Shown: piece by piece, positions 1 through 64,000 of the stretch
Layout: each line of letters starts with the position of its first letter
Position numbering within the stretch: position 1 is the stretch's first letter
Source of the DNA: Spiroplasma phoeniceum P40
GTDB lineage: Bacteria > Bacillota_I > Bacilli_A > Mycoplasmatales > Mycoplasmataceae
Direction: 5' to 3'
Length of the DNA: 64,000 bases
Assembly (NCBI RefSeq): GCF_003339775.1
Contig: NZ_CP031088.1
Coordinates: 1,178,001-1,242,000, forward strand
The notes under the pieces: model-generated
The model's database searches: none
What the model was told of the DNA's origin: nothing
The model's input: only the letters and a program-made list of their open reading frames with translations
Translations under genes and position numbers: made by a program

Positions 1-252
1 AATAATGGTTTTAAAATATCAACAAAATCATTAACCATTAAAGCACGAGGTCCAATTGTATTATTCATATTTTTTGGATAACCAATAATAATATCACTAA
101 ATTGGTTTGTTGTAATTAACTCCTCTAAATATTGCGCTGCTTGTGCAAAATCATTTTCTGGAAAGCGATAAACACCATACCCAGTCGCAATCAGTCCCCG
201 ACTTGTTGCTAAGCCTAGTGTTTTACTACCAACATCAACTCCCAAATAATAC

Positions 253-260
<8 letters not shown>
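1..260 (-). CDS. ruvX: RuvX/YqgF family RNase H-fold nuclease (3' end beyond window)
   Basis: Only the first 86 codons are visible; the rest lies left of the window. The family is a putative Holliday junction resolvase that also trims 16S rRNA precursors. The N-terminus MAKYYLGVDVGSKTLGLATS shows the GxDxGxKxxGxA signature with the first catalytic Asp near residue 9, and IIGYPKNMNN matches the family's GxPxxMN segment. The ATG at 258-260 overlaps the end of alaS by 8 bases, so translation is probably coupled. The alaS-ruvX neighbourhood is the usual Firmicutes arrangement. Identification is firm; activity cannot be judged because the C-terminal acidic residues are not visible. Confidence 0.9.
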
Positions 261-3009
<2,749 letters not shown>

Positions 3010-3104
3010 TTTAATATTCCCTTCTCTTTCATAATTAATTAATAGGATTATAGCATACCAAACGAAAAAAACTTTTTTATTTCAAAGAAGTTCTTACTAA
3101 AAGC

Positions 3105-4334
3105 CTATTTTCGATATCCTCGAACCAATAAATAAAACGAAACTAATAAAATATTAACAAAGAAGAAAGTTGTAATTACTATCACAACGGCTGGATATTG
3201 AAAATATTGGCGAAATATTGTTCACATTAAGGTTTGTCAAAGTAAACCAATTACTAATCATGTTAGCATTTGAACAAACATTAATAAATTATATGAAAAT
3301 TCTTGTAAACGTGCTAAACAAAACAACATAAAATAAAGGGGAATAAAACTAATGATCATTAACCCTATTGCAACTACTAAAAGAATTCAGTTAGCTCTAA
3401 CATACCCCGTTGTTGACGTGAAGGAAGGGAAAATCATAATTACAATAAAACCAATCATTAATAAAATCATTCCAATGTTGCTTCCTAAGCGTTGACGAAG
3501 TTCCCGACGAGAAGAAATATTAATGTATCCTAATCATTGCATAAAATGAGTTACAAATCCACCACGGTGTCCTGCTGATGATGGTAATAATAATTCAATT
3601 GCAATGCGAATTGATAATCCAATCACAACATTAGCAACAGCAAGGGGCATCACAAAAATAATTAATACTGCTCCTGCTTGCATAATTGTTGGTGCTTGCG
3701 CAAAAAGCGTTCCTAAGCCATATTGATTAATTATTAAACCTAATATTGAAAACACATTTGGTTGATATTGTACATTGTTTATTCAAGTTGCCAATCCTTG
3801 ACCATTAGTTAAATTATATCAATAAATTTTTTCACGCAGTACAAAAGAAAAACCATCAGCAATGGCGATGAAAAATAATCCTAAAAATAAGGATAGATAT
3901 AAAGTAAAGCCACCAATTCTTGTAATTCATTTACCAACTAATAAACGAACATTTCATTTTCAATGTGTTGCTGTTATATTTGTTAGTAAGACAATAACAA
4001 AAATTGCTGTTCCAACTGCAATTAATGTAAAAATAGGAACAAAAATATATAAATCAATTACTCAAAATTTAAAAAGAGCAAATCCATTTAAACTAAAAAC
4101 TGCTTGAAAAGAACCATATGATAATAAAAAATTTAAAATATTATAAGCACTATCTCCCTGTAAAGTTTCTAATGGATTAGGGTTTAATCCTTTAACGCTT
4201 AATGAATTAATAATTTCTTGTTTTAAGGCTGTTACTTGTTGATTTAATGTTGGAACAACTGCTCCAGCTATAATAATTACAATTCCTGCTAAAAATCATA
4301 TAGTACTAAATTTTAGTCAAGACTTTAATGCCAT
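3105..4334 (-). CDS. multi-pass membrane protein of unknown function
   Basis: Encodes about 409 residues. It begins MALKSWLKFSTIWFLAGIVI, an N-terminal membrane segment followed by a short extracytoplasmic stretch (roughly residues 30-75). Then come about seven more hydrophobic segments with charged loops such as SSRRELRQRLG, and it ends LLVRGYRK. No catalytic motif is recognised. The ATG at 4332-4334 has a GGAGGAGA ribosome binding site immediately upstream. It lies alone between rel and alaS on the same strand. A transporter or a Spiroplasma-specific membrane protein are both possible. Confidence 0.75.
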
Positions 4335-4427
4335 AGTCTCCTCCATGTTTCTAAATAATTATAGGTATATTATACCAAGAAAACAAGGAAGATGATATTT
4401 TTTATTTATTCTGAAGTGATTAACAAA

Positions 4428-6677
4428 TTACATCATAACTCGTTCTAATACTTTAATATCTGGAATGGCTAATAATGATGACCGAATTTGTTGCAAGCGG
4501 TCAGCATTACTAACCTTAATAATTGTTTTAATTGTTAAATTCATTAAATCACCAGAAACATTAGCACTCATCATTTGAACCGATGCATTTAAATGACTTA
4601 ATACTTTTGTCACATCAACTAGTAAGGCAGGTCGATCAATTGCTTCAATTCGAATTGCACAATCATATTGTTTATTTTTACAAACTGCTTCATTTCAACT
4701 AACTTTAACTTGGCGGTCTTGCTTATCACCGCTTTGAATATTACGACAAGTTTTTAAATGAACTTTAATCCCTTCAGCTTTAGAAACATAACCAGTGATG
4801 TCTTCATATGGAATTGGCAAACAACATTGTGAAATAACAACTTTAATACTTGAAATACCTTGGACAATGATATCATCTTTTAATTGCGCTTTTTTATATT
4901 GTTTATCTTGTAATTTTTTTAAAATTTTTTCATTTTGACTTGTTTCGTGATCTAAATAAACTAAATTAATTGCTTCTTCTAAAGTATATTCATCATTAGC
5001 AACATCTAACAAAAAATCTTCAATATTATTAAAATTAATTGCATGTAATCGTTCTAATTGTGTTTCTGAATCAACTAATTTTCATTTTAAATCTTTTTTT
5101 GCAATATATTCTTCAATTTGTGCCTTTGTTTGTTTAATTTTCTCTAAATTAACTGATTTTGCATCACTAGTTACTTCAACTAATTCTTTTTTCAAATACT
5201 TCTTAATTTTTTGTAGCGCCGATGATGTTTTTGCGACAACTAATCATGAATGATTTGGTTTTTGGGTTGCTGCTGTTTTAATATCAACCACATCTCCTGA
5301 TTTTAAAACAGTTGAAATTGGTGAAAATAAACCATTAATTTTTGCTCCAATTGTTTTTTCTCCAATTTCAGAATGAATTTTATAAGCAAAGTCCAGAACA
5401 GTTGAACCAAATGGTAATGTTACAACCTTCCCATTTGGTGTTAAAACATAAATTAACGAAGAAAAAATATCATTTTGAATAATTTGTTCCATTAAATGAT
5501 CTGGTTTATAAACTTCTTGTTGAATTTCATCTCGTTCTTGTACTGAAATATTTTCTAAATCTAAAATCCGTTTAAAAATATCTAATCGTTCATCAATATC
5601 TTTTTGTTTTTTTGCAATATCATAATTTTCCCCTTCTTTATAACGTCAATGCGCTGCTACCCCTTGTTCTGCTAATTCATCCATTTCTTCAGTTCGAATT
5701 TGAATTTCAAAAATAAGACCATCATCAGCCGCAATTGTAGTATGCAAAGATTGATATAAATTATGTTTTGGCGTAGCAATATAATCTTTAAAGCGATTAT
5801 TTAATGGCGTATAATGCTGATGGACAAAACCTAACACCTTATAACAATCATCAACACTATTTGTAATAATACGAACAGCTAAAATATCATGAATATCATC
5901 AAAATTTTTACCAAACTGATTCATTTTACGATAAATTGAATAAATTGATTTACTACGTCCATATACTTTTACAGGCATCTTTTTCTCAGTAATTAAAATT
6001 TGTTTTAATTCTTCAATTTTTTGATTAATAGTATTTTCTCGCTCTTTATTACTTGATTCTAATAATGAAACAATTTTATTGTATTGCACAGGGTTAACAA
6101 TTTTAAAACTAATATCTTCAATTTCTTGTTTAACAGCTTTCATTCCTAAGCGATGAGCAATTGCTGAATAAATTTCTAAACTTTCTCGTGCAATAATTTG
6201 TTGACGTTCTGGTTTTAAATAACCAATTGTTTTTAAATTATGTAAACGATCAGCTAACTTGACAATAATTACGCGAATATCTTTCGCCATTGATAAATAT
6301 AACTTTCGTAAATATTGTGCCTTAATTTGTGTACGATTTTCTTTTGCAAAATAACTAACTTTGGTTACCCCTTCAACTAAATTAGCGATTTCAATCCCAA
6401 ATAATTCTTGTAATTCTTCAAAGGTAGCAGGAGTATCCTCTAAAACATCATGTAATAACCCAGCAATTAAAGTTTTTGGCCCCATTCGCCATTGTGCCAA
6501 AAAAAAGGTTGTTCATAATGGATGGATAATATACGCTGCTCCGCTATTGCGAACTTGCCCATGGTGTTTTTCTTCAGCATACTGATATGCTTTCTGAATT
6601 TCCTTTAATGTTGCTTCATCTTTAATATACAACTTAATTTGGGCTAAGACTTCTTCGTATTTAATATCTCAATCCAT
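4428..6677 (-). CDS. rel: bifunctional (p)ppGpp synthetase/hydrolase, RelA/SpoT family
   Basis: Makes and degrades the alarmone (p)ppGpp in the stringent response. The 749-residue protein has the long Rel order: HD hydrolase domain (HDVLEDT near residue 70), synthetase domain with GRSKSIYSIYRKM, DIHDILAVRII, RFKDYIATPKHNLYQSLHTT and EIQIRTEEMDE, then TGS (VLTPNGKVVTLPFGSTVLDF), a zinc-finger/helical region (VISQCCLPIPYEDITGYVS) and a C-terminal ACT domain. Both active sites look intact; the usual PKxNGYQSLH is PKHNLYQSLH, a Gly-to-Leu change. Start ATG 6675-6677 has AAAGGGG upstream. Next to apt, as in Bacillus. Confidence 0.96.
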
Positions 6678-6728
6678 TATAAACAACCCCTTTTTCTTAT
6701 AATAATTATAATTATATCGCGTTTAGCA

Positions 6729-7241
6729 TTAATATTCAATCAGGGTTTTAATTGGATATGAATCTAAATCTTTTTTACCATTCAAATATGTTAAATCAAT
6801 CACAAAAGCTAAACCAGCAATTTTTGCTTGTTCTTGCTTAACTAATTGACACATTGCACGTGCTGTTCCTCCCGATGCTAAAACATCATCAACAATCAAC
6901 ACACGATCATTTGGTTGTAAATCTCCGGCATGAATCTCTAATTGATTTGCCGCATATTCGTAGCTATATTTTACATCAATAACTGCGCGGGATAATTTTC
7001 CCGCTTTTCGTACAGGAATAAACCTTAAATTGGTAGCAAAACTAACAGCTGGGCCAAACAAAAAACCACGTGCTTCAGGAGCAATAATTACTGTTGCTTT
7101 TTGAGCAACAGCATACGCTGCTAATTGCTTAATTACTGTTTTAAAAGCCAAAGCGTTATTTAATAAAGGAGTAATATCACGAAAAATAACCCCCGGTTCT
7201 GGAAAATTAGGAATATCAACAATAAACTTTTTTAGATCCAT
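6729..7241 (-). CDS. apt: adenine phosphoribosyltransferase
   Basis: Salvages adenine with PRPP to AMP, important in a wall-less parasite lacking de novo purine synthesis. The 170-residue product matches the family length. It begins MDLKKFIVDIPNFPEPGVIF, with the FRDITPLL segment typical of APRT, and has the PRPP-binding motif VLIVDDVLASGGTA near residue 118. The AAAGGAA ribosome binding site precedes the ATG. It sits between secDF and rel, conserved synteny with Bacillus subtilis. Confidence 0.97.
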   Translation of the reverse strand: MDLKKFIVDIPNFPEPGVIFRDITPLLNNALAFKTVIKQLAAYAVAQKATVIIAPEARGFLFGPAVSFATNLRFIPVRKAGKLSRAVIDVKYSYEYAANQLEIHAGDLQPNDRVLIVDDVLASGGTARAMCQLVKQEQAKIAGLAFVIDLTYLNGKKDLDSYPIKTLIEY

Positions 7242-7266
7242 TTTTAAAAATTCCTTTCTTGGTTAA

Positions 7267-10200
7267 TTAATCATTAATTCCAACAACAATTTGTTCATCA
7301 ACTTCAACACGTTGTGAATCTAAGTAATTTTTAACACGGATTTTATTTAACGCACGATATTTTTCTAATGCTACTCAAATTGGGATTGCAACAAATAATG
7401 TCGCAAACATCCCAATAATTAAACCAATTAAAATAACAACATTAAAACCAAATCATGTTCCTGAAAAAGCCACTAAAGTAATTAATAAAATTGCAAACAT
7501 AATTACTAATGTTAAACAGTGCTGTAGCATTTGTTTAATTATAATATTAGCAACTTTTTGTAAAAAGTTATGTTCATAATTATAGATACGAAACTCTTTT
7601 TGAATTTCTCGGATGATTTTATGGTTTTTACTTTTAATATCTTTTGCCACCAATTCTACCCGGTGCAATTGGTCACGATATTGTTTTTTCAATTCTTTTA
7701 ATTTTAAATCTGGATTTTTAACTGCTAATTTTTTTAATTCCTCTTGATAATAAACTTTATGAGCACGACGTAAACGTTTAATTTGAGCACGATGTTCTGA
7801 CATATAGGCAAAGAATGTTTCATACTCACGAATATTAATTGCTTTTTTATTTTGTTTTGCACGCACCATTACCATTGTTCCAAAAGCAATTCCAAACCCA
7901 AAAATCGTTAAGAACGCAATTGACATTTCAAAGGTAATTAACAACTGCGTAATAATTGCAATTGCAATATTAACAATTAACGTAAAGATTGTGGCTAACA
8001 CCATTCCAACAAATTGTGCTCAATCTAAACGGAATAATGTATAAACAAAAATACATGCTAAACCAATTGCCAGGCTAATTGCCGCAATTTTTAAGATATA
8101 ACCTTCCATAACTGGATCAGTTTGTTGTAAGGCTAATGATGTATCACTAGGGCTAGCACCATAAAATGAAGCAATGCTTGATAACAATTCACGTTCAAAA
8201 GTACCCTTAGTAATATTTGTACTAACAACTAAAATACGGTTACTATTACCAGTATATTGTCGTTTAATCACATAAATATTAAAAATAAAATTATGACGTG
8301 TTATTTGCCGATACTCTTCAATTTGCGTATTTAACTTGGCAATTGCAACTTCATCTGGAACTTGTTTAGACACATCTGTTCCTCACAAGTCTTCATTAAC
8401 TGTAATATTAATTCCTGGTTTAATTGTATTAGCAACATTTGCTTTTCCAGCAAAACCAATTGCTAAGGCAATTATTAATAAAATGATTCCAACAATTGGG
8501 GTTCATTTTGTAATATTATAAAAGGTTCATTTGCCATGTTTTAATTGTTTACGCTTTTTATTTTCTACAGGGGTTGAAGCAGATAATTCTGTTTCAGCAT
8601 TAGCAGGCATGTTTGCTTCAACATCAGATGGAAACTCAGTTGTTGAAGAATCCACTATTTTAACATCAGTAGCTAGTTTTCTTGATTGTTTCTTAAACAA
8701 TCAAGCTCATAATGAAAATCGTGAAACATCTAACCAACGATATTTTTCTTGTCAATGTAACTTAATGACAATTCAATACATTAACCGCGCTACGGCAAAA
8801 ACCATAATAATTGCAATAATTAAACCAACTAATAAAATTGTGGCAAATGATTTAATATTATTAGTTCCTATTCAAAATAGAGACAGTCCCAATATTACTA
8901 AAACAACTAAAGCATCGATAAAAACAGCAATTGTTTGTTTATTAGCAATTTTCATTGCTGGTTCAAATGGGATGTTATTTTCATACCGCTCACGTTTATA
9001 CCGTGAAAAGAACAACAAGTTTCCTTCTAATGATAATCCAAAAGCAATAATTAAGGCGGCAATACTTTCTGGTGAAATTTCAACCTTTAATAAAGATGAG
9101 AAATATAAGGTTGAAATAATTGTAAAAAATAAAGTTAAGACGGCAATTAATCCAAATAAACGATAATAAACTAATAATACAATAAAAATAACCAAAAATA
9201 GAACACATAAAATAATCATTGAAATTTTAAACACATTTGTTGAAACAACCGGTAGGATTTCGCGATAACCGCGAATAGTAAATTCTAGTCCACTTAGTCC
9301 CCCATTAACCAAGTTACTAATTTGACGAGCTTCTGTCTCGGTTGATGTTGTAATTTGATTTGAATTTTCGGCTGCACCAGTTCCAATTTTAATTGAATTT
9401 CAATTAATAATATATTTTTTATATGCTTCGGTCAAAACACTATTATATTCAATAATTGTTTGTAAATATGGTCGCAATGGATCAATATATGCATTTGTTG
9501 TAGCACTTTTATCATTTGGATCAATTAATAAACGATTTGTCGGTACTGTTGTAAAACGAAAACGACTATCTTCCATTCATGTTCTAATTTGTGAAATTGG
9601 ATAACGTAATGCTAAATCTAACAAATTTCCATGCTGAATTCGAGCAGTCCCTGTATCATAATATTCTACATCAAAAATATGATAAATATTTGTTCAATCT
9701 GTTGAATAAACCTTACTACGAATATCAACACTAAACAAAGTTGCAATTGCTTGTATATTATCAATATCATGGCGTAAATCATCAATCATTTGACCAATAT
9801 CAGTTCAAATATATAATGGCTGTGCTTGTCCGCCTCCTTCTGCTGGTTTTAAACTATTAATAATGCTATCTCATTTTTGTTGATTTTTAATTTTTAAGGT
9901 AATAATTGGTCGACGTGCTTGGTCAACTCCCGTTGTTGAATCAGAGATAACATCACTTAATGGTGTTCGTTCTTTTGTTACATTATTATCACTAATTAAT
10001 AAATCTTTTCCCTTATTATCAGTTAAGTAAATTGCTCCTAATCGTTGAATTATTTTACTTAAGTCATTATAAGATTTAAACCTATCTTTTCCAACAATAA
10101 CTTCAACCGAATTACGTCCTAATGTTTGTAAATATAAATTTTGGTTTGATAAAGGATCTAATTTATTTCTTAATAATTCTAAACCTTTTTTGCTATCTCC

Positions 10201-10470
10201 ATTTGGAGTATCCGGTGAATAATTAGGGTCTCTTTTGTCAAAAACATCAATTTGAACTTGATATCCTCCTGAATAAGCAATTCCTGTTTGAAATGAATAA
10301 CGAAAACTATCCGCTGAAAAAAGCGCACCAACAATCATAGCAATAACTAAAACAATTAACGTTCCGATTCGGATAATTAATCGACTTATTGCTCTTTTAT
10401 CTTTTGGCTCTTTAATTATTTTAACTTGTTCTTTCTTTCCCACGCTTGACACCACTATTCTACTTTTCAA
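7267..10470 (-). CDS. secDF: protein translocase SecDF fusion with enlarged cytosolic loop
   Basis: Proton-driven accessory of the Sec translocon in the membrane. The 1,067-residue protein joins SecD (first TM near residue 40, large extracellular P1 region with SGGYQVQIDVFD, then five TMs around ISPESIAALIIAFGLSLEGN) and SecF (starting with KWTPIVGIILLIIALAIGFA). In the SecF half the short loop that normally bears an FDRIREN-like motif is replaced by about 110 charged residues (RAHKVYYQEELKKLAVK and KNHKIIREIQKEF). The longest frame starts at a TTG (10468-10470) behind AAAGAAAAG; GTG codons shortly downstream are alternatives. Synteny with the ComN-like gene upstream supports the call. Confidence 0.92.
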
Positions 10471-10508
10471 CTTTTCTTTATATATTGTACACTATTTCTT
10501 ATCTAATC

Positions 10509-10799
10509 CTATGATTTAATAAACATATCTTTAAAATCATCTAACGATAAATCTGGATCAGTAATTTTTTGATTATTCATAAATTCAATTATCCGGTTAA
10601 GTTTAATATTAAAAATATAATAAGCAGCATCACTAACATCAATAATTTTTTTATCAACTAAAATTATTTTTAATAAATAATTAATAACATCCTGTTCAGT
10701 AATATTTCGATTTAATAACTTTAAATCTACTGTTTTTAAACTAATCATTTTTAAAACATAATTAGCAATTTGTTGTTGTTCTTTTTGATGATTTTGCAT
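10509..10799 (-). CDS. ComN-like post-transcriptional regulator family protein
   Basis: Encodes 96 residues with no membrane segment: MQNHQKEQQQIANYVLKMIS at the start and LSLDDFKDMFIKS at the end. In Bacillus subtilis a protein of about this size, ComN (YrzD), lies beside secDF between the ruvAB cluster and recJ-apt-rel, exactly the position here. The helical, charged sequence is compatible with that small family, but the assignment leans on synteny. The ATG has GGTAAGGTGTAAAT upstream. Its role in a mollicute without competence is unknown. Confidence 0.6.
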   Translation of the reverse strand: MQNHQKEQQQIANYVLKMISLKTVDLKLLNRNITEQDVINYLLKIILVDKKIIDVSDAAYYIFNIKLNRIIEFMNNQKITDPDLSLDDFKDMFIKS

Positions 10800-10864
10800 T
10801 ATATTTACACCTTACCTTAGTTCCAATTATTATTATAACTAAGTTATTTAAAAAATTAAGCAAT

Positions 10865-11809
10865 TTATGTTAATTTTTTTAAAAATTCAATTGCTTTTGA
10901 TGTTAATACCCGTCCCCGTGGGGTTTTTAACAAATAGCCCTTTTTTAATAAAAATGGTTCTAAATTATTGGTAATTGTTAAAAGCGGTTCATTTAAAATT
11001 TGGCCTAATGTTCCTAAACCAACTGGTTTTTGTTGGAAAAGATGATAAATATGTTTTAAATAATTAACTTCATTTCATTCTAACCCATCTTGAAATACTT
11101 TTAAATTAGTTAAAATTTCTTTTAAAAAGTCAAGATCAATTGAACAAGAATTAACAACCAAATAGTCATATACTAGATAAAATAACCGCAAAGTGGTGCG
11201 GGGATTATTACGACTATAACTTGTTATTAATTGTAATTCATTAGCTGGTAAAACTAATCCAAATTGTAAAAATAAATTATTTAAAATTTATTGAATTTCA
11301 AAATTACTATATTCTTCAAAATAAAAAACAGTTGTAAAACGATTCAATAATGGTTGTGGAATTTGATATAACAAAGTTGTTGCTGCTAAAAATATAAAAG
11401 GTGGCAATGATAATGTTACATTTTTAGTATTATAATCTTTTCCTAAAATTAAGTTTAAGCAATTGTCTTCTAGAACCGGATATAATGTTTCGCTTACTTC
11501 TTGACTAATAGCATGAATTTCATCAATAAAAACTAAATAAAAAGATTTAATTTGCATTAAACAAGTAATAAGGTCACTTGATTTTTGTAAATTTGGTCCA
11601 TGTAAAAGATGTAATTTTTGTTTTAATAAATTGGCAATTAAATATTCTAAACTTGTTTTTCCCATACAACTACCGCCAATAAAAAGCATATGTTTTAAAA
11701 GCAACTGTTGTTTTTGACTAGCTGATATCATAATTTTTAAATTTGTTTTAATACTTTCTTGACCAATATATGTTTCAAAATTATCAGGACGAAAATTAAG
11801 TAACTGCAT
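10865..11809 (-). pseudogene. ruvB: Holliday junction branch migration ATPase RuvB, interrupted by an in-frame TAA
   Basis: The first 173 codons encode a diverged RuvB N-terminus: NFRPDNFETYIGQESIKTNL, Walker A GGSCMGKTSL, Walker B VFIDEIHAIS, and PLLNRFTTVFYFEEY. A TAA at 11288-11290 then stops translation. The same frame continues beyond it with clear RuvB lid and winged-helix sequence (NNPRTTLRLFYLVYDYLVV, GLGTLGQILNEP, KTPRGRVLTSKAIEFLKK) to the natural stop at 10865-10867. TAA is not reassigned in mollicutes, so the gene is probably inactive. Walker A is also unusual, since RuvB normally has GPPGxGKT. It overlaps ruvA by 14 bases. Confidence 0.85.
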
Positions 11810-12357
11810 TTTTGCTGATTGCTGTTAAAACTATTTTTAAATATTGGTCAAGTTGCTTTGGTGGTTGTTTAATTGCATTAATTGTTTGATAAATAGTTTT
11901 TAAAGAATAACCTAATGTTTTTAAACAATTAATAACTTTATTTTGTAAATTATTATATTTTTTCGTGAAATAAATTTTTTGTAATGCATTAAATAAAATT
12001 CGACCACTATGAACTTTTAATCCTCGTAATTGCTCAATTTGATGTAAATTATTTTGTTGAACTAAAGTTAATAAATCTTCCACACTAATTTGTTGTAATA
12101 ATTTAACAGCAGTTTTAACTCCAATTGTTGGAATTGTTAATAAATCACAAAAATTTTTTTGTTGCTAAATCTAAAAAACAAAATCATTGAAAATAATCTT
12201 TTACTACTAAAAAAGTATATAATTTAATCTGCATTGTTTTCTTAAACTCAAATAATTTATTTGTAACTAAATTAATTTAATAACCATAATTATTATGTTC
12301 TAAATAAATTAAATTTGCATTAATTTCCTGAACTGTTCCATAAATTGAAGCATACAT
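11796..12357 (-). pseudogene. ruvA: Holliday junction DNA helicase subunit RuvA, nonsense plus frameshift
   Basis: The start MYASIYGTVQEINANLIYLE is typical RuvA domain I, but after HNNYGY a TAA stop appears (12277-12279). The next segment (INLVTNKLFEFKKTMQIKL, YTFLVVKDYF) continues in the same frame. The frame is then lost at an A5T7 run (12149-12160), where one base is missing, and resumes in another frame as CDLLTIPTIGVKTAVKLLQQ, the helix-hairpin-helix part, through KNAVT. Two independent lesions make this a pseudogene. The ATG follows two close GGAGGA/AGGAGAG sequences. It was evidently once co-translated with ruvB. Confidence 0.85.
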
Positions 12358-12459
12358 CTCTCCTATCTTCCTCCTATCTTAGATTAACTTGTAAATTACA
12401 AGAAATCCTTTTTAAAAATAAAAAAAATCATAGATAATAATGAGTTTAAAAATTAATTT

Positions 12460-13233
12460 TTATAATTTTCATTTTACTTTCAAAGAAAATGAAGCTGTTC
12501 CTTTATAAAGATTTGATTTATCCGCTAAAATAACTAATTGCACATCAGATGTTGCACCAGGTGTTTTATTAACACTACCATCAATTCTTAGAAATAAATT
12601 TTCATCTTTTTGCGCCGTTTGTAACAACGCTAATGATTTTGTTGATAACTTATTTGAAATTTCTGAATTTGCTATCATAGCTGATAAAATATCTTTAGGT
12701 ATATCACTTGAAATATCAATAGAAGTATTTGCTAAATTTGTACCCAAATTAATAATATTAATTCGTTTTGACTTAGCTTGGATTGCAATATTAGTAATAC
12801 CATAAAAATTAGTTGCCTTATCTGCATTAATAATAATTGTAACTGCATAGGCTGTTTTATCTTCGTGAAAACGTTCACTACTAAAAGTTAAAGTAGTAGC
12901 TGGATCTTTAATTGCTTCTAACAGTTGTGGCTCTAATTTCCCATCATTTTTGGAACCAATTTCTAAGGTTAATAAAGCACCGTATAAATCCATCCAATTA
13001 TTTGAATCTTCAATTTCAATAACTTGTTTACTTAAATCACCACCTAATAAAGTAATATTAGTTCGTTCACTGACACCTCCACCACTATTTTCATTATTTG
13101 CAGTGTTTGCAAAGTGTTGTCATAATTGTCATCCACCAATGCCAAAACCAACAAGTGATATTACTAAAATAAAAATTAAACTTCAAATTTTTAATTGCAT
13201 TTTTTGATTAATAGTATGTAAAATTTTACGCAT
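12460..13233 (-). CDS. membrane-anchored protein of unknown function
   Basis: Encodes about 257 residues, MRKILHTINQKMQLKIWSLI at the start, with one hydrophobic segment at roughly residues 15-37 and then a soluble domain outside the membrane (SGGGVSERTNITLLGGD, later ENLFLRIDGSVNKTPG, ending ASFSLKVKWKL). There is no lipobox Cys. The start ATG overlaps the stop of the upstream broken ORF (GCGTAA/ATGCG), which implies translational coupling. No family recognised. Confidence 0.7.
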
Positions 13234-13832
13234 TGATGTCATGGAATCGGGTTCCATTTTTTGCCAAAGCAATAGCTTTACCTTCAATTGATGGTGATGT
13301 TATCACTAATTCAGTTGGCAAATCAATAGGTTTTTCTTTAATATCATTATCATCTTTATTTTTATCATTATTTGTCATTTCAATTTTACTTGCCGCCTCT
13401 AATTCTAATTTAGTTGTTGCTTCAGGAATTGGTTTTAATGTTTCAACTTTTTTTCTTGAACTACAAGAACTTTTTCAATCGGTGGCTTAGGTTTAATTGG
13501 CAACGAACGAGGATGAGTTGGAATTTTATCAATTGTTTCTTTTGATAATTGAATTGTTTGGTTAACAACAGGAACTTTTGGATTGCCTGAGACATCTAAA
13601 AAATTATTTTTTCAAAAAAAGGTATACTTATTATCCTTACAATTAATTAATGAAATTGGCATTATTCCTGCATCATTTTTAAGAGTAAATGTTGGATTAA
13701 TTTTACAAACAAAAAGAAGTAAATTATTAACATATTTTGTTCGGTCACTACGAATTGCTAAAATAATTTTTTTAAAGGTTTTTTACAAGTATCACACATT
13801 TCATCATATATAGCGCGCATATCATTTTGCAT
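13226..13832 (-). pseudogene. hypothetical protein with Cys motif, two frameshifts
   Basis: Reading through two breaks gives one continuous protein: MQNDMRAIYDEMCDTCKKPL with a CxxC pair, KYVNNLLLFVCKINPTF and SLINCKDNKYTFFWKNN with two more Cys, a Pro-rich linker (THPRSLPIKPKPPIEK), and an acidic/charged tail ending TRFHDINA. Frame is lost at T7 runs (forward 13767-13773 and 13448-13454), each needing one extra base. The four Cys suggest a small metal-binding domain. The last codons overlap the next gene. Either a decayed gene, sequencing indels, or polymerase slippage. Confidence 0.6.
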
Positions 13833-14022
13833 TGTTTATACTTCCTTTAGTCCAATCATATTCTATTATGTTGTAAATCACTTATTATTATATCACTCAC
13901 ATTTTCAAATATTCTTTATTTGTTATCTTAGAAAAAGCAAAGAATAGGATAACATCCTTTTTGTAAATTGCCATTATTTTAAAACCTATAAAAAGGTAAT
14001 GATTAGACTATAAATAATTAGT

Positions 14023-15580
14023 TTAAATATTTAAATAACTTGAAACTCTATTAATTATTTGTAAAAAAGAATATTTATTATTATCAACGTTAATATCTTT
14101 TCACATTACATTAATAAAAAAACTATAGTAAAAGTTAAATTCATTATTCATAAAGGTGAAGTAACTTAAACTAATATCATTATATGAATAGACTCAACCT
14201 TTATGTAATAATTTTATAGTCAAAGATTTTTCATTCTTTGTATAATTAACTTTATACTTTAGATTGTTGCTCACAACATCGGCACCTTTAAGCGTACCTT
14301 GTAAATCTGATGTTCTCTTATTAAAAAAATTAAAAATGGGAGTAAAAATTGCACCAATGTATCCTATTTCTAAGTTTTTCTTTAAAACACTAGCACTGTT
14401 AAGTACCTTATCAAAAACCGCTTGGTTCACCTTAAAAACAAGACGATAATTCTCATAATATGTTTCTAACTTAAAACAATGTCAAAACTCCATTACCACT
14501 TTTGCAAACTCCTCAAGCTGATAATCAAAGACATCTTTTACAACTACAATCTTCAATTGTTCTTCTAATTTTATATACATAGACTTTTTAAATGGTAAAT
14601 TCTCAATCACAGCATTTTTAAAAGTCAAGGTATCAAAAGTAAATAAAATATAATAATTTTCATCCTATTTTATGTTATTTGAAATATATGTTTTTTTATA
14701 AAAGTTTAAAAATTTTTCTGGCGCCAATTTATCAGCGTCATATACCTCACCCGCTCACGCCAACACAGAATGTTCTTTTAAAAACGCATCTCTTGGAAAA
14801 GGTAACACTTTTAAAGGAACCGTTACCATGTCACTAAAAAAACAAAATATTTTTATTCTTTAAAACTTTTTGAATAATGGGCAAAATAACCTGCTTCTCC
14901 GTTATGTTATTATGATATCTATTTCATACAATTTTATAATTTTCTTTTTGAAAGGTATTATGAACAAAATTAGTAAAATACTTTTCAATGTTATCTTGTA
15001 TATTGTCTAAAGCAACCAAATCATTAGTTATAACTACTAGAGCTTCAATATTAGCCCTCGCTTGCAATCCTTTAAATTTTACTTCATAAGCAATATTAAC
15101 TCGCACTGTAATTCCCAATATTGCTTGCGAAATAGCTTCTAATAAGTCTACTATATTATCAAAATTAATATGATACAAAGTAAATGAAATATCATTATCC
15201 GCTAACAACGGCATCGTATCCACATAATAATTTGAATAGCGATCTCGTAAACTTTGATTTAAATTAACAAACTCTGCTTTAAAACCAGTAAGCAACTGTG
15301 TTAAAAAACGATATTTACTAATTGTTTCACCTGTTAAAGTTAAGTGATCATCCCTTGTTTTTAACTCTCCTACTAACTCTGTAAAAAATGGTATTTAATC
15401 CGAGTAATCATTAATATCAATTGTTGTCTTTGTATCCCACCATGCTGTCAACGTTTGGCGTACTTTGACTTTGATCTGATTTAAAATTTCAAGATCTTTA
15501 TTATCATTTACTTCTTTATCATCAATATTGTGTTTTGGCCGTGTTCTACAACTAGCCACCGCAAACACACTACCACTACA
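14023..15580 (-). pseudogene. decayed Spiroplasma lipoprotein gene, 5' end replaced by plectrovirus DNA
   Basis: A reading frame beginning just inside the viral junction encodes the end of a lipoprotein signal (VFAVASC), then a long soluble protein: LNQIKVKVRQTLTAWWDTKT, LTGFKAEFVNLNQSLRDRY, LPFPRDAFLKEHSVLAWAGE, ending FLQIINRVSSYLNI. It is broken by a TAA after INDYSD (near 15398), a shift at an A7 run (14836-14842) and a TAG after ISNNIK (near 14666). The start codon and first half of the signal peptide are missing, evidently lost when the fragment at 15.58 kb arrived. Confidence 0.65.
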
Positions 15581-15816
15581 CGGAAAAAGTTTAAGATTTT
15601 AATAATACAAAATATAGCAAATGGAATTAATATAATTTACGCTTCACCTAAGAAAACCATTATCTCAGGTAAAATATTTGTTATACCTTTTTTAACTTTT
15701 CATAATGCACTAGTCAAACCAGTTCAAATCCCAGTCATACCCTCAGTCATAGTTTTAGGTGTAGGTGTAGTTGATGTTAAAAAATTAAACGCTGTTGTTA
15801 AATACATACCTAACAT
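15578..15816 (-). pseudogene. plectroviral coat-like membrane protein, nonsense mutation
   Basis: Starts MLGMYLTTAFNFLTS and continues GMTGIWTGLTSALWKV like the intact copy at 63245-63496. The Trp codon TGA in GEAWII has become TAA, truncating the protein at about residue 60. Past this stop the frame enters lipoprotein-gene DNA (FFRVVVVCLRWLVV) instead of the viral C-terminus. Not expected to be functional. Confidence 0.8.
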
Positions 15817-15966
15817 TATTTATTACTCTCCTTTCTTTCAATTTATTTTTTTTCTTTTTTCTTTCCTCGAATTTGTTTAATTTTTTGATAAATTGATAAA
15901 GCAATTCAAGCAAAAATCCCTAATATATATAACAACACTAAATATTGTCGTTAATCAAGTAGGCAT
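15816..15966 (-). pseudogene. small plectroviral membrane protein, frameshifted
   Basis: Begins MPTWLTTIFSVV like the 49-residue protein at 63496-63645. One extra base in the TATATATA run near 15929 shifts the frame before the Lys-rich tail. The intact version has one TM segment and a KKKEKKEIERK tail. Confidence 0.75.
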
Positions 15967-16069
15967 ATTACATCTCCTCTCTAAAAATATTGCGGCACGC
16001 TTCGCGTGTTCGCTACGCTCAAAATAAACTATATTGAATAAATTACCGCTAATAAATTACGCGGATAAT

Positions 16070-16195
16070 TTATTCATTTTCTTTTACATTATCTTTTACA
16101 TTATTAATTACTATTTTATTTACAGTATTAATAACAATATCTTTTCCATATTTAGTTACTAGGGACCGCAAAATAAAATAATGTTTTCTTTCCAT
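16070..16195 (-). CDS. small plectroviral protein, copy A
   Basis: 41 codons, MERKHYFILRSLVTKYGKDI and then VINTVNKIVINN, ending KENE. It is the same as the 37-residue protein at 63755-63868 except for a duplicated VKDN-type unit near the end. No TM segment. GGAG of the ribosome binding site lies in the 3' arm of a hairpin just upstream. Intact, but isolated in a dead viral fragment. Confidence 0.6.
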   Translation of the reverse strand: MERKHYFILRSLVTKYGKDIVINTVNKIVINNVKDNVKENE

Positions 16196-16305
16196 TAAAA
16201 AATCAACTCCTTTCAAAGTTGATTTGTTGAACTTCGATTACACGATGCCCTATGTAAAAATATTTTTAAAAATTATTATACTTTTTTTTGTTATTTCCTT
16301 TATTT

Positions 16306-19300
16306 TTATAACTCAAGAATATTTCGTAATTCTGCTTCTGAGAATTTTGTAAAATTAGCATTTTCTGAATTATTATTTAAAACAGCATCAATTACAGCTT
16401 GTTTATTATCTTGAATTGTTAAAATTTTTTCTTCAATAGTTCCTTTTGCAATTAACTTAATTACTTGAACAGTATTCTGCTGTCCAAAACGATGAGCACG
16501 ATCTGTTGCTTGATTTTCTACGGAAGGATTTCATCATGGATCAAAATGGATAACAAAATCCGCTGCTGTTAAATTTAAACCAATCCCACCAGCTTTTAAA
16601 GAAATTAAAAAAACATTAACTGTTGTATCCTCATTAAACTTTTGTGTCATTAGCACACGACTTTCCGAACGAGTTTTCCCATCTAAATAAAAGTATTGTA
16701 AACCGATTTCTTCAACAATTGCTTTAATTCGTTTTAAAACAGTAGTAAATTGTGAAAAAATTAATATTTTATGACCACTACCAGCAAGATCACCAAAAAT
16801 ATCACGTAATGCATCTAATTTAGCACTTTCATTTTGATATTTTTTATCCAAAATACTTGGGTCACAACAAATTTGCCGTAACTTAGTTAAGGTAGAAAAA
16901 ATTTTTAAACGATTTTGATTATATTGTCCAGCTGTTAAAATTTTATTAATTTCTTCTCGAGCAGCATTAGCGTATGCAGCATAAATTTTCTTTTGTCGTG
17001 CTGTCATTTCCACTAAAATTTTATTTTCAATTTTTGGTGGTAATTCACTCATTACCCCTTGTTTTAAACGTCGCAAAATAAATGGTGCAATTTTTTGTAA
17101 TAATTCTTTTTTAACTGCTTCGTTTTGTTCACAAACAATTGGAATTTCATATCGCTTTTGAAATTGTTGCTGTTGTAATAAAAAGCCAGGTAAAATAAAA
17201 TTAAAAATTGACCATAATTCAGTTAAATTATTTTCAATTGGCGTTCCTGTTAAGGCAAACCGAATCCCTGTCTTTAAAGTATTCACCACTTTTGCATTAA
17301 TTGATTGTGGGTTTTTAATATGTTGTGCTTCATCTAAAAAACAATATTGAAAGAAAATTTGTTGATAATAATGAATATCACGGCGTAATAATGGATAAGA
17401 GGTAATAACCACTTGCCCTTGGTTAATTTTGGTAAATAACATTTCCCGTGTTTTTCGTTCCCCAGCAATAACTAATGTTTGTAACATTGGTGCAAACCGA
17501 TCAATTTCCTTTTTTCAATTATAGATTAATGCTGCTGGAACAATAATTAAAACCGGTTCCATTTCTCGATTTAATTCATATTCATTTAAAATAAAGCTAA
17601 TTGTTTGTAATGTTTTTCCTAATCCCATTTCATCTGCTAAAATACCACCAAACCCTAACGAAGCTAAGGTTTTTAATCAAAAATAACCTTTTTTTTGAAA
17701 ATCACACATCATAGATGCTAATGATGCTGGAACACTAAATTCATTTTCTTCTAAATGCTTAATTTTTGTAATTAAATTCTCAAAATCAACATTAAAACAG
17801 CAATTAAACTCAGCTCATAAAGTTAAATTATTATACACTGTTAAAGCATGATATTTTGGAACTTGTAATTTTCCTTGCATAAATTGTTCTTGTTTAAAAT
17901 TAAATTGATTAATTAAAGTTGCAAATTTTTGTAATGTTTGTTCTTGCAAATCAATAATGCTACCATTTGTTATTTGATAATATTTCTGGTTACGATTAAT
18001 TGCATTTAAAATTTCTCCTAAATCTGAATAATCAAGTTTTGAAAGTTTAAAATCAAATTCTAACCAGTCATTTTTTTGATTAACATTAATTGTAGTACTT
18101 GTTACTTTAAAATCAATTAAACGTACATTTTTAAAATTATCAGTATAAAAAATTTGTGAAAGCGTTTCTAATGTTAAAATATCTTTTGATAATAATTTTA
18201 AAACATGTTCCAATTCATTTAAGACAAAATAATTCCCTTTTTGAACAAAACCAATTTGTTTACAAAATGTTAAATATTCTTGTTCATGATAAACATTTCG
18301 TAAAACAATTTTATTGTCATTATTGGATTTATTTAGTAAATCAAATGTTATTTTTCCATAGCGAAAAAGAGGTCGTAACATAATTTCTTTGTTCTTAAAA
18401 TCAAAATAGCTTTCAATAACTAATGGTGTTTTTTCTAATGAATTTAAAATTATAGGGTCAATTTGAACTGCATTATCTGGATAATCTAATAAGGAAACAA
18501 TTTCTTTAATAACATCATTAGTTTGCTGTGGATTAAAGATAATTTTGTTGTGTTTTGTTAATGCCATTGTTTGATAAATTGGTCCTAATAAAAAAGTATC
18601 TTTATCATTTAATAAAAAAATTTGTTTAGTATCAAAGAGACTTTGTTGCGTTGCTGTTAAAATAATTGGATTTTCTTTTTTATTAATAATTTGAATAACA
18701 TTATCTTCTTGTTGAATAGATAAGGCTGGTTGATATTGATCAACACTAATTTTAACATCAGAATATTCTTCCCCATCAATTATTAGTTTAATTGTTTTCC
18801 CTTTAATGTGTTTTAAAAATCGTTCTGTTTGAAATGCTGAAAACCCAAAACTTTTTGTAATTGATACCCCATAAAAATCCATTTTTTGTGTTTGTAAAAA
18901 ACTACTAACATTAATAAATTCTTGTTGTAAAAACATAATTACTTTTTCAGCAAATGGTGCAAAAGTACTTTTATTAGGATAAAAAGTAAATTTTTGTGAA
19001 ATTTCATAACCTTTTAAATAATCTGGATCAAGGGCAGGTTTGGTTAAAAAACTCAAAAAATGATAAATATTTTTAATATCAAACAACTGCTTACCTTCAT
19101 ATCCTAACTTTAGTTGTACTGCTGGTGGTTGTTGCAAAGTAGAATCAATAATTAAACTACATTGGCAAGTAATAATTCGTTCTTTTAAACTATCATTTTG
19201 TTTATTTTTATTAATAAATGTTGTTAATAGTTTATTACTCGCTGTAAAAAATAACCGTCAAGTAACCAAATTATTGTTTGATTCATAAAATACAAAAAGT

Positions 19301-19602
19301 AAAACCGCAATAATATGCTGACAAATTTGATGTTGAAAATTATAGTCAATACAACTACAATTTTGCCGTGTTAAAAAAGTTAAATTATTGATTAAAGTAA
19401 AAACAACATTAACATCATAATAATCCCCACTATGTTTTGACGCTACTTGGCAATAAAGCATTAATTCTTTTTCATCGCTTGAACTTTTCTGTTCATCAAT
19501 TTTTAATAATGTTATTTTTTTTGTTTCGTATAACTGTTCGGCATTATTAAATATTGCTAATCTCGCTAAACTCCGAATGTATTCAAGATTAAAACTTTCC
19601 AT
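16306..19602 (-). CDS. SWIM zinc finger and SNF2-family DEAD/DEAH helicase
   Basis: A 1,098-residue ATP-dependent DNA translocase, probably in repair or chromatin-like remodelling of DNA-protein complexes. The N-terminus carries a SWIM zinc-binding motif CSCIDYNFQHQICQH near residue 85. A poorly conserved middle (about residues 150-600) precedes the SNF2 core: ADEMGLGKTLQTISFIL (motif I), FLDEAQHIKN (II), ALTGTPIENN (III), ILIFSQFTTVL (IV), FLISLKAGGIGLNL (V) and ATDRAHRFGQ (VI). All motifs are present. It ends FSEAELRNILEL. Start ATG at 19600-19602 has AAAGGAGCC upstream. It is followed on the same strand by viral debris, preceded by the helicase at 19.7 kb. Confidence 0.93.
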
Positions 19603-19723
19603 TTTACTATAGGCTCCTTTAATAAAATAATACTTATTATTTAATTATAATACATTTTTGTTTAACTGGTGAAATGGATTAATCTTTTTTACTTACAATT
19701 ATAAAAATACATTTTAATATCAT

Positions 19724-22459
19724 CTATTCTTCTTCAAGTTGAACAAAAAATTTTGCAGTAAGATAATTGTCTGTTAACATTGTGTCATACTTGCCAAAGC
19801 CAACAAAAGAATATAATTTTAATCCTAAATTCGGTAATTTTAAATTAATTTTATTTTGTAAAAATAAGTATTTGGTTATTGCACTATTTTGCATATCTAG
19901 CACTAATTTATTAGCCATTGTCATCACTTCTGGAATTGACCAATAAAATATCTTTTGATCAGGTAAATATTTGGTTAATTTTCCATAACCAGTACCATCT
20001 TCATCCGCCAAAATAACTTGTTTTGTTTGATCAAATGTTAGATATCCTGCTTGAAAAGCAATAATTCGTAATTCACCTCGTGATAATAAAAAATTAGTTC
20101 GACCAATTACGGATAATACTTGTTTTACAGTATAAGTTGTCCCGGGTAATAATGGTGTTGCTGCACTAGAATACATTTTTAATGTTTCATTTTCTAATTT
20201 ATATTGTAAAAGTAACAATAATTCAGCGACAATTACTTGATGCTGGTCAATAAAATAAGTTACTAAATCAGGAATCGTTAAATAATTTGGAAATAATTGC
20301 GTAAAAACATTCATACTTGTTACTTCATATAATAATGATGTTATTAATAAATTATCATATTCAAGGTTAATTGCATTAGCAGTAATAGTTTGACTTAAAC
20401 GTAAAATAAAATAATTAATAATTGGATAACTATCTAAAAATAAAAATTGTTTTAAAATATTTTTATTACGATTAGTATTATTTTCATTTTGATGATAATG
20501 CCTAATATTTCGGCCAATTTTAACATAAAAATCGTTAACATAATTATAAAATTGGTATAAGGATAAATCATAATCAGTTAGTAAATGTTTTAATCCTGCC
20601 TCTTGATATTTTTGATAATATTCACGAATATGGTTTTTAATTCGAGCCCGATTATCATATCATTTTCGTAAGTTATTTAAAATAATTTTTTGTGAGCGTT
20701 GTTCTAAGGTAATTGTACAATTATAAGGCAGTCCTTCATTAGCTAACAGTCCCTTTATTGATGTTAATTTCGGATCATATAAGTTTTTAATCCCAACAGC
20801 AATATCATATTTGCTATCAATATTACTAATTAAATCATAAACTTCTAAGCGACTTTTTAATTCTGTTTTACGAAGCCCTCGCCCAAGCTGTTGTAAATAA
20901 ACTGTTTTTGAATTTGTTGGTCGTAATAAAATAATAATATTAATTTCTGATACATCAATTCCTTCATTAAACATATTAACAACACATAAATAATTAATTC
21001 GCCCTGTTTTAAATTCATGTAAAATCCGCGCGCGGTAGTCACGATTTTCAGATGTTAAGTAATCTGCTCGTAAATGGTTTGTTCGTAAAAATGTTGCTAC
21101 CAATTTAGCATGTTCAATTGTAACACAAAAAATTAAGGCAACTGGTTTTGCATATAAGCCAATATATTTATCAATCATTTTTAATAATAACTCATTTCGA
21201 GCATTTGTATTTAACTTTTTAAAAAGTTCATTATCAGCGTTTAAATCAACGCCAGTTAAATCAACCGTATTATCATCAATACAATAATAATCAAATGGAC
21301 ATAATAAACGTTGATTAACTGCATCTCATAGTCGTAATTCTTCGGCATATTCATCAAGAAAATATTTTTTAATGGACTTACCATCTTCTCGTTCTGGTGT
21401 TGCTGTTAATCCAAGTACTTGTTGTGGTTTAAAATAATTAAAAACTTGGTCAAAGGTTGTAGCAGCAATATGGTGTGCTTCATCAAAAATAACCACATCA
21501 AAATAATTTGCCGCAAACTGTGGTAACCGACTTGCCATGGTTTGAATAGTTGCAAAGATATGCGTTTGATTCTGTATTACTTTACCCTCATACATTACTT
21601 CTCCAAAAGTTTGATCCATCAAAACATTGCGAAAAGTTTGTAAGGCTTGGTCTAAAATTTCTTTCTGATGAGCCAAAAACAACAACTTCAAGGGTTGATG
21701 ATTATTTTCTTGTAATTGGTGTAAATAATCAAACGCAGCAACAACAGTTTTCCCCGTTCCCGTTGCCATAATTACTAAATGTGATTGTTTACCACAACGA
21801 CGACGATACTGTAATTTTGCCACAATTGCTTTTTGAAAATCATATAAGTATTTTCGAATGGTTAAAATTTCAGTTGCAGTATGATTAAACATTGTTGCAA
21901 TTCGCATTGATTTATTTTGACTAATACGTTCTAATAAATGATTACGTGCTATTTCATCATTAAAATCAACTAAAACTTCATTTCATAAATGCTCAAATTC
22001 ATCAATTATTTCCGTAACTAAATTAGGATTATTTTTTGTTGTTAACTTAATATTTCATTCTCGCCCAGTAACCATTCCTTTATAAGTTAAATTTGAAGAA
22101 CCAAGAATTACGGTTGAAATACCATGGAATCGTTTAAAAAGGGAAGCTTTAATATGAATTCGTTCACTTCGTTTTTCTAAATTATCTTCAACTTTAACTT
22201 GGATATTATCATAAGTTGTTATTAAACGGGTCAATTCTAATAAATTATTGTATTCTGATAAATCATCAAAAGTTGTTGTAATAATTCGAATTGGAATTTT
22301 TTGCATTCAGCAATGTTTAATTGATGCTTCAATTTTATTAATAATTGCCTTTGAAATAAAAGGAAAAACAAAGCATACTTCATCAGCAGTACACATTTCA
22401 TTATTTAATTCAACTAATAATTTTTGCTGATTTTGATTTGTAAAAAACTTTTCTCCCAT
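19724..22459 (-). CDS. PLD-like nuclease / superfamily II helicase / DUF3427 protein
   Basis: A 911-residue three-part protein. Residues 1-150 form a phospholipase D-like domain with HIKASLFKRFHG and then GSSNLT (HxK...N motif). Residues about 190-560 form an SF2 helicase: ATGTGKTVVAAFDY, VIFDEAHHIAA, LGLTATPERED, CVVNMFNEGIDV and QQLGRGLRKTELK. The C-terminal 300 residues match the position of DUF3427, with TYTVKQVLSVIGRTN. Such proteins are widespread in Firmicutes and often sit in variable loci; a role in DNA repair or defence is plausible but unproven. AGAAGAGAG lies 13 bases before the ATG. Confidence 0.9.
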
Positions 22460-22518
22460 TTATTATCATCTCTCTTCTGGTAATTATTAAATAAAATAAG
22501 TAATTATAAAATTATTTA

Positions 22519-23540
22519 CTAGACAATCATAATGTCAAATTGATTTAACCATGTAAAACATTCTTTTAATCAAATAATATCAGTTTTAATTTTTGCAAGA
22601 ATATCTTGAATAATATTATCAAATTTTCCGGAAAATTCTACTGTTGTTAATGCCATTGTTTTATCATTTTAACTTTTAACTAAATAAGATTGAAATAAGA
22701 ACGTTAAAACCCCCTCAGCAACATCAACTGCTGGAATGGTTGGCACTTTTCCTGCTAAAATAAATAAATTCTTTCGAACTTGTGGTGTTAAAATTGTTTT
22801 AATTGATCGTTCAGATGTACCACCAACTAAAAATTTTTCTTCAAATAAATTATATTGTAAATTAATATAATTTAATGGATTAAAAATTTAGTTGTTATCC
22901 CGCGTGGTTTCATTGTAAATTGTCCTGTTAATTTATGATACGGTTGAATTGTGAAAATTGGGATACGATAAAATTCTTCTTTATAAACCTTATTGTTAAT
23001 TTTAGTAGTAAGGTTATGTGTAATTGTTCCAAAGGAAATATTTCCACTAGCATGAGTTAAATTAAACACAAAATCAATTTTAGTGTTATTATTAAAATTA
23101 ATTAAACGTGTTGGTAATGGTTCAAATATTTTAGTAATTCCTAATAATTTTAATTCAGAAGTAAAATATTCTCCTAATGCTAAATTATAAATTGTCACTA
23201 AATCAATTTTATCCATAATCTGATCTGATAATTTTAATAATCGTGTCCATTTAACAATATAGTAGCAAACTGTAATAATCAGCGCAAGGCCAATTAAAAA
23301 CATTAAAATAGGAATTCATATTAAAGTTATTTTAATATTTTTTACTAAAAATAAAATAATAATAAAAATTCCCATAATACTAAAAAAGGGTCCTAAAAAC
23401 ATCATTCAACGAATAATTAATTGGAATCGTTTCTTTGGTGGTTGAAAGGAAATATTATTATGGTAATATTCTTGCAATTGATCATTAATAATTTTTCGAC
23501 TTACTATTTTTCAATCATTATTTCTTAACTTTTCAATCAT
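22519..23540 (-). pseudogene. DUF3137-type membrane protein, frameshifted
   Basis: Starts MIEKLRNNDWKIVSRKIIND, then two adjacent TM segments (residues about 45-95, FLIGLALIITVCYYIVKW) and a cytoplasmic domain with YNLALGEYFTSEL. After PRGITTKF a missing A near 22888 shifts the frame, and the family-like C-terminus continues in the next frame: YNLFEEKFLVGGTSERSIKT, ILTPQVRKNLFILAGKVP, ending SYLVKS with TAA near 22669. A further 45 codons in the same frame run to 22519. DUF3137 proteins are common in mollicutes; function unknown. Confidence 0.65.
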
Positions 23541-23596
23541 TTTAGTTTCCCATTTTAGTTTCCTCTTCTATTGCAATAATTTTTAGTATGAAATCT

Positions 23597-24886
23597 CTAG
23601 TATGAAATCTCTTTTGATAGTAAAGTTATTTTAAAAGTAAACCTGTTAGTAATTAATTGACTATTTTCATTAGCCATTACCGTAAATTCAATCATTTCTC
23701 CTGGCGTTTGGTGATCAGAACTTTTATCATGATCATTAGTAATTTTAAAATCAGCAACTGTTACATTAATTGAAAATTTTGTATCAATTGCTTTTCTTAC
23801 TTCCTTGATTAAATTAGCATCTCGATTTAATTCCTGATAATCAGCATCCGGATTGGCAATCAAAGCAATTTTTACTATCGTAACTGAACTTATATTTAAT
23901 TTTTGCAGCTCAACAGTAAAAGTAACTCTTCCCTTAATTAAATTACTACTTTCTGCTGCTTTAACAATAAAACTTACTTTTTGACTTGGCTCTTGTTTTT
24001 TATCACCCTCTTGATTATTTGTAACAATAAAATCATTTGTTGTAATTGTAATTTGTAATTTATTATTAATGGTGCCAATAATAGCATCTAATATTTCTGG
24101 ATTTTGGTTCAACGCTTGATATGTTAACTTTGGATTTGGCACAATTAACATTTTGTTAATTTCCACACTAGAAATATCTTTGCGGGCTAATAAAATACTA
24201 CTAAAAGTAAATGAACCTTGAATTAAACTACTACTTGTTGTCGCAGTGACTGTAAAAGTAATAATCGTATTAGGAACTTGTTTATTTTGTGGAACTTGGT
24301 CATTTGTTAAAACAAAGTCATTATTCGAAGCAGTAATTGACAAGCGTTGATTAATAGCATCTCGAACTGCATCTAAAATTTCTATCTCATTGTTTAAAGT
24401 TGCATATGTTTCCTCTTCATGTGCTGCTAATTTTAAATCATTAACAATTACTGTTTTAATATCCTGCTTATTGACATCAGTTACTTTAATATTAACTTTA
24501 TAAGTACCACCTAAAATAAAACCTTCTTGAACTAAATTTTGTTGGTCAAATTGAATTGTTTTATCAGGAGGTGCTAGTTTAATAATAATATTAATAATTT
24601 TATCACGAGTAACAGTTGTTGTCTTGTCGTTATTAATATTTTTATTATTATATCAAATTTCATATTTAGCAATTTTAACTGCTGTTGGGTCTTCCTTTAG
24701 ATTATATCGTGTTTGCATAAAAGTATGAAGATTATTAAGAATGTCAGGTCCTGTCTGGTTAGTATTAATTTGAAATGTTTGTAAAATATTTTTTTCATAT
24801 TGTTGTGGCGGATTACAAGAAATTAAATTAAAACTAGGTGATATTATAGTTCCTAAACTAGTTAATATCAATAATATTTTTTTCAT
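23597..24886 (-). CDS. lipoprotein with internal repeats
   Basis: 429 residues. MKKILLILTSLGTIISPSFN then LISC form a Spiroplasma lipoprotein signal with the lipidated Cys at residue 24. The rest is built of about four copies of a roughly 100-residue unit: helical lead (ILDAVRDAINQRL, ILDAIIGTINNKL, LIKEVRKAIDTKF), a strand ending DF.(V/I)TN, an acidic turn, then FTVTATTSS-like and SLIQGSFTF-like strands. This tandem architecture suggests a surface-exposed fibrous protein. GGAG precedes the ATG. No catalytic motif seen. Confidence 0.85.
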
Positions 24887-24952
24887 TAAAAATCTAACTC
24901 CTTTTATTTTTTGTACATTATTCTAAATTAATTATAAACAAAAAAAAGAATT

Positions 24953-24986
24953 AAAAAAGTTTTCAATTAAAAATTGAAAACTTTTT
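24953..24986. terminator. intrinsic terminator, bidirectional
   Basis: Near-perfect hairpin of about 10 bp, GTTTTCAATT/AATTGAAAAC with a 3-nt loop, flanked by A and T runs. It lies just 3' of the MOLPALP lipoprotein gene and before the start of the repeat lipoprotein, so it mainly ends transcription of the former. Confidence 0.8.
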
Positions 24987-24997
24987 CATTATATATA

Positions 24998-26593
24998 TTA
25001 TTCATAATTATCTGATAACCACAAATCAAAACGAGATTCATCACTAGTTTTATAAGCAATTTTGTCATTAGTTTTTGTTTTAACTTTAAATTTAACATTT
25101 GTAAAACTTAATTTAAAGTCAACAGCATTTAAAATTTGTGTTAAGTTAGGAGTATTATTTTCATCAATAATTGGCCTAAAATTTTCTCAATTACCATCTT
25201 GCCCAGGAGTTTTAAATTGTAATTTAACTGTTCCGGCACTCATTGTAACATCATTACTTTTTAACTCAGTATTACTTATTCCAAAATCACGTAAAATATT
25301 AGAACCAGCATAATTCATTAATTGTGGACCTAAGAAAAACTCAATTTTAGGAAGAAAAAAAGTGACAATTGTACTAATCCCTTGTCATGTATTTGGCTGA
25401 ACAAGATTTGTGTTAACAGCATCAATTCCTTTTTCACCTTTTGCAGCAAAAATATCTAAAATACTTCCAATTAATAAAGTTGGTTTTAAACTAAGTAAAC
25501 TTTTTACTTTACTTTGGTTAATTTCACCTCCAAAAAGTGGTACATCTAATGATAATCGATATTTACTATCCGTTTCTTTGTAATCACTTCGATAACCAGT
25601 TAAAGTATGAAATATTAAACTGTCTAAATTTGTATTAGTATTTTGATAAAAATACCCTGTTTCACCAAAAGCAACTTTAATATTTTCTTTTAAATTGGTA
25701 TTAACTGGTGAGAATAAATATTGGATTAATGGCAGAACTGTATTATGTGTTGATTCAATTTTTTCTTTTCCTTCTTTAACAAATCATTGTAATAAAGCAA
25801 TTAAATCAGGTGCCATATTATGTAAAAGGTCTTTAACTGTTCCTTTTCCAACAAGAGTTTGATTAAAAGAAATATCTTTATTAAGATAACCACTAATATC
25901 AAATTGTAAAGTCTTAAGATTTTCAGCAATAATATTTAATAGTGTGTCAAATTTTTCAAGAAAATCTGGTTCATTAATTTTAGTTAAATCAATCTCCATA
26001 ATTTCTTTCTCTGGTAAAGGCAATAATCCAATAAAAGTATATAAATCAGCAAAAGTTATATTTACTCCTTTTACTAATGGCGGCAATGGTAAATTAATAT
26101 TTTGTAATTTACTACTCATATTGTCAATTTTATTGACAGTATTTTTTAAAAGAATTAACTCATTTGTAACTCATTGAATTTTAACATTGAATTCTTCTTT
26201 ATCTTTTTTTAAAATACTAACACCAGCAGTTCCATTAACAACATCTAAACCTTTTTTAGACTCTTGTTGTTGTAAAATAGTTGACATATTAGCTTGTGCT
26301 ATTTTTTCATCTGAATGATTATTATCAATAATCTTTGGTTGCACAAATGTTTCATCATTTTTAACAGCTAATTTATAACTGCCTAAATTAAGATGACTAC
26401 TTAACATTGTTGCAAACTCCTCACTTGTTGCATTTGATGATGAAGCAAAAAATGGTGTTTCAACATATTGTGACAATTCGCGCTTAAGATTTTCAAGATT
26501 TGCATCTTCTTTTTTACTAGTACATGCTGTCATTAAAGCAGCATTTGACCCTACTAATGAAATAGCTCCTAAAAAGACTAGTAACTTTTTCAT
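24998..26593 (-). CDS. MOLPALP family lipoprotein
   Basis: 531 residues, anchored to the outer face of the membrane. Signal MKKLLVFLGAISLVGSNAAL then MTAC gives lipidated Cys-24. The mature part has the Mollicutes pattern of this family: NLKRELSQYVETPF, an early QTT-like helical region, GLLPLPEKEIMEID, then the C-terminal strands GTVKLQFKTPGQDG and FTNVKFKVKTKT, ending WLSDNYE. Family recognition is from overall pattern, not a search. An AAGGAGGAAAGAAA ribosome binding site precedes the ATG. Function unknown. Confidence 0.8.
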
Positions 26594-26879
26594 TTTCTTT
26601 CCTCCTTATTGTAGTTCAGTTTTAAATAAAACAAAATATAAACTAATATTTATTTAAATTATAGTTAAAAAACCGTATTGTTATTTAAATATAACAAAAT
26701 AACATATCTACCTCAAGTAAAATTTTAAACTCTTTTTTATTTGAACAAAGGATTAAGAAAATTTATCAGAATGACTTTTAAGAGTTGCTAAAAAATTTAT
26801 ACAAAATTAATGTGCTCATTTGAGGTATATTAATTTTACTCTTTTACAATTTATTATGCAAACATTTAATATAAGTAAA

Positions 26880-27431
26880 TTAATCACGAATTACTAATTC
26901 ATTTTGAAGTTTCATTACTTTTTCTGCTCCTAAAACTCGATCAGCAATTGCTAAAGCAAAATTCATTGTTGAACCAACTGAAGCCCCAGTAATAATATGA
27001 CCATCAGTAATAGCAGCCATTTCATCATTATAAATTGCCTTTTCCATCCCTTCGATACATCCCGGATAACTAGTGGCTTCTTTATTGTCTAAAATTCCTA
27101 AATGTCCTAAAATTTGGGGTGCTGCACAAACTGCAGAAATTGTTTTTTGATCATTATTGGCTTTTAATAATCAATCTTTTAACATCTCATTTTTTGCAAG
27201 ATTATCAACACCAATGCGACCACCTGGTAAAATGAAACCATCATAATCTTCATATTTAATATCTTCAATTAATTTATCAGCCTTAATCGTAACATCATGG
27301 GATGAAACAACTTCTAATTCTTTAGTAATACTAATTAATTCTAGCTTAATGCCTCCTCGTCGTAAAACATCAGTTGTAATAATTGCTTCGCCTTCTTCAA
27401 AACCTGTTGCTAAAAACAATGCAAATTTCAT
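26880..27431 (-). CDS. DJ-1/PfpI family protein
   Basis: 183 residues, start MKFALFLATGFEEGEAIITT. The Glu of GFEEGE (residue 13-15 area) and the nucleophile elbow ISAVCAAP (Cys near 106) match the DJ-1/YajL subgroup; DGFILPGG is the other hallmark. DJ-1 proteins protect against carbonyl or oxidative damage; deglycase activity is debated. An AAAGAGG ribosome binding site fits the ATG at 27429-27431 better than the in-frame GTG three codons upstream. It is transcribed divergently from the gene at 27503 by an overlapping promoter. The 286 bases on its 3' side up to the MOLPALP gene hold no gene. Confidence 0.93.
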
Positions 27432-27450
27432 AAATAACACCTCTTTTCTC

Positions 27451-27485
27451 TTGGCAATTATAATATAATTTTATATAATTGTTAA
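27451..27485. promoter_or_regulatory. fully overlapping divergent promoters
   Basis: Plus strand: TTGGCA at 27451-27456 and TATAAT at 27474-27479, spacing 17. Minus strand: TTAACA (27485-27480) and TATAAT (27462-27457), also spacing 17. Both match the housekeeping sigma consensus. They drive the DUF192-like gene and the DJ-1 gene in opposite directions from the same 35 bases, so only one polymerase can bind at a time. Confidence 0.7.
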
Positions 27486-27502
27486 GGGGAAAGGTGTTAT
27501 AA

Positions 27503-27922
27503 ATGGGATTTTTCTCAAAAGTAGTTTATAAATTTCATCGGACAAAACATAAACTAAATAAAAAATATTATTTATTAAAAAATTGTAAAGCATTAACTGT
27601 TAATAGTATTCCACAAGACATTAATATTCATGTGATTAAAACTTTTCGGGAAAAATTCACGAGTTTAATTCAACCAAATGATATCACAATGAAAGATGGA
27701 TATTTATTACGGAAAGTAAGTGGTTTTAATAGTTTTGGAATTTTTTATCAACTTGATGTTATTTTTTGCAATAAAAATTTTGAAGTTATTCAAACAATTC
27801 AAAATTTTGGACCACAAAAAATGAGTCATTATTTTCCACAATGTTATTTTGTCTATTGTCTTGCTCCTGGAATGATTAATTTTTTAAATATTAAACCAAA
27901 CGATATTTTACGAATTATTTAA
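27503..27922 (+). CDS. DUF192-like small protein
   Basis: 139 residues, MGFFSKVVYKFHRTKHKLNK start. The second half resembles the DUF192 fold: YQLDVIFCNKNFEVIQTIQN followed by YFVYCLAPGMINFLNIKPND, i.e. a strand pair with the LDVIF element and the LxxGxxxxLxIKxxD ending. The first half is basic and lacks recognisable motifs. No signal peptide or TM. The start has AAGGGGAAAGG upstream and a good promoter at 27451-27479. Function unknown; the family call is an inference from pattern. Confidence 0.6.
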   Translation: MGFFSKVVYKFHRTKHKLNKKYYLLKNCKALTVNSIPQDINIHVIKTFREKFTSLIQPNDITMKDGYLLRKVSGFNSFGIFYQLDVIFCNKNFEVIQTIQNFGPQKMSHYFPQCYFVYCLAPGMINFLNIKPNDILRII

Positions 27923-27988
27923 TTTATCATTAATATTTTTAAAACTAAGTTATAATATAAATAATGTTATGGTTAAGGAGGAAAAACA

Positions 27989-28429
27989 ATGGCAAAAATG
28001 AAATATGCAACAATTAAAATTAATGTGACATTCCAAAAAGTAATGATTTGAATTTCTGGGTTATGATTATTTATCTTAGCAATCTTAAATTCTTTTCCAA
28101 ACGTTAATGTTAACACAAAACTTTTTGTTCACAATAATACTGGTGATAATGGTGCAATTATTTTGATTACAGCTTTCTTATTTATCTGTGTTGCAACCTT
28201 TATTCGTCATAAAATTGCTAAATTAGTTGCCGGAATTATTTTTATTACTATTGCAATTATTGGAATGATTGGTGCAATTATTACTTCAACAAAAGAAGTT
28301 TCAACATGAGTAATTGTTGTTGGTGAATTAATTGCTCTAATTGGTGCTTTGATATGATTATTAGAAGGAATTGGAGCAATTCGTGTTAATAAAACAAACA
28401 CAGCAAGTACACCAAGTAATAACAAGTAA
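27989..28429 (+). CDS. four-TM membrane protein
   Basis: 146 residues, four clear hydrophobic segments (about 18-36, 54-70, 78-97, 104-124) and short loops, ending in a polar tail NTASTPSNNK. Starts MAKMKYATIKINVTFQKVMI after a strong AAGGAGGAAAAACA. A TATAAT lies about 30 bases upstream. It ends just before the bidirectional terminator. No family recognised. Confidence 0.8.
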
Positions 28430-28436
28430 TTATTAT

Positions 28437-28472
28437 AAAAAATGTTTAACTAAATTTAGTTAAACATTTTTC
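28437..28472. terminator. strong bidirectional terminator
   Basis: Palindrome of about 14 bp per arm centred on AAATTT (AAATGTTTAACTA / TAGTTAAACATTT) flanked by A and T runs. It serves both the convergent membrane protein gene and hpf. Confidence 0.9.
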
Positions 28473-28483
28473 ATTTATGAACA

Positions 28484-28861
28484 TTATTCAAGATCAAGTT
28501 CTTCCTCTTCTGCAACAATCACTTCACTATAAAATTTTCCTAATGATTGATTTTTATTGTGACGGTCTTCTTGTTTGCCTTTAATTTTTCGTAATTGTTC
28601 TTCAACTTTATATAAACTTTGATCAACTGCCTTATAAAAATCACTATTGCGAACTTCTGATTTTAAAAAATTATTTCGCCCTCTAATATCAATTGCAGTA
28701 TGAATTACAATATTGTTTTCTTTCGTAAATTCAATGTCAACATGAACAAGATTATTTTCATTAACTTGTTGATATTTTAATAACTTATTAAAAGTATCAA
28801 CTAAATGTTGGTTCATTGCATCGGTAATAATAATATTTTTACTACGAATTTTGTATTCCAT
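28484..28861 (-). CDS. hpf: ribosome hibernation promoting factor, short form
   Basis: 125 residues. The N-terminal HPF/YfiA fold is recognisable: MEYKIRSKNIIITDAMNQHL, then VHVDIEFTKENNIVIHTAID and the basic helix DFYKAVDQSLYKVEEQLRKI that sits in the decoding centre. The C-terminal dimerisation domain of long HPF is missing, and an acidic tail EEEELDLE replaces it. ATG 28859-28861 was chosen because GAAGTGAGGCG lies 7 bases upstream; a longer in-frame start at 28903 lacks such a site. A TATAAT lies about 30 bases upstream. Confidence 0.88.
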   Translation of the reverse strand: MEYKIRSKNIIITDAMNQHLVDTFNKLLKYQQVNENNLVHVDIEFTKENNIVIHTAIDIRGRNNFLKSEVRNSDFYKAVDQSLYKVEEQLRKIKGKQEDRHNKNQSLGKFYSEVIVAEEEELDLE

Positions 28862-28957
28862 AAATATTCGCCTCACTTCTATATCATCATTATAACAAAA
28901 CAAAAGATAATTTTATGTTAAAACAAAAAAGAACAAAAGGTAAAATTAATAAAATTT

Positions 28958-29330
28958 TTAACCTTTATCATCTAATAAGAAAAAATCAATATACTCATTT
29001 GTTACTTCTTCTAATATTATTTTTTTAATTAAAACTTTGCTAGCATTAATTTTACTAATTTTTTCATTATATTGTTTAACTAATTCAACTAATGGTGCAT
29101 TAACTTCTTTTAACAATTCTTGTAATTCTAGCATTTCTTTAGTTGAATAATTTTTTTGTTCTTTAATTGTTAAATATACACTTTGTGCATTTATTTCAAC
29201 TGGATTAATAATTTTATTTAGTAGTAATATTTAAATTTAAAAAAACTAAATTATCTACATTAGTTAATTCCAATTTATCATTTAAATATAAGTTTACTTA
29301 AAATAAATATTATAATTGTTCAAAGACATA
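28958..29330 (-). pseudogene. decayed gene remnant, helical protein
   Basis: Two out-of-phase stretches of coding-like sequence: NDKLELTNVDNLVFLNLNIT (about 29300-29230), then, in another frame, NPVEINAQSVYLTIKEQKNY followed by STKEMLELQELLKEVNAPLV and a helical end at TAA 28958-28960. No start codon with a ribosome binding site is present. It resembles the strand-then-helix ending of a lipoprotein but is not identified. The 130 bases up to nadE hold nothing recognisable. Confidence 0.4.
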
Positions 29331-29465
29331 ATGTAATAATTGAATATATAACTTTGCAAATTGTAAAACTTAACTTCAAAAAAATGTTTTTTCTTTGAAA
29401 TTACTAAAATATAAAGACATTAATTCTAATTAAAAAAGTTTTACAATACTAATTGCAAAACAATT

Positions 29466-30218
29466 TTAATTTTTACTAACAGAAATTAACGAACTAAAAA
29501 TATTGGGTGGTTTTTTAGGTAATCGTCGTTTATGTTCAGAACTTTGATGTAATTGTTTAATTCGTTGTGCAATAGATGCTGGAACCGATTTTCCTTGTAA
29601 ATAATAATCTAATTGTTGATAGGTAAATCCTAATTCTTTTTCGTCAGTTTGATTAGTCCATAATCCCGCTGTTGGTGGACGTGAAATAATTTGTGATGGC
29701 ACACCTAATAGTTGTGCTGCTTGCTGAACTTCAGATTTTAGTAAGTGAATAATAGGAACTAAATCAGCAGCACCATCACCATATTTAGTAAAATATCCAA
29801 CATGTCATTCATCAGCATTATCTGTACCCAAAACCATATAATTATGGCTTTGTGCTAAAGCATATAGGGTCGTCATTCGTAACCGTGGTTTAATATTAGC
29901 GAATGCTAATTGATGTGATGGTAAAGCTAATGTTGCAATTAAATTATTATATGTTGCTGTTAAATCAACAAGATGATAATTTAATTGATGATTATTAATT
30001 AATAATTGTGCACATTCTTGATCAAAATAATCAGAATGACAGGGAATGATAACTGCTAAATGATGATTAGGAAAAGCTTGTTTTGCTAATAAACTAACAA
30101 CAGCTGAATCAATTCCACCAGATAAACCAACAATAACCCCTTCGCATTTGGATTTTGTTACTTCTGCTTTAATTCATTTTACTAAATAACTCAAATACTG
30201 TTTTAATTCTTTCATCAT
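29466..30218 (-). CDS. nadE: ammonia-dependent NAD+ synthetase
   Basis: Converts deamido-NAD to NAD with ATP and ammonia. 250 residues, without a glutaminase domain. The P-loop SGGIDSAVVS lies near residue 33; LGTDNADEWHVGYFTKYGDG and the PPTAGLW...DEKELGF motifs are the NAD synthetase hallmarks. The tail has HKRRLPKKP. ATG ATG at 30213-30218 overlaps the stop of obg by one base (TAATG), implying coupled translation. The obg-nadE pairing is common in Spiroplasma. Confidence 0.96.
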
Positions 30219-31522
30219 TATCCATCCCATTCTAATTCGTAATCAAAAATGCGAACAATATCTCCTGCTTTTGCTCCTTTTGCTAGTAATATTTCAAAAA
30301 GTTTTAAATCTTGTAATTTTTTATTAAATAATAATAGATTATCATAAGTTGTAATTGGTGTTTTATGATAAGCTTGATAAACTGCTGCCCCCGCTACTTT
30401 TCAAACACCATTGCCAAGATTAACAACTTCCACCTCTTGTTCAATTGGTGTGGTATACTTATATACTTTATATTCTTCTTCCGTTGATGTTATTTCATCT
30501 AATTGCCATAATGCTTTATTATCCTTAATTTTTGTCAAAGCTGCCCCAATTTGATTTATTAACAATGATAAATTTTGATTCATTAAACCACTAACTTCAA
30601 TAATTTCTGCAGTTGGAATTTGCGTCTTAAATTTAATTAAATTTTTTGCTGCAATCTCAAGATCCATTTTATTTGCTACAATAATTTCTGGTCGTAATTC
30701 TAATTTATAATTATATTTTTTTAATTCTGTTTTAACATTTAAATAATTTTGGTAAACATCTTCTGTTCCATAATTCCCTGACATATCTAAGACATGGACA
30801 ATCAATTTACAACGTTCAATATGGCGTAAAAAATCATGTCCTAGTCCCTTACCTGCTGCTGCGCCAGCAATTAACCCCGGTAAATCTGCAACAACAAAAC
30901 TATGGTGTTTTTGATCTTGAACCACTCCTAATTGCGGGGTTAAGGTAGTAAATGGATAATCAGCTATTTGTGGTTTAGCTTTTGAAATTTTTGCTAATAA
31001 AGTTGATTTACCAGCATTCGGTAAACCAACTAGACCAACATCAGCTAAAACTTTTAATTCACAACGAATCTCTAATGTCTCCCCTAAATCACCAGCTTCA
31101 AAGATAGTCGGTGCTTTATTTTTAGAATTTGCAAAGCGAGCATTACCACGGCCACCCTGACCACCTTTTGCTAAGACAACTTCTTGCTGATGAGTAGTAA
31201 TATCACCAATAATTTCATTTGTTTGATTATTATAAATTAATGTACCTAACGGAACTTTAATATACTTATTAATAGCATTTTTACCATGCATATTTTTAAT
31301 GCTTCCATTTTGACCATCGGTTGCTTTAATTTCTCTCTGATATTTTAAATCAAGTAATGTATTCATCCCTTCATCGCCAACAAAAATAATGCTACCACCA
31401 TTACCACCATCGCCACCCGAAGGACCACCTTTTGGCACATATAATTCACGATGAAAAGCAACGGCACCATCACCGCCTTTTCCTGAAAATAATTTAATTG
31501 TTGCAACATCAATAAATTTCAT
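30218..31522 (-). CDS. obg: Obg GTPase
   Basis: Ribosome-assembly GTPase of 434 residues. N-terminal glycine-rich Obg domain (FSGKGGDGAVAFHRE, GGPSGGDGGNGG), then the G domain with GLPNAGKSTLL (G1), the DYPFTT switch, DLPGLIAGAAAGKGLGHDFL (G3), ANKMDLE (G4) and EVSGLMNQNL (G5), then a C-terminal OCT domain reaching FDYELEWDG. AAAAGGATAC precedes the ATG. All motifs intact. Confidence 0.97.
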
Positions 31523-31928
31523 TACGTATCCTTTTCTCGTTATGTTAATTTTGTGCCATTAAAAATAATCACCATTGTCATTACATTATAAATAATTTTT
31601 ATCTACTAACAATGTTATCTTTGTTTTTCCTAGCTTAATACTTATAATTGTTTTAAAACTACTTTGTGAATTAAAAGTAACCCTTTTTATTTTTTGTTTC
31701 AATAACTTATTATAAAATTAGAAGATACTTTTAGTATATTAAAATATTTCTTGCAATAATTCTCCTTATATTAAAAAATTTATTAATTAAGTTATATAAA
31801 TTTATCTTGATAAGTAAAGAAGCCTACTTTAATTTTTTTCTTTAATTATTAAATCGTTTTTATATTTGGGCATACTATATTATAACAAAATTTAAATATT
31901 TTAGTAGTTATTTAATCTTTAAAAAAGA

Positions 31929-31953
31929 AAAAAACAATTTTAATTGTTTTTTA
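31929..31953 (-). terminator. intrinsic terminator after miaA; otherwise empty gap
   Basis: Palindrome AAAAACAATT/AATTGTTTTT with a T run on the minus strand, 22 bases beyond the miaA stop. The rest of the gap between obg and miaA (31523-31928) is AT-rich and shows no ORF, conserved RNA or repeat that I can recognise apart from the obg leader. Confidence 0.7.
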
Positions 31954-31974
31954 GAAAATGTTATTAAAAATAAA

Positions 31975-32910
31975 TTATGATTTTAAATAATTACTATTTT
32001 TAAATTCAACCATAATTTGTTGACAAAGATCATCAAACTGTGAATAAGAAAATGAATATCAATGAACATTTGTTAATTGATTTTTAAATCATGTTATTTG
32101 TTTTTTAGCATAAATTTTATTAGCTTGAACCATTGTTGCTAATGTTGCATCATATGAAAGCTCGCCTTTTAAATAACGAATAATCTCTGGACAGCCAATA
32201 ATTTTCATACTTTGTTTTGCTGAATCATAATTGCAATATTTATATGCTGCTTCAACTTCAGCAAATAAACCCCGCTCTGTTAATCATAATACCCGTTCAG
32301 ATAAATATTGATGCAGTTCTGTTTTATCTGGTAATAACCCAATAATATATGGTTCAATATATCATTCATTACGGTGATGATCATTAACTGATTTTAATGT
32401 TCCGGTTTGGAAATAGTATTCTAATGCTCGCCAAACACGTTTTCGATTATTAGGATGAACTTTATTACTCTCTTGCGGATCAATTGCTGCTAATTTTTCT
32501 CACAAAGCATAATTAGAAATATGTTCATATTCTTTTGTCTTTAATAAATCACGACCCTGGTCAGAAAATTGATAATTTTTTAATAGTGCATTAATATACA
32601 ACCCACTACCACCAACTACAATTGGAAGCTTATTTTTAGTTCATAATTGAGCTAATATTTTTCGCCCTTCTTGTTGATACATCTTAATGGAATAATTCTC
32701 CTTTAAATCAATTGTTGATAATAAATGGTGTGGAATACCAACTTGTTCAGATGGTGTTATTTTATTTGTTGCAAGATTTAACCCATTAAAAATTTGAGTA
32801 GAATCAGCATTAATACATTCCCCATTAAAACGCTGAGCCATCTTAATTGATAAATCAGTTTTACCACTTCCTGTTGGACCAACAATTAAAATAACTTTTT
32901 TCTGCACCAT
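31975..32910 (-). CDS. miaA: tRNA dimethylallyltransferase
   Basis: Adds a dimethylallyl group to A37 of tRNAs reading UNN codons. 311 residues. Motifs: P-loop [12 protein letters not shown] at residue 9, [17 protein letters not shown] (binding of prenyl donor), [12 protein letters not shown], and [20 protein letters not shown] replaces the more usual motif before the zinc-less C-terminus. GAGG lies 5 bases before the ATG. A structured RNA ending in a terminator lies 55 bases upstream (32966-33125). Confidence 0.95.
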
Positions 32911-32965
32911 CAAAACCTCACTAATCTCTTTATAAATTTTATCGGATAATTCATTTTTTTCAAAT

Positions 32966-33125
32966 TAAAAAACTAACATTCAACTGTTAGCCTTTACTTT
33001 ATTTTAAAAATAACTCTGAACCGCTTTAAGTGATTGGGTGTAGAGTTACTGATTTATATAGCGGTTAATAACCCCAAACACACCTTAACGTTATAATAAA
33101 CGTAGAAAACTGTCCTTGCGGACAA
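32966..33125 (-). ncRNA. putative structured RNA with three interleaved helices
   Basis: On the minus strand, 5' to 3': a hairpin with GCAA tetraloop (TGTCC/GGACA, 33111-33124), a hairpin ACGTT/AACGT (33087-33103), then six segments in the order a-b-c-a'-b'-c'. These are a 33072-33086 with a' 33028-33038 (UUGGG/CCCAA plus AAG.UG/CACUU), b 33060-33066 with b' 33019-33025 (AACCGCU/AGCGGUU), and c 33042-33048 with c' 33011-33017 (UAACUCU/AGAGUUA). It ends in a terminator (CTAACA/TGTTAG, 32973-32990) with six T. A TATAAT lies just upstream of the first hairpin, without a good -35. It could be a stand-alone RNA or a terminator-controlled leader of miaA. It matches no riboswitch or housekeeping RNA I know. 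Confidence 0.6.
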
Positions 33126-33175
33126 TTATATTTTATCATATTTTATTTCTTTTTAGAAAAAATGGTAAACCGCAT

Positions 33176-34192
33176 TTATTCAATTCCTAATAAATTAGAA
33201 ATTACAAAACTTCCGATTAAATAACTAGAAACTGTTCCATAGATATTTGCAACAACTAATTTAACTCCAATTTTTTGTTCAATTGGTAAAATTGGTAAGT
33301 TTTCAAAAATATTTTCGTTACTATTAACAACAGGATGGCCATCAACAAAATATTTGGTTCATTTTTCAGGATCTCAGACCGTAAAAGTTAAAGTGATTCC
33401 TGCAATATCATGACTAATAATATTTTGAATGCTTTCTTTATCGTTTTTGTTGCTATATTCTTTTCAAATATTTTTTAATTGAACATTATAATGTGTCTGC
33501 ACTTTTTGCAAGTAAGTGTTAAGTAAAACATAATAAAAAATTCCTTGATCAAATTTTGTGTTTTCATTATAATTTGCGCTAGTAGGATTTAAAGTCCATG
33601 AATGAGAATCTTTAAATCAATCTTTTACATTTTCACTACGCAGTTGGTCAACATATAATCAACGTTTTTTGTCATATAAATCTGATTTTTCTGAAATTTG
33701 ATTATCATAATAAGATACTAAAGTTTCTAAATCAGTTACTGTTTTATTTTTACTTGTTTGATCTAAATATCAATTATATTTCTCAACAACCGTTGGTCAC
33801 GGCTGACTTCTTAAATCTCGAGATGACAGTAAACTTTTTTTCATATATTCTAAACTATCTTTTGCTAAATTTTCTTCACTATGAATTTTTTTTAATTGCG
33901 ACATAGTTAGTTGCATTTGTTTTAAAATATCTTTGTTTTCAATATTAATATTCATAATATTTTCTTTTGGGAAAAAAGTTGGTTTTACTCATGTATCAAG
34001 ATTATAATCAAATAATGTGTTAACATTACTATTTTCATCCAAAACAAGACTATTAATATTTTTCTTAGTATTTTCTGAAATTTGATTATTTGAAATATAA
34101 GGTAAATCAGGGATTGGATTACATCCAATTGTGTATGTTACCGGAGCAGCTAAGATGCTAATTGCATCAAAGACACTGAACAATTTTTTCAT
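33176..34192 (-). CDS. lipoprotein
   Basis: 338 residues. Signal MKKLFSVFDAISILAAPVTY then TIGC gives the lipidated Cys at residue 24. The mature part is helical and charged: DSLEYMKKSLLSSRDLRSQP, YNWYLDQTSKNKTVTDLETL, then a C-terminal domain with a hydrophobic last segment VVANIYGTVSSYLIGSFVIS. GGAG precedes the ATG. No known enzyme motif. It is upstream of the structured RNA and on the same strand. Confidence 0.8.
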
Positions 34193-34286
34193 TCCTATTT
34201 ATCTCCTTTACCAAGAATTTCACATTTGGTATTGTGTAATTACAAATAATTAATAATATATCATTTTTATAAAAAACAAGATTAAA

Positions 34287-34697
34287 TTATCTTTTTTCTC
34301 AAATTGGGTGAACTTCGTGAACTTTCATCATTGTTGTTTTAATAATTTTATCACTTTTAATATTCATTGGTTTTTGAAACTCTTTTTTATTGTCTGTTTT
34401 GGTAACACCTTGGACTACTGCTTTTCAATCATTTAATGTTTCTCGTCGAGCTTTTGCATTTTTTCAATGCATTGCTAAACAATTATTAACTTCTAATTTA
34501 CCGCCTTTTTCTATTGGCATTAATGGTTCAATCACTCACCCAAATTCTGTTTCTTGATTTAATTCTCCCATTTTAATAAAAGCTCCTGCAATATCACGAC
34601 GATAAAGTAAATTATTACGACCACCACCACGAGCAGTATTATCTCAAATTGCACGAATTTCTGGTTCTGATAATTTTGAAAGATATTGTTTCTTCAT
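34287..34697 (-). CDS. HNH-fold-like protein lacking the catalytic His
   Basis: 136 residues, MKKQYLSKLSEPEIRAIWDN start. The middle (RRDIAGAFIKMGELNQETEF, GWVIEPLMPIEKGG, NNCLAMHWKNAKARRE) follows the pattern of a bacterial HNH group with R-D-x-x-G-A, GW-x-I-(D/E)-x-x-x-P, GG and N-x-x-x-x-H-x-x-N. The Asp-His that normally follows GW-x-I is Glu-Pro here, so nuclease activity is doubtful. The basic C-terminus (MMKVHEVHPIWEKR) could bind nucleic acid. The ATG at 34695-34697 follows AAAAAGGGGA. Family assignment is by pattern only. Confidence 0.55.
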
Positions 34698-34810
34698 AAG
34701 GTAATCCCCTTTTTAAATTAGTATTTTTTAACTAACAGGATTAATTATACACTATTTTATGTTATTTTCAATCTCTTAACAATCAGAACGATATCCTCTT
34801 TGTCAAAAAT

Positions 34811-34844
34811 AAAAAAAGATAATAAAATAAATATTATCTTTTTT
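34811..34844. terminator. bidirectional intrinsic terminator
   Basis: Stem of about 13 bp, AAAAAAGATAATA / TATTATCTTTTTT, with a 7-nt AT loop. It follows the pseudogene fragment on the minus strand. Confidence 0.75.
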
Positions 34845-34902
34845 TAAATCAAATATTTTTACAATAAAAATTTCTTTTAAATTATTTTGATATAAAATAA
34901 TC

Positions 34903-35352
34903 TTATTTTTCTATTCCGATGTCATCTGTATCTTTAACTTGCCCTACTAATTTATTTACGGCGTCTTCTTTTTCGTGTAATAACAGATTATTAGCATCAT
35001 CAAGTAATTCTTTGTATTTATTTCCTTAGTCTTTATTAACAAAAGGAACATTATCGTAAATTGGTATTTCTTGCGAACATGCTAATGTTGGTGCTACTGA
35101 TTCATTAACACTTTTTTTATTTTCTGAATTTTGTCAAAAACTAGGTGTTTGATAAGGTAAGTCTATTTGTTCAAAGTATCTACTATTTATGCATTATATT
35201 TATTAACTCATTTACATCATTAGAAATCTTACTTGATATTTTATTAGTTTCAATTTTATTAAAACCAAGTTTTTTAAAAAATTTATTAATGCTTTTTTTA
35301 ATTGATTTATAATTTTTTTTAATGCTCTTTTAATTTCTGCAGTAATTTCCAT
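34903..35352 (-). pseudogene. decayed gene, unknown protein
   Basis: Begins MEITAEIKRALKK (ATG 35350-35352), but the frame is lost in a poly-A run, then continues as NKFFKKLGFNKIETNKISSK and NDVNELINIMHK to a TAG. A second stretch carries YFEQIDLPYQTPSFWQ, VNESVAPTLACSQEIPIYD, then a TAA at VNKD, then KYKELLDDANNLLLHEKEDA to the final stop. The combination of basic coiled helices and acidic tail is seen in Spiroplasma cytoskeletal or surface proteins, but no identification is possible. Confidence 0.45.
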
Positions 35353-35526
35353 TCTGTTTTTCTTTCTTATTCAATTAAGGCAATTTATTTTAAACCATAA
35401 TACTTATTTTTTAAAATTATATACGGTTTTTATTCTATAACATTTAATTTAAATTAGCAATAGATTTTAAATTTATCATACTAGTTAAAAATCAAATTAT
35501 TGCTTTATATAAAATAATAATAAATA

Positions 35527-35550
35527 AAAAACAACTTATAAAAAGTTGAT
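35527..35550 (-). terminator. terminator of the DEAD-box helicase gene
   Basis: Hairpin CAACTT/AAGTTG followed on the minus strand by a run of T (GTTTTTTATT), 37 bases after the helicase stop. Confidence 0.7.
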
Positions 35551-35586
35551 TTATTGTCTTTATTTTTTTAAAAAAAATAAGCAAAC

Positions 35587-36921
35587 TTAAATTCGATTAA
35601 AACTAAAATTAGATTTATCAAATTTTTGTTTTTTTTGTTTTCATTTTTTATTACCTTGGGTATTAAATTTCTTTTTTGCATTAGATTGGTTCTTTTTATT
35701 ATCTAAATATGAATACTCATATTTAAAACTATTATTTTTTTGATTAAAAGTTGCTTTTTTATTACTAGAACTAATGTTTTTTGTTCCTTGTGGTTTTTGT
35801 TTTAAATCATATGTTGTAATATCTAATAACTCAATTTTTTTCTTTTGATATGCACCTAAATGTTGAATTTCTCTTAAATCATTACGTTTTGAAACAATTG
35901 ATATTGCTACACCAGTAGCACCAGCACGTGCTGTTCTTCCAATCCGATGAATATAACTTTCTCGTTCTATTGGAATATCGTAATTAATAACATAATCAAT
36001 ATTATCAATATCAATTCCTCGTGCCGCAACATCAGTGGCAACCATAACTTGTACTTTACCATCCCGAAATAAACGCATTGCCTGCGCTCGTTCATAACGA
36101 CTTTTATCACCATTAATGACACAACAAGGAATAGCATTAGTTGTTAACATTTCAGCAATTTTATTAGTAAAAACTTTTGTATTTGAAAAAATAATACTTC
36201 GTTTTGGTTGCAAATGTTTATATAATGCTATTAAAACATCTTCCTTATGATAAGACAATGCATTTACATATTGCTGTCTAATATTATTTTGTTCAATAAC
36301 ATTTTTTGTAACAACAATTTCAACAGGATTATTTTGATAGTTATTAGCAATTTCTAATACTTGTTTTGACATTGTTGCTGAAAATAATAATGTTTGATAT
36401 TGTTTAGGAGTATTTTGAAATACTTTATCAAGATCATTTTTAAATCCCATTTTTAACATTTCATCAGCTTCATCTAAAACAATTGTTTTAATTTTATCTA
36501 ATCGTAATGTTTTACGATTAATATGATCAGCAATTCGTCCCGGAGTTCCCACAATAATATTACTTTTTCGTAAAGCATAAATTTGACGTTGGATATGTGA
36601 ACCACCACAAATTAAGGTTGCATTTACACCTTCCAAGTAAGTTGCTAATTTTCGAACCTGGTCAATTATTTGGGTCGCTAATTCATGGGTTGGGCATAAA
36701 ATAATCGCTTGTGTTTGTTTTAAGTGCGTATTTAAGTTTTGTAAAATTGGCAAAATAAAAGCTACAGTTTTACCAGTTCCGGTATGACTTTTACCAATAA
36801 TATCTTGATTATTAAGAGCCACTGGAATAGCTTTTTCTTGAATTTCAGTTAGGTTAGTATAACCCATTTTAACAATCATTCGCTGTAATGCTGGGTATAA
36901 ATTTAATGTATTAAAATTCAT
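35587..36921 (-). CDS. DEAD-box RNA helicase, CshA-like
   Basis: 444 residues, a cytoplasmic RNA helicase for mRNA decay and ribosome assembly. Motifs in order: Q motif (LTEIQEKAIPVAL), I SHTGTGKT, Ia PTHELA, Ib TPGRIADH, II VLDEADEML, III SATM, IV IIFSNTKVF, V ATDVAARGIDI, VI HRIGRTARAG. The C-terminal 70 residues are Lys/Asn/Gln-rich (FNQKNNSFKYEYSYLDNKKN), like the basic tails of CshA. AAAGGAGACTAA precedes the ATG. Confidence 0.95.
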
Positions 36922-37474
36922 TTAGTCTCCTTTAAAATTTAGTATAAATAGTTTAGTTGTTTTTTTAACATTACAGCTGTTGAATTTACATATTAATATT
37001 ATTTTATATAACAGAATAAATTAAAGTTTAACAACTTATTAATTATATCTTAAAAAATTAATAAAATAAAGCATTTTTCCTAGAAATTAAAAGGAATTTT
37101 ATTATAATTTTAGAATCACAAGCAAAATTAAAAGTAATGAATCCCATTGAATACAGAAAATCATTCCTATAACTTACTTTCTATATGTCTATTTTTTAGG
37201 TAGTATTCATTATTCTTAGGTTTTTAATAAAATTAAGTAATTAGAAACAAATTAAGTTTAACTTATGACTTAAATGGTAACAAAATTTATAAAAAATTCA
37301 ACTTTTTAAAAAAATAATTTTTAATTAAATAAATAATTTTATAAAATGAACTATGTAAAATGAAGTGCAACAAATCTTTATTAATTAAATAATATAATAA
37401 AAATTACAAAAATCAACCATAAATTTAAAAAAAATAAAAATATTTTAATTTTTATTTTATTGACCGCGTAAAAT
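36922..37474. other. non-coding, AT-rich; viral leader 15-mer
   Basis: About 550 bases without an ORF. The one recognisable element is GAAGTGCAACAAATC at 37362-37376, identical to the minus strand of the plectrovirus leader (63894-63908). It may mark an old viral junction. The last bases hold TTGACC at 37460-37465, a candidate -35 for the structured region that follows. Confidence 0.5.
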
Positions 37475-37777
37475 ATTCGGTTGGTATAAAATTTCCAAAA
37501 ACTAAGAAAAAGATAGATATAAAATTCTATCTTTTTTAATTAGGTTAAAATTGTCGTTAACCTTGCTTAGTTTAAGAAAATAACAGCAAAACCAACCGAA
37601 TAAAACTCTCCTACTTGGAATGTCGTAAAACCAAGCAAGCGAGGATAAACAATATAGGGGTGGCCGTACCGCTACGACATAATGGAGGCAATTCTTTTAG
37701 GCAATATAAAAGAGTTATTGTGGTTTGGGGATAAATCTTTAATCTGCAATGGTTAAAGGGTAAGTGTTCCACAATAA
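37475..37777 (+). ncRNA. long multi-helix structured region at the element start
   Basis: At least eight helices nest in 300 bases. Outer 11-bp pair ATTCGGTTGGT (37475-37485)/ACCAACCGAAT (37591-37601) encloses AACTAAG (37500)/CTTAGTT (37566), which encloses AAGATAGA/TCTATCTT (37510-37533, T-run follows) and AGGTTAA/TTAACCT (37542-37563). Then CTTGG/CCAAG (near 37613-37634), TGTCGTA (37621)/TACGACA (37673), TTCTTTTA/TAAAAGAG (37692-37714), and the 9-bp TTATTGTGG (37715)/CCACAATAA (37769) enclosing CTTTAA/TTAAAG. It ends 41 bases before a GTG ORF. Could be RNA, a replication origin or a transfer origin. Strand assignment is an inference. Confidence 0.55.
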
Positions 37778-37818
37778 AAAAATTTAGAAATCTTACTATT
37801 TATAAGGAGGATTTGAAA

Positions 37819-38121
37819 GTGTCTTTAAAAGAACTCTGTTGAAAAGAGTTAAAAATTAAATTAACAAATAAGAGAGGATTAATTAATAAATGTCAGTGTT
37901 ATATCAATGAGTACTTTACAAAATTAACCAAAAACAAAAAAGGCGGTTGATATTGTAAAAAGTATGCTCGGCATTGTTTAGCGAGACTAGAATTTATTAA
38001 TAAACAAAAAATAAGTTATAATCTTTGATTTTTGACTTTACAATGCAAAAATAATCACCAAATTATTAAAAAAATAATTTTTAAGAAAAATAAATGATGA
38101 ATTATTAATATCAAAAATTAG
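37819..38121 (+). CDS. small Cys- and Lys-rich protein
   Basis: 100 residues from a GTG with a strong ATAAGGAGG site. Basic throughout (about a quarter Lys), with Cys pairs in CQC (near residue 26), WYCKKYARHC and LQC, possibly a zinc-binding fold. KNKKGGWYCKKYARHCLARL is the most distinctive segment. It is the first gene after the structured region. No family recognised. Confidence 0.6.
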
Positions 38122-38135
38122 AAAGGAGAAATTAT

Positions 38136-38288
38136 ATGTTTGAAAATAATATCAAAAATACAATTAGCGATTTAATTAACGAGATTAAAACAACAACAGA
38201 AAACAATTTAAGCAATTTAGAACAAATTATGGAAGCTTTAATTGATAAAGTTAATAATATTGAAAATATTTTAAATCAAATACGATAA
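38136..38288 (+). CDS. small coiled-coil protein
   Basis: 50 residues, MFENNIKNTISDLINEIKTT with heptad-like I/L spacing through NLEQIMEALIDKVNNIENIL. Strong AAAGGAG site. Followed by a terminator. Resembles small accessory coiled coils of mobile elements; function unknown. Confidence 0.6.
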   Translation: MFENNIKNTISDLINEIKTTTENNLSNLEQIMEALIDKVNNIENILNQIR

Positions 38289-38289
38289 A

Positions 38290-38333
38290 AAAAATTAAAC
38301 CAACTATTTATTAAAATTAGTTGGTTTTTTATT
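38290..38333 (+). terminator. intrinsic terminator
   Basis: AACCAACTA / TAGTTGGTT stem with a T7 run on the plus strand, ending the first two-gene unit of the element. Confidence 0.8.
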
Positions 38334-38366
38334 TTTGATAAATAAAAAAGAAAGGAGATAAAAATA

Positions 38367-38486
38367 ATGAGGAAAAGTTGTCCTAAATGTAGATCAAAAA
38401 TAGATGGTGATAATAAACATTTATGATGTACAAATGTTTATTGTATTTTTGCAAAAAACCCATATATTTTTAAAAAGAAAAATTAG
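38367..38486 (+). CDS. small zinc-ribbon-like protein
   Basis: 39 residues with CPKCRSKIDGD then LWCTNVYCIF: a C-x2-C...C-x4-C arrangement of a zinc ribbon, and a basic end KNPYIFKKKN. AAAGGAGAT site 9 bases before ATG. Function unknown, maybe DNA binding. Confidence 0.55.
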
Positions 38487-38598
38487 ATAAATATGTTTGT
38501 TTGTGACTCTTATTTTATTTTTTTTATTTAAGTTTTTAGATGATCGCTTAGTTATTTAAAATGTTGTGAAATATTAGGAAATTTGGAGAAAATTTAAT

Positions 38599-38811
38599 AT
38601 GTTTGATAAAAAGCAATATAAAAAATGAAACATATTATCAAAATATTTAAGTTGAGATGAAATATTTAGATATTTTAAAAGAGTTTATGATTATAAAAAT
38701 GAAGAACAATTAAATCAAACACTTAATAATTATTTAAACAATTTACCAATTAAGGATATTGAAGAATATGAAAGAGAGATTTTAAATAATGACAATAACA
38801 AAATCAATTAA
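38599..38811 (+). CDS. small hypothetical protein
   Basis: 70 residues, MFDKKQYKKWNILSKYLSWD with three TGA-encoded Trp, then acidic EDIEEYEREILNNDNN. Overlaps the next gene by 23 bases in another frame, consistent with compact element organisation. A weak TTTGGAG ribosome binding site precedes it. Confidence 0.5.
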
Positions 38812-39004
38812 ATTTAACAAACTACAAGAAGAAAACGAAAAACTAAAAAAGGAACTTATTGAAAAAAACAAAGAAATTGAAGAACTAAAATATAAACAAT
38901 TATTTGAAGAAGATTTTGATAATATTTATATTCAAAGTAATATCCATAATTTTAGCGAACTTGAATGAAACTATTTTCAAAAATATAATTTTTTTTGTAA
39001 ATAA
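38789..39004 (+). CDS. small coiled-coil protein
   Basis: 71 residues, MTITKSIKFNKLQEENEKLK then a strongly charged helix (KKELIEKNKEIEELKYKQL) and an aromatic end. The ribosome binding site, GAGAG, lies inside the preceding gene. A 19-codon ORF (39021-39080) with an AATTAGG site follows and may also be expressed. Confidence 0.5.
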
Positions 39005-39083
39005 TGAGAGATTAATTAGGATGTTTGTTTTAAAAGACAGTTTAAAATATGAATTATTAGAAAGCAAAGGTGAAGAATAAAAT

Positions 39084-39395
39084 ATGTATTTAGTTACAAA
39101 AGATTCAGATAATATAAAAGATCATTATAAAATAACGGATTTAATTTCAAAAAATACCGATCATAAAGAAAAAGAAAACTTTTGATATAAATTTGGTTTA
39201 GAACAATATTGAACAGAATATTGTTTATCAAGTGGAACAATAGATAATATAAAAGATATTGATGAATATTTAACCAAAAAGTTTAAAGAATTTCAAGAAA
39301 AATCGTGAAATGAAATTATAGAAAATTATGTTGAAGATAAATTTGGTTATACAGTGATAAATTATTTATCTGATATTAAATGACAAAAAGAGTAA
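39084..39395 (+). CDS. hypothetical protein
   Basis: 103 residues, MYLVTKDSDNIKDHYKITDL, with five Trp (four encoded by TGA) and an acidic overall composition, ending LSDIKWQKE. GGTGAAG site. Resembles small antirestriction-like proteins only in acidity; nothing more can be claimed. Confidence 0.5.
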
Positions 39396-39528
39396 GACAA
39401 AAATATAGAACCAGTTCGTTAAGAAGTGATTTTTTGGTTTAATTAATTATTTATTTTTAAAATACTATTAGATATTAATTTTAGGAAAAATAAAATTAAA
39501 AGCAAAAAAAGTGAGGTAGGTGTTAAAT

Positions 39529-39999
39529 GTGATAAAAAAAATTTATTTAAACCAAAATTTAATTTCACAAGAAATAAAAAATAAAACGCATATTTTAATA
39601 AACAAACAAAAAGATTGTGTTGTTTTAGATAAAAATTGTTTAGGTTTATCAAATTATAAAAATTATTTTTGTTTAAAAATTGATGAAAATAAAAATTATG
39701 CGGTTCATAGTAGTATCAATAATAAAAATGGTAATATTGTGGGAAAAAATTTAATTTTATCTTTTGAAAAATTAAAACAAGAAAACAAAAAACAGTTTAA
39801 TTCGCAAAACAACATTGATGCTAATAATGATTTACTAAATAAATATGATAATCATTATAAAAATAATAAAATACAACAACAAAAATTAACATCAGAAGAA
39901 TTAAAACAATTACTAGAAGATTTAGAAAATATTGATAACCCCAATTATTGAGATAATGGTTTTTATTTAGGATACAACAAATATGAAAAAATTACTTAG
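39529..39999 (+). CDS. hypothetical protein
   Basis: 156 residues starting at GTG with GAGGTAGG 8 bases upstream (a GTG at 39520 is the alternative). N-terminal beta-like part (ILINKQKDCVVLDKNCLGLS) and an Asn/Lys-rich tail LTSEELKQLLEDLENIDNPN. Its last 17 bases overlap the lipoprotein ORF. Confidence 0.55.
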
Positions 40000-40366
40000 T
40001 TTTTTAGCAATATTTTCGTTATCGTGTACAAACACAGTGAATTTGATTAGTTGTGGTAATATTGCAAATAACAAACCACACTTACCACCAGCAAAACCAA
40101 AAGAGCCAATAGTCAAAGATGTTTTTTACTATGAAAAATTAAAACAAGAAATTACAGCAGAAATCAAAGAATATGATGAAGTAATTAAAGAAATTGAAAA
40201 TAGTAAAAATGATTATGAAAACGAAACAGATTATCATATAGAATTAAACCAATCACAAGCAGAAAAATTTATTAAAATTTCTGAACTAAATAATTGCGAA
40301 TATCAAATTTTACTATGTCAAAAAGAAAATGAGTTTACAGACGAACAAAAAACAACAAGCAATTAA
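39983..40366 (+). CDS. lipoprotein, probably frameshifted at the end
   Basis: 127 residues; signal MKKLLSFLAIFSLSCTNTVN then LISC places the lipidated Cys at residue 24. The mature part is Lys/Glu-rich coiled coil (EKLKQEITAEIKEYDEVIKE). The frame ends SN at 40366, but a second frame (40329-40517) continues the coil with KQINNLNSTLNLLSENK to KNN, and the two meet at an A6 run near 40350. A one-base indel there would join them into about 175 residues. Confidence 0.55.
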   Translation: MKKLLSFLAIFSLSCTNTVNLISCGNIANNKPHLPPAKPKEPIVKDVFYYEKLKQEITAEIKEYDEVIKEIENSKNDYENETDYHIELNQSQAEKFIKISELNNCEYQILLCQKENEFTDEQKTTSN

Positions 40367-40627
40367 GTTGTTAAAAAAACAAATAAACAACTTAAATAGT
40401 ACTTTAAATTTATTAAGCGAAAATAAAAATAGTGATTTTGACCAGAAAGATTTAGAAAAAATAAATACAAAAATTAAAAATATAAAAACAATTTTAGACG
40501 AAATTAAAAACAATTAAGGAAGGAATGATTTATGTATAGATAACAAAAAACAAAATAAAAGCAAATATAAAGATGAAAATACATCAATAGATTAAATTAA
40601 AAAAACATAAATAATGAAAATAACACA

Positions 40628-40657
40628 AAACAAGATATTAATTATCTTGTTTTTTTA
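40628..40657 (+). terminator. intrinsic terminator
   Basis: AACAAGATA/TATCTTGTT stem with T7 on the plus strand. It separates the lipoprotein from the methyltransferase operon; the 110 bases before it hold no gene. Confidence 0.85.
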
Positions 40658-40672
40658 GAAAGAGGTGCAGAA

Positions 40673-40822
40673 ATGATTAATTGCCCATTTTGTAAATATA
40701 TTCATAATATTTATAATGAAAACAATATTAATATATTATTTTTTTGTTCTTATAGGTATCCCAATCCATGAATCATTTTAGATAAAAGAAAAATTAGAAG
40801 AATGATTGTTTATTATGCTTAA
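40673..40822 (+). CDS. small protein with CPFC motif
   Basis: 49 residues, MINCPFCKYIHNIYNENNIN and then LFFCSYRYP; a C-x2-C with a later Cys suggests an incomplete zinc ribbon. The AGAGGTGC site is good. Its end overlaps the start of the methyltransferase by 8 bases. Confidence 0.5.
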
Positions 40823-42071
40823 AGTAATTGAATTATTTGCTGGGATTGGGAGTCAAAGAAAAGCATTAGAAAAGATTGGAATTAACCACAAAGTAATTGC
40901 TTTTTGTGATAATGATAAATACGCTGAAAAATCATATCGAGCGATTTTTAATGATTATGACACACCAAATTTAGGTGACATTACTAAATTAGAAACTTTA
41001 CCGTATGCTGATTTAATAACTTGATCATTCCCATGCCAAGACATATCAAATGCCAATAATAACGGGCAAGGATTAAATGGCAAGCGAAGTGGTTTAGCTT
41101 ACAAAGTTGTTGATTTAATAGGCACAATGGCAATAAAACCGCAATATCTTTTAATGGAAAATGTACCAAATTTATTAAGTAAAAAGTTTTTTGTTGGATT
41201 TCAAAATCTACAAAATCAACTTAATAAATTAGGATATCATAACCAATATTTTACAATGAATGCCAAAGATTATGGAATTCCCCAAAATAGAAAACGATTA
41301 TTTATGATTTCAACATTAAAGCAAGATTTTAAATTTCAATATCCCCAACCTTGTAATTTAAAATTTTTAGTAAAAGATATTTTAGAAAACAATGTAAATG
41401 AAAAATATTTTATTAGACAAGAATCAATGAAAAAAGCAATTGAAAACAATAAACTTAAAATCATTCAACAATGTTCTTATACAATTACAACAAAACAAAT
41501 GCGATGAGGAAACGCAGGAATTATTGCAATTCCCAATGATATAAAAAAACTTAATGATGGAAAATTAATGATTAATCTGAGAAATTATAATCAAATTAAT
41601 ATTTTTAATGATATAACAAAAAATAATCTTATTCCAACCATTACAACAGGACACGGGAGACCACCACAAATTGCATTACCAATTAAGGATTATGGTAATT
41701 TTATTGTTTTACCACGAGCAAAAGATGGCTTGCTAATTAATGGATCATATAATCGGTTTTGAAAAACAGAAAATAATTATATGGGAACAATCGCAGCAAG
41801 TAATGTCAATAAAATTATGATTGATAATAAAAGACAACAACAAGATAGTAGTAAAATACTATCTTTTTTAATTGATGAAAAAGAATACTTTTTACGAGTG
41901 TTAACCCCTTGTGAATGTTGATTATTAATGGGATTTAGTAATAAAGACTTTGATAAAGCAAGCAAAGTTGTTTCAGAAACCCAACTTTATAAACAAGCTG
42001 GTAATAGCATTGTTGTTGATGTGTTAGAAAAAATATTTACAGCAATGTTTGAAATAGAAAAGAAAAATTAA
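40815..42071 (+). CDS. DNA (cytosine-5) methyltransferase
   Basis: 418 residues, a C5 methyltransferase using S-adenosylmethionine: motif I ELFAGIGSQRKALE, motif IV SFPCQDISNAN with catalytic Cys, motif VI MENV, motif VIII NRKRLF, motif X QAGNSIVVDVLEKIF. The target-recognition region is the long stretch at residues 190-330. No partner endonuclease is adjacent, so it looks like an orphan enzyme protecting the element or modulating restriction. Start ATG 40815 lies inside the preceding ORF with a weak site, so coupled translation is likely. Confidence 0.93.
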
Positions 42072-42073
42072 AG

Positions 42074-42265
42074 ATGCAAAATAAGAGAAAAGTTTGGTGA
42101 AAATGACTTTTATATCCTTTAACAATTATTATTGGAATTTTGTTGCTAGTAATTTCCCCTATTTTGTTTTTAATTGCCCTTGGAATTGATTGTGATTTTA
42201 TGATTGGTAATTTATTATTGCATTTATTTTACTTACCTTTCGAAAGGAAAGAAAAAAATGACTAA
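42074..42265 (+). CDS. small one-TM protein
   Basis: 63 residues, MQNKRKVWWKWLLYPLTIII; one long TM (residues about 14-38) and a short tail FERKEKND. Starts 2 bases after the methyltransferase stop. Typical accessory of a transfer region; function unknown. Confidence 0.5.
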
Positions 42266-42377
42266 GAAAAACAATATTAAAAATTACTTTAATAATCAAC
42301 AGCAATATTATCAAAAAAAGAAAAATATTTATTATCAAAAAAGAAACAAATTAAGTAAAAGCAAATTTTTAAAATAA
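42258..42377 (+). CDS. small basic protein
   Basis: 39 residues, MTKKNNIKNYFNNQQQYYQK with a strongly basic composition. A GAAAGGAAAG site sits 5 bases before ATG. Overlaps the previous gene by 8 bases. No family recognised. Confidence 0.45.
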   Translation: MTKKNNIKNYFNNQQQYYQKKKNIYYQKRNKLSKSKFLK

Positions 42378-42394
42378 CAAAGGAGGATGAAAAT

Positions 42395-42685
42395 ATGAAA
42401 TCAAACAACACAGCAGATTTTAGTGGAATAATGGATGTTGTTATATTATGAAGTAATGTTGTTTTGCGAGTAATAATGGGTTTGGCAGTTGTTTTTGCAA
42501 TTTGAAAATTAATTATTATTTTAATTTCAATAATGCGAAATGCTGATAATCCCGAAGCGAGAGGAAATGATTTAAGTGCTTTAAAATGACCGATTATAGC
42601 AATTATTATAATTTTAGTTGTAATTGCTGTTATGAATGTTATTTTACAAGTTATCAAAACATATAACCCTAGTATTGGAACATAG
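42395..42685 (+). CDS. small two-TM protein, VirB2/TrbC-like position
   Basis: 96 residues. Two long hydrophobic segments (about 24-48 and 66-88, LRVIMGLAVVFAIWKLIIIL and PIIAIIIILVVIAVMNVILQ) joined by a polar loop with RNADNPEARG. Size, topology and position directly before a VirB6/TrbL-like gene are those of a type IV secretion pilin, but sequence similarity is not obvious. AAAGGAGGATG site. Confidence 0.5.
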
Positions 42686-42715
42686 TTGATAAAAAATGAA
42701 AGGAAGTGAAAAATT

Positions 42716-43784
42716 ATGATACTTAATGCACTGTATAAACTAATATGATCAATTTTTGTACAAGGCCCATTGCAATTAATTGCATCATTTAACACCGTTC
42801 TAAATTATTTAACGGGAGGAGTGGTTGGTGATTTAATGTTTGGATCAAAACAAGAATTTAGTTTTCAAAATATCCCAATGTCATTCTGATATTTTGTCAT
42901 TACGGCTTTGTGCTTATTTTCCTTAATATTTACAATTACTATGATTAAAATTTTGTTTCAAGATGCCACCGAAACAAAAACAAAATTTATTGTTGCTTTA
43001 CAAAATGGTAGTAAAGCGTTTGTTTTTATCTTTTTAATTCCAATCTTTTTCTTTTTGGCTAATTTTGCAATTGCTAACATTGCCAAAATGATTACATCGG
43101 GATTTGGTGGTGAAAACGGAAATATTGCAAACTATCTATACAATATCGGAAATACCAATTGAGATGGTGGTGGTGATAATATACCAAGGCAATTATTCCT
43201 ATCCTGACAATATTGGTGATTTTAATATGATTGCCGAAGTTTTTGGAGTGTGATTTATGTTGTTTGCAATGTTTATGATTGGAATTGCTTTGGTACAAAA
43301 AATAATCAAATTGTTTTTCTTATTTATTATTTCGCCATGAGTAATGGTTATTATGACAATTGACAATGGTAAAGGAGCATTTATTTGAAAAGATATGGTA
43401 ATTGCAAAATTTCTAGCATCAACCGCCACTTTAACAGGATATTTTATTTTTATGACAACAATTCAAACAATTTTAAGCACTAATTTAGCAGGATTAGGTA
43501 TTGAGGGAATTGGAAAATCATTGTTTGTTATTCTGTTTATGTGCGGTGGTGGCTTGGCAGTAATGACGTTTTCGGATGTTGTTGCCAACTTAATTGGTGA
43601 AGCAGCTGGTGTTAGGGAGGGAATGAGTTCAATGAAATCAACTGTTGCTGGTGGAATGATGGCAATGGGAGCTGCTAAAATGGCAGGAAAAGCATTCGGA
43701 TTTGCCAAAAGCAAAAGAGCCAAACGAGCAATGACAATGGGTGGTGGTACTAGACAAAGAAAAAGTGTTAAGGATATTTGCTAA
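42716..43784 (+). pseudogene. VirB6/TrbL-like polytopic membrane protein, frameshifted
   Basis: Part 1 (42716-43225) starts MILNALYKLIWSIFVQGPLQ, with three TM segments, the last IFLIPIFFFLANFAIANIAK. Part 2, in another frame, begins about 43195 with NYSYPDNIGDFNMIAEVFG and has four more TMs (LFAMFMIGIALV, FLFIISPWVMVIM), a hydrophobic GLAVMTFSDVVANLIG, and an Ala/Gly/Met-rich C-terminus GGMMAMGAAKMAGKAFGFAK. The frame break lies between GGGDN and YQGNYSY. The topology and its position before VirB4 fit a transfer channel protein. Confidence 0.65.
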
Positions 43785-43955
43785 CAGTAATTATGGATTG
43801 AGTTATGATGACGAGTTATTGGCAGAGGGATTTGCATATTGGTTATTAACAAAACAAAGTATGCAAGCAAAAATATGAGCATTTTGAAACGAATACTTTA
43901 CAAGTTATTTACCACAAATAAGAAATAAAAAAGAAAGGAAGTGTAAATGATGTTA
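43785..43955 (+). pseudogene. orphan C-terminal fragment, out of frame
   Basis: After the stop of the VirB6-like protein, coding-like sequence continues one frame over: NSNYGLSYDDELLAEGFAYW then LLTKQSMQAKIWAFWNEYFT and LPQIRNKK. It looks like the tail of another protein, the rest of which has been deleted. The ELLAEGFAYW pattern is reminiscent of Spiroplasma proteins with a lethal-factor-like peptidase ending; this is a weak inference. Confidence 0.4.
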
Positions 43956-44177
43956 AATACAATAATTGGTATGATAGGAACAATTGCCATAATCGCCTTG
44001 TTTGGTTGTTTATGGAAGTTTCTTGGTATTAAATTGCAAAAAATGAAAAAACAAATTGAGTTAACGAAATACAAAAAAACTTGTCGAATAATATTATATG
44101 TTAGTATAAGTTGTTTCGTGTTATTTTTGTTGGTATTTGGATTGTGGTTTGGATTAATATATCCAACTTTGAAATAA
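43947..44177 (+). CDS. small two-TM protein
   Basis: 76 residues, MMLNTIIGMIGTIAIIALFG then a basic cytoplasmic loop KKQIELTKYKKTCR and a second TM LYVSISCFVLFLLVFGLWFG. GAAAGGAAGTG site before ATG ATG. Possibly a component of the transfer channel. Confidence 0.55.
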   Translation: MMLNTIIGMIGTIAIIALFGCLWKFLGIKLQKMKKQIELTKYKKTCRIILYVSISCFVLFLLVFGLWFGLIYPTLK

Positions 44178-44240
44178 AATGAAAAAATATTTAAAAGCAA
44201 TTTATAAAATATTTTTAAAGCAGAAAGGAGGTTATATCCT

Positions 44241-47200
44241 GTGAAAAAGATTATATTATCATGTTTATTAACATCGTTGATTGGTGTAAGTGAACCATTT
44301 ATTGTCAAATCATCCATCAATGATAATTTTTTGTTTATAAAACAAGAACAAGTTATCAGTAAAAATGCAAAGAAAAGTTTTAATCCAACAGCACCAAGTT
44401 TTACAAAAAATATTAATTGAAATGATGATATTGATGTCGAAACGGGTGGAACTTGGGGTGGTGATTATACACAGAAAGTAGAATCATCATATTATTATGT
44501 TAATATATTGGATTATGCTAGTAGTTGAAATGATTTTAAAAATAAATACAAACAGATTAAAATTGATTTTGAGGGTTATGTTGCTCACAATCAGGCGGCT
44601 ACGGCAAATTATAATGCTTATCACTATATCAATCTAAATGAAATAAGTGGCATAGCAAAAACAGAACAAATTTTTAATCACTATCAAGGTTATACCCAAA
44701 ATGAAGAATGAGGATGAGCAAATGTAAGATATCAATTAGAAAATAATGATTGCATTAAAATTGATTTTTTGGTTTATGCACGAGCGAAAAACGGATGAAA
44801 TTCAAGTAATACCTGAGCAAAAACATGATTAAAAGTTAATGAACTAATTTTTAATACAAGTTTTAGTTTTAATGATATGAAAAGTAATTTAACAAGAGAA
44901 CTAAATAAAGAATTTAGTTATTATTCTAATATTGATAATAATCCACAAAGTTCACATAATTGAAACCAAATTAAAACACAAGTAGATAACAAAATCAAAA
45001 AAGCACTAAATGATAATAATGATACCCAAGGATGAATTGAATTTTTAAACCCAAATTATCAGTTAGAAAAAAGCAATAATGGTTATTTTATAAAAATAAT
45101 AATTAACATTGATAATTATCAAAGTGGCAAGTATGAAACATGAGAATTTAAAACACCACTAAATTTTGATAGTGATTATAATATTGTTAATGCTAAAAAT
45201 AGAATCGAAAATGAATTAAAACAAACAATTATTTATCAAAGTGATACATCAACCAATATTTTAGATGAAAGTAATTGAAATGCAATTAAAACTATCTTAG
45301 ATAATAAAATATTTAGTGTTTTAGGAAAAAAAGGAAACATAATGGAATGAAAAAAACTTATCAATCCTAATTATGCCTTAATAACAGAAAGTAATAATTA
45401 TTATCTTAAAACAAGTTTTAATATTTTTAATTATTTAACAGAACAATGAGAAAATTGAGTTTTTAAAACAAAACTCAATTTTTCATTAAGTGCAAAATAT
45501 TGAAAAAGTAAATTACAAGAACGAATTTTAATAACACCAGGAAAAATTAGTGATGAAAATGGTGTTGCAATGATTAATGATATTGAAGAAGTTATTAATA
45601 ACGGTGAAGGAAAAGAAAATAAATACAATTAATTTAAACGCTGTTAATGGTTTATACACATATACTTTTGATGATAAAGAAAAAGTTAATAAATATGAAA
45701 TTGAAATTATCCACCGACCAAACCCTAAAATTGAGGGAGATGTTGGTGGTAATTTTAAGTTAACAATTTTAATTGAAACAATTACTCCATCATTACAATT
45801 AAAATTAATGGGGTGAGGGCCAAAAAATATTGATTATGAAAAATTAACAAGTGAATTTATCAAAGACCCAAGTAATGAAAATAAAACAATTAAAAACCCC
45901 AATTATGATCAAGAAATAAATAGACAAACAGGAACAAAAAAACAATTAATATGGGTTCGTCATCAATCTAACACCCCGTTTCCGTTAGATCCACTTGATA
46001 GAGATGGAAATTTAATAAAAAGTAGTAGTATTAATGATTATGATATTGGTTATTTAGCAGAAGCCAGTACAGTTGGAGCAGGATTTGAAAACTTTTACAA
46101 TAATGACAACATTGAAAAAGTTATTCGTTATTTATCAAATGAAAATTTAGAGACTAAATTTGAAAATGGTTACGAATTAGAAAAAAACAAAACGGGAGAT
46201 GTTAATACTAGTGCTGGGTGATTTCATTTTATTATTCAACAAAAACGCTTTAATGATTTAAACGGAAATACACAAACACCATTTTATCAACACAAATTTA
46301 TTTATGTTGATAAAAATAAAAGTTCAAATTATGGATATTTTTTAAATTCAGTTAATAACCAAAATGCTAGTGATTTTTGAAATACAACACAAGGAAAACA
46401 TTTAAAAAATTATATGATTAACTATAAAAAGTGAAATTCAGATAATGATTTATCAAAATTAACTTATGAAGCAGTTTTATCATATTGACGAGATTATGTT
46501 TCAGATATTCGTAATCATTTAGCGGTTAATGAAAGCATCAATAATTTTAAAGCATTAAATGATTTAAATATTAGTGCTTTGAAAATGAATACCAAAGATA
46601 TGAAAACTATTAGAAATAAAATTGAAAACTTTGTTTGAAAAGAAATAAACAAACTTAGTTTATTAGCAACAATAAATAAAGATTATATTATTCAAATATA
46701 TAAAAATAGTCAATGACAGAAATTAAATGATGATGATTTAAACCAATTAATAACTAATCAGCAAGAACAAACAAAAGAAATAATGCTAAAAATCAAAGCA
46801 CTAAATACATCAATGTTTTTAATTGGTGAAACAAACCAATTTAAAGTTATTAATAACTTAAATTATGATGAAAATAAAGTAATTGATTTAAGTAAAATTA
46901 AATATCAAAATCAAGAATATAATTTTAAAGATAAAACAAAAGATGATATTTTAAATAATTATATTATGGAATATATTAAGCAAGGTTTTAAAATTAATAA
47001 ATTAGATGAAATCTTGAAACAAGATATTGATTATCAAATATCATTACAAGGATTAAATGGCCAAAACATTAATATTAATGATAATGAATTACAGGAATTT
47101 ATGAAAAAGATTCAAGAAAATAAATATAGTGAGTTAAAAATTAATATTTATGCTTTGGATAATAGTTTAAAAGCAGTTGGGAATGTTTCATATAAATTAA

Positions 47201-47571
47201 TAAACAACCCAATAACAGAAAATGCTCCCAACAAACCAAATAAAATTCCCCCAACAGAGGGAATAATACCTAACACTCCTAATAATCCAAATGGAAATAA
47301 CAAAAATAATGGGAATGAAGAGAATAATAATCCAAATAAACCAGAAAAACCAAACAAACAACCAGATCCTAACAAACCTAATAAAAATAATGAAAGTGGT
47401 TGAAAAAAGTTTTTTAAAAAACCAGTTAATTTATTTTTTATGACTTTGATTAGTTGTGTGATAGTTGGTGGTTTTATAACTTGGATTATCATTAAAAATC
47501 AATTAAATAAAAAAATTGGGGGCAAAAAGTTGAAAAAAATAAAAGCGATAATGAAGGAAAAAAACAGATAA
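44241..47571 (+). pseudogene. large surface protein, adhesin-like (ScARP-like architecture), frameshifted
   Basis: About 1,110 codons. Signal peptide VKKIILSCLLTSLIGVSEPF from a GTG with AAAGGAGG, then a very large extracellular part rich in Asn, Ile and Lys, a Pro/Asn/Lys repeat region (NPNKPEKPNKQPDPNKPNKN), one TM (LFFMTLISCVIVGGFITWII) and a basic cytoplasmic tail. This layout, and position near VirB4 and Mob, is that of the S. citri adhesion-related proteins (ScARP), though I saw no sarpin repeats. The frame breaks in an A-rich run near 45615 (stop at 45630), giving 463 plus about 665 residues. Confidence 0.6.
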
Positions 47572-47680
47572 AATATTAGTTTATTACCCCTTTATTTAAT
47601 ATCCTTATTACGCATTTTAATGGGCAAATTAGCAATGAAAGTTATTTTATAATAAAAAAATATAATTTATTTCTTAAAAA

Positions 47681-47704
47681 AAGGCATTTAAAATGCCGTT
47701 TTTT
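47681..47704 (+). terminator. intrinsic terminator
   Basis: GGCATTT/AAATGCC with a T6 run on the plus strand, ending the surface-protein transcript. Confidence 0.85.
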
Positions 47705-47728
47705 ATTTTAAAGAAAGAGGTGCAAAAT

Positions 47729-50392
47729 ATGAAAAATGTAATACCAAAAAAACTAAAAGACGCCAAATATCGATTTTGACGCAATATAACAATAACAGAT
47801 GTTTTGATAATTGCTGTTTGAGTTGGATTAACAATTATGTTTATATTTGGTTTTCAATGAAAACTATGAATAAAATTATTATCATCATCAATCATGATTT
47901 TAATTAGCTTACCACTAATTATTACAAATAAAAAGACTAATTTAAAAGGATGACAATGCTTATATTATAAAATAAATTTCCTATTTAGTTATAAGAAATA
48001 TAGTAAAAACAAAACTAGTTTACTGGTGCCATATAATAAAGTTATTGATGATAATTATATTGCAACACACGGAATTTTAAAGGGTACTTTAAAAAAGACT
48101 TTAATTGGTGCAATTAAAACAAAGGGATTCGATATCACTTTATTAAGTAGCGAAGAGCAAATATTAAGATTGCGAGATTTGCAAGATGTTTTTAAATTTG
48201 CTAATTTTCCAATAACTTTTTTAAAGTTAGAATTACCATTAAATTTTGATGACAACATTAAATATTTACAAAAACAAATTAATAAAACACAAATTCGTTA
48301 TAAAAACAATGAAATTATTTTTAATCAATTTGTAAAAATTACAAAACAAATTAAAAATAATATTGCTTTTTTAAAAAAAGAACTAATTAAAATAAACGAT
48401 GAAATTAAAACTGAAAAATGTTTTTTTATTTTTGTATATGGAAATAATCAAAAAGATTTAAATGAAAAAATATTATTTTTAGAAGATAAATTATATAAAG
48501 GAAAAATTAATTGTAATACTTTATCTAATTACGAAATAACAAAAATCTTAAAATTAATTTGAAATCCGTATGAAAAACCATTAAATAAAACATATTTTAA
48601 TAAAAATAAAGATAATTTAGCAAAATTATTGCAATTTAACTACCTAAATATTAAAAAAAATTATTTTATAGCAAATGATTTATATTATTCAATTAATACT
48701 ATTCAGGACTACCCTTTATTTATTAATGATTTATGAGGGGCATGTTTATTTTCAAATGAGCAAACTATTATTTGAAATATAAATCCTTTAAATTATGATG
48801 AAACAAAAAAAGCAATCAACAGTGCCATTCAAACAACCCAAACAAGACAAGTAATGACAAAATCATATGTTAATACAAATGAAAATAACTATGAATTAGA
48901 AACATACTATCATTTAATTGATGAGATTAATGGTGGTGGCGAATTATTAAAAAATGTTAATATTTTATTTTTAAATTATGGAACAAATAAAAAAACATTA
49001 CTACAATCACAAACACGATTAACAAAAGCATTAAAAGAAATGGATATTAAACTTAATCCATTGTGATATCAACAATTTAATGGTTTAAAAGGTTTTATAC
49101 CCTATAATAATAAGGTCATAATAAAAAAATATGGCAGAGAAATGCCAACAAGTACCTTAGCAGCATCATTTCCATTTATTGATAGTGGCTTATATGATAA
49201 ACAAGGAATGTACTTAGGAACAAATAATATTGGAAATGTTGTATTGTGAGATCAATTTAAAATTACAAGTAAAAGAACAAACCATAATATGTTTATTCTT
49301 GGTTCATCAGGAATGGGAAAAACATATTTGTTAAAAAAAATAATAAATTATCATATTCAGATGGGGCGGAAAGTGATTGTTATTGACCCTGAAAGAGAAT
49401 ACCAAGAATTATGCAAATATTATGATGGAAATTGAATTGATGCAGGAGATGCTTCGATAGGAAAAATAAACCCCCTACAAATTTTAGATAATAACTTTAT
49501 TGATGAATTAGAAAATACCAATTCATCGCCCCTATCCAATCATTTACGATTTTTAGAACAATGATTCAAAACGCTTTATCCTGATTTTAATGGAAGAGAA
49601 ATTAATTTATTAACAAAATATTTAAAATTATTATATCATCAATTTAATATTACAAATAATAGTAACATTAATAAAATTAATAATAATGATTTTCCAATTA
49701 TGAATGATTTTTATTATTTATTAGAAAAAGAATATAAGAACAATAAAAATCAACTTTTAAAAGAATTTATGGATTTAATAGCAACTGATTTTTTAAATGA
49801 TGGAAAATATCAAGCACTTTGAAATGGTTACACAACGATAAAATTCAATAACAACTTTATTGTTTATGATGTTTATAATTTGTTTGATTTAGATGACAAA
49901 AAAACAAACGCAGCACAATTAATTTTAATGCTAAATATTATTAAAAAAGAAGTGAAAGAAAATCGTTTTAAAAATGATAATGAAATTGTGATAATTGTTG
50001 ATGAGGCTCATTTAGCAATTGACAAAGATAATCCAGTTGCTTTAAATTTTATGTATCAAGTGACAAAGCGAATTCGGAAATATAATGGTGCGTTGGTCGT
50101 GGCAACACAAAACATCGCTGATTTTGTAGAAAATGAAACCGTTTTAAAGAAAACCACAGCAATTATTAATAATAGTCAATATTCTTTTATTATGGGGTTA
50201 AAACCTAACGATTTAGAAAAAGTTATTAATTTATATAAAAGTTATGGCGGATTAACATCAGCAGAACAAGATTATATTGCTCGTAGCGTAAAAGGACAAG
50301 GGTTATTTTTTGTTTCTGGATTTGAAAGATATCGTATTGAAATTCAAGCAAACAAAAAAGAAAAAGCAGGGTTTGGAAAAAAAGATAATTAA
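47729..50392 (+). CDS. VirB4/TraE family conjugation ATPase
   Basis: 887 residues. Two N-terminal TM segments (VLIIAVWVGLTIMFIFGF, LSSSIMILISLPLIITNK), unusual for VirB4 but common for the Spiroplasma TraE form, then a VirB4 N-domain (YFIANDLYYSIN, TRLTKALKEMDIKLNP) and the ATPase: Walker A LGSSGMGKTYLL near residue 530, DPEREYQEL, Walker B VIIVDEAHLAID, the RKYNGALVVATQN sensor region, and TAIINNSQYSFIMGLKP. Powers substrate or pilin transfer through a type IV channel. GAGGTGCAAAAT precedes the ATG. Uninterrupted. Confidence 0.9.
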
Positions 50393-50422
50393 AAAAACAA
50401 GTAAATTTACTTGTTTTTTTTA
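50393..50422 (+). terminator. intrinsic terminator
   Basis: AACAAGTAAA/TTTACTTGTT with T8 on the plus strand, directly after the VirB4 stop. Confidence 0.9.
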
Positions 50423-50486
50423 ATTTTTATGAAGAATTTTATTAAATTTTTGCTTTTTTAGCAAAAAATAAAAAAGGAGGATAAAA

Positions 50487-51221
50487 ATGTTAAAAACAAA
50501 TTTAGGAAAATTAATAAATGGTGACGCATTAACTTTTATTAAAAGTTTAGAAAATGATAGCGTTGATTTAATTTTAACTGATCCACCCTATTTATATAAT
50601 TTACCAAAAAGAAAAAACGAGCAAATAAATAAAAATAATATATCAAAAAGTATAAATAAATATATTAATGCTATCTATGATAATAATTTGCATAATTCAT
50701 TTGATATAAATACTTATTTAGATGAGTTTTATCGAATTTCAAAAACTAAATTTATGTTAATTTGAATGAATAGATGACAAATTAAAGATTATTTAGATTG
50801 AGTTTATAAAAATAATATGAATTTTGATTTTTATTTTTGAGAAAAAACAAACCCAATGCCAACTAACAATTTTATTTTGCAAGATAAAGAATATTGTATG
50901 ATTATTTACTCTAAAAAACACCAAATTCCAAATTATCAAAATAACTATGAAAATAAAAAAACAATATTTAAGAATTCAGTAGGATCAGCTTATAAAATAA
51001 CACAACATCCAACAGAAAAACCACTAAATATATTTTACAATTTAATTCAAAAATATAGCAAACAAAATGATTTAATTTTTGATCCTTTTATGGGAAGTGG
51101 TACAACTGCGTATGCTTGTGAACAGTTAAATCGAAGATGACTAGGGTGTGAAATAAATAATAATTATTTTGCAATGATACAAAAACGATTAAAGAAAATA
51201 CAACTTAAATTAAATTTTTAA
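50487..51221 (+). CDS. DNA methyltransferase, beta class (N6-adenine or N4-cytosine)
   Basis: 244 residues. DPPYLYNL near residue 30 precedes the AdoMet-binding FDPFMGSGTTAYACEQL near residue 205, the motif order of beta-class enzymes; HPTEKPLNIF lies between. LGCEINNNYFAMIQKRL completes the fold. No endonuclease neighbour, so it is likely an orphan modification enzyme of the element. Good AAGGAGG site. Confidence 0.9.
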
Positions 51222-51224
51222 AAA

Positions 51225-51728
51225 ATGAATAATTTTCAATTAATTAAAAATATAAATTATGTGGCAGTTTTAATTGCAATGATGGTTGTATTATCGCAAA
51301 CTATGCGAATCCAAATTATTCCAAGAACATCAATTCCATTATTTTTAATCCCCATTTTTATAAGCGGATTTATTTTAAATTGATATTGGTGTTTCTTAAT
51401 TGGAATTATGGGGCATTTTCTATCAGATTTAACATTATGAGGTTTTACTGTGGGATCATTATGTTGAAATATTGGGACAGGTTTATTAGCAGTTTTAATT
51501 AAACTAATTAATTGAATAAAAATAAATCATAGTATTAAAATTATTCTTATTTTATTATCAAACATAATTATTTATCTTCCGATTGATTTTATGCTTTTTT
51601 GATTAAATATTGATGTTTTAAATATAGAACAAATAATTATCGGAATATTAATTACGAACACAATATGTTTACCAATTTTTTATTTTATAACATTAAAAAT
51701 TAAAAAAAGATTAAAAATAATTTTATAG
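51225..51728 (+). CDS. membrane protein, ECF transporter S component-like
   Basis: 167 residues with five or six TM segments and the small-loop pattern of energy-coupling factor S components: GIMGHFLSDLTLWGFTVGSL then LCWNIGTGLLAVLIKLIN. Starts 4 bases after the methyltransferase stop, so it shares its transcript. An S component takes a vitamin to a shared energising module. Presence on a conjugative element is odd. The call is by topology, not motif. Confidence 0.45.
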
Positions 51729-51745
51729 AGAAAGGAACTATCAAA

Positions 51746-52135
51746 ATGAAAAAAACAGAAAAATATATAAGTTATCAAGTTATGACAAATAATTTAATTT
51801 TAACAAAACCTTATTATGATATTAAAGGTAATAAATGAATTGAGTTAAGGATAAAAAAATTATTGTATCCTTATGCAAGTATTAATATAAATAGCAAATA
51901 TTTTAAATTACAATATAACAATGATTATTGTTTTATTACAATTTTTAAAAATCAAAACTTTTATATTAAAAATAAAGTTGGAAAAATTGAGGGTGAGATT
52001 AATTGAGAAAAAATCCACCCTTTTTTATTAGAAATGGATAAGCAAGTTTTAATTAAAAAAGCAGAACAAAAACAAATATACCAAGAAAATTTAAAATATT
52101 TTAATAGTAATAAATTTCCAAAAAAAGATGATTAA
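51746..52135 (+). CDS. hypothetical protein
   Basis: 129 residues, MKKTEKYISYQVMTNNLILT, aromatic and Lys/Asn-rich, with a central strand-rich part (INSKYFKLQYNNDYCFITIF) and a charged C-terminal helix. AAAGGAAC site. Before the relaxase it could be an accessory of mobilisation, but no motif supports that. Confidence 0.5.
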
Positions 52136-52175
52136 TTAGACAAAATAAAAATGAAATTTTTGAAATATTTTGGCA

Positions 52176-52215
52176 AAGCCAAAATGTATGATGAGTAGTA
52201 ATTTTGGCTTTTTAA
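52176..52215 (+). terminator. intrinsic terminator
   Basis: Ten-bp stem AAGCCAAAAT/ATTTTGGCTT with a 15-nt loop and T run, 40 bases after the preceding gene. Confidence 0.85.
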
Positions 52216-52265
52216 ATTTAATAAATTTTAAAGGATAAAAATTTCCAAAAAAGGAGGATAAAAAG

Positions 52266-53448
52266 ATGGAAAAAGAATATAAATTTAAGTCATCACCACC
52301 GATTACAACTTTTAAAAAATATAAAAGTGGTACAGTTGACAAATTAATACGACATAATTTTAGAATTAAAGTACCTGAAAATGTCAACCCTGAGTTTACA
52401 AAATATAATTTTTATTATGTTGGTGATAAAAAAGAAAAAATTATAAATGATAAAGGTTTTAAGTTAGTAAATAATAAAAGATTTGAATTATTAAAAAATA
52501 TAGAAGAAGATTGAAATAAACAACAACAAAAATATAGTGAAGCACAAAAATCAACTTTTAAAGAGTTTTGTAATAAACATAATACTTATATAGAAATTGT
52601 TTTGCCAGCAACAAGACAAGAATGATTTGAAAAAATGGGAATATGTCAATTTACAGATATTCAAGTATGAGATAAAAAAAACGGATACGCGTAAAATGGG
52701 ACAATTAATTCCTGAAAGTATAAATTATCATAAATTAAATGAATGAGCTAATATTGAAATAAATTTTATGAAACAATGAATGAAAAATAATCTTAAAACA
52801 GATATGGGATATTTGTATTCAGCAGTTCACATGGATGAAACAACACCCCATATTCATTTTGGTTTTATTCCAATTAGTAAAGTTTTTTCAAAAAAACTTA
52901 ATGGAGAAAGATACATAATTAGTAATAATCGTATTTTTGGGGGTAAAAAACAACTACAAAAATTCAATAATTATCATGCTAATTATTTAACAAAAGCAGG
53001 TTATGAAATAGAACCTGGTGAAATTGGTAGTAAAGGTAGTTATAATGCAATGAATTTTCGACAAGTTAAAGAATTTGAACGAAATAATCTGGAAAATGAA
53101 ATCAATAATATATTTAATGAATACAATTTTGTAAAAAACAATATTAAAGAATTTAACAAAATTAAAAGTATTAATGATGATTATGATAGTTTAATTTATG
53201 AAATTAAACAATATTTAAAATATGAAAATAATTTTACAGATTATGAAATAAACCAATTAACTAAATATTTAGATTTAGCAGAAAAAATGAAATATTACAA
53301 AATTATAACTACTGTTGCTAACCCAAAAATAGTAGATTTTAAAAATATGAGTTTAATTGAACAAGAATTTAATAAAATGGTTTTTAAAATCAATCCGATT
53401 ATGCAAAAAGAATATGATTTGGTAAGCAGTCTAGAAAGAGAATTATAA
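52266..53448 (+). pseudogene. mob: MobV/Pre-family relaxase, frameshifted
   Basis: Nicks at oriT and pilots the strand into the recipient. Part 1 from ATG 52266 (AAAGGAGGATAAAAAG site) codes MEKEYKFKSSPPITTFKKYK... to DIQVWDKK, then hits a stop. An A8 run (52674-52681) has one extra base. Part 2 resumes with TDTRKMGQLIPES and carries the MobV metal/His cluster in HMDETTPHIHFGFIPI, then GSKGSYNAMNFRQ and a long coiled-coil C-terminus ending SSLEREL. Conserved residues are intact, so loss may be recent, or an assembly error. Confidence 0.75.
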
Positions 53449-53452
53449 AAAT

Positions 53453-55218
53453 ATGTGAAATAAAATTAAAAAGAAAAAAATAAGTTTATTGATTGGTTTA
53501 TGTTTTGTTCCAATTATTTTTATTTTTTGTTTAACATTATTTGGAATGGGTTATTCAATTTTTACTAATTGAAAAGAAATGACAATATTTATCAATGAAA
53601 TTAAGCAATTTCAAATATTATCCTGATGAAATTATATAATTAAAAGTGAATATGGATTACTAATAACAGTTGGATTAAGTTTAGCGTTTTATTGCTGATT
53701 TTTTTATTTTGTTTTATTTAGTAAAGTGAAAAATAAAGAAACGGCAATCAAATCAACCGATAAAATAGATTTTGGGGATAGTAAATGATTAAGTATAAAA
53801 GAAATTGATAATATTAGTGATAAAGTTAATATCAAAGATAATTATAAAAATACTGGTTTTGTTTTTAAATGTAATAAAAACAAAAAAGATTTATTTTTTA
53901 ACTTAAAAAAATAATATTCATAGTGTTATTGTTGGTTCAACAGCAAGCGGAAAAAAAACAAGGAATAGTATTACCAACAATTTATTTAAACGGAAAATCA
54001 ACCGTAAAACCAACTATGATCATAACCGACCCCAAGGGAGAATTATATAATTTAACTAGTGGATTTTTAGCAGAAAATGGTTATAAAATAAAAGTTATTG
54101 ATTTTCGTAATTTAGAGAAAGGAAATAATTGAAATCCATTAAAATTAATTTATGATGACTTTATTAAAATGATCATAACAGATAATGAAAAAGATAAAAT
54201 AAAATGAAAAATAAAGTATCAAGATAAAATTAGATCACTTAGTCGTATGTTAATTGACAAAAATATTGAAGATGAATTTTGAAATAATTCAGCAAGTATG
54301 ATTATTCAAGGAATTATTTTGGCAATATTAGAAGATTATGAATATAAAATAAATAAATTTAGTAAAAAATCAGAAATAGAAGAAATGTTAAACCAAGAAT
54401 TATTTTTCAACAAATTTAATATGGCTTCTGTTGCTGCCATTGCTAGTCTTAAAAAAGATCTAGTTGAATGACTTAATAATCGAAAAAATACCAGCATTGC
54501 CAAAATAACAGCAAACCAAGCTTTGGTTGATAGTAAAGAAAATCGAACACTAGATAGTATTTTAATGACTGTTGCAAAAAGTTTAGAAATATTTAATAAC
54601 GATTTTATTCGTAATTTAACATCCCAAAATGATATTAATTACAATGATTTTATCAAATATCCAACAGTTCTGTACATCATATTTAGTGACGAAAATGATA
54701 ATTACTATAAATTAATAGCAATATTAATTAGTCAAATTTATCAATTTTTAACAAATAAAGCAAGTGAAACAATCGAACAAAAATTAGGAAAACCAGTATA
54801 TTTTATATTAGATGAATTTGCTAATTTAACAAAAATAAACAACATTGAAAAATGAGTTAGTATTTCGCGTAGTAGAAACATCTTTTTTGAATTTATTTTA
54901 CAAGATATTAACCAATTAAAATTAAATTATGGTGTTATAGTAGCAAAAATTATTTTAAATAACTGTGGGATGCATATTTTCTTACATACTAATGATTTAG
55001 AAACAATAAAATATTATAGTGAATTATTTGGAACAAAAACAATCGAACAAATTAGTATTAATGAAAATAAAAACAATATTAGTGTTTCAAAAAATTTAAA
55101 AAGTCATCCTTTAATGTTAACTAGTGAGTTAGCAAATTTAAAACAAGGGCAAGGAATTGTTAAAATAGCCATTATCAGGAGGATTGCCTTTCCGAAACAT
55201 TGACATTCACATATTTAA
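53453..55218 (+). pseudogene. traG: VirD4/TraG-type coupling protein, two frameshifts
   Basis: Links the relaxosome to the transfer channel. N-terminus MWNKIKKKKISLLIGLCFVP with two TMs, then the domain up to DLFFNLKK. The frame breaks at an A7 run (53905-53911) and again inside the Walker A at A8 (53951-53958), where GSTASGKTQG should be. It then continues TMIITDPKGELYNLTSGF, NWNPLKLI, KPVYFILDEFANLTKI (Walker B) and SRSRNIFFEFILQDINQL. The end (IRRIAFPKHWHSHI) is not coupling-protein-like; it is foreign DNA (see the IS3 entry). Directly follows mob by 4 bases. Confidence 0.7.
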
Positions 55219-55330
55219 TTGACCAGTTAAAATATTTTATTCTTGTTTAATGTATTGAATACCATTGTCACTATGGATTATTACATTTTTGACTTTATTT
55301 CTTTAATTTTGTAGGTTATGTGCAAGAAGT
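55165..55330 (-). mobile_element. IS3-family transposase scrap
   Basis: Minus-strand sequence reads VIIHSDNGIQYIKQE, a stop, then LNMWMSMFRKGNPPDNG, matching the IS3 orfB core (HSDxGxQY ... SMSRKGNPxDN) that holds two of the catalytic residues. Only about 50 codons remain. It has replaced the natural C-terminus of the coupling protein, marking the element's damaged right side. Confidence 0.65.
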
Positions 55331-55544
55331 CTAATAAATTTTTATTTAAATAAATATAATTTAAAGCAACTTTAAAATCTAATTTATGTAATCTGATTAA
55401 TCCATTAACTAGTCCACAGATTAGTAAACCTAAAAATATTATAATTGGCAATAAAACTAAAATTGGCAATAAAACTAAATATACTATTAAAAATTGATTT
55501 ATTTTTTTGAAATCAACTTCTCATATTATTAATTCCTTTCGCAT
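55281..55544 (-). CDS. possible membrane protein with duplicated hexapeptide
   Basis: 87 codons: a short charged start MRKELIIWEVDFKKINQFLI, a very hydrophobic core containing LVLLPILVLLPI (an 18-bp tandem duplication) and a C-terminal part that runs into the IS3 scrap. It lacks a good ribosome binding site. It may be a truncated gene rather than a functional one. Confidence 0.35.
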
Positions 55545-55581
55545 AAGTATCCTATCCGAAAGTTAATAAAAAGCACATATT

Positions 55582-56652
55582 TTATTGTTCTCTAAAATTA
55601 AATTCTTTATTATGAAATTCTAAATATTTAATCATTTCCCTACCTGAAATATTGATTACTTTAGTTTCATTTACTAAATTAAAATAAGAAATTTGACCTA
55701 CTATGCTTCTTGATATTTTTAAAATACCATTGGAATTAAAAGTAATTAAAAATTTATCAAACAATCCATCATGATTTGGACATAATAAAAAACCATTATT
55801 TGGATCAGAAATTTCTGTAATTTTTTGTAATTTATCTAAGGACTTATCATTAATTATTTTATTTACTGGTTTAATATGTGATGCCACCATTAACTCCAAT
55901 ATATTTATTCTACAATTAATAATCTCACATTCAATACCACGATTAGAAATCAACATTTCTCTGAATAGTCTTCTATATTTGTTATATTTTTTATTATTTT
56001 CATCAGTTAAATCTGATAATGGTATATTACTTAATTCTGAATTAATCATTGCTATATATTCTTTTTTTAAAATATCATTAAAAAATCATTCAAGTTTTTC
56101 TCAATAAACTATATATACATTCTTTTTATTATTATATTTATAAATTTTATTATTGATAACATCTAATATTTCTTCTAATTTAACTCATCGTGATGAAGAA
56201 TTATATGTTTCTTTTTTAATAACATTTGATAAGTATATTTGTTTAGGGTCAACTATTAAATATACTTTTTTTGAGAAATCTGGATTACCATTATCGTCTA
56301 AAGGCACATAAATATTTATTACTAAAACTCTTTCGTAATTATTTATTATTTTTTTAAAAGCTGTTGTATGATAAGGTATTGCTATTTTTTTGCTTGTACT
56401 ATTATAACTAATGTCTTTTCCTCCCCCATCAGGAAATTCTATAAAAATATTGTAATAAAGATTCTTATAATAAATTTTAAACAAATTTTTCTTACCATTA
56501 CTAATTTCTTCAACATTTGTAATTTTTAAATCTTTCAATAAATATTCAATAAATATAGACTTATCTTTAATATTATCTAATGGATGTGGTTTTTCTAATT
56601 CAGTAATATTTCCTGAAACTATATGTTTATAACTATATGGATATTTTTTCAT
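55582..56652 (-). CDS. type II restriction endonuclease with HNH domain
   Basis: 356 residues. The N-terminal 230 residues, MKKYPYSYKHIVSGNITELE, hold no recognised motif (likely DN-recognition). The C-terminus has CEIINCRINILELMVASHIK, then PNNGFLLCPNHDGLFDKFL: an HNH nuclease with CxxxxC...HIxP...N...LCxxHDxxFD. It starts 3 bases after the cognate methyltransferase stop, on the same strand. Cleavage site cannot be inferred. Confidence 0.85.
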
Positions 56653-56655
56653 ATA

Positions 56656-57939
56656 CTAATAATTATTTAACAAATATTCTTGAATAAACGATACTATTGA
56701 AATATTAACTGAATTGCCAAATTGTTTATAGGAATAAAAATCATTATAATTATCTTCAATTTCACTATAAATTTTATAATTTTTAGGAAAACTTTGAAGA
56801 TTTGCCGTTTCTCTAGGGGTTAAATAACGTCATGCATTATTAAATTCATCATAAATTATTGGTATTTGTACCATTGCAACTAGTGTTGGAAATTTAATAG
56901 GTCGCTTACATCTTATTCCTGATTGTCTTAACTGAATAAACGAGTCTTTTAAGTTTATAATATCTTTGCCTGCTTGTCATTCAAATTTTTGTTCACGTTT
57001 TTTTCAATTTTTTACATTATATTTTATCAATCATTTGTCTATAAATTTTTTATTTGTTTTATATATTTCTCTCATATCTAAAATATATTTTTTTCTTCAT
57101 TCGCTTAATCCATCTAAATTATAATTTTTTCCAAATTCATAAGTTCAGATTACAGGAAGTGTTCTATCTTTAGGTTTTTTAACATTTTTTAAAAATTCAT
57201 CTCATGCATCAAAAACAGTTAAAAGATATTTATCCTTATTATTTTCTTTACTTAAAAAATATTTTTTATCTACTTTTTTTTCTAAAAATTCATTTAATAT
57301 ATATATTCTAACTTCATCTGCTTTTAAATTATTTAAGGGATTATTATTTTTTAATTTAGTAAAATCAAAAACAATATATTCATCTTTGATATTTGTTTTT
57401 TCTTTTAAAATCCCCGGAATAAATACACGTTGTCTTTCTTGAGGAATTCCAAATTCATGAGGAGATAATATAAGAGGTTCTTTTGGTATTATATAACCTA
57501 AATCATCTTTTAAAGTTTTAATTATTATTTCTCAAGTTTTTCCATTATCATGATTTACTAAATGTTTTACATTTTCTAATAAAATGTATTTAGGTCTTTT
57601 GTTTTTTAAAATTTTTACAATATCAAAAAACAATGTTCCTCTAATTTCATCTAAAAATCCTTTTTTCTTTCCAGCATTAGAAAATGTTTGACATGGAAAA
57701 CCAGCAAATAAAAAATCATGTTCTGGTACTTGACTAGCAGTTTCATCTAAATCATGAATATTAACGATTTTTTCTTTGTCAATTAAAAAATTATTTGAAT
57801 ATGTTTTTATAGCTTCTTGATCAATTTCACTAACAAATACACATTCAATATCATAGTTATTTTTTTCAGCAACTAATTGTAGTGCTTTGTGAAAACCACC
57901 AATACCTGCAAATAAATCAATAAATTTAATTTTTTTCAT
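56656..57939 (-). CDS. type II DNA (cytosine-5) methyltransferase
   Basis: 427 residues, the protective half of a restriction-modification system. Motif I DLFAGIGGFHKAL, IV GFPCQTFSNAGKKKGF with catalytic Cys, VI LENVKHL, VIII PQERQRVF, and X QFGNSVNISIV. The target-recognition region lies between roughly residues 230 and 330. It is first in the two-gene unit, so methylation would precede cleavage. A GGAGTATCTC site precedes the ATG at 57937-57939. Confidence 0.95.
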
Positions 57940-58037
57940 GAGATACTCCTATCATTTAACATTATTTCTATACATAAATGGTACCATAAATACTTTAATT
58001 TTTACTCTATAAATTTGCTTATACTCTATAAACAGGA

Positions 58038-58210
58038 TAAGAACAGACCCCACATTCATAAAAAGCATAGATAAAATTTAGCTTTTTATTGGGGTCATAT
58101 CCGTTCTTGAAAGGGTTAATTTTATCCCCTTTTGATATCAAAAGTTCGTATTTTCATACGCTTTTGCTAGAGATAAAATTAACCCTTTCTCAGCAACTCG
58201 GAAAACCGAG
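58038..58210. repeat. dense cluster of inverted repeats, possible viral origin
   Basis: Three blocks in 173 bp. AAGAAC/GTTCTT, GACCCCA/TGGGGTC and AAAAAGC/GCTTTTT stack as one long hairpin (58038-58107). A perfect 18-bp inverted repeat (58108-58125 with 58171-58188) encloses a 16-bp palindrome at 58128-58143 and hairpin CGTAT/ATACG (58146-58159). AACTCGG/CCGAGTT (58194-58210) ends it. No ORF. The position next to plectrovirus DNA fits a single-strand phage origin; the rest of the gap 57940-58296 is empty. Confidence 0.6.
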
Positions 58211-58296
58211 TTCTGTTACACTATATAAAATAATAAATCAGAAAAATAAAAATAGTAATTATTTTACTACTTTTGCACCTTTTCTTTTTTTACTTT

Positions 58297-59437
58297 CTTT
58301 AATTTTGTAGAAAACTCTTGATGAAATAAAAAAATCATCAATATGATAACTTAAAATAAATTTATATAAACTTTTAATATTATTATTTAACTTTTTTATA
58401 CATTAAAATATAATACCGTTGATTGTTGGTTTGGTGTTAAACCTTTATGCTGGTATTTTCATTTTCAGAGATTTAAATAATTTTGAATGTTAGTGAACCC
58501 TAAACCATGATAATGAATTAAGGTTTCTTTAAGACTTGCTTGTAATTTACTAATTTTATTTAATTTTTGATAACTAGCATCAGGATTTGTACTAGTTTTA
58601 GTTGCTAATAAAATAGAATTTGTTTGTTTTGCTACTAATAAAAATAGTGGTTGCATATCAGAAATAATAATTGAATTTTCTTTGATTAATTGTTTATTCA
58701 TATTGTTAATAATTAATTGTTTTTGTAATCGTTTGGTATTTGTTGATTTAACATAAATATTATTATTACTATCAATTGCCATTTGAATACAGCATTTGGT
58801 ATTAGTTGAAAATGGATCAAGATTCGTTTTTCGCTTATCAAATTTATCTTTAAAATTACCTTTATGGATTTCTTTAATAAAAGTTTCATCAATTTGGATT
58901 TGACCATTTAATTTTTTAAATTTTAATTGGGTGTTTTCTAATTGTTTTGATTGCATTAATTTTTGTCGATTATATCAAGCAGTTTTTGGTGATGTTTTAA
59001 TAAAACGAGAAATTATTTTGCTAGATTGCCCTAATAATGAAATTTGAATTAATAAATTTCATTGTTCATAATTTAAATGACTTCAATAAGTAAAATGATG
59101 ACGAAAAGCATCAAAACTAGCACGGCATTTTTTACATAAATATTTTTGTTTTCCTTCGGGATTATGACCATTTTTAACACAATGAAAAGATTTGCAATTA
59201 GAACATGTAATGCCTTTATCTCTAAATTTTTGATCAATTTCATTTAAACGTTTTTGTTTTTTGATTATCTCTGCTTCTTTTTTGGCTTTTTCATAAAATT
59301 CTAAAAATTGATCATTTGTTAAACTGTTTTTTAATTCTGTAATTATTTTTCTATTAAGTATTTACCTCTTTATATTAAAAATGCACCTAATTTTAGATAT
59401 ATTCTATAAATATCAAGAGTTTTCTACAAAATTAAAG
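58297..59437 (-). mobile_element. IS1595-like insertion sequence with perfect 26-bp inverted repeats
   Basis: About 1.14 kb bounded by CTTTAATTTTGTAGAAAACT... (58297-58322) and its exact reverse complement (59412-59437). It contains one transposase gene. No target duplication of convincing length is seen beside the repeats. It interrupts a second partial copy of the structured sequence at 37.5 kb. Confidence 0.85.
58396..59361 (-). CDS. IS1595-family transposase, start codon unclear
   Basis: About 321 residues. N-terminal zinc ribbon CSNCKSFHCVKNGHNPEGKQ ending YLCKKC, a helix-turn-helix (SLLGQSSKIISRFIKTSPKT), then the DDE domain: IQIDETFIKEIHKGN with catalytic Asp-Glu, and IIISDMQPLF. No ATG, GTG or TTG lies in frame between the upstream TAA and residue 10 of the normal protein; an ATA or AAT codon sits 7 bases after AAAGAGG. 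Either a non-standard start is used, or the start codon is mutated and the copy is silent. Confidence 0.75.
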
Positions 59438-59469
59438 TTATTTTTTATATTGTAAATTATTACTTTTAT

Positions 59470-59600
59470 GTTATAGTTAAATTAATTAAAAAAGATAAAT
59501 TTATCTTTTTCTTAGGAATTTTATTTTAATAGGTAAATATTTATTAGAATAAGGTATCACCAACCGAATAATTTACTCCCTCTATTTTATTTTATCCATA
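59470..59600 (-). repeat. partial copy of the 37.5-kb structured sequence
   Basis: On the minus strand GTAAATTATTCGGTTGGT (about 59577-59560) and CTAAGAAAAAGATA...ATCTTTTTTAATTA (about 59515-59480) repeat 37468-37485 and 37501-37540 with one 27-base length difference between. The second block is a terminator-like hairpin AAAAAGATAAA/TTTATCTTTTT. The copy ends at the insertion sequence. The remaining gap 59601-59732 is AT-rich with nothing recognised. Confidence 0.6.
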
Positions 59601-59732
59601 TTTAAACAAACTAAAAAATAATTTATTAATTTTAATTAATAAATACATATTTTATTATTTTAATAACATATTTTATAATTTAATATACGTTTTTAAATAT
59701 TTATTGTTTATATATTCTGCAAAAACATTTTT

Positions 59733-60060
59733 TTAGCACTTATTCAAATTGAAACACGGTCGGAGTTTATCATTTATAACATTAACTACTCAATTTATTC
59801 TTTTCTGACTAACATTATTAAAATCAGTTCCCTTAGGAAATCAATATCTTAATTCACTATTCATATATTCAATTAAAGGTTTTTGTTGTGGTAAACCAGC
59901 ATCACAAAAATACACTTGTATTTCAGCAAATATTTCCATTTCTCGTCATTTGCTAAATTCTTTCCCTCTATCTGTTATTATTCCTTTAATTTTTCCAATT
60001 AAATTATTATTTATAACAATTTCTTTAAACTTTTCAAAAACTTCATTAGCAGTATGATTT
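59733..60060 (-). pseudogene. IS30-family transposase, C-terminal part, out of frame
   Basis: Carries on in a new frame from the chimeric ORF upstream: LENHTANEVFEKFKEIVI, IKGIITDRGKEFSKW (second catalytic Asp) and LPQQKPLIEYMNSELRYWFP (Glu), ending RPCFNLNKC. Such a transposase is ORF1 of several SpV1 viruses. One base is lost near 60056 at AAAATCATACTG. No independent start is evident. Confidence 0.7.
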
Positions 60061-60702
60061 TTCTAATTTTATTGCAAAATATTTTTTACTTGATTGTTCT
60101 ACTAAAACTAAACAACTAGATTGATGGTTTTTTTCAACAACAGTATCCATTTCAAATCATCCAACATTAACTCTTGGATAACGATTTTCTTTATAACGAT
60201 CAACATTATCGACAATTTTTTTAGATACATCATACATCTTATATTTTACGGCAAAAGCATAAATAAAATCAGTTAAATCATCCAAAAAATTCTCCTTTTT
60301 AACATCATAAAATTTATCAACCATATATCAACTTTTTAAACTATGTCATTGTTGATAATAATTTAAAAATGTTCCACCAGGTTTATCATAAACAACTCCC
60401 GTAGAATAACTATCTTGTAAAAAATCCAAATACCATTTATCATTAAACGATAATTTTTTTGATGTTTTTAAAGTTGGATTAATAAAATAATTTGTTTCCG
60501 ACCAATTTTCAAAAAAACTACTGCGTAAAAACATCGTATTAATAAAATCAGTTTCATTAATACCTTTATTAGTACTATTCTCTTGTTTAAGAGTATAATG
60601 CTGCTCATTTAAGGGTTTAAACGCCGTTAAAGTAATAAATGGAACAACCAAACCTAAAAAACTTAAAATAAATATGGCAAATAAAGATAACGATTTTTTC
60701 AT
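60046..60702 (-). CDS. chimeric ORF: plectroviral signal-peptide protein fused to IS30 transposase
   Basis: 218 codons in one frame. The first 150 residues, MKKSLSLFAIFILSFLGLVV with a signal peptide and ITLTAFKPLNEQHYTLKQEN, then TGVVYDKPGGTFLNYYQQWH, are those expected of a viral adsorption (pIII-like) protein. At about KKIVDNVDRYKENRYPR the sequence becomes IS30 transposase (VNVGWFEMDTVVEKN with first catalytic Asp) and ends at TAA 60046-60048. The join is a deletion that removed the viral C-terminus and the transposase N-terminus. Confidence 0.7.
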
Positions 60703-60713
60703 AAACTCAACTC

Positions 60714-60950
60714 CTAACTATAAAATGTTTTTGAAACAATAAACCCAACAATATATAAACTCGATATTGTTAACATTAACGGATGACTAAACAAAACTGC
60801 CATTCTGCCAAATAATCAAATCAACCAAGTATCAGAATTATATAAATCCATAATAATATTTTTTGATGATTTAAATTGATTAATAATAACAGTAATAAAA
60901 CCAGTTCCAAATATCGCGATTGCCGCAACCAATAAAACTAATTTAATCAT
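60714..60950 (-). CDS. plectroviral two-TM protein
   Basis: 78 residues, [20 protein letters not shown] and a second TM near [19 protein letters not shown]. Starts at the overlapping TAATG of the previous gene and ends just before the ribosome binding site (TAGGAGTTGAG) of the chimera. Viral minor coat or assembly role is likely. Confidence 0.65.
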
Positions 60951-61345
60951 TACTTTTTATCTCCTTTAAATTTAGTACTTCTAATATTTTTTGCTTGTTG
61001 TCTAATATTTTGTCGTTTAAGTTCTTTTTTAACTTGTTGCTTATTACTATTCTGACAAACATTTTTACCAATATTAATACCTTTTCGTACAGTTGACGAA
61101 TATACTTGCGAAACACCATTATTAACTATTGAACCTAAATTATTATATTGTGTTGATGTGCCATGAATTGCATAAATAGATAACTTAATAACCATAAAAA
61201 AGACTAAAAAATAAGCAATAGATGTATTTGTCATCGGTAATTTTGTATTTCAAATTACATCAAAAATAAACAAAAATATATCAAAAACAAAACTAAAAAT
61301 CTTGTCTCAATTACTATTATTATTTTCAACTAATAAATTAATCAT
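60950..61345 (-). CDS. plectroviral membrane protein with basic tail
   Basis: 131 residues: [20 protein letters not shown], two TMs ([32 protein letters not shown]) and a strongly basic end ([20 protein letters not shown]). ATG at 61343-61345 lies inside the stop region of the ATPase gene (GATGATTAA). The tail may bind the viral single-stranded DNA. Confidence 0.65.
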
Positions 61346-62352
61346 CTTTACTATTTCCTTTCTCTTTTTTAGGTTTTAAATTCTTTTTCAAAATATCAAT
61401 ATCAAATAACTCCAATCGTTCTTTAACGCTTAATTTTGTGATTTCTAACCAATAATATTCTTTTTTATCAATAATTTCATCATTTTTTAAATCACGCACA
61501 AACTTTAACCATTGACTATCGTACTTATTGGCAAATTCAAGCGGAATAATTATTTTAAAAAACCGAATTCCTAACCCAACATCTGACTTATGTTTTGCTC
61601 TTTTACCTTCTGCTGTTCGTTCTACTGATTTTGTTTTTCAAATTTCATAATCCGTTATATCTTGAAAAATACCAATTCGCATAATAAAGAAACGATTAAA
61701 AAAAATTAAACCCTTTCTTAATAACTGGTTTTTTCAATGAAATTGGAATAATAATCCCACTTGCTAACTGGCGAATATTATTTCAAATCATACCCTCACG
61801 CTGAGCAGTAAACAACGCACGATTACCAAAATGTCTCGCTAAAACAATTCACGGTATTTTACTACTATGAACTTTTTTCTCATCGTGAGGACTAGTTCCA
61901 TCAATATACAAATAACTTTCATCAAATAAAATAACACTATCATCGGGTGGGACTGGTTTTGTTCGATCGGTAAAATCTAAATTTTTAAATGTTAAAACTT
62001 TAACTTTATCATCTTCTAACGGATAATTACTATAAATTTCATATGTCAATAATTTCATAGTTTGCGACAAATAAGTTAAAAGTAATGTTTTACCGGTCCC
62101 TAACTTTCCAATAATAACTGATAACGGATTATCTCAAACAAAATTTACTAACCGAAAAGAATTTAAATGATAAAAAATATTTTTTCACAATCATCACACA
62201 AAATATACACATTGCAAAGCAAACAACAATCAAAATACTAAACCAACACAATACAAAGAAATTATACAAAGTAATAAATCAATTAAACTAAACAAAAACA
62301 TTGAACCACTAATATAACAATAGTTTTTAAAGAAAAATATAAATTTTTTCAT
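61338..62352 (-). pseudogene. plectroviral assembly ATPase (pI/Zot-like), frameshifted
   Basis: Extrudes the virion through the membrane in filamentous phages. Starts MKKFIFFFKNYCYISGSMFL with two TMs, then Walker A IGKLGTGKTLLLTYLSQTMK and Walker B VILFDESYLYIDG; IPWIVLARHFGNRALFTAQR is the family's conserved segment. After KKGFNFF the frame is lost at A8 (61698-61705), one base short of the run needed. The rest (RFFIMRIGIFQDITDYEIW and SVKERLELFDIDILKKNL) follows in the other frame. Confidence 0.75.
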
Positions 62353-62555
62353 TATTTAAAATACCCAACTATTTTAAAAACCATTCATAATAAAAACCAA
62401 GTTAAAAACAAAATCACAATTCAAACACCAACCATTAAAGTTAAATATTGATTTTGAGTTAAATTTCAAGTTGTAATAGTTTCAACATTTGTTTTATCTA
62501 TAAACAAAAAGAAATGAATAAAAAACTCTTTTAATTTAATTCAATCATTTTGCAT
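62352..62555 (-). CDS. plectroviral small membrane protein
   Basis: 67 residues, MQNDWIKLKEFFIHFFLFID with one C-terminal TM (LMVGVWIVILFLTWFLLWMV). Its stop overlaps the ATPase start (TAATG). Mates with the gene just upstream. Confidence 0.65.
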
Positions 62556-62557
62556 AT

Positions 62558-62707
62558 TTAAAAACTCCACATTTTTTGAATAAGTTTAAAAAACATCCCA
62601 AAAAACAAAACGATAAATAACACAAACGATATAACATATAAAAACTCAGGGGCATTTGCACCAATAATATAAATAACAAATTGAACTCAATAATCATATA
62701 AACTCAT
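62558..62707 (-). CDS. plectroviral small membrane protein
   Basis: 49 residues, MSLYDYWVQFVIYIIGANAP then a TM (FLYVISFVLFIVLFFGMFF) and a basic end KLIQKMWSF. Ends 2 bases before the next start. Size and topology suit a minor coat protein. Confidence 0.6.
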
Positions 62708-62733
62708 TTAATTTAAATTTTTCAAATCATTAA

Positions 62734-62955
62734 TTAATTCTTGTTTTTTTCAAAACTTCAATTTATTAAATTATTATTTTTATTATTTGTTTTTGCTTTT
62801 TTAGGTTCACTTGAAAATAAAGCTTCTTTCATTTTAGTAAAATAATTTTGTTTATATTGATTATATAAATTTATTAATTCGGTTCCAGTTAAATATTTTC
62901 AAATATTCCGCTTTAAATTTTCATCATATTTTACAATAGGATAAGAATATAAACA
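62734..62955 (-). pseudogene. truncated plectroviral ORF
   Basis: Only a C-terminal part is left: [20 protein letters not shown], then [20 protein letters not shown] and a basic Asn-rich end SFEKNKN. Upstream it is closed by a TAA within the repeat region, with no start near it. In viruses of this type this place is held by a replication protein, but that is a guess. Confidence 0.4.
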
Positions 62956-63070
62956 ATGTTATAAATAATGTTTATATAATGTTTATTTATTGCAATAAAC
63001 ACTGATTATTAACAATGTTATAAATAATGCTAATATATTGTTTATTTAATGTTTAATAAACACTGTTAAT
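62953..63070. repeat. two 60-bp direct repeats rich in inverted segments
   Basis: AACAATGTTATAAATAATG occurs at about 62953 and 63010, and TAAACACTG(A/T)T follows each copy. Within each unit, TTGTTTATT and AATAAACA-like words pair. The stretch 62953-63244 carries no gene. Iteron-like repeats in a phage intergenic region suggest replication or regulation. Confidence 0.5.
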
Positions 63071-63244
63071 AAACATTTTTAAATATATAAAATAATAAAA
63101 ATTGGCACACTGAAAATAACTATTAAGAACTTTAATAATAAATATAATAAGTTCATTTTTCTATTTAATAAATTCATTTTTTTACATCAAATCACATATA
63201 AAAAATAGTGTGCCACAGTCAAAATACATGATAAATAATAAATA

Positions 63245-63496
63245 TTAAAATCCTTTAACCATAACACGGAAAAAGTTTAAGATTTTAATAATACAAAATA
63301 TAGCAAATGGAATTAATATAATTCACGCTTCGCCTAAGAAAACCATTATCTCAGGTAAAATATTTGTTATACCTTCTTTAACTTTTCATAATGCACTAGT
63401 CAAACCAGTTCAAATCCCAGTCATACCCTCAGTCATAGTTTTAGGTGTAGGTGCTGTTAAAAAATTAAACGCTGTTGTTAAATACATACCTAACAT
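63245..63496 (-). CDS. plectroviral coat-like membrane protein
   Basis: 83 residues: MLGMYLTTAFNFLTAPTPKT, then MTEGMTGIWTGLTSALWKVK, a long TM around GEAWIILIPFAIFCIIKILN, and a basic end FFRVMVKGF. The short size and single hydrophobic core are those of an inovirus coat protein; membership of SpV1 is recognised from the sequence. The ATG overlaps the previous stop (TAATG). This is the intact version of the broken gene at 15.6 kb. Confidence 0.75.
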
Positions 63497-63645
63497 TATT
63501 TTTTATCCTCCTTTCTTTCAATTTCTTTTTTTTCTTTTTTCTTTCCTCGAATTTGTTTAATTTTTTGATAAATTGATAAAACAATTCAAGCAAAAATCCC
63601 TAATATAATAACAACAATAAATATTGTCGTTAATCAAGTTGGCAT
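63496..63645 (-). CDS. plectroviral small membrane protein
   Basis: 49 residues, MPTWLTTIFIVVIILGIFAW as TM and a Lys/Glu-rich tail (KQIRGKKKEKKEIERKEDKK). Stop overlaps the coat-like start by one base. TTGAAAGGAGATATATT precedes the ATG. Confidence 0.75.
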
Positions 63646-63714
63646 AATATATCTCCTTTCAAAATTTTTAAATATCGCGTCACGCTCTGCGTGTTCGCTA
63701 CGCTCAAAATAAAC

Positions 63715-63760
63715 AATATTGAATAAATTACCGCTAATAAATTACGCGGATAATTTATTC
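63715..63760 (-). terminator. conserved intergenic hairpin, viral
   Basis: AATAAATTACCGC (63722-63734) pairs with GCGGATAATTTATT (63746-63759), with a second hairpin around ACGCTCTGCGT just below 63700. The same pair occurs at 16000-16075. It separates the 37-codon gene from the coat-like genes and may set the transcript ratio. Confidence 0.55.
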
Positions 63761-63868
63761 ATTTTCTTTTACATTATTAATTACTATTTTATTTACAGTA
63801 TTAATAACAATATCTTTTCCATACTTAATTACTAAGGACCGCAAAATAAAATAATGTTTTCTTTCCAT
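63755..63868 (-). CDS. plectroviral small protein
   Basis: 37 residues, MERKHYFILRSLVIKYGKDI then VINTVNKIVINNVKENE. No TM; a mixed charged helix. First gene of the viral unit, behind the leader hairpin with its GGAG. Nearly the same as the copy at 16.1 kb. Confidence 0.65.
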   Translation of the reverse strand: MERKHYFILRSLVIKYGKDIVINTVNKIVINNVKENE

Positions 63869-63871
63869 TAA

Positions 63872-63900
63872 AAAATCAACTCCTTTATGAGTTGATTTGT
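63872..63900 (-). promoter_or_regulatory. leader hairpin that can hide the ribosome binding site
   Basis: Minus strand: AATCAACTC, loop ATAAAG, GAGTTGATT then T6 and ATG. The GGAG of the 37-codon gene falls in the loop and 3' arm. The same hairpin with a changed loop occurs in copy A (16203-16225). It can act as a translation switch or an attenuator. Confidence 0.55.
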
Positions 63901-63969
63901 TGCACTTCGATTACACGATGCCATTACTTTATTTATATTTTTTATAAAACCTAAGCTTTTTTCTTACTA

Positions 63970-64000
63970 TTATTTTTTAACATATTCATAAATTGCTTTT
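63970..64000 (-). CDS. end of a gene cut by the window edge
   Basis: Only KAIYEYVKK and a TAA (63970-63972) are visible in an open frame. It may be the tail of the next chromosomal gene. Too short to identify. Confidence 0.3.
   Translation of the reverse strand, partial: KAIYEYVKK

Follow-up and report, generated by a model that had tools for sequence, protein, structure and literature searches.

Does the short stretch in front of miaA in Spiroplasma phoeniceum P40 encode a structured RNA and, if so, does that RNA act on miaA or elsewhere? The question arises from a window of 64,000 nucleotides of the P40 genome, the whole stretch of DNA analysed here. On its minus strand a first-pass annotation had proposed a compact RNA with three interleaved helices, lying just before miaA and acting either as a terminator-type riboswitch or as a free-standing small RNA. 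The topology and the location of that proposal stand, whereas one of its three helices had to be reassigned.

Layout of the locus and searches for known RNAs

The stretch lies between the miaA ORF and a lipoprotein-like ORF (33176-34192, minus strand) and resembles a transcription unit: a -10-like box is followed at once by a GCAA-capped hairpin and a second hairpin, after which come six short strands and, last, a terminator hairpin ending in U6 (Table 1). Both of the early hairpins and the clear terminator had been called by the first-pass annotation and are present, and its b strands are exact. Its c strands, UAACUCU/AGAGUUA, are also there, but they belong to a helix of 9 bp rather than 7. 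A TATAAT/TAAAAT-like box precedes hairpin 1 at near-constant spacing in 40/40 aligned copies, and the transcript is predicted to start approximately at hairpin 1. In P40 the terminator ends ~53 nt upstream of the miaA ORF; the terminator hairpins of relatives, homologous and divergent in sequence, also fold. The window further holds a minus-strand ORF (34287-34697) that has no Pfam match; in genus g8, 18 genomes have a homologue directly 5′ of the RNA, and genome G019 has a similar ORF before its copy.

Table 1. Features of the RNA and of miaA in the window, with the observations attached to each.
Feature	Coordinates	Strand	Observation
Promoter -10 region TATGATAAAATATAAT, extended -10-like	33125-33140	(-)	Directly 5′ of hairpin 1; consensus scan match
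Hairpin 1, UUGUCC-GCAA-GGACAG, 5′ cap hairpin	33125-33110	(-)	3/5 pairs double-changed; 3 tree events
Hairpin 2, ACGUU-UAUUAU-AACGU	33103-33088	(-)	5/5 pairs double-changed, 100% of cells paired; 8 tree events
Helix a, 5′ strand GUGUUUGGG	33081-33073	(-)	5/9 pairs double-changed; 8 tree events
Helix b, 5′ strand AACCGCU	33066-33060	(-)	2/7 pairs double-changed
b-c linker AUAUAAAUC, 9 nt	33059-33051	(-)	Length and core AUAAAU kept across genera
Helix c, 5′ strand AGUAACUCU	33050-33042	(-)	6/9 pairs double-changed, 99.1% of cells paired; 7 tree events
Helix a, 3′ strand CCCAAUCAC	33038-33030	(-)	G-to-U change in the P40 genome gives one U-U mismatch
Helix b, 3′ strand AGCGGUU	33025-33019	(-)	Covariation count
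Helix c, 3′ strand AGAGUUAUU	33017-33009	(-)	Continues straight into a U-tract outside the Citri-clade genus
Separate intrinsic terminator CUAACAGUUGAAUGUUAG-UUUUUU	32990-32967	(-)	Window's genus; -9.8 kcal/mol, z -4.0
Possible own promoter of miaA, TTGAAA-16-TAAAAT	32936-32963	(-)	Confined to the window's genus; matches the consensus, which does not show use
miaA, tRNA dimethylallyltransferase, table 4 code	31975-32913	(-)	Pfam PF01715 IPPT, E 5e-65

In line with the expectation that the RNA belongs to no known class, a search of the whole window against Rfam 15 (4227 families, gathering cut-off) gave no match, permissive settings near the locus returned only a sub-threshold PrrF match (E 3.1), and the RNA matched no Rfam 15 family in five divergent relatives.

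The pattern in a single sequence is, on its own, not remarkable. Exact ABCABC triples of 5, 7 and 7 bp fill 109-113 bins per strand of the AT-rich window, against 75-88 in six dinucleotide shuffles. When a public genome set was scanned for the exact pattern, only two true matches emerged, in S. poulsonii and S. phoeniceum, which over the compared region do not differ from our genomes G008 and G007; all other matches were random and lacked the structure. The RNA is therefore judged by its conservation and covariation in relatives rather than by the single-sequence pattern and, on those grounds, it is real.

Covariation across genera and the predicted fold

Within the genus of the window the RNA is 88-100% identical in 14/14 genomes, and none of its pairs shows a double change there, so the genus by itself is uninformative and relatives from other genera were required. 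A covariance model built from the genus copies (R1) gave full-length matches in other genera, the remaining copies were found by inspecting the DNA upstream of every miaA, and a second covariance model added two more, in G019 and G264. The resulting alignment of 40 copies, 25 of them distinct rows, is ungapped and cut into strands at fixed positions, with two departures: in the window's genus c′ is shifted once by 1 nt, and in the other genera helix a was positioned where it paired best beside the fixed a′ motif.

Standard pairs occupy 96.2% of the 875 cells of the distinct rows. Double changes are seen in 21 of 35 pairs (listed by helix in Table 1), compared with 11.3 (s.d. 1.4) in shuffles, none of which reached as high a count (0/500), and with only 3-6 pairs in slid controls. 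As kinship inflates such counts, we also mapped the changes by parsimony on the miaA protein tree, on which double-change events that keep pairing fall in both hairpins and in helices a and c, as tabulated, and once in helix b; changes of a single side that keep pairing number 10 in a and 17 in c. Helix b, the most invariant, has the weakest support for that reason, and many genomes have an A-G mismatch in place of one of its pairs; G019 contributes an additional C-G to U-A change there. Covariation is thus found in each of the three ordered helices, and relatives supply both the conservation and the compensatory changes on which the proposal of the first-pass annotation hinged. The loop of hairpin 1 is of the GNRA type in some genera and UUCG, UUAG or UUUG elsewhere, and the exchange between GNRA and UUCG fits a simple cap.

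These counts and tree events already refute a chance origin. That AT-rich DNA had produced the arrangement at random could be argued from how common exact 5/7/7 interleaved triples are in the window and from the helix a originally drawn, which was such a random match; with conservation throughout the genus and full-length, covarying matches in other genera, the probability left to this view is negligible.

The helix a originally drawn paired GGUGU (33084-33080) with ACACC (33041-33037). It has no counterpart beyond the window's genus, and it overlaps, and is mutually exclusive with, the helix supported across genera. The latter pairs GUGUUUGGG with CCCAAUCAC over 9 positions, 8 of which are paired in P40, has the consensus GUGUUUGGG/CCCAAKCAC, and in close relatives lacks the U-U mismatch of P40. 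With helix a corrected in this way, the order a-b-c-a′-b′-c′ is unchanged.

Because b′ and c′ touch, at a distance of 0-1 nt, helices b and c are probably stacked end to end; helix a would branch off where they meet, joined by linkers of 3 and 6-9 nt. The b-c linker is exactly 9 nt in nearly all copies and 13 nt only in G006. In such a model it would run along the grooves of the stacked helices, and having to span a b/c stack of 16 bp would explain both its near-fixed length and the conservation of AUAAAU. As every helix is shorter than 11 bp, a true knot is unnecessary.

Linkage to miaA and the case for a leader

The RNA occurs in 39/39 miaA-bearing genomes of the family, across five genera, and in 38 of them it sits directly upstream of miaA, the location of a 5′ leader; among family genomes without miaA, only G019 carries it. 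The gene immediately upstream of the RNA falls into at least 12 different arrangements while miaA stays constant downstream, which counts against general gene-order inertia. Wider searches found no copy of the RNA beyond Spiroplasma in a sample of the class, and a single outlying match, G264, in the order.

Decay of the RNA after separation from miaA, a possible sign of a cis role, could be looked at in a very small set of copies: G011, the second copy of G002 and the G264 contig have 1-3 broken pairs, and G019 has none. In G011 the RNA stands before a thymidylate-synthase-like ORF, and miaA lies 47 kb off beside transposase-like sequence (L085, L086, L010), the result of an IS-associated rearrangement; a stretch similar to the possible miaA promoter is retained before the separated gene. 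The RNA of G011 has lost one b pair, and 25 nt of the terminator region are identical at both ends of the break, which therefore looks recent. In G019 (L114, contig C29) the RNA is structurally intact, with a compensated b pair, and is followed by a ribosome-site-like AGGAG with an ATG and then by a tRNA-like gene; miaA was not found in this assembly, which is 85% complete in 80 contigs.

Two further copies were noted in passing. The second copy of G002 (L015) precedes a broken copy of miaA ~11 kb from the intact pair and has lost the outer pair of hairpin 1. The G264 match (L115/L117, contig C22) is a decayed, Citri-like copy on a 4.7-kb contig of an assembly assigned to another family, whose own miaA is on a different contig without the RNA; contig C22 is possibly foreign to that assembly.

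Termination signals differ between the genus of the window and its relatives. Outside the genus, 6-8 U fall within the 8 nt 3′ of c′ in 25/25 copies. Seventeen of these genomes have their nearest miaA start only 22-42 nt past c′, a gap with no space for a separate -35/-10 promoter, so that the RNA there must be transcribed together with miaA, and termination at the U-tract reduces miaA. The attenuator reading is founded on this arrangement. Many of the 17 genomes have the terminator of the preceding gene just 5′ of the RNA promoter. Within the window's genus, the same 8 nt hold 1-4 U, and miaA is at least ~80 nt from c′, with a separate terminator in between.

A further structure is predicted by ten single-sequence folds, one from each of ten long-gap relatives in genera g8 and g9 (G049, G047, G048, G035, G044, G036, G029, G027, G032 and G030). 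In these, a hairpin of ~20-25 bp 3′ of the RNA (z -3.2 to -6.6 against dinucleotide shuffles) joins the U-tract, in most cases with the last bases of c′, to A-rich sequence immediately 5′ of the miaA ribosome site; it is missing from the window's genus and from the short-gap genomes. This hairpin would compete with the base of helix c and may mark the read-through form. It arises only once the U-tract has been made and so could not on its own block termination at that point. An RNase III site is an equally good reading.

On the basis of the near-constant position of miaA downstream, the U-tract fused to c′, the short gaps to the start codon and the varied upstream contexts, we favour, with moderate confidence, the reading of the RNA as a 5′ leader of miaA and an attenuator of a new class. 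If its last helix also acts as a transcription terminator, the RNA probably sets the amount of miaA made. Of the two roles first suggested, relatives thus point to a leader; a stand-alone RNA is possible in the window's clade.

Under the leader reading, transcription would start from the promoter-like box before hairpin 1 and yield the two cap hairpins, with the interleaved helices a, b and c after them. In relatives outside the window's clade a U-tract comes immediately after the 3′ strand of c, and the miaA ribosome-binding site and start come next; helix c would there serve as the stem of a long-loop intrinsic terminator, efficient only once a and b have formed. The fully folded pseudoknot would then stop transcription before miaA, and its unfolded form would let the polymerase read through. 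Folding would be controlled by a signal tied to the job of MiaA; a small molecule from the isoprenoid or tRNA-modification pathway, or else the MiaA protein, is the likeliest candidate. In the ten relatives, read-through RNA would be able to form the 20-25 bp hairpin, taking up the U-tract and mostly part of c′, and in the window's clade the stop would have shifted to the separate hairpin just downstream. A more specific version, which we put forward tentatively and hold at somewhat below even confidence, is a new riboswitch class for i6A tRNA modification, in which a pathway small molecule, or the state of tRNA or MiaA, would be read by an obligate triple-interleaved knot with the terminator as its last helix, aptamer and terminator being a single fold.

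Several observations count against a leader: in G011 the RNA and miaA are apart and both persist, in G019 the RNA is intact although miaA was undetected in the incomplete assembly, and in the window's genus there is a separate terminator and miaA may own a promoter. The same observations fit a free-standing small RNA, which would act elsewhere, on a protein or on other RNAs, from its own promoter and terminator, with its place before miaA kept through read-through supply or by the chance of gene order. All copies do have promoter-like sequence, a structured body and terminator-like sequence, and the independent terminator of the Citri clade is strong. We nevertheless consider this explanation unlikely, as the upstream neighbours often change and the downstream gene almost never does, the 22-42 nt gap places the RNA inside the miaA transcript in 17 non-Citri genomes, and the separation in G011 looks recent and is already accompanied by the loss of a b pair.

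The other two alternatives keep the link to miaA. MiaA could bind its own leader, the A-rich b-c linker (often UAUAAA) mimicking its A36-A37-A38 target in the anticodon loop, which would suit a regulon of one gene, the fixed length and conserved AUAAAU of the linker, and the near coincidence of RNA and miaA in presence and absence across the family. Such autoregulation is quite improbable to our minds, given that G030 has AAG for AAA, that the base three before the As varies, and that the linker is not in a conserved stem-loop, groove contacts in the pseudoknot explaining its conservation equally well. Less probable again is a dual role, in which the leader would be cleaved from the miaA message and go on to act as a small RNA: the long, nearly perfect hairpin that ten relatives have ahead of miaA is of a length that RNase III needs, and the Citri clade has its separate terminator, but short-gap and Citri-clade genomes lack that hairpin. 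A leader of miaA remains our preferred reading.

Comparison with known systems

A search of open-access papers gave no riboswitch for miaA and no comparable leader in Spiroplasma. Regulatory RNAs known from the Spiroplasma lineage are few, and this one adds a compact, natural ABCABC example supported by covariation and kept across several Spiroplasma genera. If the leader reading is true, i6A37 tRNA modification would be under an RNA control devoted to it, and the pseudoknot would also serve as the terminator.

The preQ1 and SAM-II classes, named among terminator-type examples, are riboswitches with pseudoknotted aptamers. They share with the miaA leader a position before a tRNA-modification or metabolic gene, a pseudoknot near an expression signal, and an OFF state with the pseudoknot folded, as proposed here. 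The miaA leader differs in having an ABCABC arrangement rather than one H-type pseudoknot, in matching no Rfam family and in that the last helix of the knot would itself be the terminator stem. With protein-responsive attenuators such as ribosomal-protein leaders, a likeness compared through Rfam alone, it would have in common that a leader controls the gene of an RNA-binding protein, although binding of the protein to the miaA leader is a proposal.

A topological survey listed 51 RNA sequences with the ABCABC arrangement ('pseudotrefoil'), whereas H-type pseudoknots accounted for 1688 and kissing-hairpin pseudoknots for 365 (PMC3390330). The RNA described here has the same genus-1 topology as the surveyed ABCABC pseudoknots, and is set apart by helices a, b and c of 7-9 bp in a core of ~73 nt, and by the conservation and covariation of the topology in the leader of a gene. 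The topology is known but uncommon, and its conserved occurrence in a gene leader appears to be new; we rate the RNA before miaA as a regulatory leader, a known kind of RNA, but of a class that is new.
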